Below, in pieces: positions 1 to 50,754 of a DNA stretch of 50,754 nt (position 1 is its first letter; each line of letters begins with the position of its first letter). The notes under the pieces were generated by a model. The model saw nothing but the letters and a program-made list of their open reading frames with translations, did no database searches and had not been told where the DNA came from. Position numbers and translations under genes: made by a program. The DNA is taken from positions 1-50,754 of the forward strand of contig JABDKN010000288.1 of assembly GCA_013002205.1 (NCBI GenBank), given 5' to 3'. This DNA is from Granulosicoccus sp. GTDB lineage: Bacteria; Pseudomonadota; Gammaproteobacteria; Granulosicoccales; Granulosicoccaceae.

Positions 1-134
1 GTGATATGTAAAGATTGATTCTGCCAATACACCCGGACAGGTTTTCCAATGTGATTGCTGGCAGTCAACAACCCTCATTTCCACCACAGGTACACTGCCA
101 GCCTGGTGATATTCCTGTTCTCTCCTACCAGCGA

Positions 135-155
135 CAGGAGCAGGAGCAGGAGCAG
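135..155. repeat. short hexamer tandem repeat (caggag, about 3.5 copies)
   Basis: The hexamer caggag is repeated three times and followed by a partial copy, about 90 bases upstream of the SRAP start codon. The first 244 bases hold no other feature I can support. It may be a slippage-prone purine tract with no function. Confidence 0.6.
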
Positions 156-244
156 ACAACGCTCATGACGATCCATCAGGATATCCGTGTCACTATATGG
201 GTGTGAGTGTGAGCACCAGGCTGAATCGACAGGAGAAAACTTCC

Positions 245-913
245 ATGTGTGGAAGAGTCAACGTTTCGGATAACGAAGGGATCAGGGTATTACTCGAGTC
301 GCTGGGTATGACCACCTGGCCTTCGCGTGAACCACGTTTCAATATCGCACCCACACAGACGCTGGACGTGGTCAGGCTGGACGATGAGCTGACGCTGGTG
401 CCGATGAGCTGGGGTATCTCCATGAGCTTGCCGGGCAAGAAGGGCATGGTGACCCGACGCATACAGAATTCGCGAGACGACAAGGTCTGGTCATCCAGAC
501 TTTGGAAGCCACTGATCGAACGCCAGCGGGTACTGGTGCCGGTGAACGGTTTCTATGAATGGAAACGCGAGAATCGTAAACTGGTTGCGGCCTACTACAT
601 CACGCCGGCCAGTGCTGCGGCGATGTTCTTCGCTGGTATCTACAAGGCATCTGCTGATGAATCAGCCAAACCGGAAGTGTCGATCATCACCACCAGCGCC
701 AATGAACGCATGAGTGAGGTGCATGATCGCATGCCCGTCATTCTTCAATCGGATAATGAGGCGATGGCCTGGTTGCAGGAAAATGATCGTTCGACACTGG
801 ACGAACTGATCGTGCCTGCCGGCAATGATGCATTGCAGATTACGCAGGTCAGCAATTACGTCAATAAAAGCAGTAACGAAGGGCCGGAGTGCATCGCTCC
901 GATAGCGGCTTGA
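245..913 (+). CDS. yedK: SRAP-domain abasic-site protein (YedK/HMCES family)
   Basis: Predicted DNA-damage protein of 222 residues that would crosslink covalently to abasic sites in single-stranded DNA. The start is set at the ATG giving Met-Cys-Gly-Arg, because in this family the cysteine exposed after Met removal (Cys2) is the crosslinking nucleophile; a longer reading from 197 would bury it. AGGAGA lies about nine bases upstream. Other family hallmarks are visible: FNIAPTQ (32-38), GFYEW (102-106, with Glu105) and VHDRMP (159-164, with His160). Length is normal for the family. The gene stands alone, convergent with the helicase gene downstream. The fold assignment is secure; the role comes from studied homologues. 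Confidence 0.95.
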   Translation: MCGRVNVSDNEGIRVLLESLGMTTWPSREPRFNIAPTQTLDVVRLDDELTLVPMSWGISMSLPGKKGMVTRRIQNSRDDKVWSSRLWKPLIERQRVLVPVNGFYEWKRENRKLVAAYYITPASAAAMFFAGIYKASADESAKPEVSIITTSANERMSEVHDRMPVILQSDNEAMAWLQENDRSTLDELIVPAGNDALQITQVSNYVNKSSNEGPECIAPIAA

Positions 914-946
914 GCGTTCCCGGGTTTCAACCGTCTGCCTCATTCT

Positions 947-961
947 AGCCTCATTGAGGCT
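947..961. terminator. small hairpin between convergent genes
   Basis: agcctc and gaggct form a six-pair stem with a three-base loop between the ends of the SRAP and helicase genes. There is no T tract, so a terminator role is only a guess from position. Confidence 0.3.
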
Positions 962-1032
962 GGCATTCCGTCACCTACGCGAGCCGCCTTACAACAACCG
1001 ATGATGACTGGTGTTCGGCACAGCTTCCCGGT

Positions 1033-3138
1033 TCACGTCGGCTTGCCCTTGTTCTTCTTGTGGCGATGCCGTTCTTTCTTCTTGGCTTCGCGCCTGAGTG
1101 CATCATTTGCCGGCGCTCCGGAACCATCGGCCGATTTCTCGCGCCTGGACGATCTGCCGCTGCCGCCGGATTTCGTTCGCTTGCCGCTGCCTTTTGCGCT
1201 GACTGTTGCCTTGCGCGTGGCGGAATCTTTACCCTGGGTCCTCTGCGCGTCTCCAGCGGCTGACTCGTCGGACAGTCGGGACATATTCAGTTGCCGTTCA
1301 CACACCCAGACTCGCTTGAGATCCTTGAGTAGAAACTTGGGCATGCCCGAGGGAAGTTCGACGGTGCTGTAATCATCGTGAATGACGATACGGCCGATAA
1401 ACTCGGCATCCAGTCCTGCTTCGTTGGCTATGGCGCCGACCAGGTTTTCCGGTTTGACACCGTGTTGCTCTCCCACCTCGACACGAAAACCTTCCATCTC
1501 CAGAGCGGCATCATTCGCCGCCTTGCGTCTGGCGGCACGCGATTCGGGCGCCACCTGCCTGTCGATTACCGGTCTGGATTCCGCGCCGGATTTGCGGACA
1601 TCGCGACCGGATGCTGCGGATGTATCGACGCCTGGCGGATCTTCCCGCTTGGCGATGTCCTTGCCGCCTGTCTGCTGAGTGTGCCGGTGTCGTGCAGAAC
1701 CGGACGCACTCGACTCGGCAATGTCCTCCGTGCGCAACGATTTCTGCCTGCGTTCATCGACGTCTTTGTCGCGTGCTTTAGCCTTGCGTTTACGACCCTC
1801 GCCCTGGTCGCCTTTGGTGGTGAGTATCAGTGGCTGATCACCAAGGAACATCTTGGCCAGTGCGGCGGCAACACGTTCAGGTGGCGCGTCGTGGTCTCGT
1901 GAGAATTCCTCGACCAGTCGCTGCAGATAGGCCAACTCACCAGTTGCCAGCGTATCGCTGATCTGCTGCTTGAAATCAGCGATACGCTTGTTGTTGACCA
2001 TCTCCACCGTGGGCAACTGCAAGGGTTCGATCCTTTGCCGTGTCGCCCGTTCTATGGCGCTGAGCAGTCGCCGCTCACGCTGGGTCACGAAAAGAATGGC
2101 GTCGCCACTGCGACCGGCTCGACCGGTGCGCCCGATACGATGAACATAGGCTTCCGTGTCATAGGGTATGTCGTAATTGATGACATGACTGATCCGGTCC
2201 ACATCCAGGCCACGCGCCACGACATCGGTGGCGACCAGGATATCCAGCTGTCCGCGCCTGAGTTTATCGACCATCTGTTCGCGCTGCTTCTGTGGCATAT
2301 CACCGTTCATGGCGGCAGCAACGAAACCCCGGGCACTGAGCTTTTCGGCCAGCTCCACAGTGGCGGTGCGCGTGCGCACGAAGACCAGCATGGCTTCGAA
2401 ACTTTCCGCCTCCAGAATGCGTGTCAGTGCATCGAGTTTGTGCAGGCCACTGACCAGCCAGAATCGCTGGCGGATCGTTGCCGCGGTCGTCGTCTTGCCT
2501 TCTATATTGATCTCGACCGGATCTGACAGGTGTCTGGAGGCAATCCGCCTGATGACCGATGGCATGGTGGCCGAGAACAATGCCATCTGGCGCGTCGGTG
2601 GTGTCTGCTCGAGAATCCACTCGACATCATCGATGAAGCCCATGCGCAGCATCTCGTCGGCTTCGTCGAGCACCAGGGTCTGCAGTTTGTCCAGCTTGAG
2701 CGTACCGCGGCGCATGTGGTCCATGATGCGTCCGGGTGTACCGACGACCACATGCACTCCGCGCTTCAGCTGGCGAATCTGGCCCGTGTAGTCCTGCCCA
2801 CCGTAGATGGGCAGGACGCGCAGATTTGTCATCTGGGAGGCGTACCTGGTAAACGCTTCGGAGACTTGTATGGCCAGTTCCCGGGTGGGGGCCAGGATCA
2901 GTGCCTGTACACCGGGTGTGTTCAGATCCAGGCGTGCGAGAATGGGCAGGGCAAAGGCGGCGGTCTTGCCCGTACCAGTGGGTGCATGCCCGAGCAGATC
3001 CCGCCCCTGTATCAATGGCGGGATGGTGCGCGACTGAATCGGTGTCGGTGTCTCGTAACCGACAGATTGCACTGCGCGTAAAATGCCATCGGGCAAATCG
3101 AAGTCTGAGAAGTGCTGAACGACATTGATATCCATCAT
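1033..3138 (-). CDS. deaD: DEAD-box ATP-dependent RNA helicase, CsdA/DeaD type
   Basis: RNA-unwinding ATPase of 701 residues, likely acting in ribosome assembly and mRNA turnover in the cytoplasm. The helicase core shows the Q motif (PTPIQ near 31), motif I APTGTGKT (52-59), PTRELA (84-89), TPGR (134-137), DEAD (158-161), SAT near 190, ARGLDV and HRIGRTGRAG near 335-345. After a charged linker comes a DbpA/CsdA-type RNA-binding domain (roughly 535-610), then a Lys/Arg/Ser-rich disordered tail. The length and tail fit CsdA/DeaD rather than the shorter RhlB, RhlE or DbpA. Two adjacent ATGs are possible starts. It is transcribed alone, divergent from the EVE-domain gene. Confidence 0.95.
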   Translation of the reverse strand: MMDINVVQHFSDFDLPDGILRAVQSVGYETPTPIQSRTIPPLIQGRDLLGHAPTGTGKTAAFALPILARLDLNTPGVQALILAPTRELAIQVSEAFTRYASQMTNLRVLPIYGGQDYTGQIRQLKRGVHVVVGTPGRIMDHMRRGTLKLDKLQTLVLDEADEMLRMGFIDDVEWILEQTPPTRQMALFSATMPSVIRRIASRHLSDPVEINIEGKTTTAATIRQRFWLVSGLHKLDALTRILEAESFEAMLVFVRTRTATVELAEKLSARGFVAAAMNGDMPQKQREQMVDKLRRGQLDILVATDVVARGLDVDRISHVINYDIPYDTEAYVHRIGRTGRAGRSGDAILFVTQRERRLLSAIERATRQRIEPLQLPTVEMVNNKRIADFKQQISDTLATGELAYLQRLVEEFSRDHDAPPERVAAALAKMFLGDQPLILTTKGDQGEGRKRKAKARDKDVDERRQKSLRTEDIAESSASGSARHRHTQQTGGKDIAKREDPPGVDTSAASGRDVRKSGAESRPVIDRQVAPESRAARRKAANDAALEMEGFRVEVGEQHGVKPENLVGAIANEAGLDAEFIGRIVIHDDYSTVELPSGMPKFLLKDLKRVWVCERQLNMSRLSDESAAGDAQRTQGKDSATRKATVSAKGSGKRTKSGGSGRSSRREKSADGSGAPANDALRREAKKKERHRHKKNKGKPT

Positions 3139-3277
3139 GGCATGAGCTTACCGGTTTATCGGTGGCAGCGGTGATGCTGCCGCACGGTTTCCCGAAGTCG
3201 TACCTGCACGCACGGCACAGAACCCTGCCCTGCTATTCTGGCGGCCAGACACACGAATCGACGGATCAGGTGGGTAT

Positions 3278-3739
3278 ATGAATCACTGGCTATTCAAGTC
3301 CGAACCGGACACATTCAGTATCGACGATCTGCAGGCCATGAAAGGTAAAAAGGACCATTGGGACGGCATTCGCAATTACCAGGCAAGAAACCTGATGCGC
3401 GACGAGATGAAAAAGGGTGACCTGGGCTTCTTTTATCATTCAAGCTGCAAAGTTCCGGGCATTGCAGGCATCGTCGAGGTCGTCCGCGAAGCCTACCCGG
3501 ATCACACGGCCCTGGATCCGGAGTCGCGCTACTTTGATCCCAAGGCCACGGCGGACAATCCGCGCTGGGTCATGGTGGATGTAAAGTTCAAGCGCAAATT
3601 CAGAGAGATACTCTCTTTGGAGATGCTGCGCACGGTCAACGGCCTGAGTGACATGGTACTGCTGCAGAAGGGCAGTCGATTGTCCATCCAGCCGGTAAGC
3701 CGCCGGCACTGGAACACGATTCTGAAGCTGGTCGGGTAA
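3278..3739 (+). CDS. EVE-domain protein (possible modified-base reader)
   Basis: Small cytoplasmic protein of 153 residues that is a single EVE domain, of the PUA-like fold. The opening HWLFKSEPDTFS and the stretches WDGIRNYQARN (about 28-38), GDLGFFYHS (47-55) and the following GIAGIVEV are typical of stand-alone bacterial EVE proteins, which are thought to bind modified bases; the actual ligand is unknown. AGGTGGG upstream of the ATG is a good ribosome site. It shares a short divergent intergenic region with the helicase gene. There is no restriction or modification gene nearby, so a defence role is not supported here. Confidence 0.93.
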   Translation: MNHWLFKSEPDTFSIDDLQAMKGKKDHWDGIRNYQARNLMRDEMKKGDLGFFYHSSCKVPGIAGIVEVVREAYPDHTALDPESRYFDPKATADNPRWVMVDVKFKRKFREILSLEMLRTVNGLSDMVLLQKGSRLSIQPVSRRHWNTILKLVG

Positions 3740-3761
3740 ACCTGGATGTGTCCCGGATGTG

Positions 3762-4241
3762 TCACTGCATCCGCAGTAGTTTTTCGAACAGGGCATCGGC
3801 ACTGCGGATATAGCCTGGAATATCCATTCGCCATTTATTGTTGAGCTTGGCGTTGTAATTAAGATACAGCTTGCCATCGTGGATGGTCCATTGATCCGGC
3901 TCTATCTTTACCAGACTCTCCTGGGCGACTCCATAGGCACAGTAGCCACCATACTGGGGTGCGTATTTTTCTGCATCCGCCTTGAACAGTTCAAGGTGTT
4001 CACGCGAGGCAAACTTCCAGGTTGCACCCTGCCACTCGGTGGTGTATTCATCACGGCCTTCAATCGGTTTGCCTTCAGTGAAGTAGGCAACGGTGTCATA
4101 GCCGCGTATAGCGATACCGCTAGGCTGATAGCTGAACAGACCTTTCTTTTCCAGAGTATTGATGCGCTCGGCGCCCCAAGCAGTGCCGAACATGCTGGTA
4201 ATCAGGAATAAGAGGGTAAGGAGTCGCCTGGACTTGCTCAT
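3762..4241 (-). CDS. secreted YHS-domain protein
   Basis: Exported protein of 159 residues. The start is the ATG giving MSKSRRLL, which opens a classic signal peptide with a hydrophobic core ending near GTAWGA (about 18-23); the frame extends upstream but only with implausible sequence. The mature part carries a YHS domain: IRGYDTVAYF, a GAxWKFAS segment, and PEKYAPQYGGYCAYG-like residues (here KYAPQYGGYCAYG). YHS domains are proposed metal-binding modules; the substrate is not known. It is monocistronic and lies tail-to-tail with the EVE gene, 22 bases away. Confidence 0.88.
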   Translation of the reverse strand: MSKSRRLLTLLFLITSMFGTAWGAERINTLEKKGLFSYQPSGIAIRGYDTVAYFTEGKPIEGRDEYTTEWQGATWKFASREHLELFKADAEKYAPQYGGYCAYGVAQESLVKIEPDQWTIHDGKLYLNYNAKLNNKWRMDIPGYIRSADALFEKLLRMQ

Positions 4242-4383
4242 GATGATCGAACCTGTAAACGTCAGGCGCGAGGCCCCGTACTGCAAGGGACTGCGAAAAC
4301 GGTAAAAAGTTTTATTAAACCCCCAGTGCTTGATGGAAATTCGTCTCGGACCGTGTTGAACTCGGCATCGATACCCAGTTGCC

Positions 4384-5592
4384 TCAATTCAAGCGGCGCA
4401 ATTCAATACGTCTGTTGGCGCGACGGCCAGCGGCCTGCTGATTGTCATAGGCAGGCGAGGTTTCACCGTATCCCCGCGCGCGTACCTGATTGGGGCCGAC
4501 GCCGCGCAGCATCAGGTAGTGCCGCACCGCGTCTGCGCGATTCTCCGACAGTCGCTGATTGTGCGCTACACGCCCGGCGTTGTCCGTGTGGGAGCCGAGT
4601 TCATACAGTTTCCCGGGGTCGCGCTGCAGCGCACGCGCCACCCGATCCAGTACGCTGCGTGCGGCCACGTCCAGGTAACTCTGGCCGCTCTGGAAGCGTA
4701 CCCCGTGTAACACGATCAGCGGCTCGGCATCACAACCCAGCTCATCTGACACCTGCCTGGCAGCGAGAGTGTCCGCCTCTTGAACTGCGCCTGCATCGTC
4801 ACCGGAGCCCTGCCGGACCAGGAGGCCCGGGACTGCCTCCGCCGGCAGGCACACATCCCGATAGTCCGGCACTTCATCACCATCTATATCCGCTGAGCAC
4901 CGGTCGGAGGGTTCCAGCGAGGCCAGACAGGTATCCATACCCGAGTCATCGGACTGTGTCAGTGAGAAGCTGATGCTCAGACTGCGCAGATTCCCGCCTG
5001 ACTGCCGGTAGGTGACCAGACGCTGACTGGTCTGCCAGCTGCCGGCTGTCGTTGCCAGCGTTGGTCCAGCCTGCTGCGCGAGCGGGTCCGTCCGTGTGAC
5101 GCTGTCGCTGTCTTCAAAATCAAGCAGGCGGGCATTGGCAGGCAGTAACCAGGTAACCGACCAGTGCAGCTTTCGCAGCTCATCACTCCGTACCGGTTCA
5201 TGTTCGCTATCGACATCGAGTCGGAACACACCGGCTTGAACCTGTGCCAGACCCTTGCCATAGCGATGGCGATAGCGTGTCAGGGCAGTACCACTCCACA
5301 GTGACAGCCGCTGAGGATTGCCTTCGTGTGCCCGGGAAAAGGTCAGCCATTCCGGTCCGGAAAAGCGATTCTCCAGCGAAATACGCTCTGCGGGCAGGTC
5401 CAGGACCAGCAGTTCCCCGTCACTGGACAGCGTGTGCTGCGCAACGTAGCTGCGCCCATTGTCTGCCAGGACGACGAGCAGATCGCTGGAAGAGGCCACC
5501 GCCGGGCGCGTGAACACCATCAGGACCAGCAACAAGCCCGGGCACAACCTGGAACGGTCCACAGCCTCTCGGGCAACGCAGTGATATGACAT
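4384..5592 (-). CDS. OmpA-family cell-envelope protein with a calcium-type repeat
   Basis: Exported protein of 402 residues. A signal peptide (hydrophobic segment about 18-32, GLLLVLMVF) leads into some 200 residues of unrecognised extracellular or periplasmic domain. Near 230-250 is a thrombospondin-type-3-like acidic loop (DIDGDEVPDYRDVC), usually calcium binding. The last ~120 residues are an OmpA C-terminal peptidoglycan-binding domain, with SHTDNAG and RRIELRR matching the Asp and Arg that contact meso-diaminopimelate in this family. It would tether the outer envelope to the wall. It is a single gene, divergent from trpS. The N-terminal domain has no assignment from sight alone. Confidence 0.87.
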   Translation of the reverse strand: MSYHCVAREAVDRSRLCPGLLLVLMVFTRPAVASSSDLLVVLADNGRSYVAQHTLSSDGELLVLDLPAERISLENRFSGPEWLTFSRAHEGNPQRLSLWSGTALTRYRHRYGKGLAQVQAGVFRLDVDSEHEPVRSDELRKLHWSVTWLLPANARLLDFEDSDSVTRTDPLAQQAGPTLATTAGSWQTSQRLVTYRQSGGNLRSLSISFSLTQSDDSGMDTCLASLEPSDRCSADIDGDEVPDYRDVCLPAEAVPGLLVRQGSGDDAGAVQEADTLAARQVSDELGCDAEPLIVLHGVRFQSGQSYLDVAARSVLDRVARALQRDPGKLYELGSHTDNAGRVAHNQRLSENRADAVRHYLMLRGVGPNQVRARGYGETSPAYDNQQAAGRRANRRIELRRLN

Positions 5593-5744
5593 AGGCTCGG
5601 TATTGAGGTCGATGGGTCGTCAACAACCGGTCTGCCGGTCGGTGCCGACCTTGAATTAGCCGGCGCTGAACAATGTTGAGCTTGTTACACTTGGCCCCAC
5701 CGCAGCACCCGCATTGGCGGGTGTAGAGAATAGACCAATTGAGC

Positions 5745-6746
5745 ATGGCGAAACAAACCTGGCTTACCGGTATCACCACATCCGGTACTCCCCACCTGGG
5801 CAACTACGTCGGGGCCATCAGGCCGGCGGTAGAGGCGAGTTCAAACCCGGATCGGGATGGCTTCTACTTCCTGGCTGATTATCACGCCATGATCAAGAAT
5901 CAGGATCCGGCCCTGTTGCGACAATCCAGGCAGGAAATCTCGGCAGCCTGGCTGGCACTGGGTCTGGATACGGAGCGTTCTACCTTCTACCGGCAGTCTG
6001 ATATACCGGAGATCATGGAACTGACGTGGATGCTGACCTGCCTGACAGCCAAGGGACTGATGAATCGTGCGCACGCCTACAAGGCTCTGGTGCAGGAGAA
6101 TATCGACAACAAGGCAGCGGATCCTGATCGTGCGATTACGATGGGCCTGTTCAATTACCCGATCCTGATGTCTGCCGATATTCTGATGTTCAGGGCGACT
6201 CACGTGCCGGTTGGCCGGGATCAGGTTCAGCATCTTGAAATGGCGCGCGACATTGCTCAGCGTTTCAATCATCATTACGGGGACTTGCTGGTGCTGCCGC
6301 AGGCCGTGGTGGACGAACGGGCCTCGGTACTTGCCGGTCTGGACGGTCGCAAGATGAGCAAGAGCTATGGCAACACCATTCCCCTGTTCGAGTCGGCAAA
6401 GAAACTGCGCAAATCGATCATGAAAATCAAGACGAATTCCCAGGAACCGGGCGAACCCAAGGACCCCGAGGGAAATACCGTGTTCGAGATCTTTCGCGCT
6501 TTCGCCACGGAAGAGCAGACCCGGACCATGCGCGATGACTTTGCCGGGGGAATCAGCTGGGGAGATGCCAAGCAGCGACTGTTCGAACTGGTCGACGCTG
6601 TGCTGGAAGAACCCAGGCACCGGTATGACGAGCTCATGGCCAACCCGGAGCGCATCGATCGACAGGTTCGACGGGGTGCCGAGAAAGCCCGCGAGTTGAG
6701 TCAGCCGTATCTGCGAGAATTGCGTCGCGCGGTAGGTGTGGCATGA
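5745..6746 (+). CDS. trpS: tryptophanyl-tRNA synthetase
   Basis: Class I aminoacyl-tRNA synthetase of 333 residues that charges tRNA-Trp with tryptophan using ATP. The HIGH-equivalent is TPHLGN (15-20) and the KMSKS loop is present unchanged at 203-207. The start is the ATG giving MAKQTWLTG; a TTG two codons upstream is possible but less likely. Length is standard. Its last four bases overlap the start of the asparaginase gene (ATGA), so the two are probably co-transcribed and translationally coupled. Confidence 0.97.
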   Translation: MAKQTWLTGITTSGTPHLGNYVGAIRPAVEASSNPDRDGFYFLADYHAMIKNQDPALLRQSRQEISAAWLALGLDTERSTFYRQSDIPEIMELTWMLTCLTAKGLMNRAHAYKALVQENIDNKAADPDRAITMGLFNYPILMSADILMFRATHVPVGRDQVQHLEMARDIAQRFNHHYGDLLVLPQAVVDERASVLAGLDGRKMSKSYGNTIPLFESAKKLRKSIMKIKTNSQEPGEPKDPEGNTVFEIFRAFATEEQTRTMRDDFAGGISWGDAKQRLFELVDAVLEEPRHRYDELMANPERIDRQVRRGAEKARELSQPYLRELRRAVGVA

Positions 6747-7756
6747 ATCCGGTACTGGTCAACCGCTGGCGCGGTAACGCCATCGAGAACCGACACCGTG
6801 GATCGGTAGTGGTGGTCGAGGCATCCGGGCGGGTCTTTGCCGCAATGGGGGACGTCCAGCGTGCCGTTTTCCCGCGATCGGCCATAAAGTTTCTACAGGC
6901 GATTCCATTCGTCGAGTCGGGTGCGGTGGAAACCTACGGCCTGGATGATCGGCACATCGCGCTGGCCTGCGCCTCTCACAATGGCGAGCCGATCCATGCG
7001 GGGCTTGCGCAGGACTGGCTGGAGAGGATCGAGTGCAGCCATGACGATCTGGAATGTGGTGCCGAGTTGCCGCTGCATAAGGCTACGCAGTTCGAACTGA
7101 TGTCACAGGGTCGAGGACCGCAGCGTATCCATCACAATTGCTCCGGCAAGCACCTGGGTTTCCTGTCCACCTGCAAGCAGCATGGCGAACAGGCGGCCAA
7201 CTACCGACTGTATAACCATGCGGCACAGCAGCGCTGGTTCGAGGTGCTGGAGAGCCTGAGCAACACTCGCGTGGCACAGCTGCCGTGGGGTTATGACGGC
7301 TGTGCGATTCCAACCCTGGCCATTCCCCTGCAACGCATTGCGCTGGCGATGGCGCGTTTTGGCGAACTGTCACGCTTCGAAGGCGATCGCCGCGCCGCGA
7401 TCGAGCGCATTCACGCGGCCGTTACCAGTAACCCCTACATGGTGGCTGGCAAGGAGCGACTGTGCACATCACTGATGGAGAGGCTGGCGCCCCAGATACT
7501 GGTGAAAGTCGGTGCCGACGGGGTCTACACCGCGCTCATTCCCGAGCATAAGCTTGGTGTGGCGTTGAAGATCGATGATGGTAACGACTCAGCGGCACGG
7601 GTTGCACTGGGTGCGGTGTTGCAGGCTCTGGGCTTGCTGCCGGTCGAGGAGTTCAGGTTGCTGAGTGAATATTTCCGCCCGTCGGTGACCAATTCACGAG
7701 GCGAGACCGTTGGTCGAATCGAGCCGTCATCCGACTGGGAGTCTCTCAGCGCGTAA
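6743..7756 (+). CDS. type II-like asparaginase (Asparaginase_II family, Rhizobium ReAV type)
   Basis: Predicted L-asparaginase of 337 residues, unrelated to the classic E. coli AnsA/AnsB fold. Family landmarks are clear: RSAIK (45-49), ASHNGEP (77-83), NCSGKH (132-137) and YDGCAIP (184-190). Compared with what I recall of the Rhizobium etli ReAV enzyme, the active Ser/Lys correspond to Ser46/Lys49 and the zinc ligands to Cys133, Lys136 and Cys187, so all key residues seem intact. It would hydrolyse asparagine to aspartate and ammonia in the cytoplasm. It overlaps trpS by four bases and the convergent peptidase gene by eleven bases at its end. Confidence 0.88.
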   Translation: MNPVLVNRWRGNAIENRHRGSVVVVEASGRVFAAMGDVQRAVFPRSAIKFLQAIPFVESGAVETYGLDDRHIALACASHNGEPIHAGLAQDWLERIECSHDDLECGAELPLHKATQFELMSQGRGPQRIHHNCSGKHLGFLSTCKQHGEQAANYRLYNHAAQQRWFEVLESLSNTRVAQLPWGYDGCAIPTLAIPLQRIALAMARFGELSRFEGDRRAAIERIHAAVTSNPYMVAGKERLCTSLMERLAPQILVKVGADGVYTALIPEHKLGVALKIDDGNDSAARVALGAVLQALGLLPVEEFRLLSEYFRPSVTNSRGETVGRIEPSSDWESLSA

Positions 7757-9200
7757 GCGGTACGTCCTCACAGGCCAGCAGTGACTGGTAGTCGGCCTGT
7801 TCCCGGTCACTGCCATAGATCGAGAGTTGCCGTTGCAGATGGGCCAGATGCCTCAAGTGGATCAACTTCTGGTACTGCGTGGCCAGTCGTTCCAGTGCCA
7901 GTCGTTCCAGTGCCATGGCATCATGGCGTTCCTGCGCGGTGATCAGTTTCCGGTATGCCGGCAGGTTTTCGATTGAGGATGAGACCCTGAGTAACTCGCC
8001 ACTACTGGCCATGGACTGATAGGCCCCGGTATAGGGGCCCAGCAGGGCTGGCCACCGAGTGCTCAGGTAGCTCTGCAGCTCATATTGCAGTTGCAGTATG
8101 TCCTCCGCGAGTAACGCGTGATCGCCGGCCAGTTCGCTTATCTGGTTTTCCGTCTCTTTCAGCTTACTTCTGATGGTCCTGAGCGCTGCATCATCCAGCG
8201 TAATGTCGTAGCGCTTGGCGATATCCCGATACAAGCGTGCATAGTCATTGTTGGGAAGGCTTTTCGGGGCAGGCAGCCAGCGCAGGAACCACGGCTGCCA
8301 TTGCGTCAGGTAGTCTTCACTGGTGGAGCGTGACAGATCCGTGCTGAACGCCTGTTCAAGCGTGAACAGATGGGCTTCGCGCAGGCTGGTAATGCCGTCG
8401 CCATCGACATCTGCACTGCGTCCGATAATCTCTCCGGAGCGTTCGTATCCAGACAGGGCTGCGAAAAAGTAGGTGCTGTAGTCGCGATAATCATCGGTGT
8501 CGATACTGGCACTGCAACCTTCTGCCAGGCGATAGGGTGACTCCGCAGTGAAACCACAGCGTGGTGCCTCACTCAGCGCCATACCCTGGGCGGGGTTCTC
8601 GTAAGCCAGGCGATGGAATCCACCGGAATAGCACTGGGTGAATACGAAACGAAAAGTGCCTGAACGTGGCTTCAGCAGTGCATGCAGCTCACCCGCACTC
8701 ATGCTCGTGTCGTCCCACAGACTCATGGTGACCTGGTCCGGCGTGGCGACAGACTGACTGCCGTGACCGTTGTAGACCATCAGCAGGTCATCATCGGTCG
8801 CGCGTTCGAAGAGGTCACGCAGCTGCGGTTCAAGCTCTTCACGACGGGTGCTGCCTGCCAGGTCAGGCACATCGTTCTCGCGATAGCGCCGGTTCTCCAG
8901 CACCCGGTCACCGAACACCCGGGCCATTGCTTCCAACGGTGTGGGCGGCTCTTCTGTTGCCACGACGTAGTGCACATCCGGACCGGTCTCCTGCCCATCA
9001 GTGAAGTAGGTAGTGACATTCATTCCCTGGCGCTTCAGCACGCCCTGCGCCCATTTGACGTTGAGCTCGATCTGACCCTGCGAGGCGTGAACATCGGGCC
9101 CGCCACCCACCAGTATCGCGTCGGCGCCGTTACCCTCTGCGCTGGCAAGCAGGATCAGGCTACCGCCCAGCAGTAAATGTATGACAGGTACCGGTCTCAA
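7746..9200 (-). CDS. secreted caspase-fold (clan CD, C13/C14-like) cysteine peptidase with EF-hand-like loop
   Basis: Predicted exported protease-like protein of 484 residues. The chosen start is a TTG that overlaps the stop of the upstream membrane-protein gene (TTGA) with GGGAGA just ahead; it gives a short basic start and hydrophobic signal ending near residue 23. A much longer open frame exists but its first 132 residues only shadow the upstream gene. The catalytic dyad of clan CD is visible: YNGHGS with His146 and FTQCYSGG with Cys190, each after a hydrophobic strand. A near-canonical EF-hand loop DVDGDGITSLRE spans 264-275. The last ~170 residues are helical and probably coiled coil, with a LERLA-LERLA duplication. 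Substrate unknown. Activity is inferred from motifs only. Confidence 0.8.
   Translation of the reverse strand: MRPVPVIHLLLGGSLILLASAEGNGADAILVGGGPDVHASQGQIELNVKWAQGVLKRQGMNVTTYFTDGQETGPDVHYVVATEEPPTPLEAMARVFGDRVLENRRYRENDVPDLAGSTRREELEPQLRDLFERATDDDLLMVYNGHGSQSVATPDQVTMSLWDDTSMSAGELHALLKPRSGTFRFVFTQCYSGGFHRLAYENPAQGMALSEAPRCGFTAESPYRLAEGCSASIDTDDYRDYSTYFFAALSGYERSGEIIGRSADVDGDGITSLREAHLFTLEQAFSTDLSRSTSEDYLTQWQPWFLRWLPAPKSLPNNDYARLYRDIAKRYDITLDDAALRTIRSKLKETENQISELAGDHALLAEDILQLQYELQSYLSTRWPALLGPYTGAYQSMASSGELLRVSSSIENLPAYRKLITAQERHDAMALERLALERLATQYQKLIHLRHLAHLQRQLSIYGSDREQADYQSLLACEDVPLTR
7883..7912. repeat. perfect 15-base tandem duplication inside the peptidase gene
   Basis: ccagtcgttccagtg occurs twice in immediate succession. 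It is in frame and encodes a repeated LERLA in the C-terminal helical region, so it lengthens the helix without breaking the gene. Confidence 0.9.
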
Positions 9201-9640
9201 CGCAGTCTCCCGCGACTGGCGCTGCCTGCCATCAGGTCCACCAGACGATGCACGATGGCCAGTACAACGCCCGTCAGTACCAGGGTGGGCAGGGCATTGG
9301 CTGCCTGCGTAAAGAAATATAAGGCAAGTGCGGCACCAGTGACCGGCATCAGGATGCCTGCCAGCCACCAGGTGATCCGGTAGCGTGAGAGCAGGAGATA
9401 GTCGATCACGGCAACCAGGCCCACAGGCAGTGCGATGATCAGGCTCTGGCGGTAACCATCCAGGAAATGCTGGAGCAGCAGGCTTTTCGGTATCTGTGAC
9501 CATGCATCCAGCTGCCAGCCTTCTCCTCCCAGGTGAGACAGCACGGTGGCGCTTCCCACAAAGGCAGGCCAGGCAAGGCCTGAAATGACAATCCACAACA
9601 CCAGCAGATACACAAGGCCGGATCTTTTTTTTGCCATCAT
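9197..9640 (-). CDS. small integral membrane protein coupled to the caspase-like peptidase
   Basis: Hydrophobic protein of 147 residues that I do not recognise. Four probable membrane segments can be seen: about 9-30, 65-85 (LIIALPVGLVAVIDYLLL), 91-110 and 115-135, with short basic loops and a basic C-terminus. The start is one of two adjacent ATGs. Its stop codon is shared with the TTG start of the downstream peptidase gene, which strongly suggests one transcript and coupled translation. It could anchor, export or sense for the peptidase; nothing in the sequence decides between these. Confidence 0.8.
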   Translation of the reverse strand: MMAKKRSGLVYLLVLWIVISGLAWPAFVGSATVLSHLGGEGWQLDAWSQIPKSLLLQHFLDGYRQSLIIALPVGLVAVIDYLLLSRYRITWWLAGILMPVTGAALALYFFTQAANALPTLVLTGVVLAIVHRLVDLMAGSASRGRLR

Positions 9641-9988
9641 CGTGCGAAACCCTCCCTGGTACCGTGGAAATGTGTGTTAAGACCCGGAAATGTCATTAGT
9701 CCGTTCTATGTCATCGATCTTCGTCGAGCGCCTGCCCGCTGTCCGGGCGAATCCCGTGACGCAGGTGCACGACCCCTTGGAGATGTTTCCGTAGCCAGTG
9801 GCGTGCCAATCCGGCACTGCGTGCGGATGTCAGTACCCGGCCCGGGCCAGGCACCGGCAGCTACGCTGTCTTTTCCCGGGTGATCGATGCCAGGGCTGAC
9901 GAGTTATCAGGACAAGGGGCCCTGAGTGGATACCATGGGCTTTCTGCGCAGCGTGCGAACCGTGTTATCGGCGATCCGGGGCACGAAT
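9641..9988. other. 348-base intergenic region without a recognisable gene
   Basis: This stretch lies upstream of the membrane-protein/peptidase pair and downstream of the phosphate acetyltransferase gene. Short open frames exist but have no ribosome site, composition or motif that supports them. It presumably holds the promoter of the membrane-protein/peptidase unit; I see no clear operator or terminator. Confidence 0.5.
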
Positions 9989-10987
9989 TCAGTGAATGCT
10001 GCGTACCTGCGCAGCGCTGACTGCGATGATGTTCACAATATCGTCTGCGCTGCAGCCACGGCTCAAGTCGTTGACCGGTTTGGCCAGTCCCTGGAGGATC
10101 GGTCCAATTGCCTGCGCACCACCGAAGCGCTCGATCAGCTTGTAGCCGATATTGCCAGCATCGAGATCAGGGAAAATCAATACGTTACACGGGTTAGTCC
10201 CAGCTTGCTCAGGCGCCTTGCGGGCGAGCAGTTCAGGCAGCACCGCTGCATCGAGCTGCACTTCGCCGACGATGCGCCAGGTATCCCGCATACGCCGTGC
10301 CAGGGCGGTGGCCTGGCTGACTTTGGTGACCGCCGCGTGCCGCGCGCTGCCGCTGGTTGAGAAGGACAGCATGGCAATTTCCGGTGTGATGCCCGCAAGC
10401 TGCATGGCGCTTTCGCCAGTGGCCACGGCTATGGCCGCCAGTTGTTCGGCATCAGGGTCGATCACCAGAGCGCAGTCACCAATCAGCATCACATCCTGCA
10501 CCGGGTGTTCCGGCTTGAGCAGCATGATGAAGCAACTGGACACCATCTTTTCACCGGCTCTCGGCCCGATATAACGCATGGCGTTACGAACTACCTCTGC
10601 CGTCGAGGTGATGGCTCCGGCGACACAGGCATCTGCATCACCCTCGCTGACCATCATGCAGCCAAAGGTAAGCAGGTCGTGAAGTGCCTGGTCAGCTTTT
10701 TCAGCAGTCATGCCTCGATCCTTGCGCTTTTTGACCAGTGAGGCGATGTATCTGTCGCGATGAGGCCAGGATTCAGGCTCGACGATCTGCAAACCATCCA
10801 CAGACAGGTCGAGTTCGCTGGCCAGTGCCCGTATATCGGTCTCCACACCCAGCAGCACGGGATCTGCTATCCGGCGTAATCGCACTTCTATGGCGGCTGC
10901 CAGTATCCGTGGATCAGTTGCCTCGGGAAGGACCACGCGACGGGTTGTAGCCCTGGCGGCATCCAGCACTCGTTCGAAAGCGGACAT
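9989..10987 (-). CDS. pta: phosphate acetyltransferase (single-domain PTA_PTB type)
   Basis: Cytoplasmic enzyme of 332 residues that interconverts acetyl-CoA plus phosphate and acetyl phosphate plus CoA. The N-terminal RRVVLPEATDPRIL, the central DCALVIDPDAEQLAAIA and the C-terminal FPDLDAGNIGYKL, QAIGPILQGL and KPVNDLSRGCS are diagnostic of Pta rather than phosphotransbutyrylase. The length fits the short form without the N-terminal regulatory domain of E. coli Pta. No acetate kinase gene lies beside it, which is unusual; ackA must be elsewhere or the enzyme works with another acetyl-phosphate source. It is divergent from the HTH regulator gene at 11110. Confidence 0.93.
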   Translation of the reverse strand: MSAFERVLDAARATTRRVVLPEATDPRILAAAIEVRLRRIADPVLLGVETDIRALASELDLSVDGLQIVEPESWPHRDRYIASLVKKRKDRGMTAEKADQALHDLLTFGCMMVSEGDADACVAGAITSTAEVVRNAMRYIGPRAGEKMVSSCFIMLLKPEHPVQDVMLIGDCALVIDPDAEQLAAIAVATGESAMQLAGITPEIAMLSFSTSGSARHAAVTKVSQATALARRMRDTWRIVGEVQLDAAVLPELLARKAPEQAGTNPCNVLIFPDLDAGNIGYKLIERFGGAQAIGPILQGLAKPVNDLSRGCSADDIVNIIAVSAAQVRSIH

Positions 10988-11040
10988 AGTTCGGGGCTCT
11001 GCGATGGGTGCCTGATTCTAAGGCAAACCGACACAGAGTT

Positions 11041-11060
11041 CCTGATCAGCCCGGATCAGG
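11041..11060. promoter_or_regulatory. inverted repeat in the divergent pta/regulator region
   Basis: cctgatc and gatcagg form perfect seven-base arms around a six-base spacer, 50 bases before the regulator ATG and 53 before the pta start. Position and symmetry suit an operator, perhaps for autoregulation by the adjacent HTH protein. No binding data can be seen from sequence. Confidence 0.4.
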
Positions 11061-11109
11061 ACAGGTTCAACCAGAAACTCCGCCTCTCTTTGCAGGTAAG
11101 CTTCACCTC

Positions 11110-11994
11110 ATGACGGCAATCGACGAACCCTATCTGACGACCCGTGAGCTGGCCGAGCTGTTACGAATCAAGGAGCGCAAGGTTTACGACATGGCCACGA
11201 ACGGGGAGGTCCCCTGCGTCCGCGTGGTGGGCAAATTGCTGTTCCCACGCGATGAGATCCGGCGCTGGATCGATGCGTCGCGCTCGGGTCCTGTGTCCCC
11301 TGGCCAGCGGGTACTGCCTTGTACTGTCCTGGGCAGTCATGACCCGTTACTGGACTGGGCCCTGCGGGAATCCGGAAGTACGCTGGCCGCCTTCATGGAC
11401 GGCAGTGTTGATGGACTGCACCGGCTGGCCAGGGGTGAAGGTGTGGCCTGCGGTACGCACATTCATGAGAGCGATGGCTGGAACGTGGGGACGGTACAGA
11501 ACCAGTTCGACAACAAGCCGGTGGTCCTGGTCGAGTTTGCCAGGCGTTCCCGGGGACTGATTGTCGCTGCAGAGAATCCACTGGGCCTGACGAGTATGTC
11601 AAGCATTGCAGGACACCGGGTGGCGCGCCGGCAGCAGGGCGCTGCCAGCCAGCAACTGTTCGAGTATTTGCAGCGCGAGGCCGGCGTGGCCCCGGATTCG
11701 CTACAGTCCGTGACCGACCTTGCGCGCACGGAAGATGAACTGGGTATGCAGGTATTCGACGGCCGGGCCGACCTTGCATTCGGTCTCGCCTCAGTGGCGA
11801 CTCGCCTGAGGCTGGGGTTCGTGCCGCAACTGGAAGAGCGCTTCGATCTGTTGGTCTGGCGGCAGTCCTGGTTCGAGCCGCCGATGCAGAAATTGCTGCA
11901 GTTCATGGCCGGGGATGCGTTCGCGGCCAAGGCGAAAAGTCTCGGCGGTTACGATATTTCCGGGCAGGGTACCGTGCACTTCAACGCACCCTAG
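11110..11994 (+). CDS. excisionase-type HTH regulator fused to a PBP-like sensor domain
   Basis: Probable transcription regulator of 294 residues. Residues about 6-55 form a MerR/excisionase-like winged HTH (LTTRELAELLRIKERKVYDM, then GEVPCVRVVGKLLFPRDEIRRWI). The rest matches the periplasmic-binding-protein-like domain found in molybdate/tungstate-type regulators, opening with LGSHDPLLDWAL and including FDGRADLAFGLASVA. The start is the ATG after AGGTAAG; an upstream extension lacks support. The sensor would bind a small anion or molybdenum-cofactor-related ligand inside the cell. A tungstate-binding protein gene lies 2.4 kb downstream on the other strand, a suggestive but unproven target. 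Confidence 0.8.
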   Translation: MTAIDEPYLTTRELAELLRIKERKVYDMATNGEVPCVRVVGKLLFPRDEIRRWIDASRSGPVSPGQRVLPCTVLGSHDPLLDWALRESGSTLAAFMDGSVDGLHRLARGEGVACGTHIHESDGWNVGTVQNQFDNKPVVLVEFARRSRGLIVAAENPLGLTSMSSIAGHRVARRQQGAASQQLFEYLQREAGVAPDSLQSVTDLARTEDELGMQVFDGRADLAFGLASVATRLRLGFVPQLEERFDLLVWRQSWFEPPMQKLLQFMAGDAFAAKAKSLGGYDISGQGTVHFNAP

Positions 11995-12031
11995 AGTCTG
12001 CCATGTCTCGTGCACTGTCCGGGGCGTTGCG

Positions 12032-13339
12032 TCAGAAATCCCTGATGAAGCGGAGCATGAATACGGTGATATCCGGGAACAGTGTCTGCTCGTTCAACGA
12101 GCCGAACTTGCCGGCCGGCTCCGCGCCTGACTGCAGATAGTACTCCGCCGCAATACTCCAGCCGCTGCCCGCTTTCCGCCGGCCGTATTCCAGCCCGACT
12201 GTCAGGCCGGTCAACTCCCCCAGCCGATAGTCGGCAGAACCATACCGGGCACTGTCGCCCGCTGCAGGGCGATCGTTACCCACATAGAACGGAGTGTAGA
12301 AATCGGCGGCTGACTGTTGATACCAGCGCAGGTGTGGCTGCCAGTAACTGCCGCGTTCGGCAGGCAGGCGGAAACGGACGTCCAGCGTGTGGGAGCTGAT
12401 GCCCCAGTCATCGACCAGGAAGCGGTAGGAGCCATCCAGCACCTTGTCGTCTATGGCAGTCTTGTAGTGAGCATAGAGGCTGTGCTTGGTTCGCGAGTCA
12501 GGACGGTTTTCGTAGGCAATGGTCGGCAGGTCCGGCTGCTCGGCAATGTCGAACACCGGATCGCCGGTGAGGGGATCCACCACACTGATAAACTTGTACG
12601 GATCGGTCAGATAGCCGTCAGAATTGCTGAATGAGTAGTTGACCTGGAACAGACTGTGGCGGTTGATGATCTGGGTGACACCCAGTATCACATCGACTAC
12701 CTGCTTGTCGCTGCCTGATCCCTGTCGCAACTGCTCGCTGCCGGCAGCTTGCATGGCCGCGAAAGGGATGGGTTCACCTCCCACTGGTGAGCCCGTGTCC
12801 AGGCCCAGTGACAGCGCACCGGAAACAGTGGTGTTACCCTCGTTGACGTCCCGCGCGAGCCCGGCGCTGACACCCAGAGACCGGTAATCGTATTCCCGGG
12901 ACAGTGCCGTACCCAGCTCGAGTGTCAGGTCCCTGGCTACGGGACGCTCCCAGTTGGCGTTGATCGTTGCGCGAGTATCGCGAAACGTATCATCCAGCGG
13001 AGTCTGGTCGCTGCCCACCTGGTAGCGACCATTGCCCGAGGGTCGGGTAAATGTCTGCGCAAGTCGAGAACTGACAGCGCCGGTTGCCGAGGCACCTGTG
13101 AGCGTGTCCACCGTCAGTTTCAGGGACAGGAATTCATCGGTATCCAGAGCTTTCCTGGCACTGATGACAGGCTCCAGTGCGCGGACCCGATCGACTTCAC
13201 TGTAGAGGAGCAGTCCTGCGCTGGTCTGCCAGCCCTGCATGTCGGGTAACCATCCGGCGCTGGCCCCACCGCCAGCCAGCAGCGCCGCTGTGGCCAGTCC
13301 CAGCGAGCGCCTGAGCGGCGTGCATGCCGCTCGAGGCAC
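12032..13339 (-). CDS. DUF3570-type outer-membrane beta-barrel protein
   Basis: Outer-membrane protein of about 435 residues. The GTG at 13339 gives MPRAACTPLRR followed by a signal peptide ending at GGGASA; the frame is open further upstream but there it only shadows the DUF4266 gene, and the exact start is uncertain. Alternating hydrophobic strands run throughout and the protein ends in FMLRFIRDF, the terminal phenylalanine typical of barrels. The family has no established biochemical role. It follows the DUF4266 lipoprotein gene by ten bases and the thioredoxin gene upstream, a grouping known from other Proteobacteria, often with an ApbE flavin transferase that is absent here. Confidence 0.75.
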   Translation of the reverse strand: MPRAACTPLRRSLGLATAALLAGGGASAGWLPDMQGWQTSAGLLLYSEVDRVRALEPVISARKALDTDEFLSLKLTVDTLTGASATGAVSSRLAQTFTRPSGNGRYQVGSDQTPLDDTFRDTRATINANWERPVARDLTLELGTALSREYDYRSLGVSAGLARDVNEGNTTVSGALSLGLDTGSPVGGEPIPFAAMQAAGSEQLRQGSGSDKQVVDVILGVTQIINRHSLFQVNYSFSNSDGYLTDPYKFISVVDPLTGDPVFDIAEQPDLPTIAYENRPDSRTKHSLYAHYKTAIDDKVLDGSYRFLVDDWGISSHTLDVRFRLPAERGSYWQPHLRWYQQSAADFYTPFYVGNDRPAAGDSARYGSADYRLGELTGLTVGLEYGRRKAGSGWSIAAEYYLQSGAEPAGKFGSLNEQTLFPDITVFMLRFIRDF

Positions 13340-13349
13340 AGCGGATGAA

Positions 13350-13592
13350 TCAGTTACAGCCACAACCGCCGCCCCCGAAGCTGCGACCGCCACTGGATGC
13401 TTCCTTACTGAAATAGATGTGATCATCCATTGCCGAGGCGACAGGCTGGCTGTCCAGCGCCATTTCCGGTCTGGCCAGTGTGCCTCTTTCCCAGGGCTTG
13501 ACACCCAGGGAACTGCACCCGCTGAGCAGGATCGACAGAAGTCCTGCCAACAGGATCTTACCTGTGTGCCGGCTGTAGTCACCATGGATCAT
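13350..13592 (-). CDS. small DUF4266-type lipoprotein with Gly/Cys-rich tail
   Basis: Exported lipoprotein of 80 residues. A signal peptide ends in the lipobox LSGC with Cys26 as the lipidated residue. The mature part has GVKPWERGTLARPEM (30-44), DDHIYFSKEASSGG (56-69) and ends in GGGGCGCN, with Cys77 and Cys79 exposed at the very C-terminus. This matches the DUF4266 pattern as I know it. Function is unknown; a redox- or metal-active tail serviced by the TlpA-like protein next door is a reasonable inference. It sits between the thioredoxin and DUF3570 genes on the same strand. Confidence 0.8.
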   Translation of the reverse strand: MIHGDYSRHTGKILLAGLLSILLSGCSSLGVKPWERGTLARPEMALDSQPVASAMDDHIYFSKEASSGGRSFGGGGCGCN

Positions 13593-13623
13593 TGCAGATG
13601 ATCCCGAGTGCCCCAGGTTCCGG

Positions 13624-14082
13624 TCAGTTGTCCACATTGTCCTTGATCCATTGGCGGATGGCCTCCATGTCCTTCTTCCTGAAACCGACATGCTGGCCGA
13701 TCAACTCCCCGTTGCGGTCATGCAGGAAGGAGGTGGGCATGCCGGGGACATTGAAGGCTTCCGCCAGCATGCCAGACTGGTCGAAAACGATATCGAATGG
13801 CGTCTCGTAGTCACTCAGAAAGGCCTTGGCATCGGCCAGATTTTCATCGACGTTGATGGCCACGATGGCCAGTTTATCTGCATGGGTGTCTGCCAGCTCT
13901 GCCATGAAGGGGAAAGAGGCTCGACACGGTGTACACCAGGATGCCCAGAAGTCGACATAGACGATTTTTCCCTTGTAGTCGGCCAGGTCAAAGTTCTCGG
14001 CGTTCACCTGCTGTTGCGCACCGGCCTGGCCAGCCATGGCCATCAGCATCAGGATGGCTGCGATGTGTCTGGACACTGTCAT
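13624..14082 (-). CDS. periplasmic TlpA/ResA-like thioredoxin
   Basis: Secreted thiol-disulfide protein of 152 residues. The start is the ATG giving MTVSRHIAAILMLM, which opens a signal peptide cut near AGA (20-22). The thioredoxin fold has the redox motif WCTPC with Cys50 and Cys53, and the cis-proline region GMPTSF. ATP-independent reduction or oxidation of cysteines in the periplasm is expected. It is the first gene of a unit with the DUF4266 lipoprotein (31 bases downstream) and the DUF3570 barrel; the Cys-containing tail of that lipoprotein is its most obvious local partner. Confidence 0.88.
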   Translation of the reverse strand: MTVSRHIAAILMLMAMAGQAGAQQQVNAENFDLADYKGKIVYVDFWASWCTPCRASFPFMAELADTHADKLAIVAINVDENLADAKAFLSDYETPFDIVFDQSGMLAEAFNVPGMPTSFLHDRNGELIGQHVGFRKKDMEAIRQWIKDNVDN

Positions 14083-14116
14083 TGAATTCTCCGCATCTGA
14101 TCGACTGGATTGAAGC

Positions 14117-14362
14117 TCAGGCAATATCACCGGACCGGGGAGGGCGTTTCCTGCCATCGAGCATGGATCTGGCCAGGTTTTCCCGGTGCATGAGGCTCGC
14201 ATGAATTACGCCAGCGACGTGCACGACAACCATTACCAGTAGCAGTGTAGCGGCCATCTCGTGTACATTTTCTACCCATTGTTCGCCCCAGAAGGCATCC
14301 AGGGTATACATCCAGCCACTCAGTGCCGTCACGGCCATCACGCCGATCAGGCCCGGAATCAT
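14117..14362 (-). pseudogene. 3' fragment of a cytochrome b561 gene
   Basis: The frame from the ATG at 14362 encodes 81 residues that match only the C-terminal half of a bacterial di-heme cytochrome b561: two membrane helices, the segment [20 protein letters not shown] with a haem-ligand-type His, [11 protein letters not shown] with the second His, and the closing [15 protein letters not shown]. The first two helices and their haem ligands are missing; upstream sequence switches abruptly to the tungstate-binding protein gene, whose stop is ten bases away. The remnant itself has no stops or frameshifts. It could be a recent deletion product or a still-translated fragment. A complete homologue lies at 18370-19059. 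Confidence 0.75.
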
Positions 14363-14372
14363 CCTGACTGAT

Positions 14373-15230
14373 TCAGGGAGCCGTGGCGTTTGGGAAAAAC
14401 AACTGCTGCCCATCGATCCGGAACTCGGCAATTGCCCGCTGTCCCTCACTGCCGATGAGCCAGTCAATGAACTTCTGTGCCTCTTCGGCCTTGACATTGG
14501 CGTGCCTGGCGGGATTGACCTGGATGATGCCGTACTGGTTGAACAGTCGATCATCGCCTTCAACCAGAATGGCGTAGTTCGATTTGTTACCGAAGGCAAT
14601 CCAGGTCGCCCTGTCAGTCAGAACATAGGCGCTCATGCCCGTCGCTGCATTGAGTGTGGCGCCCATACCGGAGCCCGTCTCGCGGTACCAGTCACCCGAG
14701 GCAGCCTGAGCGTCGACGCCTGCCAGCGCCCAGAGGTTCAGTTCCGCCTTATGCGTACCGGAGTCGTCACCACGGGAAGCAAATGTTGACCTCGAATCTG
14801 CGATGCCCTGCATCGCCGTGACGATGTCCGAGCTGCCGGCAATGCCGGCTGGATCGGCAGTCGGGCCTGCCAGGATGAAATCGTTGTACATCACATCAAA
14901 ACGCTGGACGCCATGCCCGTCCGCCACGAACCGTTCCTCTGCCGCTCTGGCGTGGACCAGCAGAACATCCCCGTCCCCATTGGTGGCGTTCCTGATGGCC
15001 TGGCCGGTACCCACGGCCACGACCCGCACCTCGATGCCGGACGCTTCCGAGAAGCTCGGCAGAATTGCATCGAGCAGGCCGGAATTCTGCGTGGAGGTGG
15101 TGGACTGGACGATGATGAACGGCTCGTCCGCGCGGCTGGCTGACAGGCTGACGAGAGTGACCACGGTAGCGAGCAGAAGTGTCGCGAGTGCCTGGCGTGA
15201 AATTGTGAGCTTTTTGCGATTTATTTCCAT
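14373..15230 (-). CDS. tupA: tungstate/molybdate ABC transporter substrate-binding protein (TupA-like)
   Basis: Periplasmic anion-binding protein of 285 residues. The ATG giving [13 protein letters not shown] precedes a signal peptide cut near SRADE. The TupA signature is clear: [17 protein letters not shown], followed by [32 protein letters not shown] and [12 protein letters not shown], residues that hold the oxyanion. It would deliver tungstate (perhaps molybdate) to an importer, but no TupB permease or TupC ATPase gene is within the window, so it is an orphan. No strong ribosome site is visible. A ten-base inverted repeat lies 64 bases upstream. Confidence 0.9.
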
Positions 15231-15293
15231 GCACAAGGAAAATAACACAACAAAAAAACATAAAACAACACTTCTGAGACGATCGGAGGGTAA

Positions 15294-15324
15294 TACCCCT
15301 GGTCTCGAGCTGAAACCAGGGGTA
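15294..15324. promoter_or_regulatory. perfect 10-base inverted repeat upstream of tupA
   Basis: tacccctggt and accaggggta flank an 11-base spacer, with no mismatch. It ends 64 bases before the tupA ATG, just upstream of a very AT-rich stretch that would suit a promoter on the minus strand. A repressor or activator operator is the natural reading; it could also form an RNA hairpin. Confidence 0.5.
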
Positions 15325-15459
15325 ACACTCACCATCAACCGATCCCGCGTTTACGCTGACTCATCTCAGGAACGGTACACACCGATTTCGCCAGGGAACT
15401 GTACTGGCTTGCGCGCACACCTTTCTCCAGCAGAACTCCGTGTCAGCTTGTACTGCGGC

Positions 15460-16266
15460 TCACTGATTGCGCGTCATTACTGACAGAGTGTTCGATTGTG
15501 CTGACTCGTTGGCCAGGTTGTCGATGGCCACCACGCTGTAGACATAAGTAGTGCCAGGCATCAGGCCCTCCTCGAAGAAACTGTTGCCACGGGCGCCGCT
15601 CAGAAACTGTCCATCGCGATAGACATCGTAGCCGACCACCACAGTGTCATCGGTTGATACGTCCCAGAATAGTTCCAGTGCAGTTGATGAATACACCTTT
15701 GCTGACAAGTTCCCGGGTACGCTCGGAGTGCCGTCAGCGGTATCGACATCATCATCATCATGATCGTGAATCTGGTTGCGTAACTGCCCACGGATAGCAC
15801 CACCCGGATACCTTGGATTGTGCACATTGATGTAGAAGCTGGCCGGGTTCTGCAGAATCCGTTGCACGATACCGGTTTCTTCGGCAGGAAATTTACCTGC
15901 CTCTCCTTCGGTCAGGCAATCGCCTGCATTGCCGTCTTCAGGACCCGCGAGCACAGCAACGACCGGACCATTAGTGTCTCGCGCACCTTCATGAATATGC
16001 GCCGCCATGCCTGCGCCGACTGCTACCAGGTCAATCTTGTCCACTGTCAGTACATAGCACAGAGTTGTCGGATCACCATCGATGCCGAATACATAGGCCT
16101 CGCCCTTACCATTCGGATCTCCCACCAGCCGCTGGCTGGGGTCGCTGCCCACCTCTTCACGACCATCCAGCTCGGCTTCAAGAACTTCGTTGGTGTGACC
16201 AGCCCAGACACCTGTCGCGCTGAACATGAGGACCAGCAGGCTTGTGCCCACAGTAGATTTATACAT
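15460..16266 (-). CDS. secreted CHRD-domain protein with fibronectin type III domain
   Basis: Exported protein of 268 residues. The ATG follows AGGAGCTGG at good spacing and opens a signal peptide ending at GVWAG. Residues about 28-155 form a CHRD domain (AELDGREEVGS, AAHIHEGARDTNGPVV, FYINVHNPRYPGGAIRGQL). A short linker HDHDDDD rich in metal-binding side chains joins it to a fibronectin type III domain (about 175-265, with ALELFWDVSTD and YSVVAIDNLAN). CHRD proteins are widespread in bacteria with no settled role; extracellular binding or adhesion is plausible. The gene is alone, divergent from the barrel gene at 16635. Confidence 0.87.
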   Translation of the reverse strand: MYKSTVGTSLLVLMFSATGVWAGHTNEVLEAELDGREEVGSDPSQRLVGDPNGKGEAYVFGIDGDPTTLCYVLTVDKIDLVAVGAGMAAHIHEGARDTNGPVVAVLAGPEDGNAGDCLTEGEAGKFPAEETGIVQRILQNPASFYINVHNPRYPGGAIRGQLRNQIHDHDDDDVDTADGTPSVPGNLSAKVYSSTALELFWDVSTDDTVVVGYDVYRDGQFLSGARGNSFFEEGLMPGTTYVYSVVAIDNLANESAQSNTLSVMTRNQ

Positions 16267-16634
16267 TGACCAGCTCCTTTCCATTAATTGAAGTGTGACG
16301 AACTCAAGCGTGCCGACAACATGAAGGCACCTGTCAGAAGCTACGCAGACGAATGCGGCAAAGATGCAAGCGCCGACAGAATATTTGCAGGCAACCCGTG
16401 GGGTCGCGGAACCTCGCCGCCGGTACCTTGACCTGGCTGACTGACTCGTTTGCCGTCTGGTCCTGGCGCCGGTATAGCGCAGCCTTGCACAGTCCCTCAC
16501 CATTCCGGATGGACAATCAATAAAAATATATTATCAAATATACAAATATATATTGATTTATTTATTGAACAGGAACCCGCATAGTGAGGGCTTACCGGCT
16601 GCTAACTTGCCGGCAATTCACAGGAACTGACAAG
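16267..16634. promoter_or_regulatory. 368-base divergent promoter region with an AT-rich core
   Basis: This region separates the divergent CHRD and barrel genes. From about 16516 to 16570 it becomes almost entirely A and T in an otherwise GC-rich neighbourhood, with repeated atcaa/ttgat elements, as in promoters bent by IHF or bound by H-NS-like proteins. I cannot place a convincing -35/-10 pair. No coding sequence is supported here. Confidence 0.5.
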
Positions 16635-17813
16635 ATGAAACACCAAACCTTTGTTCTCGCGACGTTGTGTGCAAGTCCCGGCCTGGCCACTGCAATCGAA
16701 TTGACCGATTTCACTGATCCGAATACAGCCTTTGACGAGGCCTACGTTGATTTCAACGCCAATGTCAACTCCGGCAATCAGGACCAGACCAGCTACGATG
16801 CCTTGCTTACCGGCTTCTACAATAAGCGCGACAGCACCGACAAGCGTGTGGTTGGCCTGCGCGTGGACGGTAACCTCGATGCGTCCCGGGGACCCAATGC
16901 TGCGGATGACTCGGTGGATGATTTCGGTTTTTCCGTGCGTGCAAACCGGGATGCGTATTTCAGTGAAACCCGTGAAAAGCTGTTTTATTTCATCAGCGGC
17001 GATTACGCGCACCAGGACAGCGCCATCGACGACAATCTGGGTGTCTCGGGTGGTATTGGCTATGGGCGTGTATGGAACGCCACACCGCTGGCCAAAGCAC
17101 TGCGCATCCAGGAGGCCCTGCTCTCCCACGGTTTGTTCACTGCCGACATGAGTGACGATGCGCTGCTGGCGCTGGCTGCGGTAATCGGTCGTGAAGAGGA
17201 GTATCAGGCACGTGAAGGCTTCGATGTCTATCGTGGTGTCTGGTACGCCGACATGGAGAGGGTCATCATCGACTCTGGTGTGCTGGCAGGAGAAAGCCTC
17301 TCGGCACTGGCGACCGTCAAGCTCGATGAAGTGTTGTTCGACGAGCCGATCAGTGCCCGTCGTCATGGTTGGCTGGTCCGGGCCGGTGCCGGCGTGCAGT
17401 CCAGCGATTTCGCCGGCCTGACAGACAATGACCCGAAACTGACGTTTCAGCTCGAGTATGCCAAACCGTATGGTCTGAAGGGGCAGTTGATCGAGCTGGC
17501 CAGCTACGAGCCGATTTTCGGTGATAACACGCTTCAGCAGTTCAATAACCGGCTGAGCTATTCTTATGAGATATCTGACCGGATCGACTGGGTCAATGCC
17601 TGGGAACTGTCGTTTCAGCAGGCCGATGATGCGGACAAGACACGCTTTACCACCAACACACTGTCATCATCGTTCCTGTACCACCTGACCAATCAGCTGG
17701 ACCTTGGCGTAACCTTCGCCGCCGTGGATTCGGACGACAAGCCCAACCTGGTTGCCAGTAATGATGAACTGTCGACATCTGCCAACCTGAGCCTTCGCTA
17801 CCGCGTCAAGTAA
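16635..17813 (+). CDS. outer-membrane beta-barrel protein, unassigned family
   Basis: Exported protein of 392 residues. The ATG after AGGAA gives MKHQTFVLATL, a signal peptide cut near LATA. Strands of alternating polarity cover most of the sequence (for example DEAYVDFNANVNSG, RVVGLRVDGNLDAS, LTFQLEYAKPYG, SANLSLRYRVK), as in DUF481-like barrels. A mostly helical insert near 150-220 (LAKALRIQEALLSHG, DDALLALAAVIGREEEY) is unusual for a simple porin. The last residue is lysine rather than phenylalanine. It heads a short plus-strand unit with the heptad lipoprotein at 17903, separated by a strong hairpin. Substrate unknown. Confidence 0.7.
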   Translation: MKHQTFVLATLCASPGLATAIELTDFTDPNTAFDEAYVDFNANVNSGNQDQTSYDALLTGFYNKRDSTDKRVVGLRVDGNLDASRGPNAADDSVDDFGFSVRANRDAYFSETREKLFYFISGDYAHQDSAIDDNLGVSGGIGYGRVWNATPLAKALRIQEALLSHGLFTADMSDDALLALAAVIGREEEYQAREGFDVYRGVWYADMERVIIDSGVLAGESLSALATVKLDEVLFDEPISARRHGWLVRAGAGVQSSDFAGLTDNDPKLTFQLEYAKPYGLKGQLIELASYEPIFGDNTLQQFNNRLSYSYEISDRIDWVNAWELSFQQADDADKTRFTTNTLSSSFLYHLTNQLDLGVTFAAVDSDDKPNLVASNDELSTSANLSLRYRVK

Positions 17814-17838
17814 CGTACGCCTGGGTTAATTTAAACTG

Positions 17839-17869
17839 ACGCAGGGATCGCCGATCGCGATCCCTGCGT
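17839..17869 (+). terminator. strong stem-loop between the barrel and lipoprotein genes
   Basis: acgcagggatcg and cgatccctgcgt form a perfect 12-pair stem with a seven-base loop 26 bases after the barrel stop codon. No T tract follows, so it may act as a processing or mRNA-stabilising hairpin rather than a full terminator. Confidence 0.55.
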
Positions 17870-17902
17870 TGCGAATGACCAGTTTGTATTGAGGAGCAGT
17901 CG

Positions 17903-18256
17903 ATGAAGTCAGCCAGTACGATAATCAACACAGGAGCCGCATCAGGCGTTCACAGATTTTGTCTGCTGGGCAGTGTACTGCTGCTGGTCGTGACGGCCGC
18001 GGGCTGTGCCAGCAAGGCGCCGACCGTGGGTGACAGCATGGCCCGGGAGCGCGACCAGTACAGTGCGATCAGCAAGAAATGGGCAGAAGGTGACAAGCTG
18101 GCTGAAAAAGGCCGGAAACTGGTGAAGAAGGGACAGAAACAGGTGCGTGAAGGTAACGGGAACATCGCCGACGGGGAAGCGTTGATTCTGCGCGGTGAGC
18201 GCATGAAGCGTGACAGCGAGAGTGAATTCGAGTTGAAGAAACTGCCGGGGATGTAG
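17903..18256 (+). CDS. small lipoprotein with glycine-led heptad repeats
   Basis: Exported lipoprotein of 117 residues. After a long signal peptide the lipobox TAAGC gives Cys35 as the lipidated residue. The mature part holds a striking periodicity: glycine at 63, 70, 77, 84, 91 and 98, exactly seven residues apart, each starting a charged heptad (GDKLAEK, GRKLVKK, GQKQVRE, GNGNIAD, GEALILR, GERMKRD). This predicts one long helix with a glycine stripe able to pack tightly or wrap around a partner. I do not recognise a named family. It follows the barrel gene by 89 bases and may work with it at the outer membrane. Confidence 0.82.
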   Translation: MKSASTIINTGAASGVHRFCLLGSVLLLVVTAAGCASKAPTVGDSMARERDQYSAISKKWAEGDKLAEKGRKLVKKGQKQVREGNGNIADGEALILRGERMKRDSESEFELKKLPGM

Positions 18257-18369
18257 CGCCGGTTCGCAGCCTGCACAGGCAACGTCCAGGCTGTTTGCAA
18301 CAGACCTGCATGCATTGGTTCCGGCAGCCCCTATGACCGGTAGTTGCCAGTATGTCGGTAATTCTGCCG

Positions 18370-19059
18370 CTACCCGATCCAGCCGGCCAGCCAGGCAACA
18401 AGGGCCAGCGACAGTGCCACCAGCGACAGGCCTACCCAGGCCTTCTGAAATGACACAGGTGGAGGCGTTATGGAACTGGTCCAGCGCATCGAACCGGTCA
18501 CCATCGGTCCGATCAGGTTCATGCCGGAATACAGCAGATAGATCATCACCATCAGCACATGCACGGCCACGACGACCTGGATCAAATTCGCGTTCATCCG
18601 ATGGACCTGGTACAACAGGTCGGTGCTGCCACCGGACAGCTTTCCATACAAAGCGCCCTCGATCAGTTCGTCTTCATCGGCGATGAAGAAGCCGGTGAGC
18701 GCCTGAACGGCGATGAGCGAGAGCATGATCAGCACTGCCCAGCCGCCAGCGGCATTGTGACCGCGTTCTGGGGTCACCGATTTGCCCAGTAAATGCCGCA
18801 GATGCCGCCAGGCCGAGAGTGGGTGTCTGAACAGGCTGGCCAGGCGGGCGTTGCTGCTGCCCACTATCCCCCAAAAAACACGGAAGAGTATCAGCGCCAG
18901 TATCAGCTCGCCGGTCTGGCGGTGCCATTGGAAAAACTGCCACCCCGTCTGGCCGTTGAGTAACTGGAAGAGTACGGCAATGGCGAGACTCCAGTGGAAC
19001 AGCCGGACCCAGATATCCCAGACGCGAATCCGTTGCGCACCATTCAGCTCGTCAGCCAT
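18370..19059 (-). CDS. cytochrome b561 (di-heme membrane electron carrier)
   Basis: Integral membrane cytochrome b of 229 residues with four helices in the core plus a C-terminal helix near 205-227. Histidines suited to axial ligation appear in VRLFHWSLA (helix 1), FFQWHRQTGE, QVHRMNANL and VAVHVLMVM. It begins MADELNGAQRIRVWDIWVRLFHW, the usual opening of the nickel-hydrogenase/b561-type family. It would pass electrons between the quinone pool and a periplasmic partner. The cytochrome c' gene lies 69 bases upstream on the same strand, the likely partner and operon mate. Confidence 0.9.
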   Translation of the reverse strand: MADELNGAQRIRVWDIWVRLFHWSLAIAVLFQLLNGQTGWQFFQWHRQTGELILALILFRVFWGIVGSSNARLASLFRHPLSAWRHLRHLLGKSVTPERGHNAAGGWAVLIMLSLIAVQALTGFFIADEDELIEGALYGKLSGGSTDLLYQVHRMNANLIQVVVAVHVLMVMIYLLYSGMNLIGPMVTGSMRWTSSITPPPVSFQKAWVGLSLVALSLALVAWLAGWIG

Positions 19060-19128
19060 CTACAGGTCCTGTTCCAGTCTGCGTCAAGGCCGGCCCCGGC
19101 AACCGGGTCCAGTGAGTCGAGGGTTGCG

Positions 19129-19605
19129 CTACCTCTCTTCGCGGAAGTCATCGTGGCAGCTCTTGCACGTGCCACCCACATCGCCGACAGCGTCCTGCAT
19201 TGCCTCCAGGCCATTGCCGGCAACCGGTACCAGCGCGGCGACTGCCGAGGTCAGTGCTTCTGACTTTTCGACGATTTTCGGGTACGTCTCCCAGATGGCA
19301 GGTAAGGCTCGATTCGTCGCATTGCCCTCGGTGGCGCTGTCCGACCCGGCTGGCCACAGTTGACTCTGCCCCAGGTTGACCAGCGCATCCAGATTATTCG
19401 CAGCCTCGGCGGCAACGTCCGGATCGTAAGGAATCTTCTCCTTGGCCATGGCGAACAATAAACCGACATTATAATTTTGCAGCTTCATCAAGGCCTGTCG
19501 GGCTTCGATGGCATCATCGTGGGGACCATCAGCAGCCTGCACATACAGGGTCACGGACAGTGTGGCGGTGGTGAGGGCAGCGAGGGTCAGCTTTCTGATT
19601 TTCAT
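19129..19605 (-). CDS. cytochrome c'-type monoheme protein
   Basis: Periplasmic cytochrome of 158 residues. A signal peptide (MKIRKLTLAALTTATLS, cut near VQAAD) precedes a four-helix bundle: DDAIEARQALMKLQNYNVGLL, a central stretch with YDPDVAAEAANNLDALV and WPAGSD, and the C-terminal haem site CKSCH (147-151). The layout and C-terminal haem fit cytochrome c' / c556. Such proteins bind NO or carry electrons. The b561 gene follows in the same direction, so a c'-b561 electron-transfer pair is likely. A direct repeat and a possible -10 lie upstream. Confidence 0.92.
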   Translation of the reverse strand: MKIRKLTLAALTTATLSVTLYVQAADGPHDDAIEARQALMKLQNYNVGLLFAMAKEKIPYDPDVAAEAANNLDALVNLGQSQLWPAGSDSATEGNATNRALPAIWETYPKIVEKSEALTSAVAALVPVAGNGLEAMQDAVGDVGGTCKSCHDDFREER

Positions 19606-19662
19606 GCAGGACAAACTCCGGGAGCGATGAAGTGACTGTTCGATCTGGTGACACTGCAAAAT

Positions 19663-19731
19663 ACTATAATGCAGTCAGCAACTCTTCGGATGCTCGGTTT
19701 TGCACAGCTGGTTACAATTGTGCACAGCTGG
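19663..19731 (-). promoter_or_regulatory. possible activator-dependent promoter of the cytochrome c'/b561 operon
   Basis: On the minus strand a TATAGT -10-like element (19663-19668) lacks a good -35. Upstream of it the 11-base sequence tgcacagctgg occurs twice as a direct repeat (19701-19711 and 19721-19731), 20 bases apart, about two helical turns. Taken from the likely start point these fall near -45 to -75, the usual place for activator sites. The binding protein is unknown. Confidence 0.4.
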
Positions 19732-19765
19732 CGCACACTCGGTGAGTCAGAATGCACGATAAACG

Positions 19766-21367
19766 CTATTTCCTTCTATCCTCGATGATCATGTCGGCTG
19801 CGCGTTCGGCAATCATGATGGTGGGCGCATTGGTATTGCCCGAAACGATCTCGGGCATTATCGAGGCATCCACTACCCGCAATCCCGACACCCCATTGAC
19901 CACCAGACGCGGATTGACCACGGCGCGTGCATCCGCACCCATGCGACAGGTGCTGGTAGGGTGGTAGATGGTGTTGGCGATGTCGCGCGCCTGGTCCAGT
20001 AACTGATCGTCGCTCGTCGCCTCGGGGTCGGGCAAGAGTTCCTCGGCGATATGATCCTTCATCGCCGAACTGTTCATGATACGGCGGGTGAAACGAACCG
20101 CTTCTATCGCGGTCTGGCAATCCAGTTCGGTGGAGAGGTAGTTGGCGGTGATGGTCGGATGCACGTCGGTATCGGCGCACTGGATACGGATACTGCCCCG
20201 GCTCTCCGGACGCAATTGGCAGACTGAGGCGGTGATGGCCGAAAACGGGTGCAGGCCTTCCCCGGGAGAATCCGCCGACAGTGGCTGGAAATGATACTGG
20301 ATGTCGGGACGTTCGTTGGCCAGTCTCGTCCGACAGAAGGCATAGACCTGGCTGGCCGCCATACTCAGCGGCCCACTGCGATTGACGATGTACTCAAGAC
20401 CGGCACGGGCTTTCTGCAACGGGTTCTTCAGCTCGTCATTGAGCGTTATGGGCTTTTTCGTCTTGTAGACTGCACGTATCTGCAGATGATCCTGCAGGTT
20501 TTCTCCCACCTCGGGAGAATCGACCAGCACCTCGATTCCACATGACTGCAACAGGCTTCCCGGACCAACCCCCGACACCTGCAGTAGCTGCGGTGAGCCG
20601 ATGGCACCAGCGGACAGGATGACTTCCTCGCGCGCCGTAACGCTCATGGGCCGACCGTGCCTGTGCAGTTCCACGCTCGAGGCCCGCCCGTCGACAAAGC
20701 CGATTTTCCTGACCATGGCGTGGGTGATGATGCGCAGATTCGGACGCGATCGTATGCCATTGAGGTAGGCCACCGCGGTGCTGCAGCGACGACCCTTGTG
20801 AGATGTAAGCTGAAAATACCCGACACCTTCCTGCACCGCACCGTTGATGTCGTCGTTGACCGGGGTACCGAGTTCTGCCACGCCCCGAATGAAGTCATCG
20901 CAGATCGGACGTTTGAAACTCATGTCGTTGACCTGCAGCGGTCCACCGGTACCGTGATAGTCGTCTTCACCACGGGACTGGTTCTCTGCCCGACGAAAAT
21001 AGGGCAACACCTCATCGAATGACCAGCCACTGCAGCCCAGCTCGGCCCAGCGATCGTAATCCTGATGCTGTCCTCGCACATACAACAACCCGTTGATCGA
21101 GCTGGAACCGCCGAGTACCTTGCCACGAGGCCATTTGAGCGAACGGCCGTTCAGGCCCGGGTCCGGTTCGGTGACATAGCACCAGTCGGTGGCCGGATTA
21201 TGGATGGTCTTGAAATATCCGACAGGGATGTGGATCCAGGGATTCCAGTCCCGTGCGCCGGCCTCCAGCAGCGCAACCCGTGTCGTGCCATCCGCACTCA
21301 GCCGATTGGCCAGCACGCATCCGGCAGAACCGGCCCCAACTACTACATAATCGAACTGGTCCGTCAT
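19766..21367 (-). CDS. GMC-family FAD oxidoreductase (choline/alcohol dehydrogenase-like)
   Basis: Flavoprotein of 533 residues that would oxidise an alcohol or similar substrate in the cytoplasm. The FAD-binding Rossmann motif is GAGSAG (11-16) with LLEAGARD ending the second strand. GMC signatures follow: PRGKVLGGSSSINGLLYVRG and later GAIGSPQLLQVSGVG. The active-site His region IYHPTSTCRMG and the C-terminal NTNAPTIMIAERAADMI are intact. The resemblance to BetA is family-wide; no betaine genes lie nearby, so the substrate is open. It is divergent from an IclR regulator gene, its likely controller. Confidence 0.93.
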   Translation of the reverse strand: MTDQFDYVVVGAGSAGCVLANRLSADGTTRVALLEAGARDWNPWIHIPVGYFKTIHNPATDWCYVTEPDPGLNGRSLKWPRGKVLGGSSSINGLLYVRGQHQDYDRWAELGCSGWSFDEVLPYFRRAENQSRGEDDYHGTGGPLQVNDMSFKRPICDDFIRGVAELGTPVNDDINGAVQEGVGYFQLTSHKGRRCSTAVAYLNGIRSRPNLRIITHAMVRKIGFVDGRASSVELHRHGRPMSVTAREEVILSAGAIGSPQLLQVSGVGPGSLLQSCGIEVLVDSPEVGENLQDHLQIRAVYKTKKPITLNDELKNPLQKARAGLEYIVNRSGPLSMAASQVYAFCRTRLANERPDIQYHFQPLSADSPGEGLHPFSAITASVCQLRPESRGSIRIQCADTDVHPTITANYLSTELDCQTAIEAVRFTRRIMNSSAMKDHIAEELLPDPEATSDDQLLDQARDIANTIYHPTSTCRMGADARAVVNPRLVVNGVSGLRVVDASIMPEIVSGNTNAPTIMIAERAADMIIEDRRK

Positions 21368-21480
21368 CGTGGCGCTGTGCTGGCCTGATTGTGGGTGAAA
21401 TAGTCTGTGGATAATGGTACTTTAAATCTCATTTTCGATATACATCAGGATTTGGCCGTTCACTGAGTGCGCATGAACCC

Positions 21481-22281
21481 GTGACGCCAATCAGGGACAT
21501 GACAGACGATATCCAGGCTGACAATCGAAGTTCCAAGGGATCCACGGTCACCCGTGTCCTGGATATCCTGAATGCCGTCGCCGCTGCCGATCGACCATTG
21601 AGCCCCACGGAGATAGCCGAATCTCTGGCCATACCCAAAGCCAGCGTGCATCGTTTGTGTAATTCCCTGGAAACGCACGGTTACCTGCAGACGCGGTTGA
21701 GCGGCCGGGGTCTGCAGGCGGGTCATCGTCTCAACAGGCTGGCCCTGGGTGTGCTCTCGGCGGCTCCCTTCCAGGCACAGCGGCGCACTATTCTGTCCGA
21801 GCTATCACAGGAAATCGGTGAGACGTGCAATATCTCCGTTCCCGACGGCTCGGAAATGATCTACTTCGATCGCGCCGAGACACACTGGCCGGTGCGCATC
21901 AACCTGCAGATCGGCAGTCGTGTGCCGGTATATGCCACCGCCGGTGGCAAAATGTATCTCAGTTCACTCTCCGAGAGCCGTCGGGACAGAATCATCCAGA
22001 ACACTCGGCTCAGGCGCTATACGGCCAACACGGTGCTCAGTCACAGTGCGCTCAGGGAGGAGTTGATTGCAACGGCCGCGCGCGGTTATGCGCTGGACAA
22101 TGAAGAGTACATAGAGGGTATGGTGGCCATGGCTGTGCCGGTGTGTGACCAGCAGGGCAGGCTCTACGCCACTTTATCGTTTCATGCCCCTTGCATGCGC
22201 CTGCCATTTTCCGCAGTATCCGACTATCTCCCCCAGCTGCGCGCTGCCAGCGAACAGCTGAGCGCTTTGCTCGACGAGTGA
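21481..22281 (+). CDS. IclR-family transcriptional regulator
   Basis: DNA-binding regulator of 266 residues. The N-terminal winged HTH (about 20-80) reads VTRVLDILNAVAAADRPLS, then PTEIAESLAIPKASVHRLCNSLETHGYL. The C-terminal effector domain has GETCNISVPDGSEMIYFDR, VPVYATAGGKMYLS and GYALDNEEYIEGMVAMAVPV, typical of IclR proteins. The start is uncertain: the GTG at 21481 gives the length used here, and an ATG at 21499 has AGGGA too close to be ideal. It is divergent from the GMC oxidoreductase gene with 113 bases between, suggesting local control of that gene. Confidence 0.93.
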   Translation: MTPIRDMTDDIQADNRSSKGSTVTRVLDILNAVAAADRPLSPTEIAESLAIPKASVHRLCNSLETHGYLQTRLSGRGLQAGHRLNRLALGVLSAAPFQAQRRTILSELSQEIGETCNISVPDGSEMIYFDRAETHWPVRINLQIGSRVPVYATAGGKMYLSSLSESRRDRIIQNTRLRRYTANTVLSHSALREELIATAARGYALDNEEYIEGMVAMAVPVCDQQGRLYATLSFHAPCMRLPFSAVSDYLPQLRAASEQLSALLDE

Positions 22282-22326
22282 GCCACTGAATTCCCTGACG
22301 GAATCACAACACGTACCACGTAGCGC

Positions 22327-23376
22327 ATGACCACTTTCTGGACCGAGACGGTGAATCGTCTGACGCCCTATGTGCCTGGAGAACAGCGCACCGGGACAGA
22401 CATCACCAAGCTGAACACCAACGAAAACCCGTATCCGCCAGCACCTTCGGTTCTGCAGGCGATACGCGCCGTGACAGGCGAGCAGTTGAGACGTTACCCG
22501 GATCCGGAAAGCGTTGAGTTGCGCACCGTCCTGGCTGAGTATCATGGACTGGCAATCGATGAGGTATTCGTCGGCAATGGTTCGGACGAGATTCTCGCAC
22601 TGGCGTTTCTGGCCTACTTCACCAATGGGCGGATGCTGCAGTTTCCTGACATCAGCTACAACTTCTATGCGGTGTACTGCGCTCTGTACGGCATCGAGGC
22701 CAGAACCGTTTCACTGGATGAGGATTACCAGCTTGATCTGGCTCGGTTCGAGGCCAATACAGGTGGCATCATCTTTCCAAACCCGAATGCCCCTACGGCC
22801 TGTGCGATACCCGCCGATGCCATTGCACAGCTGCTGGAGCGGCATACCCGGCAAATCCTGCTGGTTGATGAGGCCTATGCCGGCTTTGGTGCCGACAGCG
22901 TCGTCGCGCTGACCAGGCAGTACCCGAACCTGCTCGTCAGCCATACATTCTCGAAGAACCGGTCACTGGCCGGCATGCGCCTGGGTGTGGCCTTTGGTCA
23001 CCCGTCGCTGATCGAGGGGCTGCAGCGGGTCAAGAACTCCTTCAACTCCTACCCGGTCGATGTACTGGCACAGGCGGCAGGCATAGCGTCGATGAGCGAC
23101 GATACGTATTACCGCAATACCGTCGCCGCGATCATACGGACACGGGAACAGGCTGTCGCGGACTTGCGCCTGCGAGGTTTCCAGGTACTGCCGACGTCCG
23201 CCAATTTTCTGTTTGCCCGGGTTCCTGACGGACAGGCAGGCAAGCTCTTCAAACGATTGAATGAGGCGGGTGTGCTGGTACGATACTGGGACAAACCTCG
23301 CCTGGACCACTGGTTGCGCATTACCATCGGTACTCCGGATGACATGGGCAGACTGATGAATTGCCTGGATGCGTAG
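22327..23376 (+). CDS. hisC: histidinol-phosphate aminotransferase
   Basis: PLP-dependent class I/II aminotransferase of 349 residues, expected to convert imidazole-acetol phosphate and glutamate to histidinol phosphate. Family features include KLNTNENPYPPAP, RRYPDPES near 60, VGNGSDEIL (PLP phosphate pocket), PNPNAPTACAI, LVDEAYAGFG and the lysine-bearing SHTFSKNRSLAGMRLG. No other his gene is nearby; it sits between an IclR regulator and an envelope protein gene, so a related phenylalanine or other amino-acid transaminase role is possible. Its last eight bases overlap the next gene. Confidence 0.9.
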   Translation: MTTFWTETVNRLTPYVPGEQRTGTDITKLNTNENPYPPAPSVLQAIRAVTGEQLRRYPDPESVELRTVLAEYHGLAIDEVFVGNGSDEILALAFLAYFTNGRMLQFPDISYNFYAVYCALYGIEARTVSLDEDYQLDLARFEANTGGIIFPNPNAPTACAIPADAIAQLLERHTRQILLVDEAYAGFGADSVVALTRQYPNLLVSHTFSKNRSLAGMRLGVAFGHPSLIEGLQRVKNSFNSYPVDVLAQAAGIASMSDDTYYRNTVAAIIRTREQAVADLRLRGFQVLPTSANFLFARVPDGQAGKLFKRLNEAGVLVRYWDKPRLDHWLRITIGTPDDMGRLMNCLDA

Positions 23377-24400
23377 CCTGCGCAGAGGGTTTGTCTCGTG
23401 TGTCATCCTGGTGTGCACATCGTCCGTTGTCTGCGCCCAGCAGGGTGTCGATTCCGCGGCCAGTGATGCCGGCACGGACGCCCCGGAAGACGAGGTCGGA
23501 CTCGTCGGCCGCGCTGGCAATTACGTCGATGAGGCCCAGCAGAAGGCATCGAAGGGATTCAGCGAATTCATGACCTCCGTCGATGGTTTCTTTACTGGAG
23601 CCGAGTCGGGTGAAGAGGCGTTGAGCAACACCAGCTGGGCCAGAATCAGGATGGATGCCAGACGTCTCAACGGTCAGGATCTTGAATTCAAGCCCTCGCT
23701 GAAATTGCGTGCAGCGCTGCCCAACACCGAACAGCGATTCAAGTTGTTGTTGAGTACCGAGGACGACGACGGCGAGGTACAGGCTGGCAATATCGAGCCA
23801 TCATCCGGCACCACCTCGAGCAGTGAGCGCAACGCATCGGCGGCGATTCGCTTCATTCGCTCGGCACGCACCAAGGGAAGTGTCAACGTGGACATCGGTG
23901 TGCGTCAGCGGGACGGTGACGTGCAGTACTTCGGGCGACTCAACACGGGTTATCAGGACACGCTGGCCAGGCGCTGGGAATTTACGGCCACCAACAACTA
24001 CTGGCATTACAACAAATCCGGATTCGAAGACAGGTTGTCATTCGCGTTTCGGCGCGTCCTGTTCTACAAGGAAGATTTTTTCTTTCGTTCGAACACTGAA
24101 TTCAACTGGAAAAAGGGACAAAAAGGTTCGGTTGTCAACCAGACTCTGGGCCTGTATACCCAGTTTGGAGAATCCCGTTCCGTAGCGCTGGAAGGGCTTG
24201 CCAGTTACCATACAGCCCTGAATAGTGGTATCGAGGATCGCTACCGTGGGCACGAGTTGCGAATTCGCTGGCGGCATAACATATGGCGACCCTGGTTCTT
24301 CTATGAATTCTGGCCGTCGGTCTCCTGGCCAGCGGCGACAGATTACGATCGATTCTACGGTGCATTGCTGAGGATCGAGATGATCATCGGACAGCGATGA
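23369..24400 (+). CDS. predicted outer-membrane protein, unassigned
   Basis: Exported protein of 343 residues that I do not recognise. A basic signal peptide (MRSLRRGFVSCVILVCTSS) is cut near VCAQ. An acidic, helical stretch follows (about 25-75), then from about 90 on there are repeating amphipathic strands rich in aromatic residues (LKLRAALPNTEQRFKLLLS, DIGVRQRDGDVQYFGRLN, WEFTATNNYWHYN, RHNIWRPWFFYEFWPSVSW), as in a barrel. The start overlaps the end of hisC by eight bases and the phosphoesterase gene begins 12 bases downstream, so it is mid-operon. Confidence 0.72.
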   Translation: MRSLRRGFVSCVILVCTSSVVCAQQGVDSAASDAGTDAPEDEVGLVGRAGNYVDEAQQKASKGFSEFMTSVDGFFTGAESGEEALSNTSWARIRMDARRLNGQDLEFKPSLKLRAALPNTEQRFKLLLSTEDDDGEVQAGNIEPSSGTTSSSERNASAAIRFIRSARTKGSVNVDIGVRQRDGDVQYFGRLNTGYQDTLARRWEFTATNNYWHYNKSGFEDRLSFAFRRVLFYKEDFFFRSNTEFNWKKGQKGSVVNQTLGLYTQFGESRSVALEGLASYHTALNSGIEDRYRGHELRIRWRHNIWRPWFFYEFWPSVSWPAATDYDRFYGALLRIEMIIGQR

Positions 24401-24412
24401 GATGGTGATGGC

Positions 24413-25078
24413 GTGAGGCTTGTCTGCATCAGCGATACACACGGTGATCATGAACTGCTGGATCTGCCCGAGGGGGACGTGCTGATTCACGCGGGCGATC
24501 TTACCGGACACGGTCAATGCACCGAGACACAGTCTTTCATGAGCTGGTTTGGCCGGCAGCCCTTCACCTACAAGCTGTGTATTGCCGGAAATCATGACAC
24601 GTTCATGGAGGCTGAACCGGCATTGACGCGTCGATTTGCCGAGGACGCCGGCGTGCTCCTGCTCAACGATTCAGGCTGCGAGATCGATGGCGTCGCATTT
24701 TGGGGCTCGCCGATTACGCCGCGTTATTACGACTGGTCATTCATGCGCGACCCGGGGGCCTCGATCGAGGCACACTGGGAATTGATACCCAACTCGACAG
24801 ATGTGCTGATTACTCACGGACCGCCTCACGGTATTCTGGATCAAGTCCAGCGCGCCGAAGACGAGTTCGAGCACACGGGCTGTCCTTCGCTGTTGCGCCG
24901 TATCAGGGAGGTTGCTCCGCGAATTCACCTGTTCGGCCATATACATGAGGGTCATGGGCAATTTCACGCGAACAACTTGTCCTACTTCAACGTCAGCACC
25001 ATGAACAAGGAGTACCGTATCGCCCATGCCCCGGTCATCATCGATCTGGCCAACTACTCACTGAGGGATTCCGTATGA
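24413..25078 (+). CDS. calcineurin-like metallophosphoesterase (MPPED1/2 type)
   Basis: Cytoplasmic dinuclear-metal phosphoesterase of 221 residues. It starts at GTG after a purine-rich GAGATGG. All metal-ligand motifs are present: SDTHGDH (7-13), HAGDL (31-35 region), GNHD near 60, THGPPHG near 143 and GHIHEGHG near 182. The order and length match the MPPED1/MPPED2 subfamily, which hydrolyses phosphodiesters, sometimes cyclic nucleotides; the substrate here is unknown. Its stop overlaps the next start by four bases (ATGA). Confidence 0.92.
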   Translation: MRLVCISDTHGDHELLDLPEGDVLIHAGDLTGHGQCTETQSFMSWFGRQPFTYKLCIAGNHDTFMEAEPALTRRFAEDAGVLLLNDSGCEIDGVAFWGSPITPRYYDWSFMRDPGASIEAHWELIPNSTDVLITHGPPHGILDQVQRAEDEFEHTGCPSLLRRIREVAPRIHLFGHIHEGHGQFHANNLSYFNVSTMNKEYRIAHAPVIIDLANYSLRDSV

Positions 25079-25656
25079 AACAACCCGCCATACTCATCAG
25101 TTCCGTAGTGCTGCTGACCAGTGCACAGGCCATTGCGCAGTCCGCCGAAGAAGCCGCAACAGCCTGCTCTGAAGCGGCCAGGCTGATCGCTGAAGATGAT
25201 CTGAGCGGCGCACTCGACGAAGCGAAGTGGTGTGTCGAGAGCCTGCAGCAGCTGCGCCAGAATGCAACGCTGACGGTATTTCCGGATGCGGTCGAAGGCT
25301 ATACCGGTGGCGAAATCGACAACCAGAGCGCCATGGGCATGACTATCATCCAGCGTACCTACAGCAGTGACGGTAAGCATGTGTCCGTCTCTCTGACCAC
25401 CGGTATGGCCGGGGGCGGACTGGCGGCTCTGGCACAGCTGGGTATGGGCATGGGAGGGGGAGGCGGGAAGAAGATCCGTGTCCAGAAACGTACGGTACTG
25501 GATATGAGCGATGCTGGTGGCGAGAGCCAGTACATGGTGCAACTGAAGAGTGGAGGCATGCTGACCATCTCGTCAAACGATCTGCAGGCGGATCAGCTGC
25601 TGCCCTTCGTCAGGAATTTCCCGATTGCCGAGCTGGACGAGGCATTGCAGCCATAA
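25075..25656 (+). CDS. secreted protein of unknown function
   Basis: Exported protein of 193 residues; no named family recognised. The signal peptide MKQPAILISSVVLLTSAQAIAQ is cut after AQAIAQ. The mature N-terminus is helical with two cysteines (ATACSEAARLI and AKWCVESLQQL), likely a disulfide hairpin. A central strand-rich part follows (LTVFPDAVEGYTGGEIDN, MGMTIIQRTYSS), then a Gly-Met-rich loop near 118-130 (MGMGGGGGKK) and a C-terminal strand-helix. It overlaps the phosphoesterase gene by four bases, so it ends this operon. Confidence 0.72.
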   Translation: MKQPAILISSVVLLTSAQAIAQSAEEAATACSEAARLIAEDDLSGALDEAKWCVESLQQLRQNATLTVFPDAVEGYTGGEIDNQSAMGMTIIQRTYSSDGKHVSVSLTTGMAGGGLAALAQLGMGMGGGGGKKIRVQKRTVLDMSDAGGESQYMVQLKSGGMLTISSNDLQADQLLPFVRNFPIAELDEALQP

Positions 25657-25723
25657 GTCCATGGCTTACTCACGTGCAGCCGGTCCGCACGGATCAAGCC
25701 CTGACCTGGATGCACCGATAACA

Positions 25724-25747
25724 CAATAACGCAATTACGCAATAACG
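25724..25747. repeat. three tandem copies of an 8-base unit
   Basis: caataacg, caattacg and caataacg follow each other without a gap between the secreted-protein gene and the dsbA terminator. The copies differ at one base. No function is evident. Confidence 0.8.
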
Positions 25748-25770
25748 CGATGAGGCGTTGTGGTGTTAAA

Positions 25771-25793
25771 GAAAAGGCCGCTTTAAGCGGCCT
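25771..25793 (-). terminator. rho-independent terminator for dsbA
   Basis: aggccgctt and aagcggcct form a perfect nine-pair stem. Read on the minus strand, the direction of dsbA, it is followed by TTTTCTTT, giving a standard intrinsic terminator about 56 bases after the dsbA stop. In the plus direction there is no T tract. Confidence 0.85.
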
Positions 25794-25848
25794 GTGTCGG
25801 GAGTAGCGGGCGAGCTCGCCTGGTCAGCGCATCGCTTGAGGGCGGGTT

Positions 25849-26508
25849 TTACTGCAGACCCATACTCTGCTTTTCCATGGCGATCGTGCTGTCGATGACC
25901 GAGATGATGCCCTGGTTACCACCTGCCAGGCTGGCACCGGTGCGGTACTTGCCGTTGATCACGATGGCTGGCACGCCGGAAATCCCGGCACTCTTGGCCA
26001 ACTGCATGGCACGGTTCATCTTGGTCTGCACGGCAAATGACTTCATGGTCTTCAGGAATTTCTCCCTGTCCATACCCAGTTCTTCTGCCAGGGCTGCCAT
26101 ATCCGCAGGCTTTCTCATGCGCTGGCGATCTTCATGGATGGCCTTGAACATGGCGTTGACAAAAGGTACTTCCTGGCCCATGAGCTGAGCTGCATAAAAA
26201 CCGCGAGAATGTTGTTCCCAGGACGGATTCAGCGGCGGGGCTTCGCGAACGAAGACCACGTTCTCGGGTATGTTCTCTTCCCAGGCCGAGATCATGGGTT
26301 CGAAGGAGTAGCAGTGAGGGCAGCCGAGCCAGAAGAATTCAAGCACTTCGACCTTGTCCGGTGTCGACGTGTTCTGCGGCGGGTTGATCAGTTCATAACC
26401 GTCGGCGGCAGCGGCCAGGCTGGAGGCACCGCCAAGCCCGGTACCTAGTGAACACAGCAGTGCAGTTTTTGCGATGGCTGACAGGAAGCCTCGTCTGTAG
26501 AAGTGCAT
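25849..26508 (-). CDS. dsbA: thiol:disulfide interchange protein DsbA
   Basis: Periplasmic disulfide-forming oxidase of 219 residues. The ATG giving MHFYRRGFLS follows AGGAAACTG at good distance and opens a signal peptide ending near AAAADG. The active site is CPHC (Cys63, Cys66) in FFWLGCPHCYSFEP, and the cis-proline loop is GVPAIVING. Length and CPHC are typical of DsbA. It would be recycled by DsbB, which is not in the window. It follows the cytochrome c4 gene, and both have the Pseudomonas-like neighbour engB. Confidence 0.95.
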   Translation of the reverse strand: MHFYRRGFLSAIAKTALLCSLGTGLGGASSLAAAADGYELINPPQNTSTPDKVEVLEFFWLGCPHCYSFEPMISAWEENIPENVVFVREAPPLNPSWEQHSRGFYAAQLMGQEVPFVNAMFKAIHEDRQRMRKPADMAALAEELGMDREKFLKTMKSFAVQTKMNRAMQLAKSAGISGVPAIVINGKYRTGASLAGGNQGIISVIDSTIAMEKQSMGLQ

Positions 26509-26727
26509 GGGCAGTTTCCTAGTGAGTAATAATTTGACGTTGAAGTAGACCGGTCTGTCCTCTGATCGTTCAGTCCGGCAACCAGGTACGAGCGGCAGAA
26601 ATGTGAACCGCTGCCGCAAGATTCATACCGCTTCCCGGCGTCGTCGCGCCAGCTTGGGTGCCCGCGCGGATCAGCGCCAATGTGGCCGGACGGCCCAGTC
26701 GTCCCGCAGTGCCGAAGAGTCGGCTCG

Positions 26728-27357
26728 CTAGGGCGTAGCGTGCAAGCCGGCGATGTAGTTGGCAACTGCATCGATTTCTTCGTCGGTCATTCGCTTGGCC
26801 ACACCGCTCATCATGCCGTTCGGATCGTTCGCACGCTCGCCCGAGCGGAAGTAACGCAGTTGATCCGCCGTGTACTGTGCGTTCTGACCCGATACCACCG
26901 GCCAGGCGGCTGTGGGATTGCCCAGACCGGCAGGACCGTGACAGGCTGCACAGGCCGCCACGCCGGCTGCAGTGATTCCGCCCCGATAGATGTTCATGCC
27001 CAGCGTCAGGTTGTCTTCCGAAGCAACGTTTTCGTGTTTGGTCATACTGGCGAAATAGGCCGAGATATCCAGTATGTCTGTATCTGACAGATTAGCCGCC
27101 TGACCGGACATCAGCGCGTTGACGCGATTGCCGTCACGGTAATCGGTCAGTTGCTTGGCAAGATAGGCGACATGCTGTCCGGCAAGGTCAGGGTAGGCAG
27201 GCTGAATGGCCTTGCCATCGGCCCCGTGACAAGCTGCGCAGACGGCAGATTTTGCCTGGCCTGCGGCTGGATCGCCCTGGACTGGCATGTCGGCGGCTGA
27301 GACGGCACTGGCAAAACAGGCACAGGCCAGCGCGGTGGCAAGGCACCAATTTTTCAT
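26728..27357 (-). CDS. cc4: di-heme cytochrome c4
   Basis: Periplasmic electron carrier of 209 residues with two homologous haem domains. The signal peptide MKNWCLATALACACFASAVSA is removed to begin ADMPVQG. The haem sites are CAACHG at 40-45 and again at 136-141; distal methionines are likely in ALMSGQA and NGMMSGVA. The two-domain layout and length fit cytochrome c4, which feeds electrons to terminal oxidases such as cbb3. The gene is divergent from engB and followed by dsbA, a conserved order. Confidence 0.94.
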   Translation of the reverse strand: MKNWCLATALACACFASAVSAADMPVQGDPAAGQAKSAVCAACHGADGKAIQPAYPDLAGQHVAYLAKQLTDYRDGNRVNALMSGQAANLSDTDILDISAYFASMTKHENVASEDNLTLGMNIYRGGITAAGVAACAACHGPAGLGNPTAAWPVVSGQNAQYTADQLRYFRSGERANDPNGMMSGVAKRMTDEEIDAVANYIAGLHATP

Positions 27358-27500
27358 GAAAACTCCGGCGATTAACTTCAAAATGTTCGAGTCGGTAGAC
27401 TGTACGCGGTCGAAACCGTTTGTAATCGCCAAATTTTAGCAGACTGGCGGGCAACACAAGCGCTCGGCCCCGTCAATATCCGCTGGACAGAGCCCAAGCC

Positions 27501-28112
27501 ATGAATACGGTGTATTTCTCCGCGCAATTCCATTCCAGCGCCAGCGATCCCTACCGTTGTCCCGAATCAGTTGCCGAAGTGGCTTTCGCAGGTCGCTCCA
27601 ATGCAGGCAAGAGCAGCGCCATCAACACCATCACCCGTAACGGAAAGCTGGCCCGCACCAGCAAGACACCCGGACGCACCCAGCTGATCAACCATTTTGC
27701 ACTGGGTGATGGTCGCTTTCTCGTCGATCTGCCAGGATACGGATATGCACAGGTCTCCAGGGACCGGCAGAAACAGTGGCAGGCGGCAATGAGGCGCTAC
27801 CTGGGCTCGCGCGCCAGCCTGAAGGGCCTGGTACTGGTCATGGACATTCGACACCCGTTGACAGAGAGCGACTGGCAACTGATCGAGCTTCAGCAGCAGG
27901 GTCAAGCGGCGTTGCATATCCTGCTGACCAAGGCCGACAAATTGTCGAAAAATCAGGTCAGCAGCAGTGTACTGAGGGTGCAGGATCAGTTATCCGCGGC
28001 GGATATCGACGCCACCTTGCAGGATTTCTCATCGTTGAACAAACAGGGCATCGATGATTGCCATGCGGTCCTGGACAGCTGGCTTTTCGACAGGTCGTTG
28101 ACCATCGGTTGA
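27501..28112 (+). CDS. engB: ribosome biogenesis GTPase EngB/YihA (YsxC)
   Basis: Essential cytoplasmic GTPase of 203 residues acting in large-subunit assembly. The G1 loop is GRSNAGKSS (31-39), G2 lies in TSKTPGRTQ, G3 is DLPGYGYA and G4 is TKADK; the spacing matches the EngB family. It is a single gene, divergent from cytochrome c4 with 143 bases between. No anomaly is seen. Confidence 0.97.
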   Translation: MNTVYFSAQFHSSASDPYRCPESVAEVAFAGRSNAGKSSAINTITRNGKLARTSKTPGRTQLINHFALGDGRFLVDLPGYGYAQVSRDRQKQWQAAMRRYLGSRASLKGLVLVMDIRHPLTESDWQLIELQQQGQAALHILLTKADKLSKNQVSSSVLRVQDQLSAADIDATLQDFSSLNKQGIDDCHAVLDSWLFDRSLTIG

Positions 28113-28541
28113 GTCGTCAATGGCGGATCAATGCGGAAGAGCTCTCCGGCAAGGAAGGGTGTTAGCTGCAGGGGGTGATCCGAGTGCTTGCGGTGGACCA
28201 AGGTGCGCTGGAAAAGCGTTACTTTTCGTAACAATGGGAAGAAAACACGCTGAGACACTTTCACCATTACCTTCGATTATTATGTAAGAAATTGAATTTA
28301 CAGGGATAAGTAAAAAACCTTGCCGACTGGTTGGCCTCCGTATACTTGAAAGCGGCTTTTGTTGCTTCGGCATAAGACTTGTGCATTTTCGCCATCTTAA
28401 AGGGTTTTCGGATCGACCGTAGACGTCCAGCATCACTAGCTTCAGCGTCGGCTCACCACAGCCGGGCAAGGCCGACTGAGCCGATCCGCTGCGGATCGCT
28501 CTGACAGACACTTAAACAAGTACCTCGAGGAGAGAGATTGA
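28113..28541 (+). promoter_or_regulatory. 429-base leader region of the ABC importer operon
   Basis: A possible sigma-70-like promoter has ttgccg (28320-28325) and tatact (28341-28346), with a 15-base spacer that is short. The predicted transcript would start near 28353 and carry about 190 bases of leader. Near its end three stems compete: tcggctca/tgagccga (28448-28455 with 28477-28484), gtcggc/gccgac (28447-28452 with 28471-28476), and cgatccgc/gcggatcg (28482-28498). The first excludes both others, so a switch is possible. No known riboswitch class is recognised. No gene is supported here. Confidence 0.4.
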
Positions 28542-29906
28542 ATGAGCAAGAAACCCACGACAGGCAACTGGACACGTCGCGATGTACTCAAGGCCAGTGC
28601 TGCCTCTGCGGCAATCACTGGAGCGCCCCTGTTTTTCTCGCGCCACGCCTATGGCGCAGACTTCCTGAACAACCCGGGTGATGGCGGCACGGTGACACTT
28701 GGTTTCAACGTACCGCAGTCCGGTGCCTACGCGGACGAAGGTGCAGACGAGTTACGGGCCTACAAACTGGCGGTCAAGCACCTGAATGGCGAAGGCGATG
28801 GCGGCATGATGAATACACTGCAGCCCAGTGCGCTCAAGGGCAATGGTATCCTGGGCAAGAAAGTGGAATATGTCACGGGCGATACGCAGACGAAATCGGA
28901 TGCAGCACGGGCATCGGCCAAGCGCATGATCGAAAAGGATGGCGTGGTCATGGTAACCGGCGGATCTTCCTCAGGCGTGGCCATTGCGGTACAGGGTCTG
29001 TGCCAGGATGCCGGTATCATCTTCATGGCAGGCCTGACTCACTCGAATGACACCACGGGCAAGGACAAGAAAGCCAACGGTTTTCGTCATTTCTTCAATG
29101 CCTACATGTCGGGCGCTGCACTGGGGCCGGTTCTGGAGAAAGAGTACGGCACGGATCGTCGCGCCTATCACCTGACTGCTGACTATACCTGGGGTTGGAC
29201 CCAGGAAGAATCCATCATCGCATCCACCGAAGCGATCGGCTGGACGACGGCTGAGACGGTCAAGACCCCCGTGGGAGCCGGCGATTTCAGCCAGTACATT
29301 ACGCCGGTACTGAACTCGGGTGCTGATGTACTGATTCTCAACCACTACGGCAAGGACATGATCAACTCGCTGACCCAGGCGGTCCAGTTCGGGCTCAAGG
29401 ACAAGCAGGTCAACGGCAAGGAATTCCAGATCGTGGTACCGCTGTACTCACGATTGATGGCGCAGGGTGCCGGTGATGCGGTCAAAGGCATTTTCGGTTC
29501 CACCAACTGGCACTGGTCGCTGAGCGATGCAGGCAGTCAGGCCTTCGTCAAATCCTTCGGTCAGGAATATGGCTTTCCGCCGTCACAGGCTGCGCATACC
29601 TGCTATGTACAGACGCTGCTGTATGCAGATGCCTGTGAGCGAGCCGGTACGTTCGAGCCTTGCCAGGTGGTCACGGCGCTTGAAGGCCACACCTTCGATG
29701 GCATGGGTAACGGGCCCACCGAATACCGGGCCGGTGATCACCAGTGTTTCAAGGATGTGCTGGTGGTGAAAGGTAAAGACAATCCTTCCTCACAGTTCGA
29801 CCTACTGGAAGTGGTTGAAGTCACACCACGCGCGCAGGTCGAGTATCCGGTGGATCACCCGATGTTCGCCGGTGGCGATCTGGGTAGCTGCAACAACGGC
29901 GCCTGA
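28542..29906 (+). CDS. Tat-exported branched-chain-amino-acid-type substrate-binding protein
   Basis: Periplasmic solute-binding protein of 454 residues (Peripla_BP_6/LivK type). A twin-arginine signal is clear: TRRDVLK at 11-17, a hydrophobic stretch, then AYGADF near 36-41. The mature protein has the two-lobed binding fold with LGFNVPQSGAYADEG, GDTQTKSDAARASAKRMI, VTGGSSSGVAIAVQ and ADYTWGWTQEES. Export through Tat means folding before secretion, uncommon in this family though known. AGGAGAGAG precedes the ATG. It heads a complete importer operon; the ligand (amino acid, amide, urea or short acid) cannot be told by eye. It has several cysteines. Confidence 0.92.
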   Translation: MSKKPTTGNWTRRDVLKASAASAAITGAPLFFSRHAYGADFLNNPGDGGTVTLGFNVPQSGAYADEGADELRAYKLAVKHLNGEGDGGMMNTLQPSALKGNGILGKKVEYVTGDTQTKSDAARASAKRMIEKDGVVMVTGGSSSGVAIAVQGLCQDAGIIFMAGLTHSNDTTGKDKKANGFRHFFNAYMSGAALGPVLEKEYGTDRRAYHLTADYTWGWTQEESIIASTEAIGWTTAETVKTPVGAGDFSQYITPVLNSGADVLILNHYGKDMINSLTQAVQFGLKDKQVNGKEFQIVVPLYSRLMAQGAGDAVKGIFGSTNWHWSLSDAGSQAFVKSFGQEYGFPPSQAAHTCYVQTLLYADACERAGTFEPCQVVTALEGHTFDGMGNGPTEYRAGDHQCFKDVLVVKGKDNPSSQFDLLEVVEVTPRAQVEYPVDHPMFAGGDLGSCNNGA

Positions 29907-29941
29907 GGGCTTCCGTCTTCCATTACAGGCCAGGGGTGGCT

Positions 29942-29965
29942 GGTAGCGACCGACAGGTCGTTGCC
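29942..29965 (+). other. stem-loop between binding-protein and permease genes
   Basis: ggtagcgacc and ggtcgttgcc pair over ten positions, two of them G-U, with a four-base loop gaca. It is 35 bases after the binding-protein stop and has no T tract. Hairpins here often protect the upstream message so that binding protein exceeds permease. Confidence 0.45.
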
Positions 29966-30164
29966 AGGGCTCTGGCCATCATGGGCAACGTTGCTGGTGA
30001 AGACGACCGGACCTGCAGGCTGGTCCCGATTGCCACAGCCTGGCAGGCAGGCTCACTGTCTGCCAGCAGACTCCGGCAATGAGCGGTGGTGCTGCTGAAT
30101 GTTCAGCGGGGGCGCTGGAATCCTGTTTCCCTTTGGTCGGACTTGAATTGTACGGGGTAAGCTT

Positions 30165-31181
30165 TTGGACGCACTGATACTGCAAATTCTCAATGGCCTG
30201 GACAAAGGTGGTGCTTACGCGCTGATAGCCTTGGGACTCACACTCGTCTTCGGTACGCTGGGAGTGGTCAACTTCGCGCATGGTGCGATATTCATGGTGG
30301 GTGCGTTCTGCGCAGTCACCCTGCAGAAAGTGCTGACGATATCGACCAAGGTCAGGGATGAGAGCGTGACCCTGTTCGAAGCGTACAAGGAAGTGCCCAT
30401 TCTGGAAGCGAAGTTCCCGGTAGTGGGTGCCGTGATCGTCGACTACTCGGTGCCACTGGCGATCATCTTCGCCATTCCGGTCATGCTGCTGCTCGGCTTG
30501 CTCATGGAGCGGGGTCTGATACGTCACTTCTACAAGCGACCTCATGCCGACCAGATACTGGTGACCTTCGGCCTGGCCATCATCTGCCAGGAAATTATCC
30601 GGCATTATTTCGGTGCCAATCCGATTCCGCAGTCCGCCCCGGAGATCGTGGCTGGCAGCGCCAATATTGGCGCGTTCCTGGGTCTTGGCGATAACGTGGT
30701 CTATCCCTGGTGGCGACTGATCTACCTGATGTTCTCGTTTCTGGTGATTTCCGGTGTGTTTGCCTTCCTGCAATTCACCACGTTCGGCATGGTGGTGCGT
30801 GCCGGAATGCAGGATCGCGAGATGGTCGGTCTGCTGGGGATCGATATACAGCGCCGCTTCACTATCGTCTTCGGGCTGGCCGCCGTGGTGGCGGGGCTGG
30901 CCGGGGTGATGTACACGCCCATCCTGCCACCGGACTATCACATGGGAATGGATTTTCTCGTGCTCTCCTTTGTCGTCGTGGTCGTCGGCGGAATGGGTTC
31001 ACTGGGCGGGGCGGTGCTGGCCGGATTTCTCCTTGGCATCCTGCAGTCTTTTGCCTCCATGAACGAGATCAAGAGCTACCTGCCTGGAATCGACCAGATC
31101 ATCATCTATCTGGTTGCCGTCGTCGTTCTGCTGGTGCGCCCTCGCGGGTTGCTGGGCCGCAAAGGCGTGATGGAAGACTAG
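30165..31181 (+). CDS. livH: branched-chain-type ABC permease, LivH family
   Basis: Inner-membrane permease of 338 residues. It begins at TTG after GGGGTAAGC. Typical LivH sequence includes LNGLDKGGAYALIALGLTLVFGTLGVVNFAHGAIFMVGAF, with the N-F-A-H-G conserved turn, and VVVVGGMGSLGGAVLAGFLLGI near 275-295, the cytoplasmic coupling loop. A longer than usual loop lies near 65-90. It would pair with the LivM protein to form the channel. It lies 258 bases after the binding-protein gene and 21 bases before livM. Confidence 0.93.
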   Translation: MDALILQILNGLDKGGAYALIALGLTLVFGTLGVVNFAHGAIFMVGAFCAVTLQKVLTISTKVRDESVTLFEAYKEVPILEAKFPVVGAVIVDYSVPLAIIFAIPVMLLLGLLMERGLIRHFYKRPHADQILVTFGLAIICQEIIRHYFGANPIPQSAPEIVAGSANIGAFLGLGDNVVYPWWRLIYLMFSFLVISGVFAFLQFTTFGMVVRAGMQDREMVGLLGIDIQRRFTIVFGLAAVVAGLAGVMYTPILPPDYHMGMDFLVLSFVVVVVGGMGSLGGAVLAGFLLGILQSFASMNEIKSYLPGIDQIIIYLVAVVVLLVRPRGLLGRKGVMED

Positions 31182-31202
31182 GAATCGACACGGGACAAGC
31201 TC

Positions 31203-32351
31203 ATGAAAAAATCAACCGCAACCTCCGACTGGATCCTCTTCATTGCCTTTTCGGCAGTGGTCCTGAGCATGCCGATCTGGCTGGCACCCTTTGGTGCCAA
31301 CTATCCGGACCTGATGCAGAAATTTGCCATCTTTGGCGTATTTGCCATTGGCTTCAACATCCTGTTCGGGCTCACCGGCTACCTGTCCTTCGGACATGCA
31401 GCCTTTTTGGGTGTGGGTTCCTACACGGCCGTCTGGTCCTTCAAGTTACTGACCATGAACGTGCTGCCGGCGGTGGTGTTCAGTATCCTGGTGGCCGGGG
31501 TATTCGCGTACCTCATCGGATTCATCAGCCTGCGCCGTTCGGGCATCTACTTCTCGATATTGACGCTGGCTTTTGCCCAGATGTCCTACAACCTGGCCTA
31601 TTCGGTACTCACGCCCATCACCAACGGTGAGACCGGATTGCAACTGAGCCTGAGTGATGCGCGTGTGCTCGATTCCATGGTCGGCATCAGTACGGGTCGG
31701 TCACTGCCGTCCACGACGCTGTTCGGGACCAAGATGAGCGGACTGCCAGGGTTCTACTTTTGCGCGATTGCCCTGATCATCGGTTTTTTCATCGCCCTGC
31801 GCATAACCCGGTCACCGTTTGGCACCATGTTGCGTGGTATCAAGTCGAACCAGACACGCATGTCCTACACCGGACTCAATACGCGTCCCTACCTGATCTG
31901 GGCATTCGTGATCTCCGGCATGTACGCTGGCCTTGCCGGTTCGCTACTGGCTGTCACCGACCCGCTGGCAGGTGCCGAGCGCATGCAGTGGACCGCTTCG
32001 GGTGAAGTCGTCCTGATGACGATTCTCGGCGGGGCCGGTACGCTGATCGGACCGGTGCTCGGTGCATCGCTGATCAAGTATTTCGAGAACATCTTCTCCG
32101 CATTCAACCAGGGGACGCTCAATCAGGCATTTGCCGCGTTGCCGGACGGCATCCAGTCAGTCGTGGTGGATGTGGTCAGCCTGTTCGTGGGCGAAGGCTG
32201 GCACCTGACACTGGGACTGCTGTTCATGATCACCGTCATCTTTCTGCCTGGCGGCATCATGGAGGGCATTCGTCGCATAGCAGGGCTGTTTTCACGCAGG
32301 AAAGATAAACCCTCGACTGGTGCGGCAGGCACGGTCGCCGAGCAATCCTAG
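31203..32351 (+). CDS. livM: branched-chain-type ABC permease, LivM family
   Basis: Second inner-membrane permease, 382 residues. Typical segments are [36 protein letters not shown] (with SFGHAA), a periplasmic insert near 140-185, [20 protein letters not shown], and the coupling loop region [21 protein letters not shown] basic C-terminal tail follows the last helix. It would heterodimerise with the LivH protein. It is followed after nine bases by the first ATPase gene. Confidence 0.94.
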
Positions 32352-32360
32352 GGGAACAAC

Positions 32361-33122
32361 ATGGATAACACCGTCCTGCACGTGGCTGACGTGCACAAGA
32401 GTTTTGCCGGTCTCCATGCGCTGAGCGATATCGATCTGTCCGTCCGGGAAGGCGAGACACATGCCATCATCGGACCCAACGGTGCCGGCAAATCCACGCT
32501 GCTGAACGTGTGCATCGGCCGGCTGCGACCCGATTCGGGACACGTGGTTTTCGACGGCGAAAACCTCACCGGCAAGAAGCCTCACCAGATCAACCAGCTG
32601 GGGGTGGTGCGTGTCTTCCAGACGCCGGAAATTTTTCCCGAGTTGAGTCTGCTGGAGAACGTCATGATTCCCATCCTGGCAAAGCGGGATGGTGCATTCA
32701 GGCTGAACTGGTTCAGAGGTTTTTCCGGGGAGACGAGTGCGCGCGCCAAGGCGGAAGACATACTGCATGATCTCGGCCTGGGTGAACTGACCGGCAGTGA
32801 AGCAGGCAGTTTGTCCCGCGGCGACAAGCGACGCCTGGAACTGGCCATGGGTCTGGCCCAGGAGCCGCGTCTGCTGCTACTCGATGAACCGACCGCCGGC
32901 ATGGCGCGACATGACACCAATGCCACCATCGATCTGCTGAAACGTATCAAGGCCCAGGGCATGACCAAGGTCATCATCGAGCACGATATGCACGTCGTGT
33001 TCAGTCTGGCCGACCGGATTTCCGTGCTGGCCGGTGGACGCATCATCTGCCAGGGCACACCCGAAGAAGTCAAAGCCGATCCACGCGTCAAGGAAGCCTA
33101 TCTGGGCGAGGAGCAAGTGTAG
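32361..33122 (+). CDS. livG: ABC transporter ATPase, LivG family
   Basis: Cytoplasmic nucleotide-binding subunit of 253 residues. Walker A is GPNGAGKST (about 38-46), the signature motif reads LSRGDKRRLELA, a common LivG variant of LSGGQ, and Walker B is LLLLDEPTAGM. The H-loop is IIEHDMHVVFSLADR. It hydrolyses ATP to drive import with the LivF protein. Its TAG stop shares one base with the GTG of livF, indicating translational coupling. Confidence 0.95.
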   Translation: MDNTVLHVADVHKSFAGLHALSDIDLSVREGETHAIIGPNGAGKSTLLNVCIGRLRPDSGHVVFDGENLTGKKPHQINQLGVVRVFQTPEIFPELSLLENVMIPILAKRDGAFRLNWFRGFSGETSARAKAEDILHDLGLGELTGSEAGSLSRGDKRRLELAMGLAQEPRLLLLDEPTAGMARHDTNATIDLLKRIKAQGMTKVIIEHDMHVVFSLADRISVLAGGRIICQGTPEEVKADPRVKEAYLGEEQV

Positions 33123-33862
33123 TGAGTCAAGCCAAGGTTGCCCTCAATCCAGACCCGGATGCCTATTTCAGCGTTCGTGGTTTGAATGCCTACTACGGTG
33201 ACAGTTACATCGTGCAGGACGTCTCGTTCTCGGTCAATGAAGGCGAGATAGTCGCGCTGCTGGGACGCAATGGTGCCGGTAAGACCTCGACCTTGCGCGC
33301 CATTGCCCGAACCTCAAACCCGGTGTTGCGCAGCGGCAGTATCTGGTTGCAGGGCGAATCCATCCACGATAAACAGGATTTCGAAGCCGCTCTGGCAGGC
33401 ATCCAGCTGGTGCCGGAGGACCGGCGCATCATTCCCGGCCTGACCGTGGAAGAGAATCTGGACATTGCACGAATCGCGGGCGCACCTGGCTGGAGTTACG
33501 AGCGCATCTACGGACTTTTCCCAAGATTGAAGGAGCGTCGCAAGCAGGAAGGCACGACGCTCTCCGGTGGAGAGCAGCAGATGCTGGCAATTGGCCGGGC
33601 ACTGGCACGCGACATCAAGTTGCTGCTGCTCGATGAGCCCTATGAAGGGCTGGCACCTGTTGTACGCCATGACATCGAGAAGGCACTGATTGAAGTCAAG
33701 AACACCGGCATCACTACCATCCTGGTCGAACAGAACGCCGTGGCAGCCCTGAAACTCTCCGACACCGCGCTGATTCTGGACACCGGGGAAATCGTCTTCA
33801 GCGGCAACGCTGCCGAAGTACTGGACAATGAAGAACTGCGCCACGATTACCTGGCCATCTGA
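33122..33862 (+). CDS. livF: ABC transporter ATPase, LivF family
   Basis: Second ATPase subunit, 246 residues, starting at GTG that overlaps the livG stop by one base. Walker A is GRNGAGKTS, the signature LSGGEQQMLAIGRAL, Walker B LLLLDEPYEGLAP, and the H-loop region TTILVEQNA. The short N-terminal lead before the first strand is normal. It ends nine bases from the convergent YhaN-like gene with no obvious terminator between them. Confidence 0.95.
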   Translation: MSQAKVALNPDPDAYFSVRGLNAYYGDSYIVQDVSFSVNEGEIVALLGRNGAGKTSTLRAIARTSNPVLRSGSIWLQGESIHDKQDFEAALAGIQLVPEDRRIIPGLTVEENLDIARIAGAPGWSYERIYGLFPRLKERRKQEGTTLSGGEQQMLAIGRALARDIKLLLLDEPYEGLAPVVRHDIEKALIEVKNTGITTILVEQNAVAALKLSDTALILDTGEIVFSGNAAEVLDNEELRHDYLAI

Positions 33863-33871
33863 ATACGGGGA

Positions 33872-36800
33872 TCATGCGCCCGGAATTCGCCGCAGGCCAG
33901 GGCCTGCGTACTGGTCGGCCCCGGCGTGAAAATGATGGATGTGCACAGACTGGACACCCAGTACATCCTGCGCGATGTCCAGTAGATGGCGGTGGTGTGT
34001 CAGGTACACCACCTGGCCCTTGTTCGCCATGTTGCCCAATACCTTGAATGCCGCTGCCGAGCGATCGTCATCGAATGATTCCATGATGTCGTCGGCCACG
34101 AACGGCAGGGGCTGGCGCTGCATGGCGTAGTCCGCATGTGCCGCCGCGCGCAGCGCCAGGTACAACTGGTAACGGGTACCGGTGGACAGATGACTTACAG
34201 CCCGGGCGTTCTGGTGTTGATCGATGGCATAGAGTCGTTCATTGCCCCGTCCGTCATCGCGCGGCACCAGTTGTACATAGCGTCCGCCTGTCAAGGTCGT
34301 GAATGCGCTCTGCGCCTCCGACAGGATGACAGACTGGTGCTCCTGCCTGAACTTGACCATGGCGGCGTTGAGTACCAGTTGACCGCAACGAGCCTCGGCG
34401 CAGCGCCTGGCGCGATCCGCAATGTCAGCCAGCAGATCACTGCGTCGTTGAACCAATTGCCGGTACCGGTCCGAGTCATGGCTTTCCTGTACCGCCTTGT
34501 TGGCCAGTGCCCAGGCCTGGTTTGCTTCGTCATAGGCTGCACTGGCTTCCACGTGCCGGCTGTTCAGTTCCAGCAATTGCTGACTGACCGAGTCCGGGTC
34601 ACTTTGCTCGATCAGCCTGGCGACCTGTGCCTCGTGTATCGGTTCACCGCTTATCTCGGTAAGCTGCTGCAGTGTCTCCGTGCAGCGCTCGCACAGCGTG
34701 CGATGCTCCTCGGTGCGGTTGAGCAGTGCGAGTAACTGCTCATCAGAACTCACCTCGAGATCACCTCGCAGAGTGTCGATGCTCGACAGACTCTCTGCAT
34801 GCGCGGCTTTGTTGACGGCTATCTCTTTCTCCAGTGAATCAAGCTGTCTCTGGACTCGCACATGTTCATCACGCTGCAGCACGGCCAGGTGCAATTGTTT
34901 CGAGCACTCTGTCAGCGATGGAAGCTCCAGTTCCGCCAGAAGCTGCGCCACTGCATGTTCCCGCGTTGCCAGTCGATTCGCCAGAGTCTCCAGTTGCAAG
35001 GTGGCTTTTCGGCGCTCGTCAAGACGTGGCCGGATACTGCCGATCCAGGGTAGTGCATCGCGTACCTGCGTCAGTGTCATACCCTCGAACAGCGTGTTCT
35101 GTATGCGCTGGCGCCACTGAGTCTGCCAGTCCGCCAGGGCCTGTTCGGCCCTGGCCAGGTTATCCCTGCGGCGCTGCAGTTCGCTGGCATGGGATTGACA
35201 GGCACGCAGTTGCTCGCGTCTCTGCGCGAGCCTGTCCTTCTGCTCATCCAGCGATCTCTGCGCGAAAGCGCTCAGATCCTCGAGTGCGATGCCCGCAGGG
35301 TCGGCGTCCGGTAGCGGTGTTCCGGCACGGGCCAGGGCTGCCAGTAATTGCTGTACCTGCTCCAGACATCGCTGCTCCAGGTGCTTCACGGCCAGTACCT
35401 GTGCGGCACAATCGAGCTGTAGATCCTTGAGTTTCACCGCGTCTGCGAAACGCTCTCTGAGCTCGTCGATGTCGATCTCGGTAGCGCGGTAGAAACCCTC
35501 GACACGCCCTCTGATGCGTGCGTCCAACTCATCGAGCTGCTCTGCCAGCCTGACCGCCTGCTCATCCCTGAGGCTGGCCAGGGTTGCCGCCTGAGTGGCC
35601 AGTTGTGACTGCAGGATCTGCAGTTCAGCACTTTCCTGGCTGCTCGATAACGCACTGTCCAGCAATGAGTCATGCTGATGCTGGCGCTCGTCGAACGCTC
35701 TGGCACTGGTCTGCAGCTCTGCATAGGGGTGCTCTGCGGATAAGGCGGCTGTGTGGGCCTGCCATGCCCTATCGCGAGACTGTCGCGAGGCGAGAATGGT
35801 GCTCTGGTCAACGGCACCCTTGAGGCTCAGCTGGCGACAGGCGGACTGCTTGTCCTGCAGTTCACTACCCAGCGTCTCAATCGAGTCTGCCAGCTGCGAG
35901 GCACGGTGACGATACTCGCCGAGCGTGTTGAGCCGGGAGCCAAGCCACGCACTGTCCGGAAGCTTGAGTCTGTCCAGGTCCGCCTCACCCAGATCGAGCC
36001 GGCGGGCCATGTCCTGCACTCTTTTCCTGGTGGACAGCAATGACTCCTGTGCCAGGGTGCGCTGTTGGGGGAGTCCCTCATGCTGGATGCGACGCAGGAC
36101 ATCGTAGGCCAGGGTCATCGCCGACGCCTCCTCCGGGGCGTCGGGCACTTCCGGGGTATCCTCGGGCAGGGGATCCAGATTGTGCAGTTCCTCCTGCGCA
36201 TGCGTCAGCCGTGCTGATACCCCGGTTTCCTCATCGAGCAGGCTGTTCAGCTCAGCCAGCAAGGTGACACCTGGCAGGATCGATTCCACCGACTTGTCCG
36301 GTGCCAGCTGCAGTCGCGCCTGCATGGTGGCAATGGCGGCATCGCATTGCTCGACAGTACTCTGGCAGTCCAACTGCTGTTGCCGCCATTCGTAGGCTGC
36401 CGATGCCTCCTCGCTCAGCTGACTGATTCGCTCTGCCGAGTCGAGCACGCTACGGGTTCGCGAATCAGGCTGCAGGGCGATCAGTTGCTTTTTCAACTGC
36501 CCCAGTTGTGCAGATCGCTCTGCCTGTGCACCGGTAACCGTGCGATTGTGCTCGATTTGCTGGCGGATGCGTTCAACGCTTTCCCGCGCACGTTGCGCTG
36601 AGGCGAATTCGCTTGCTCTGGGGTTGTCCATGCTGATGACACCGCGGGCCTCGAGGGCCTGTCGATCGGTTACCAGTGTCTGGTAGCGAAGTGCAATGGT
36701 TCGCATCGACTGGCGTCGCTCGAGTTGGCGTATGGCGTCCAGCAGGCCATCACGCTGCTGACGATGCTCCTGGCGTTGGTGGTCAGCCCGGGCCAGGGTG

Positions 36801-37426
36801 TCCACCCGTTTGTTCCAGGTCCTGACGTCCAGCTTGAGTGTGTCCATTTCCTGCCGGATCGTGAGCAGGGTGCTCTTCAACTCCGTCAGTTGCAGGTTCT
36901 TCCTCCGGTTGGGCAGATAGAAGGCATTGGACTCGCTCATGGCCAACTCCATCATGGTCTTGAGATTGGCGAGTCCCGCACTGGCAGAGAAAAGTGCCTG
37001 TCCGACGTCTCCGTGACTGTGCAGTATCTGTTCACCGCCATCCTGCAGCGTCTGCTCATCAAAGGAGAAGCGCCGGGTGTAGTCATCCCGCGACAGACCT
37101 TGCAGATCCAGTGGAAAACGCTCCAGGCGATCGCCAGCAGAATTGGCCAGGTGATTCTTGAAGCGTTTGAGGCCTACGCGCTGCTGCGACTGCTGAAGTA
37201 CGGCTTCGAGTTCGAGCAGGTTGTTGGCATGCAGAAAACTCCAGGGCGTCACTCTCTCGATGCCGTACAGCAGATCGGTGATGGCCGCAAGCGTGGTGGA
37301 CTTTCCAGCCTCATTGGCGCCATAGATCACATGCAGATCGGGAGTGCCGGTGGGAGGGCTGCCGAAATCCAGGGTGAAATCCGTGAAGTGACCGAACCGG
37401 TGCAGCACCAGTTTTTCGAATCTCAT
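33872..37426 (-). CDS. YhaN-like (SbcC/Rad50-related) coiled-coil AAA ATPase
   Basis: Large ABC-type ATPase of 1184 residues, expected to act on DNA ends with its nuclease partner. Walker A is GANEAGKST (36-44) in a typical opening LHRFGHFTDFTLDF. Most of 180-1000 is coiled coil with Leu/Gln/Arg-rich heptads. The C-terminal lobe has the signature LSTGTRYQLYLALR and Walker B PLPFVADDIMESFDDDRS followed by VVYLTHHRHL. There is no CxxC zinc hook, and the signature is STGTR rather than LSGGE, both as in YhaN rather than SbcC. The ATG overlaps the nuclease stop by four bases, so both are co-translated. Confidence 0.88.
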   Translation of the reverse strand: MRFEKLVLHRFGHFTDFTLDFGSPPTGTPDLHVIYGANEAGKSTTLAAITDLLYGIERVTPWSFLHANNLLELEAVLQQSQQRVGLKRFKNHLANSAGDRLERFPLDLQGLSRDDYTRRFSFDEQTLQDGGEQILHSHGDVGQALFSASAGLANLKTMMELAMSESNAFYLPNRRKNLQLTELKSTLLTIRQEMDTLKLDVRTWNKRVDTLARADHQRQEHRQQRDGLLDAIRQLERRQSMRTIALRYQTLVTDRQALEARGVISMDNPRASEFASAQRARESVERIRQQIEHNRTVTGAQAERSAQLGQLKKQLIALQPDSRTRSVLDSAERISQLSEEASAAYEWRQQQLDCQSTVEQCDAAIATMQARLQLAPDKSVESILPGVTLLAELNSLLDEETGVSARLTHAQEELHNLDPLPEDTPEVPDAPEEASAMTLAYDVLRRIQHEGLPQQRTLAQESLLSTRKRVQDMARRLDLGEADLDRLKLPDSAWLGSRLNTLGEYRHRASQLADSIETLGSELQDKQSACRQLSLKGAVDQSTILASRQSRDRAWQAHTAALSAEHPYAELQTSARAFDERQHQHDSLLDSALSSSQESAELQILQSQLATQAATLASLRDEQAVRLAEQLDELDARIRGRVEGFYRATEIDIDELRERFADAVKLKDLQLDCAAQVLAVKHLEQRCLEQVQQLLAALARAGTPLPDADPAGIALEDLSAFAQRSLDEQKDRLAQRREQLRACQSHASELQRRRDNLARAEQALADWQTQWRQRIQNTLFEGMTLTQVRDALPWIGSIRPRLDERRKATLQLETLANRLATREHAVAQLLAELELPSLTECSKQLHLAVLQRDEHVRVQRQLDSLEKEIAVNKAAHAESLSSIDTLRGDLEVSSDEQLLALLNRTEEHRTLCERCTETLQQLTEISGEPIHEAQVARLIEQSDPDSVSQQLLELNSRHVEASAAYDEANQAWALANKAVQESHDSDRYRQLVQRRSDLLADIADRARRCAEARCGQLVLNAAMVKFRQEHQSVILSEAQSAFTTLTGGRYVQLVPRDDGRGNERLYAIDQHQNARAVSHLSTGTRYQLYLALRAAAHADYAMQRQPLPFVADDIMESFDDDRSAAAFKVLGNMANKGQVVYLTHHRHLLDIAQDVLGVQSVHIHHFHAGADQYAGPGLRRIPGA

Positions 37427-38733
37427 GAGTCGTCCTGGGCGTAACTGTCCGCATCCAGGTCACTCTCGCCGGCATTGCCAAGCTGGTGCAGTATCCAGGC
37501 TGCGCCTGCGGGTAGCAATGTCTCTGCGATGAATCTGCGTTCATCTTCCGGGGTCTTGCCAAACAGTTCACCGAGCTCCGATGGCAAGGCTCGTACCAGG
37601 AGTGCCAGATCCTCTGACACTGCATCCTGCAGGTTTGCCGTCTGCAGCAGCTTGCTGCCGGCCAGAAGCTGCAGTTCTGCCAGCAGCGGATCCTCGGTCG
37701 AGGTTGCCGCGCTGTCATAGACAGGCAGGCGCAGCGCACGGGCATCCACACTGTCTATCCACAGATCGTCCCGGTGTTCAAACTCGGTTTGCAGCTGCAC
37801 CAGCAGTGCCTGGTGTTCCCGCTGGTAGTAGGTGGCCAGTGAGGTGGATCCGCACAACTGCACTCTGACCACCAGATGCTCGGTGTCCAGCGACTCGCGG
37901 TGACGTTTCAGCTCCTCGAGGATGCGTTCATAGGCGTAACGTTTGTCGTCGCATGCATCGAGGCTTACCGTCAACCGATCAAATCGCACCGGTGCCAGTT
38001 CGATGCACTGGATGTCCGGTGCTTCGCCCGCAGTCAGTGTGACCAGGCTGACCGAGCGCTCGCCGGATTCATTGATATGGCGGCCCAGGGGATTACCCGG
38101 CATGACCACTGCCGGTTGCCGGTGGTGGACGCTGCGTTTATGAATGTGCCCGAGCGCCCAGTAATCATAGCCTTTGTCAATCAGTTCATTGACGGTGCAG
38201 GGCGCATAGTCATTGTGCCCCTCCGCCCCGGTCAGACTGGTGTGCAACAGGCCTATATTGAAACACTGTGCATCCGGTTTTGCATACTTGCCCAGCAGTG
38301 AATCCGGCGCCTGCCTCCTGGAATAACTGACGCCGTGCACCACTGCCTGCTCATTGGCAAAATAACGTTTCCCGCCGCGGCCATCGAATGCGTGGACATT
38401 GTCAGGCAGTTCGAGCACATCCAGCAGTCGGGCTTCGGCATCGTGATTACCCCAGATGATGAAAACGGGTATGGCGGCTGCTTCGAGTCGGCGCAGTTCA
38501 CGCTGCAGGACCATGGCCGTGTGCACATCGCGCTGGTCCCCATCGAACAGGTCCCCGGCAATCAGCAGCGCATCCACCTGCTGTTTCAGCGCGGTATCAA
38601 CCAGACGCGTCAGCACACGGCGACTGGCATCCTGCATCAGTTCACCCAACCCGGAGTTGCGGGTTGCCAGCGTGCTCAGCGGGGAGTCCAGATGCAGATC
38701 AGCGGTATGCAGGAAGCGAACGGTAGCGGCCAT
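37423..38733 (-). CDS. YhaO-like (SbcD/Mre11-related) DNA nuclease
   Basis: Metal-dependent nuclease of 436 residues. The start is the ATG giving MAATVRFLHTADLHLDSPL; a TTG three codons upstream is less likely. Phosphoesterase motifs are complete: HTADLHLD, IAGDLFDGDQ, GNHD, LLHTSL and GHIHK. A capping and C-terminal region of about 200 residues follows, with an acidic tail. It forms a two-gene unit with the YhaN-like ATPase, overlapping by four bases, so it is expected to make a complex like SbcCD, processing double-strand ends or hairpins. Confidence 0.88.
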   Translation of the reverse strand: MAATVRFLHTADLHLDSPLSTLATRNSGLGELMQDASRRVLTRLVDTALKQQVDALLIAGDLFDGDQRDVHTAMVLQRELRRLEAAAIPVFIIWGNHDAEARLLDVLELPDNVHAFDGRGGKRYFANEQAVVHGVSYSRRQAPDSLLGKYAKPDAQCFNIGLLHTSLTGAEGHNDYAPCTVNELIDKGYDYWALGHIHKRSVHHRQPAVVMPGNPLGRHINESGERSVSLVTLTAGEAPDIQCIELAPVRFDRLTVSLDACDDKRYAYERILEELKRHRESLDTEHLVVRVQLCGSTSLATYYQREHQALLVQLQTEFEHRDDLWIDSVDARALRLPVYDSAATSTEDPLLAELQLLAGSKLLQTANLQDAVSEDLALLVRALPSELGELFGKTPEDERRFIAETLLPAGAAWILHQLGNAGESDLDADSYAQDDS

Positions 38734-38814
38734 GGCCGCCAAGGATACCGCGTCATCGATGTCCGCAGGGGAGAACAGGGAGCATTGTCACCACCTGCAC
38801 CCTCCCGCAAGGTC

Positions 38815-40257
38815 TCAGCCGATACGACCCATACCAAACTGCTGTTTTTCCTGCTCTTCTTCAGCGGGTGTTGGCTCGGGTTCCGGATCTTCCTCCAGAG
38901 ACAGTTCAAACGCCGCCGCCGCGGCTTCCAGGCCACCACCGGCGCTCTGCGTATCACTGCCATCGGCATCCTCACCGCCTTCATTGGCAGCCTTGTGCCT
39001 GGCGATCTTGGCGACCATGGCGGCATGGATGTCCAGATCGGGTGCCGCCTCGTCGGTTGCGTCCGGTTCATCGACACCTTCGCTCTCGCTGGCTTCGTCT
39101 TTTTGCTGATTCGCTGCCTCAGCGCTGGCCTTGGCCGCCGCAACCTGGCTGGGTAACTGCCCACGCAACAGCAGGTCGCTGTTATCCTCGTCATTGGCCG
39201 GACCGCTCAGCTTGAAGCGCAAACGCAGATTGTTGGCGGAATCCGCATTCTTCAGTGCTTCATCCTGGGTGATACGTCCCGCCTTTGCCAGATCGAACAA
39301 TGCACTGTCGAAGGTCTTCATCCCCTGGTTTTCGGATTTATGCATGGCCTCCTTGATGTCGGCGAGCTGACCTTTCATGATCATCTGCTTGATGGTGTGT
39401 GAACCGAGCAGTATCTCGATGGCAGCACAGCGCTTGCCGTCCACTGTCGGGATCAGCCGTTGCGACACGATGGCCCGAATGTTGTTGCCAAGATCATGAA
39501 GCAATTGTGCCTTGCGCTCTTCAGGGAAGAAATTGATGATCCGGTCAAGCGCCTGGTTGGCGTTGTTGGCGTGCAGCGTGGAGATGGCCAGATGTCCGGT
39601 CTCGGCAAAGGCGACGGCATGTTCCATCGTTTCGCGGTCACGGATTTCGCCGATGAGTATCACATCGGGGGCCTGGCGAAGCGTATTCTTCAGCGCCGCA
39701 TGAAAGCTGTTGGTATCCACACCGACTTCGCGCTGGTTGACGATACATTGCTTGTGCGGGTGGACGTATTCCACCGGATCCTCGATGGTGATGATATGAC
39801 CACCCTTGAATGCATTCCGGTGATCGATCAGGGCCGCCAGCGACGTGGATTTGCCCGAGCCCGTGCCGCCGACAAACAGCACCAGGCCGTTCTTCGCCGT
39901 AATGACATCCTTGAGAATTTCCGGTAGTCCCAGATCGTCGAAGCGTGGAATCTCGGTCTGGATGTTGCGCGCGACCAGGGAGACTTCATTGCGTTGCCTG
40001 AAGATGTTGAGACGGAATCGGCCAATACCCTCCGGGGCTATCGCCAGGTTCATCTCCAGCTCGCGTTCGAATTCCTCGCACTGCTCCTCGTTCATGATCG
40101 AGCGCGCAATCGCTTCCACCTCGCCGCGTTTGAAGGGCTCGTCACTGAGTGCTGTCAGCTCTCCGGCAAACTTGGCACTCGGGGGTGCCCCGGTGGCCAG
40201 GTACAGATCGGAACCGTCGAAGTCGACAAGCCGTTTGAGTAGAGCGTGGATTTCCAT
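38815..40257 (-). CDS. pilU: twitching-motility ATPase PilU with acidic C-terminal extension
   Basis: Type IV pilus retraction ATPase of 480 residues acting at the cytoplasmic side of the inner membrane. The N-terminal domain (1-95) is followed by Walker A GGTGSGKST (130-138), the Asp box ITIEDPVEYVH, Walker B DVILIGEIRD and the His box ISTLHANNA. The region AMHKSENQGMKTFDSALFDLAKAG is PilU-like. Normal PilU proteins end near 380; here about 110 extra residues are acidic, Ala/Glu-rich and low in complexity (DEASESEGVDEPDATDEA). The pilY1 gene is upstream on the same strand, 79 bases away. Confidence 0.92.
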   Translation of the reverse strand: MEIHALLKRLVDFDGSDLYLATGAPPSAKFAGELTALSDEPFKRGEVEAIARSIMNEEQCEEFERELEMNLAIAPEGIGRFRLNIFRQRNEVSLVARNIQTEIPRFDDLGLPEILKDVITAKNGLVLFVGGTGSGKSTSLAALIDHRNAFKGGHIITIEDPVEYVHPHKQCIVNQREVGVDTNSFHAALKNTLRQAPDVILIGEIRDRETMEHAVAFAETGHLAISTLHANNANQALDRIINFFPEERKAQLLHDLGNNIRAIVSQRLIPTVDGKRCAAIEILLGSHTIKQMIMKGQLADIKEAMHKSENQGMKTFDSALFDLAKAGRITQDEALKNADSANNLRLRFKLSGPANDEDNSDLLLRGQLPSQVAAAKASAEAANQQKDEASESEGVDEPDATDEAAPDLDIHAAMVAKIARHKAANEGGEDADGSDTQSAGGGLEAAAAAFELSLEEDPEPEPTPAEEEQEKQQFGMGRIG

Positions 40258-40336
40258 GTACGGAACCGCCTGGCAGTTGGAAGAGTGGTGTAATGGTTAT
40301 CGGCGAAGGTGTGGCAACTTGAAGCGGTTTTGGTAA

Positions 40337-43300
40337 CTACCTGGCGTGCCAGTACACTCGTGCCAGTTTCTGGCTCATCAGACTGACGGCTTCCTTGTCG
40401 ACATACACCTGGACATTGCCAGATCCCTTGGGGAAGATGATGACCGGTGAGCTGGGAATGCCTGAGCTCCTGAGCTTCAGGACCCGGGTCAGGTGCCCAC
40501 CTTCATCCGCCTCGCTCAAGTTTGAACCGAGCATGTCTGTCGCCGCTGCATTCTCCACATCCATCATGTAGAAACGCCCCGTGGTATCGAAGCCGCATGC
40601 GCCGGGCTCAGTCTGGGCATCGGCCTGGAAGGTCGTGCCCAGCAGTTTCCCCTCGAAAGTGACCAGTCCGGACAAGGCCTTCTCGTCCGGTGCCAGCGCC
40701 ACTTTCCAGCCGGGTGCTGTGTCCAGCTGCTTTTGTGCCTTACGCGCCTCGTCAGCATCATCCGAGCTTATGCTGTCGCTGGTGGCGTCGAACAGCTCCT
40801 TGGCCAGAACGGTGGTGAAACCGTCCTCAGGAGCGCCCTTGTCCAGATTCCTGTCGCGGATCATGAAGAGATGATTTTGTACACCGGTCTGCAACGGGTT
40901 GGTACGATTGCCCGAACCCAGGCTGACAGACAGGTAGTCGCCACTGCTGCTGCGATTGAAGGCCACGCTCGGTGGATAGAAGAATGGCTGGTGGTGCTTG
41001 TCATCGAGATCAGCCAACAGGGTGACATCCGGTCTTGTATTGATATCTTCGAAATCGACGCGCCAGAGCTGGCCACCGACATCGCCCACGTACAGCCGGT
41101 CTGCCAGAGAGTCGCCGTCGCTGTCAATCACCGTCAGGTCAGAAGCTATGGCGTAGCGCATAGAGGCGTGGTCGGCACTGTCTACCTTCCAGAGCAGTTT
41201 GCCATCTTCATCCACCATGTAGATGCCGTTGCCTCGCGAGGTGACGGGGCCGGTGGCAGAATCCAGCACGGCTGCATCGTAGCCTGCGCCAAAGGCCAGC
41301 ACCCTGCGGCTGGCTGCACCGTCCCTGACATTGATCAGGGACATGCGTGACCAGCTCTGGGCCAGTGCAGGAAAATCCGGATTGCTGCTGTCCAGAATCC
41401 ACTCGAGCCTGGGTGAGTCGGGATTGCTGACATCCAGAGCGAAATAGGCCTCACCGCCCCGACGCATGCCCAGTATCAGCAGCACCTTCTCATTGTTGTT
41501 GACGATGCCATCGTTGTTGATGTCTGTATGCCAGCGTGTGATCTGGCCATCCAGTCCGTAGATATGGCTGCCGGTATTACGGTTTTCCTCAAGCATCGGC
41601 AGGTTCGGCAGAAGCCTTCCAGGCATGAATGCGAACAGTTCCTGGCCGCCGGAGCTGTCACCGTTTGCCGGATCGACCGGCTTGCTGGCATCTATGGCGT
41701 GCAGCAGGCCCTGATTGGTCATGACGTACACAATCTGCCGGGCGCCGTAGTCCAGGCTGACACTTTTGCTGTGCAGTGGATCACCCATCGGTGCATTCTG
41801 TATCCAGTCCAGCGAGCTGTCACGACGCGCGGAACCTTCCGGCAGATTCATCATGGCAAACGAAATCTTGTCGTTGGCGCTGACCAGTCGATTGTTGGCC
41901 ACTCCGGCCAGCGCAGCACCATTAGGTGGAATGGCGTCCCCGGTGTAGGTATACAGATTACGAGTCCCGCTCAGCAACTGCTCGGAAGCTCCGCCTTCGC
42001 TGACATTGTTGCCATCGTTGCTGTCGGACCAGAAACTCTGTGTCTCCTCGGCAAATTGCTCACCCTGGTCGGTGGCGATCGTTGCCTTCATCCCATTGAT
42101 ATCTGCAAGTCCGTCCCCGTTGACGAAATAGCCTTTCAGGTTGCCATTCCAGGCGCGCCTGACGCTGGGCGAGAACAGATTGAAGAAGGCGCGGTTGTCA
42201 TGCGAGAAGTTGGCCTTGTCCACATCGATCGACAACTGTGTGAAATTCTCACTGCCGCCCAGCACCTCATCGACGATCGTGCTCAGGGCGGCGGTGAGTT
42301 CTTCGGGTTTGTCTGCCTTGAAGTAACTGCCGTTGCCTGCATCGGCCAGGAGTGTCAGGTAATCCTGCCCGGGGCCATCGATGCTGAAACCTACGGTGTA
42401 GGTGTTGACCCGGCTTCCGGGTATGTCTGGATTCTGGTCGGTGGCAGACAGACTGCGCAGTACTTCAGGGCCACAATTGCCATCGATGCGTTCACCGGCC
42501 GCTTTGTTGAAAATGCCGGTGCTCAGGTCCACGCAGTCGCCTACGCCCTTGCCAATGAGGTTTCTCAGTGATGCACCGTCGTTGATACGGGTGGGCTCAC
42601 CGTCGGAGATCAGCACGATCGTGTTTGCCTGGCAAGTCTGGGTGATCGGGGAATTGTACCGGGCGCCGACCCAGTCGATACCACGCTTGTATTGGCAACG
42701 CTGGTAGTTGCCCCACAGGTTCTCCAGGTTCTCGTAGCCATCGCCTTGCCTGTCGTCCCTGTCCAGGACTTTGCAGTCGCTGACCAAGCGGTTCTCACAG
42801 AAGTTGGGGCCGCCTGATGCTGAATAGTCGTTGCAGAAATAGCTCAGCTCATGCTCCTCGGCATAGGCATTGGACGGGGAATAACTGGCGGCGATGGCGG
42901 CCTGGCTGTTACCCCCTGAATAGCGTCCGTCCGCCTCGTTCCAGACAGGAGGCTGGTGTCGTGCACTGTCGGTCTGTGAGCTGTCGTTGTGTGTGACTGC
43001 CTCGCCACGAAAATACTGGGCTGCCTCGACCAGTGCATCGACCGTTGCCGTCCACCCTCCTGCACTGCGCTCGTTTATCTGTTGGCCGATGATGTCGCGG
43101 ACCGTGAATTTGCCCGCCGGTATGGCCGGGTCCACTGAGCTGGCGTCGGCGTTGAGCTCACTGACAGGCCAGCGAATACCGGTGGTCGTGGTGCTGTACA
43201 GAGACCCGATGCCGGCATTGATGCGATCGAGGTTGTCGTCCAGTACCGTTTCCATCGCACCTTTGAGAATGTCTATTTTGGCAGGATTCGCTTTACTGGC

Positions 43301-43495
43301 TGTGCCACCCTCTATGTTGTCCTTCATGCTGCCGGAGTAGTCGAGAACGAACAGGATGTTCGGTTTCTGCCTGGCGGCAATCTGCGCCGTGTAGACATCG
43401 ATGTCATCAGCATGAGCGGTCAGTGCCATAGAGGATGCCAGCGAGGCGCTCACGCAGAGTCGCCCGAATCTTGCTGATGCGGCAGTCTTGTTCAT
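40337..43495 (-). CDS. pilY1: PilY1-type pilus tip adhesin/assembly protein
   Basis: Exported protein of 1052 residues linked to type IV pili. The signal peptide is cut near ALTAHAD (24-30). A von Willebrand A domain follows with the metal site DYSGS (Asp52, Ser54, Ser56), extending to about 410, with cysteine-bearing inserts. The C-terminal part (about 560-1000) is a PilY1 beta-propeller with quinoprotein-like repeats; calcium-type loops are DINNDGIVNNNE and DSDGDSLADRLYVGD. PilY1 supports pilus extension, adhesion and surface sensing. No minor pilin genes are adjacent; instead pilU follows downstream. Confidence 0.9.
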   Translation of the reverse strand: MNKTAASARFGRLCVSASLASSMALTAHADDIDVYTAQIAARQKPNILFVLDYSGSMKDNIEGGTASKANPAKIDILKGAMETVLDDNLDRINAGIGSLYSTTTTGIRWPVSELNADASSVDPAIPAGKFTVRDIIGQQINERSAGGWTATVDALVEAAQYFRGEAVTHNDSSQTDSARHQPPVWNEADGRYSGGNSQAAIAASYSPSNAYAEEHELSYFCNDYSASGGPNFCENRLVSDCKVLDRDDRQGDGYENLENLWGNYQRCQYKRGIDWVGARYNSPITQTCQANTIVLISDGEPTRINDGASLRNLIGKGVGDCVDLSTGIFNKAAGERIDGNCGPEVLRSLSATDQNPDIPGSRVNTYTVGFSIDGPGQDYLTLLADAGNGSYFKADKPEELTAALSTIVDEVLGGSENFTQLSIDVDKANFSHDNRAFFNLFSPSVRRAWNGNLKGYFVNGDGLADINGMKATIATDQGEQFAEETQSFWSDSNDGNNVSEGGASEQLLSGTRNLYTYTGDAIPPNGAALAGVANNRLVSANDKISFAMMNLPEGSARRDSSLDWIQNAPMGDPLHSKSVSLDYGARQIVYVMTNQGLLHAIDASKPVDPANGDSSGGQELFAFMPGRLLPNLPMLEENRNTGSHIYGLDGQITRWHTDINNDGIVNNNEKVLLILGMRRGGEAYFALDVSNPDSPRLEWILDSSNPDFPALAQSWSRMSLINVRDGAASRRVLAFGAGYDAAVLDSATGPVTSRGNGIYMVDEDGKLLWKVDSADHASMRYAIASDLTVIDSDGDSLADRLYVGDVGGQLWRVDFEDINTRPDVTLLADLDDKHHQPFFYPPSVAFNRSSSGDYLSVSLGSGNRTNPLQTGVQNHLFMIRDRNLDKGAPEDGFTTVLAKELFDATSDSISSDDADEARKAQKQLDTAPGWKVALAPDEKALSGLVTFEGKLLGTTFQADAQTEPGACGFDTTGRFYMMDVENAAATDMLGSNLSEADEGGHLTRVLKLRSSGIPSSPVIIFPKGSGNVQVYVDKEAVSLMSQKLARVYWHAR

Positions 43496-43709
43496 GCGTC
43501 CACAGTCTCCGAAAGTGTTTGCGTGCTCGCCCGTAAGTTCTGCTATCGCCTGCGTCGACGACGGTGCAGGGAAAAACAGGGCTTATCGAGCATAAGGCGG
43601 CCGTGCAGTGGGCAGGCTTTAGACACGCTCTGGCGCTCTGGGCCAGCGGTAGTTCACAGGCCGTCAGTTTTGTGGATCAGTCGAGATTCTGGTCGGTGAA
43701 TTCGTCGAG

Positions 43710-44594
43710 TCAACGGGGTGCGCGGATTCCGCTGGGGGCGTTTTCGTGGGCGTTACGAATGGCGATGATGGTGACTCCGAGCAGCGTCAGCGCACCTCCG
43801 CTGGCGATCTTCAGGGTCAGTGCGTCGTTGAGCAGGACGATGCCGAAACCGATGGCAAATACCGTGGACAGGGTAATGAACGGGGCCACCCGGTTGATCG
43901 GATAGCGCTGCAGCAGAAAGTACAACAGTCCATGCCCGATGATCGTGGCACCCACGGCAGAGTAGGCGGCCGTCCAGTAGTCCTGGAGGGGAATGTGCCT
44001 AAGCTCGGCCCACTGTGGCTGTTCGATGAACAGGGTAATGATGCCCATCGAGAACGTCGCGTACAGGGCAATCCAGGCCTGCAGGTTGAACACACCCACG
44101 CCTTCCAGTTGACGCATGAGGATGGTCGCCGCGGCCATGGCCGCTGAGGCAGTGGCGGTCAGCAGCAGGGCGGTCAGATGCTCGGGTCCGACCGGCTCGA
44201 AACCGATCAGGATAACGCCGGCAAACGAGGTGGCAATGGCGGCTGCACGCGTGATACCGATGCGTTCGCCGAGAAAGGCGATGGCCAGGAGCGTGGAAAA
44301 CGGTACGGTGAGTTGCGCGGTAATGGCTACCGCTGAGAGTGATCCTGCCAGATGGATGCCATAGAACATGAAGGCATAGTGGCCTATGCCCATGCACAGC
44401 CCGATGGACATGATGCGCAGCATCTGAGTGCGAACGGGTCGCAGAAAGACCGCCAGCAACAGCAACACGATGGCAAACCGGAGTGTGATGAACAGCAGGG
44501 GTCCAAACGTCGCCGTGCCGGCTTTGCCTGCCACGAAGTTGAATCCCCACAAAGCATTGATGGCGATAAGGAGCAGTAAATGGGTGCGAGTCAC
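43710..44594 (-). CDS. EamA/DMT-family transporter
   Basis: Inner-membrane exporter of 294 residues with ten predicted helices in two EamA halves. The chosen start is GTG giving MTRTHLLLLIAINALWGFNF; longer readings run into unlikely sequence. Recognisable parts are AINALWGFNFVAGKAG, LRFAIVLLLLAVF, YGIHLAGSLSAVAITAQLTVPFSTLLAIAFLGERIG and the second half from about 155. Drug/metabolite exporters move small metabolites out by proton exchange; the substrate is not inferable. It is divergent from the AEC transporter gene. Confidence 0.87.
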   Translation of the reverse strand: MTRTHLLLLIAINALWGFNFVAGKAGTATFGPLLFITLRFAIVLLLLAVFLRPVRTQMLRIMSIGLCMGIGHYAFMFYGIHLAGSLSAVAITAQLTVPFSTLLAIAFLGERIGITRAAAIATSFAGVILIGFEPVGPEHLTALLLTATASAAMAAATILMRQLEGVGVFNLQAWIALYATFSMGIITLFIEQPQWAELRHIPLQDYWTAAYSAVGATIIGHGLLYFLLQRYPINRVAPFITLSTVFAIGFGIVLLNDALTLKIASGGALTLLGVTIIAIRNAHENAPSGIRAPR

Positions 44595-44725
44595 GGAGTC
44601 AGTACCATGGAGTTGCGGATGATTTGCCGAACGCCTGGCATGCGGTTGGGTGTACCGGGCTCGTCCACAACGCAGAGCCGCCCAGTATACTCGCCACTCC
44701 AGAGCCCGCCTTGAATCCCGTTGCC

Positions 44726-45607
44726 GTGAGCAGTCTAGTTCTTCAGATAGCCAACATACTGGCACCGGGAATGCTGTTGGCTATTGTGGGCCTGATCTGG
44801 CAGCGCAGGGGCCCTCGTTTTCCGGTTGAATTCATCACAACGCTTGTGCTCAATGTGTGCATGCCGGCGCTGCTGTTTCGTACTCTGGCTACCTCCGAGG
44901 TACCCATCGCCTCCCTTGGCCGGATGGCCCTGGCTACCCTGGTAATGCACGTGCTCTTCACGGCAGTGGCCATCCTCATGCTCAGACTGGCGGACAAGGA
45001 TTGGCGACTGTGTATCGCTCACGTGGTGGGCAATACGGGCAACCTCGGTTTGCCTGTGTGTTTTCTGGCCTTTGGCGATGAGGGACTGGCTTATGCGATG
45101 ACCTTTTTTGCCGTTCAGTGTGTGCTGTTGTTCAGTATCGGCGATGCGATATTCGCAGGCAGTGCCAGTGTGTCGCGTGCGCTGCGTTCTCCGATCCTGC
45201 ACGCGGTGTGGCTCGGCGTCGTCGTGCGGTATTACGCATGGTCGATGCCGGAGATCGTCCTGCAGACCACGATGTTGCTGGGGCAGGTCGTCATTCCCCT
45301 GATGCTGATTACACTGGGCGTCAGTCTGGCAGGCATGCGCGCGGCGCAATTGCCCTCGAGCATACTGTGGTCCGGCATCCGTACCCTCACGGCGGCCATG
45401 ATCGGCTATGCCATCACCGTGCTCATGGGACTCGAGGGTGTGGCTCGCGGCGTACTGATTCTGCAGACCGTGGCACCGGTTGCCGTATTCAACTACCTGT
45501 TGGCGCTACGGCACGGCCGCGACAGCAGCGAGGTATCGGGTCTGATTCTGGTGACGCACCTGAGCGCCATCGTCTATCTGCCGGTTGTACTGGCCGTACT
45601 GCTCTGA
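44726..45607 (+). CDS. AEC-family (auxin efflux carrier) transporter
   Basis: Inner-membrane carrier of about 293 residues with ten helices. The GTG chosen gives MSSLVLQIANILAPGMLLAIVG, the usual opening of the family; a TTG five codons upstream is possible. Central features are the VVGNTGNLGLPVCFLAFGDEGL region, with the conserved N-x-G-N-L-G-x-P, and LMLITLGVSLAG near 220. Such carriers export or import weak organic acids. It is tail-to-tail with gnd, 112 bases apart. Confidence 0.85.
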   Translation: MSSLVLQIANILAPGMLLAIVGLIWQRRGPRFPVEFITTLVLNVCMPALLFRTLATSEVPIASLGRMALATLVMHVLFTAVAILMLRLADKDWRLCIAHVVGNTGNLGLPVCFLAFGDEGLAYAMTFFAVQCVLLFSIGDAIFAGSASVSRALRSPILHAVWLGVVVRYYAWSMPEIVLQTTMLLGQVVIPLMLITLGVSLAGMRAAQLPSSILWSGIRTLTAAMIGYAITVLMGLEGVARGVLILQTVAPVAVFNYLLALRHGRDSSEVSGLILVTHLSAIVYLPVVLAVLL

Positions 45608-45666
45608 GAGCTTGGGTGAGCTGCGCCGCGCCAAGGCGCCGAGTTCAGTGCAGGTGCACAATTCTG

Positions 45667-45690
45667 CGTGCCAGTTGCCGTGCCAGTTGC
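45667..45690. repeat. 12-base tandem duplication between convergent genes
   Basis: cgtgccagttgc is repeated twice in direct succession in the 112-base gap between the AEC and gnd genes. The gap also has a small gcgcc/ggcgc stem at about 45628-45641, which may act as a weak terminator. Confidence 0.7.
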
Positions 45691-45719
45691 CGTGTCGGTC
45701 ACTACACGGCCAGTCCACT

Positions 45720-47168
45720 TCAGGCGTCGTAGCTACTGCTGGAGACCGTAGAGCCGCTGCCGATCCAGTCGGTATGATGCCAACTGTCATCGCCCCCGAG
45801 ACGCTGGTAGGTGTGTGCACCAAAATAGTCTCTCTGTGCCTGTAGCAGGTTGGCTGGCAGACGGGCACATCGATAGCCGTCGTAGAAAGACAGGGCTGAA
45901 CTCAGTGCCGGCACTGGAATTCCGCGACTGACAGCCTCACTGACGATACGCCGCCAGCTCTCCTGAGTTTCGTGAATACGGTCGCGGAAAAAGTCATCGA
46001 GCAACAGGTTGTCCAGTTCGGGCGACTTGTCATAGGCCGCCTTGATGTCATCGAGGAATGCGGAGCGGATGATGCACCCTCCCCGCCACATCTGCGCAAT
46101 GGCCCCGTACTGCAGGTCCCAGCCGTATTCCTCGGCGGCTGCGCGCATCAGCATATAGCCCTGCGTGTAAGAGATGATCTTTGCCGCGTACAGAGCCTGA
46201 CCCAGTGCCTCTATCCAGGCATCTGCCAATTCGGCAGGTGCATTTGACGGACCCTTGAGTATGGCTGACGCTGCCACCCGTTCATCTTTCAGGGCGGACA
46301 GCGCACGTGCAAAGACCGCCTCGCCGATGAGTGTCAGCGGAATACCCAGTTCCAGCGCATTGATGCCGGTCCATTTCCCCGTACCCTTCTGTCCGGCCTT
46401 GTCCATGATGGTATCGACCACGTAGGTATCACCGTCCCTGAAGCCCAGGATATCCGCGGTTATCTCTATCAGGTAACTGTCCAGATATCCCTGGTTCCAT
46501 TGCGCAAAGGTCGCCTGCATGGCCGCATTGTCCAGGCCCAAAGCACTTTGCATGAAATGATAGGCTTCGCAGATGAGCTGCATGTCACCGTATTCGATGC
46601 CGTTGTGGATCATCTTCACATAGTGACCGGCACCACCGTCACCAACCCAGTCGCAACAGGGTTCCCCGGCATCGGTTTTCGCGGCGATGGACTGGAATAT
46701 GGGTTTCAGGTGAGGCCAGGCTGCCTTGTGACCGCCGGGCATCAGCGACGGACCGTGGCGTGCACCTTCCTCACCGCCGGATACGCCGCTGCCGACGAAC
46801 AGTAGTCCCTGCGCACCGAGTGAGCTGGCACGTCGCTCGGAATCCTCGAAATTGGAGTTGCCCCCGTCGATGATGATGTCGCCCTTATCCAGCAAGGGTA
46901 CGAGTTCATCGATGACCGTATCCACGGCCGGGCCGGCCTTGACCATCAACATGATCTTGCGCGGCGTGCTCAGCGCAGCGACAAGTTCCTGCAGGGTGCC
47001 GGCTCCGGTGATCTGGGTGTTTCTGGCCGGTCCATCGAGAAAAGCGTCCGTTTTCTCAGCGCTGCGGTTGTAGGCGATCACCCGGAAGCCATGATCGTTC
47101 ATGTTCAGGATGAGGTTCTGCCCCATGACAGCCAGTCCGATGACGGCAATATCCGCTGATGCGCTCAC
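45720..47168 (-). CDS. gnd: 6-phosphogluconate dehydrogenase, decarboxylating
   Basis: Cytoplasmic enzyme of 482 residues that converts 6-phosphogluconate and NADP to ribulose 5-phosphate, CO2 and NADPH. It starts at GTG after AGGAG. The nucleotide fold begins IAVIGLAVMGQNLILNM, with AYNRSAEKTD after it; the substrate region has GSGVSGGEEGARHGPSLMPGG, KMIHNGIEYGDMQ and the C-terminal tail of the long E. coli-type form. It closes the sugar-acid operon, consuming the product of gluconokinase. Confidence 0.96.
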   Translation of the reverse strand: MSASADIAVIGLAVMGQNLILNMNDHGFRVIAYNRSAEKTDAFLDGPARNTQITGAGTLQELVAALSTPRKIMLMVKAGPAVDTVIDELVPLLDKGDIIIDGGNSNFEDSERRASSLGAQGLLFVGSGVSGGEEGARHGPSLMPGGHKAAWPHLKPIFQSIAAKTDAGEPCCDWVGDGGAGHYVKMIHNGIEYGDMQLICEAYHFMQSALGLDNAAMQATFAQWNQGYLDSYLIEITADILGFRDGDTYVVDTIMDKAGQKGTGKWTGINALELGIPLTLIGEAVFARALSALKDERVAASAILKGPSNAPAELADAWIEALGQALYAAKIISYTQGYMLMRAAAEEYGWDLQYGAIAQMWRGGCIIRSAFLDDIKAAYDKSPELDNLLLDDFFRDRIHETQESWRRIVSEAVSRGIPVPALSSALSFYDGYRCARLPANLLQAQRDYFGAHTYQRLGGDDSWHHTDWIGSGSTVSSSSYDA

Positions 47169-47242
47169 AGTGTGCTCCTGTCTTCACGGCCGTGAAGGCC
47201 GGTGTATGCGTCGGGTTCAGGTGACATGCGCGTACCTGAACG

Positions 47243-48184
47243 TTAGCTGACGGGGGTCAGCAGGGATTGTTCATTGAAGTATGCGGCCAGATTGTCCAGT
47301 ACCAGCTTGCCCATTGCTTCCCGAGTCTCCCAGGTGCCACTGGCGTTATGCGGTTGTAGGACGACATTGTCCAGCGCCAGCAGTGCCGAGGGAACCGAGG
47401 GCTCATGTGCGAACACATCCAGTCCCGCACCGGCAATGACGCCATCGCGCAGACAGCTTACCAATTCGGGTTCATCGACCAGCGTACCGCGCGATACATT
47501 GATCAGGTAGCCATCCGAACCCAGTGCCCTGAGTACGGCCGCGTTTACCGAGCCATTGGTATCCGGGGTCGCGGCGGCGGTGATGAACAGGTAATCCACG
47601 GCAGCTGCCAGTTCCTCAAGGGAGGCGATGAAGCGGTGGCTGGAGTCACTGCGGGGGCTGCGATTGCAGTAACTGACCGGCATGCCGAACCCTTCCAGGC
47701 GTCGTGCCAGTGCCAGGCCGATACTGCCCATGCCGTAGATGCCTGCCCGTTTTCCCATCACCCGGCGGGTCAGCGGCATGGCACCATCCACGGGCCAGCG
47801 GCCTGCGCGAACATACTGGTCACCGACCACCAGTTGCCGTGACACGGCCAGCGCCAGCGCCACCGCCATGTCCGCGACATCGTCGCTGAGTACATCCGGT
47901 GTATTGGACACGGCGATACCGTGCTGGCGGCAGTAGTCCAGATCGACCGCATCCACACCGACGCCGAATACGGACACGATACCTGCACGGGGCAGTTTTT
48001 CCAGTACGGCCGCTTCAACACCGCGGCCACCATCGGTGACCACGCCGGTGCAGTCACCGCCGATGTCGTTCAGCAGCGCAGCGGTGTCCGCTGCCTCCCA
48101 GTAGCGATGCACCTGGTATGAAGAATCAAGTGCGGCCATGATCGACGGGAGCAAAGGGCCCATCAGTAACAGGGTGTGACTCAT
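47243..48184 (-). CDS. D-2-hydroxyacid dehydrogenase (2-ketogluconate/glyoxylate reductase type)
   Basis: NAD(P)-dependent reductase of 313 residues. The Rossmann motif is GMGSIGLALARRLEGFG (about 150-166) with YCNRSPR ending the next strand. Catalytic residues are visible: Arg in INVSRGTLVDE, Glu in FAHEPSVPSALL, and His in LQPHNASGT. It fits GhrB-like enzymes that reduce 2-keto acids such as 2-ketogluconate. Placed between idnO-like and gnd genes, it may reduce 2-ketogluconate to gluconate, letting the operon take in both keto forms. The substrate is inferred from neighbours only. Confidence 0.85.
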   Translation of the reverse strand: MSHTLLLMGPLLPSIMAALDSSYQVHRYWEAADTAALLNDIGGDCTGVVTDGGRGVEAAVLEKLPRAGIVSVFGVGVDAVDLDYCRQHGIAVSNTPDVLSDDVADMAVALALAVSRQLVVGDQYVRAGRWPVDGAMPLTRRVMGKRAGIYGMGSIGLALARRLEGFGMPVSYCNRSPRSDSSHRFIASLEELAAAVDYLFITAAATPDTNGSVNAAVLRALGSDGYLINVSRGTLVDEPELVSCLRDGVIAGAGLDVFAHEPSVPSALLALDNVVLQPHNASGTWETREAMGKLVLDNLAAYFNEQSLLTPVS

Positions 48185-48285
48185 GAAGGTTCTCTGTAAA
48201 GTGTGTACGGCAGGTAAGCCTGGCCAGTGTACCGAGTCCTGCGCAGCAGATTAAACGGATTCGGCGTGTCATGCAGGGTCCGGGA

Positions 48286-49053
48286 CTAGACGACGGCAGA
48301 CATCCCGCCATCGACATACAGGATATGGCCGTTGACAAAGCTGGACGCCGGTGAGGCCAGGAACACCGCAGCACCTATCAGTTCCTCAACCTCTCCCCAG
48401 CGTCCTGCCGGTGTACGTTTGCACAACCATTCGCTGAACGCGTCATCCTCCACCAGGGCTGCGGTCAGTTCAGTGGCAAAGTAACCGGGACCCAGACCGT
48501 TGACCTGAACGTTGAACGGCGCCCACTCGGCACACATGTTCTTGGTCAGCATCTTCACACCACCCTTCGAGGCCGCGTAGGGGGCAATGGTGGGCCTGCC
48601 CAGTTCACTCTGGATCGAGCAGGTGTTGATGATCTTGCCGCGCTTTCTGTCCACCATGTGTCGTGCCACGGCACGGGAGACGCGGAACACGGAGGCAAGA
48701 TTGCAGTTCATGACCTCCTCCCAGGTTGCATCATCACATTCGAGCAGCGGTGTCCGGCGCTGGATACCTGCATTGTTGACAAGTATATCGATTGGCACGC
48801 TGGAGCTTTCCAGATCCGCTATGGCGGCATCGATGGCACTGCTGTCCGTAACGTCGAAAGCCTTGCCCACGGCGTCGAGTCCGTTGTCGCGGAACTCGGC
48901 AACGCATTCCTCGACGGTGCGCTCATTGAGGCCATTGATGATGACGGTGGCACCGGCCTCGGCCAGACCCCGGGCAAGGTGCTTGCCAATTCCCCGGCTG
49001 GAGCCGGTCAGCAGGGCAATATTGCCGCTGAGATCGAACAGGTTCTTGCTCAT
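48286..49053 (-). CDS. idnO: gluconate 5-dehydrogenase / 5-ketogluconate reductase (SDR family)
   Basis: Short-chain dehydrogenase of 255 residues. The cofactor motif is TGSSRGIGKHLA (about 16-27), NNAG is near 92, and the catalytic Ser-Tyr-Lys lie in NTCSIQSELGRPTIAPYAASKGG split over the active site, with Tyr and Lys in YAASK. The C-terminal GAAVFLASPASSFVNGHILYVDGG is typical. In the idonate pathway this enzyme reduces 5-keto-D-gluconate to D-gluconate. It lies just downstream of the idonate dehydrogenase gene, 34 bases apart, which supports the call. Confidence 0.88.
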   Translation of the reverse strand: MSKNLFDLSGNIALLTGSSRGIGKHLARGLAEAGATVIINGLNERTVEECVAEFRDNGLDAVGKAFDVTDSSAIDAAIADLESSSVPIDILVNNAGIQRRTPLLECDDATWEEVMNCNLASVFRVSRAVARHMVDRKRGKIINTCSIQSELGRPTIAPYAASKGGVKMLTKNMCAEWAPFNVQVNGLGPGYFATELTAALVEDDAFSEWLCKRTPAGRWGEVEELIGAAVFLASPASSFVNGHILYVDGGMSAVV

Positions 49054-49087
49054 GGGTGGTGGAGATCCTCGTGTATGACAGGGGGGG

Positions 49088-50137
49088 TCAGAGTGAATCG
49101 AACCGCAACTGGATTTTCATGTGCCGGCTGCGGTCGGTTGCCGCGGCGAAGGCTGCATCGGCATCCGAGAATGCATAGACACCGGTCAGCAGGGACGAGA
49201 CGTCGAGCCGTTGATTGACCAGCGCGTCCACGGCGATATCGAACTCTTCATGGAAGCGGAACGTACCGTGCAGCGACAGCTCTTTTGACAGCAGTTTGTT
49301 CACCAGCGCAGGCGTCTCCCCCGGAGGCATCAATCCGGTCTGTACGATCGTGCCGCGAGGTCGCACGGCATTCATGCAACTCTGCAACGCCAGTGGATTG
49401 CCTGAACATTCGAATGCTGCATCAAAATGTCCGCGTGCGGATTCGTACCGGGCAAGCCGCGCCTGATCCGTGCGAATGTTGATGATTTCATCGGCACCCA
49501 GCCCAGAGGCTGCGTGCAGCACGGTATCCTCCATATCGGTGGCCGTGATGTGGCGCACCCCGGCCAGGCGGGCAGCCTGGATGGTCAGGCAGCCGATGGG
49601 GCCGCAGCCGGTAACCAGAATCGATTTGTGAGTCAGGCGGCAGGCCCGGTTGACGGCATGCAGGCAGATCGCCAGTGGTTCGGCAAACGCGGCTATCGAC
49701 AGATCGAAACCGTCTGGCAGGCCCACGCATTGCCGTCTGGGAACGACCAGCTCTTCGCGAAATCCACCCTGGATGTGGGGCATGACGGCGGCACTGCCGA
49801 AGAACACCATTTTTTCGCACAGATTGGTCTGGCCTGCCAGGCAATACTCGCAGCTCAGGCAGGGCAGGTTGGGGTTGATCGCGACCGGTTGACCGACGAC
49901 CAGATCGGTGACGCCGGAGCCTGTTTCGCGTACCGTACCGGCAATCTCGTGACCGAGTATCAGCGGCTCCCGAATCGAGAAGTTGCCGACCCTGCCTTCG
50001 TGATAATAATGGATGTCGGAACCGCAGATTCCACCCGTGGCGTATGCGACCCGGACTTCATTGGCATCCAGTTTGTCGACAGGGTCGATGTCGATCAGTC
50101 GAAGGTCCTTGGCGGCATGAATGGCACAGGCTTGCAT
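49088..50137 (-). CDS. idnD: L-idonate 5-dehydrogenase (zinc-dependent MDR)
   Basis: Zinc-dependent medium-chain dehydrogenase of 349 residues oxidising L-idonate to 5-ketogluconate with NAD(P). Catalytic zinc ligands are in GGICGSDIHYYHEG and LGHEIAGTV; a structural zinc site has the four cysteines of CLSCEYCLAGQTNLC. The cofactor fold is VTGCGPIGCLTIQAARLAG near 172. YHEGRVGNFSIREPLILGHE is a strong IdnD-type match. It sits between gluconokinase and idnO, the expected order for idonate use. No dedicated idonate permease gene is seen downstream within the cluster. Confidence 0.9.
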   Translation of the reverse strand: MQACAIHAAKDLRLIDIDPVDKLDANEVRVAYATGGICGSDIHYYHEGRVGNFSIREPLILGHEIAGTVRETGSGVTDLVVGQPVAINPNLPCLSCEYCLAGQTNLCEKMVFFGSAAVMPHIQGGFREELVVPRRQCVGLPDGFDLSIAAFAEPLAICLHAVNRACRLTHKSILVTGCGPIGCLTIQAARLAGVRHITATDMEDTVLHAASGLGADEIINIRTDQARLARYESARGHFDAAFECSGNPLALQSCMNAVRPRGTIVQTGLMPPGETPALVNKLLSKELSLHGTFRFHEEFDIAVDALVNQRLDVSSLLTGVYAFSDADAAFAAATDRSRHMKIQLRFDSL

Positions 50138-50160
50138 GGTCTGTCAGTCCTGGTAGCGGT

Positions 50161-50742
50161 TCAACGAAAGCACTGCTCGGAAGGCTGCGGCAGGAACCCT
50201 TGAGCCCGTAGCGTTTCCACAGCATGAGCTGAAATGGTCGGTATGTCATCATCTATGTCGACGGTGACGACGTTGTCCTCGGAGCGCGGATCCTCGAGGG
50301 CGGCAAACTGGCTCTCCAGCAGCGCTTCCGGCATGAAGTGACCTTTACGTTGATGCATACGTGAGGCAATCAGGTCGCGTGAGCCGTGCAGATACACATA
50401 CACCACGGAGCCGGCCGTGTTCAGGATCTGGCGATAGCGCTGCTTGAGGGCCGAGCAGGCAATCACACAGAGGCCGTACTCACGTGCATGAATGCGCGCA
50501 TAATGCGCAACCTCCGCCAGCCAGGGCTGGCGGTCTGCGTCGCTCAGTGGAACGCCGGCTGCCATTTTCTCGATATTTCCGGCAGGGTGAAGCTCGTCGC
50601 CATCCTTGAAGTGCGCCTGCAGGTCGGCGGCCAGTTGCCTGGCCACCGTGGATTTGCCGCAGCCACTCACACCCATCACCACGATAATCCCGGGATCTGC
50701 AACGCGGGCGGGCTGCGCCCCTGTGGGTTCAGTGTCGCTCAT
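50161..50742 (-). CDS. gntK: gluconokinase
   Basis: Cytoplasmic kinase of 193 residues phosphorylating D-gluconate to 6-phosphogluconate. The P-loop is GVSGCGKST (24-32), followed by ADLQAHFKDGDELHPAGNIEKMAAG, the gluconokinase substrate loop, then YGLCVIACSALKQRYRQIL and the KGHFMPEALLESQFAALE region. About 15 extra residues precede the first strand. It is the first gene on this strand of the idonate/gluconate cluster seen here; the window ends 12 bases upstream of its ATG, so its promoter is not visible. Confidence 0.93.
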   Translation of the reverse strand: MSDTEPTGAQPARVADPGIIVVMGVSGCGKSTVARQLAADLQAHFKDGDELHPAGNIEKMAAGVPLSDADRQPWLAEVAHYARIHAREYGLCVIACSALKQRYRQILNTAGSVVYVYLHGSRDLIASRMHQRKGHFMPEALLESQFAALEDPRSEDNVVTVDIDDDIPTISAHAVETLRAQGFLPQPSEQCFR

Positions 50743-50754
50743 CAGCCTGAGGAG

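Follow-up and report, generated by a model that had tools for sequence, protein, structure and literature searches.

Proteins of the DUF3570 and DUF4266 families are named by DUF or PF number in only one paper in the literature that we searched (eLife 2021, PMC8238504). In the accessible part of that paper, DUF3570 is a demonstrated ApbE substrate, with FMN attached to a homolog, while the C-terminal CXC tail of DUF4266 is noted and a redox role is proposed for it, the function of the system being left uncertain. The same part ties some of these clusters to iron transporters. The words "barrel," "beta-barrel," and "porin" are absent from the main text as far as it was accessible, and the term DUF3570 was not found in the accessible parts of a 2024 mSystems paper or of a 2025 JBC review, the latter describing Ser as a worse ApbE acceptor than Thr. 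The initial annotation of the locus studied here, according to which the function of its genes is undescribed, was therefore too strong, since the flavinylation of DUF3570 is already demonstrated in PMC8238504, where the DUF4266 tail is noted too.

The locus lies in a stretch of 50,754 nucleotides from the marine bacterium Granulosicoccus sp. (hereafter the window, contig C80). Pfam matches confirmed that positions 12032-14082 encode, all on the minus strand, the trio that had been recognized there: a TlpA-like thioredoxin, a DUF4266 lipoprotein, and a DUF3570 protein read as an outer-membrane barrel. The features of this region are as follows.

11008..11994, plus strand: HTH_17 and PBP_like regulator (PF12728, PF12727), a syntenic flank
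12032..13363, minus strand: DUF3570 outer-membrane barrel (PF12094, E 2.3e-119)
13088..13108, minus strand: predicted FMN attachment motif DTLTGAS, an exact D-x-x-[S/T]-G-A-[S/T]
13350..13592, minus strand: DUF4266 lipoprotein of 80 aa (PF14086, E 1.4e-23)
13353..13376, minus strand: C-terminal tail GGGGCGCN with the CGC pair, the CGC end being found in 130/132 homologs
13624..14082, minus strand: TlpA/ResA-like periplasmic thioredoxin (Pfam Redoxin/AhpC-TSA/Thioredoxin)
14117..14362, minus strand: cytochrome b561 stub (PF01292, profile positions 103-179 of 179 only)
14373..15338, minus strand: TupA-like solute-binding protein (PF12849; NCBIfam TupA below its cut-off; synteny)

The window trio shares with the DsbD-type clusters, as far as these are described in the accessible part of PMC8238504, a motif-bearing DUF3570, a DUF4266 ending in CXC, and a thioredoxin-like protein. 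It differs from them in that neither apbE nor dsbD is present in the cluster, and in that its thioredoxin does not match PF13899. This thioredoxin, whose signal peptide was recognized by eye, has the two cysteines of its WCTPC motif as its only cysteines. It matches PF08534, PF00578, PF00085, PF13905, and PF13098 (E up to 0.01), its best PDB sequence match is 3gl3_A (E 1.3e-32), and its match to the ResA subfamily model is under the cut-off of that model. A thioredoxin is the usual neighbor, present in 65 of the 80 loci that were retrieved through similarity to DUF3570; no thioredoxin like that of the window was found in the other 15, two of which are cut by contig ends.

The lipoprotein has the lipobox LSGC, spans 55 aa from the lipobox Cys to its end GGGGCGCN, and scores 83.9 bits against PF14086 (cut-off 27). 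The initial annotation had named variability of the two tail cysteines as grounds for rejecting its reading, and none was seen: 130 of the 132 DUF4266 proteins detected end in CGC, and the remaining two are damaged copies (L144 and L205). This is the real test, since the 130/130 seen in the alignment is by construction, its rows having been admitted by their CGC ending. Only 80 of the 132 frames (L082-L161) were found without using the tail, and 79 of these end in CGCN, the other one being L144; the remaining 12 and 40 came via Pfam searches with a DUF4266 profile that includes the tail, and L067 and L082 are one locus counted twice. Eight further frames ending in CGCN sit outside this count. 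The two damaged copies are of different kinds. L205 has decayed, with a stop within DUF3570 and with DUF4266 reduced to its first half, while the natural DUF4266-DUF3570 fusion that L144 seemed to offer was rejected, a draft assembly missing the tail-coding stretch having run two frames together. L144 was excluded from the structure alignments and scored as damaged in the tail count, yet it is among the DUF3570 frames counted below. The mature length is nearly fixed (76 of the 93 type I copies have 55 aa), and the tail-bearing rows keep one His (128/130) and one Met (128/130). Modeled alone, DUF4266 is predicted to be disordered (pLDDT 55). A Pfam search returned no thioredoxin-fold match for it, and no NCBIfam name was found for DUF3570 or DUF4266 at E up to 0.001. 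Of the suggestion that the tail is a redox or metal center, the redox part is already proposed in PMC8238504 as far as accessible; with its conserved His and Met, the tail may instead have a metal role.

The identification of the third protein as an outer-membrane barrel is supported by modeling. Its PF12094 match reaches 399 bits (cut-off 25) over profile positions 3-423 of 427, AlphaFold gives a confident 16-strand model (pLDDT 92.5, pTM 0.86), and a structure search with this model returned barrels with Z up to 22.1. Kinship with MtrB or any single porin was considered and rejected, the matches being generic, and no sequence relative was found in the PDB at E up to 0.1. The gene starts at GTG 13363, overlapping the DUF4266 stop, or at GTG 13339 (by eye), and the mature part is counted from 13258. 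On this count DTLTGAS occupies mature residues 51-57, with Ser57 as the predicted acceptor, where strand 3 passes into the long loop 2. The protein thus carries the [S/T]GA[S/T] attachment motif of ApbE-flavinylated DUF3570 proteins, as a single exact copy, in contrast to the two motifs of the Chlorobium DUF3570 tested in the accessible part of PMC8238504. Across 94 DUF3570 frames, D..[ST]GA[ST] is found in 84, GS replaces GA in 7, neither is found in 2, and 1 is cut by a contig end; a second motif directly follows the first in 7. Five of 94 rows (L144 and L160, a cut frame, and those weaker than 1e-20) are absent from the linkage tree. Of the long loops, loop 2 with the motif shows the highest conservation (0.70, vs. 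0.46-0.58 for the others), and the model places the predicted flavin site at the extracellular end of the barrel. No cysteine was found in the mature barrel in any of 55 sequences.

We then asked where the flavin transferase is. It had been noted that apbE often lies near related cassettes and that none is found here. Both points were borne out, with a nearby apbE in 73 of the 80 loci of the neighborhood table and none on contig C80. Marine relatives in Marinobacter or Kangiella (loci L109, L114, and L097) have the complete cluster. The whole-genome search that had been called for, however, overturned the view of a trio without a flavin transferase, since it found ApbE on C157 and C272, the only two in the genome. 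The C157 gene adjoins a fragment that is NqrF-like by eye, and the C272 gene adjoins a second DUF4266-DUF3570 pair. In FastTree trees the C272 enzyme groups with DUF3570-adjacent enzymes, as is expected of a cognate ApbE, and the C157 enzyme falls in a different clade. A truly missing ApbE is ruled out by the search and the trees, and we infer that the C272 enzyme acts on the window barrel.

This arrangement recurs. Fifteen genomes have a barrel locus with no adjacent apbE, and 14 of them encode a DUF3570-clade ApbE elsewhere, although two of these enzymes (in G029 and G187) lie only at the edge of the clade. The G029 enzyme (L224) is within an 89-tip clade (support 99) in one tree and a 94-tip clade (support 90) in a third, and outside the smallest such clade (support 15) in the second. 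When the enzymes of G076, G141, G187, G204, and G111 were placed, four fitted the DUF3570 clade and that of G076 did not. The loci of G076 are type I-like, and its only ApbE is outside the clade; its contig ends within a second barrel gene, and its full-length barrel has no exact motif. This case may reflect a gap in the assembly or be a genuine exception. The enzymes of G105, which has one locus without a nearby apbE (C80) alongside another with an adjacent ApbE, were left out of the placement. In the class sample, DUF4266 occurs in 58 of 232 genomes, and all 58 encode both ApbE and DUF3570.

A divergent type II branch keeps the thioredoxin, the CGC pair, and the barrel, with an altered motif in which the Asp, Ala, and acceptor Ser are mostly kept and Gly is replaced by Ser, as in SSAS; ApbE is mostly not adjacent. 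Since this branch keeps the CGC trio despite the altered motif, the role of the CGC pair may be independent of flavin. Type II was rejected as proof of a flavin-free trio, because these motif residues are mostly kept and ApbE is present in every DUF4266 genome checked. The family suspected to be a second TlpA-like gene in type II loci is the thioredoxin of the trio itself.

Taken together, these findings lead us to favor, with some reserve, the view that the three proteins form the envelope part of an electron relay between thiols and flavin, with its flavin transferase encoded elsewhere. The relay would probably carry electrons in the direction of the cell surface. Periplasmic ApbE would attach FMN to Ser57 before or during insertion of the barrel into the outer membrane. 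The thioredoxin, for which the C59-encoded DsbD is the probable source of recharging (DsbD matches in this genome are on C59 and C25 only), would swap disulfides with the CGC pair, which would hand electrons to FMN or receive them from it, because the barrel itself has no thiol. Lipid-anchored and otherwise disordered, DUF4266 would be a swinging arm, much like the C-terminal CXC shuttle of Erv2, and may enter the barrel from the periplasmic side, with FMN at the outer end. With a flavin site predicted to face the outside and a lipoprotein presumably anchored on the periplasmic side, contact would need threading through the barrel, which counts against the relay. So do the single exact motif, the Ser acceptor, the place of dsbD outside the cluster, the 15 loci with no such thioredoxin, G076 and the two edge enzymes, and the type II branch. 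A heme-free conduit, in which the 55-residue arm threads its Gly-rich CGC into the barrel and thioredoxin electrons reach FMN at the outer end, is a doubtful extension. The trans ApbE may serve only its own neighboring DUF3570.

The absence of a local apbE could also mean that the locus is decaying, apbE, a two-component system, PepSY_2, and half of cytochrome b561 having been lost and the trio being non-functional. In a sister species (L066), a full cytochrome b561 gene, PepSY_2, and a two-component system are present, and ~2.9 kb between tupA and the thioredoxin gene is absent from the window, where the stub directly after the tupA stop, the C-terminal part of cytochrome b561, is a remnant of that module. 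The TupA-like protein is a syntenic flank outside the system, and two other genomes of the genus (L068 and L069) have a convergent apbE on the HTH_17/PBP_like side. We nevertheless consider decay very improbable, since the three frames are intact, the motif and the CGC are both retained, and sister loci L067 and L083 keep the trio with no PepSY or cytochrome b561 match. DUF4266 is 91% identical to that of two sister species (dN/dS 0.06-0.07) and the thioredoxin has a dN/dS of 0.14-0.17 vs. two relatives (dS > 1). From these alignments all three genes look to be under purifying selection (dN/dS 0.06-0.17, though with dS > 1 for two genes; the set omits the HTH/PBP pairs with L067, and one tupA pair has no usable dS).

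Two other readings give the cysteines a different task. The CGC tail could, with its conserved His and Met (128/130 each), form a copper or iron site whose cysteines the thioredoxin keeps reduced for metal loading, the barrel being a metal port. A family with a cupredoxin-domain member (one tested) flanks 14 of 89 type I loci, and the iron-transporter links of some clusters in the accessible part of PMC8238504 point the same way. A pure metal port, however, would not need the retained ApbE motif, and none of the window genes that were scanned next to the trio encodes a metal-cation transporter, the flanking TupA-like protein being oxyanion-binding, which makes this reading unlikely. DUF4266 could instead be a small periplasmic thiol carrier for disulfide maintenance with flavin as the recycling oxidant, the sulfhydryl oxidase direction known from Erv2, and families with MsrP-like and MsrQ-like members (one each tested) are each near 5 of 89 loci. 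We find this quite improbable, since 13 of 80 loci have DsbD in their flanks, which points to a reducing supply, and the barrel has no cysteine of its own to fold. The electron relay remains our preferred reading.

If so, the barrel model, the thiol-free barrel, and the ApbE of the matching clade that is usually kept even when unlinked offer a testable route by which electrons could move between thiols of the periplasm and the surface of the cell, with iron reduction as an obvious candidate task. One in four genomes of the class sample (58/232) has such clusters. The trio is a variant of the published system. New as far as we searched are the barrel model with its predicted outer-end flavin site, the trans ApbE, and the divergent branch, in which the motif is altered and ApbE is mostly not a neighbor.

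Three other systems are comparable. TlpA keeps Sco/CuA cysteines reduced for copper-center assembly, and the trio likewise pairs a TlpA-like reductase with a cysteine pair and a conserved His; as a difference, DUF4266 has no thioredoxin-fold match and adjoins an ApbE-substrate barrel. In Erv2/ALR thiol oxidases, according to the accessible part of PMC4019985, electrons flow from thiols via a shuttle pair to flavin, the shuttle of Erv2 being a C-terminal CXC, and in the trio, similarly, a terminal CXC pair would link a thiol protein as partner to a flavin. The tail in Erv2/ALR is part of the flavoprotein, with FAD in the Erv domain, whereas the trio has its tail on a lipoprotein of its own and its flavin, presumed to be FMN, on a barrel of the outer membrane. 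A Pfam search with the three proteins (E up to 0.01) gave no match to an FAD-binding Erv domain, and the likeness is one of mechanism only. In MtrCAB-type outer-membrane conduits, a barrel and a redox wire of heme chains carry electrons across the outer membrane. We claim no kinship with MtrCAB, since an Mtr complex chain (6r2q_B, TM 0.41) is only one of many barrel matches of DUF3570. The trio has no heme motif. The trio would nonetheless resemble MtrCAB in that a barrel and a redox wire would carry electrons through the outer membrane, and, if the conduit is real, thiol and flavin would do what heme chains do in MtrCAB.

We found that the cassette described in the initial annotation is present in the window, with a thioredoxin, a DUF4266 lipoprotein and a DUF3570 outer-membrane barrel encoded in that order on the minus strand. 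The trio genes are closely spaced, the DUF4266 stop being overlapped or shortly followed by the DUF3570 start. The relevant features are as follows.

13624-14082, minus strand: thioredoxin with a WCTPC motif, resembling ResA/TlpA
13350-13592, minus strand: DUF4266 lipoprotein, 80 residues, lipobox LSGC
12032 to about 13363, minus strand: DUF3570 barrel gene, start (GTG 13363 or 13339) placed by eye
14117-14362: cytochrome b561 stub, directly past the tupA stop; the full gene is in the sister locus L066

Counted from its lipid Cys, the lipoprotein has 55 residues, and its C-terminal end is GGGGCGCN. Judged from sequence comparison, the trio looks to be under purifying selection, with dN/dS of 0.06-0.17 (simple NG86 method; dS >1 for DUF3570 and thioredoxin).

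The window DUF3570 carries DTLTGAS, an exact match to the flavin motif D-x-x-[S/T]-G-A-[S/T] as defined in an excerpt of PMC12052999. Among 94 DUF3570 frames from 93 loci, the motif is found in 84, GS replaces GA in seven, two have neither and one is cut by a contig end. According to sections of PMC8238504, a Chlorobium DUF3570 protein is flavinylated by its own ApbE, a flavin transferase, at two [S/T]GA[S/T] motifs; the barrel is therefore a flavin carrier, a point absent from the initial annotation. An AlphaFold model of DUF3570 (55 sequences; pLDDT 92.5, pTM 0.86) has 16 strands, and the structure matches listed for it are transmembrane barrels, the first being a BamA model (Z 22.1, 283 residues, rmsd 3.6). 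Both termini of such barrels are usually periplasmic. Given this rule, the five long loops of the model (18-40 residues) are predicted to be extracellular since all follow odd-numbered strands; gaps after even strands are ≤6. The motif stands at the start of loop 2 (residues 56-93), whose conservation (0.70) is the highest of the five (others 0.46-0.58) and is also above the strand mean (0.61).

The trio had been called "without a flavin transferase", and a whole-genome search had been proposed. This search overturned the claim: although no ApbE was found on the window's contig (C80), the same genome has one on C157, adjoining an apparent NqrF fragment, and another on C272, adjoining a second DUF4266-DUF3570 pair. 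The C272 locus (L070) lies near DUF1501, 4Fe-4S and DmsC-like genes, and thioredoxin was not found alongside. We then considered 15 genomes with a barrel locus lacking a nearby apbE, ten from relatives and the contig scan (G000, which is the window's own, G012, G023, G026, G029 and G039-G043) and five added from the class sample (G076, G111, G141, G187 and G204). Of 80 enzymes counted as neighbors of DUF3570, 79 fall in one DUF3570-associated ApbE clade (89 tips, support 99); the remaining one, at locus L078, belongs to a divergent barrel. Elsewhere in the genome, a clade ApbE was found in all of the first ten and, within the class sample, in G111, G141 and G204, with G187 at the edge (95 tips, support 94). 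A trans clade ApbE is thus held by 14 of the 15, G029 and G187 lying at the clade edge. The sole ApbE of G076 falls outside the clade; the contig of its barrel locus is short and ends within a barrel gene, and its ApbE may therefore be unassembled. That contig (C155, 3.9 kb; L265) has two successive DUF4266-DUF3570 units and ends within the second barrel gene, and the exact flavin motif was not found in the full-length barrel of G076. The clade ApbE of G000, G012, G023, G204 and G111 has a DUF3570 neighbor of its own and therefore may not serve the other locus; that of G026 and of G029 lies on a contig without a barrel gene. On contig C4 of G029 (L075, L076), DUF4266 is ~30 kb from DUF3570, and the thioredoxin sits with the barrel.

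How often are these genes linked? Contigs were scanned with a DUF3570 alignment, and in the best 80 loci listed we found DUF4266 in 79, flanking ApbE (phmmer, at most 8 kb away) in 73, a window-like thioredoxin in 65, and DsbD in 13 once matches that are solely the thioredoxin frame were excluded. The seven without flanking ApbE are L082, L083, L085, L140, L148, L150 and L160, of which L160 ends 67 bases past the barrel gene and L085 covers only about 4 kb each side. Sister loci of the same genus show the same ApbE-less layout, with PTA, an HTH/PBP regulator and tupA as the surrounding genes. In a FastTree phylogeny of DUF3570 (89 rows), the window, L066, L067/L082 and L083 form a clade (support 100), and apbE linkage switches at least five times. 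In the class sample, DUF4266 occurs in 58 of 232 genomes, all 58 of which have both DUF3570 and ApbE; among 11 sampled genomes without DUF4266, unmatched for kinship, ApbE occurs in six and DUF3570 in one. DUF4266 is present in 13 of 39 close relatives, accompanied by ApbE in 13/13 and by DUF3570 in 12/13 (the exception, G007, is at a contig end); of the 26 relatives lacking DUF4266, 19 have ApbE, a comparison also unmatched for kinship. ApbE serves other systems too. At L086:7629-11537, thioredoxin-DUF4266-DUF3570 is in tandem duplicate, followed by DsbD and ApbE.

Variability of the two tail cysteines, set beforehand as an argument against a role for the tail, was not what we found. With a tail-less query, 91 of 92 DUF4266 frames end in CGCN (12 frames came via a Pfam profile that includes the tail, the other 80 did not), and of 40 further loci picked via Pfam, 39 end in CGCN (32), CGCY (3), CGCEQ (2), CGCD (1) or CGCE (1). 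Both exceptions are defective: L205 is decayed, and L144 is damaged. At L144:7287-9281, in a draft genome, the tail-coding stretch is gone and the frame continues into DUF3570; faulty assembly of G-rich sequence is the probable cause. Across 130 tail-bearing rows, His and Met are each conserved in 128 and Glu in 124; by this conservation, Met and His beside CGC are compatible with a metal site. Among type I (window-like) copies, the length from the lipid Cys is 55 in 76/93 and 53-62 in 12, with five unread by a simple rule. Modeled alone, DUF4266 is predicted to be disordered (pLDDT 55.3, pTM 0.18). A family represented by L130:11988-12398, cupredoxin-type in the one member tested, is in the flanks of 14/89 type I loci, hinting at metal uptake.

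A divergent branch, type II, accounts for 31 of the 40 further loci by rough sorting on tail pattern (typically ARGAEGG.GGGCGCN), although L195, L201 and L207 may belong outside it. In the divergent loci L182-L194, L197-L199, L208-L220 and L078, SSAS mostly replaces SGAS. Across the 31, the motif Gly position is Ser in 22, Gly in five, Ala in three and unread in one. Thioredoxin is present in 29/31 and ApbE within 3 kb in 5/31. We placed 39 ApbE from 22 genomes (divergent locus read in 20, not G093 or G143; enzymes of G096, G135, G199 and G223 placed only in part). None fell inside the smallest clade uniting 79 DUF3570-adjacent enzymes; in this tree that clade has a support of 15. Several group with the ApbE of L078, which adjoins a type II barrel; type II may therefore have its own ApbEs. 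Six type II genomes (G084, G094, G133, G178, G198 and G200) have a single ApbE, distant from the trio. In type II, a trio that lacks a dedicated transferase may truly occur. Families recurring in 30 type II loci, one member each tested, are an HZS_alpha/PD40 protein (28 loci), an SH3-plus-barrel protein (27 loci) and a further small barrel protein (25 loci).

How might the trio work? No cysteine was found in any of 55 mature barrels, FMN is plausibly the barrel's sole redox center, and, lipid-modified Cys aside, the only thiols of the mature trio are those of the thioredoxin and CGC. The simplest chain would run thioredoxin - CGC - FMN - acceptor, or in reverse, with DsbD (on C59 of the same genome) as the likely electron donor. 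In L066, cytochrome b561, PepSY_2 and a two-component system adjoin the trio, and the tupA-to-thioredoxin interval of the window is about 2.9 kb shorter; the window has lost all three, leaving the cytochrome b561 stub.

A precedent for the CGC tail is Erv2, where, according to part of PMC4019985, a C-terminal CXC shuttle serves a flavin. In the literature searched, no paper beyond PMC8238504 names the DUF3570/DUF4266 families. Sections of that paper describe 285 clusters of ApbE, DUF3570 and a thioredoxin-like protein with DsbD, 221 of them with DUF4266, and a further 316 without DsbD; they raise possible redox cycling of the CXC tail of DUF4266 and leave cluster function uncertain. The initial observation is confirmed and its interpretation borne out in part. 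The window system is a split variant of this published system; its components are known, and the barrel model offers a sharp test.
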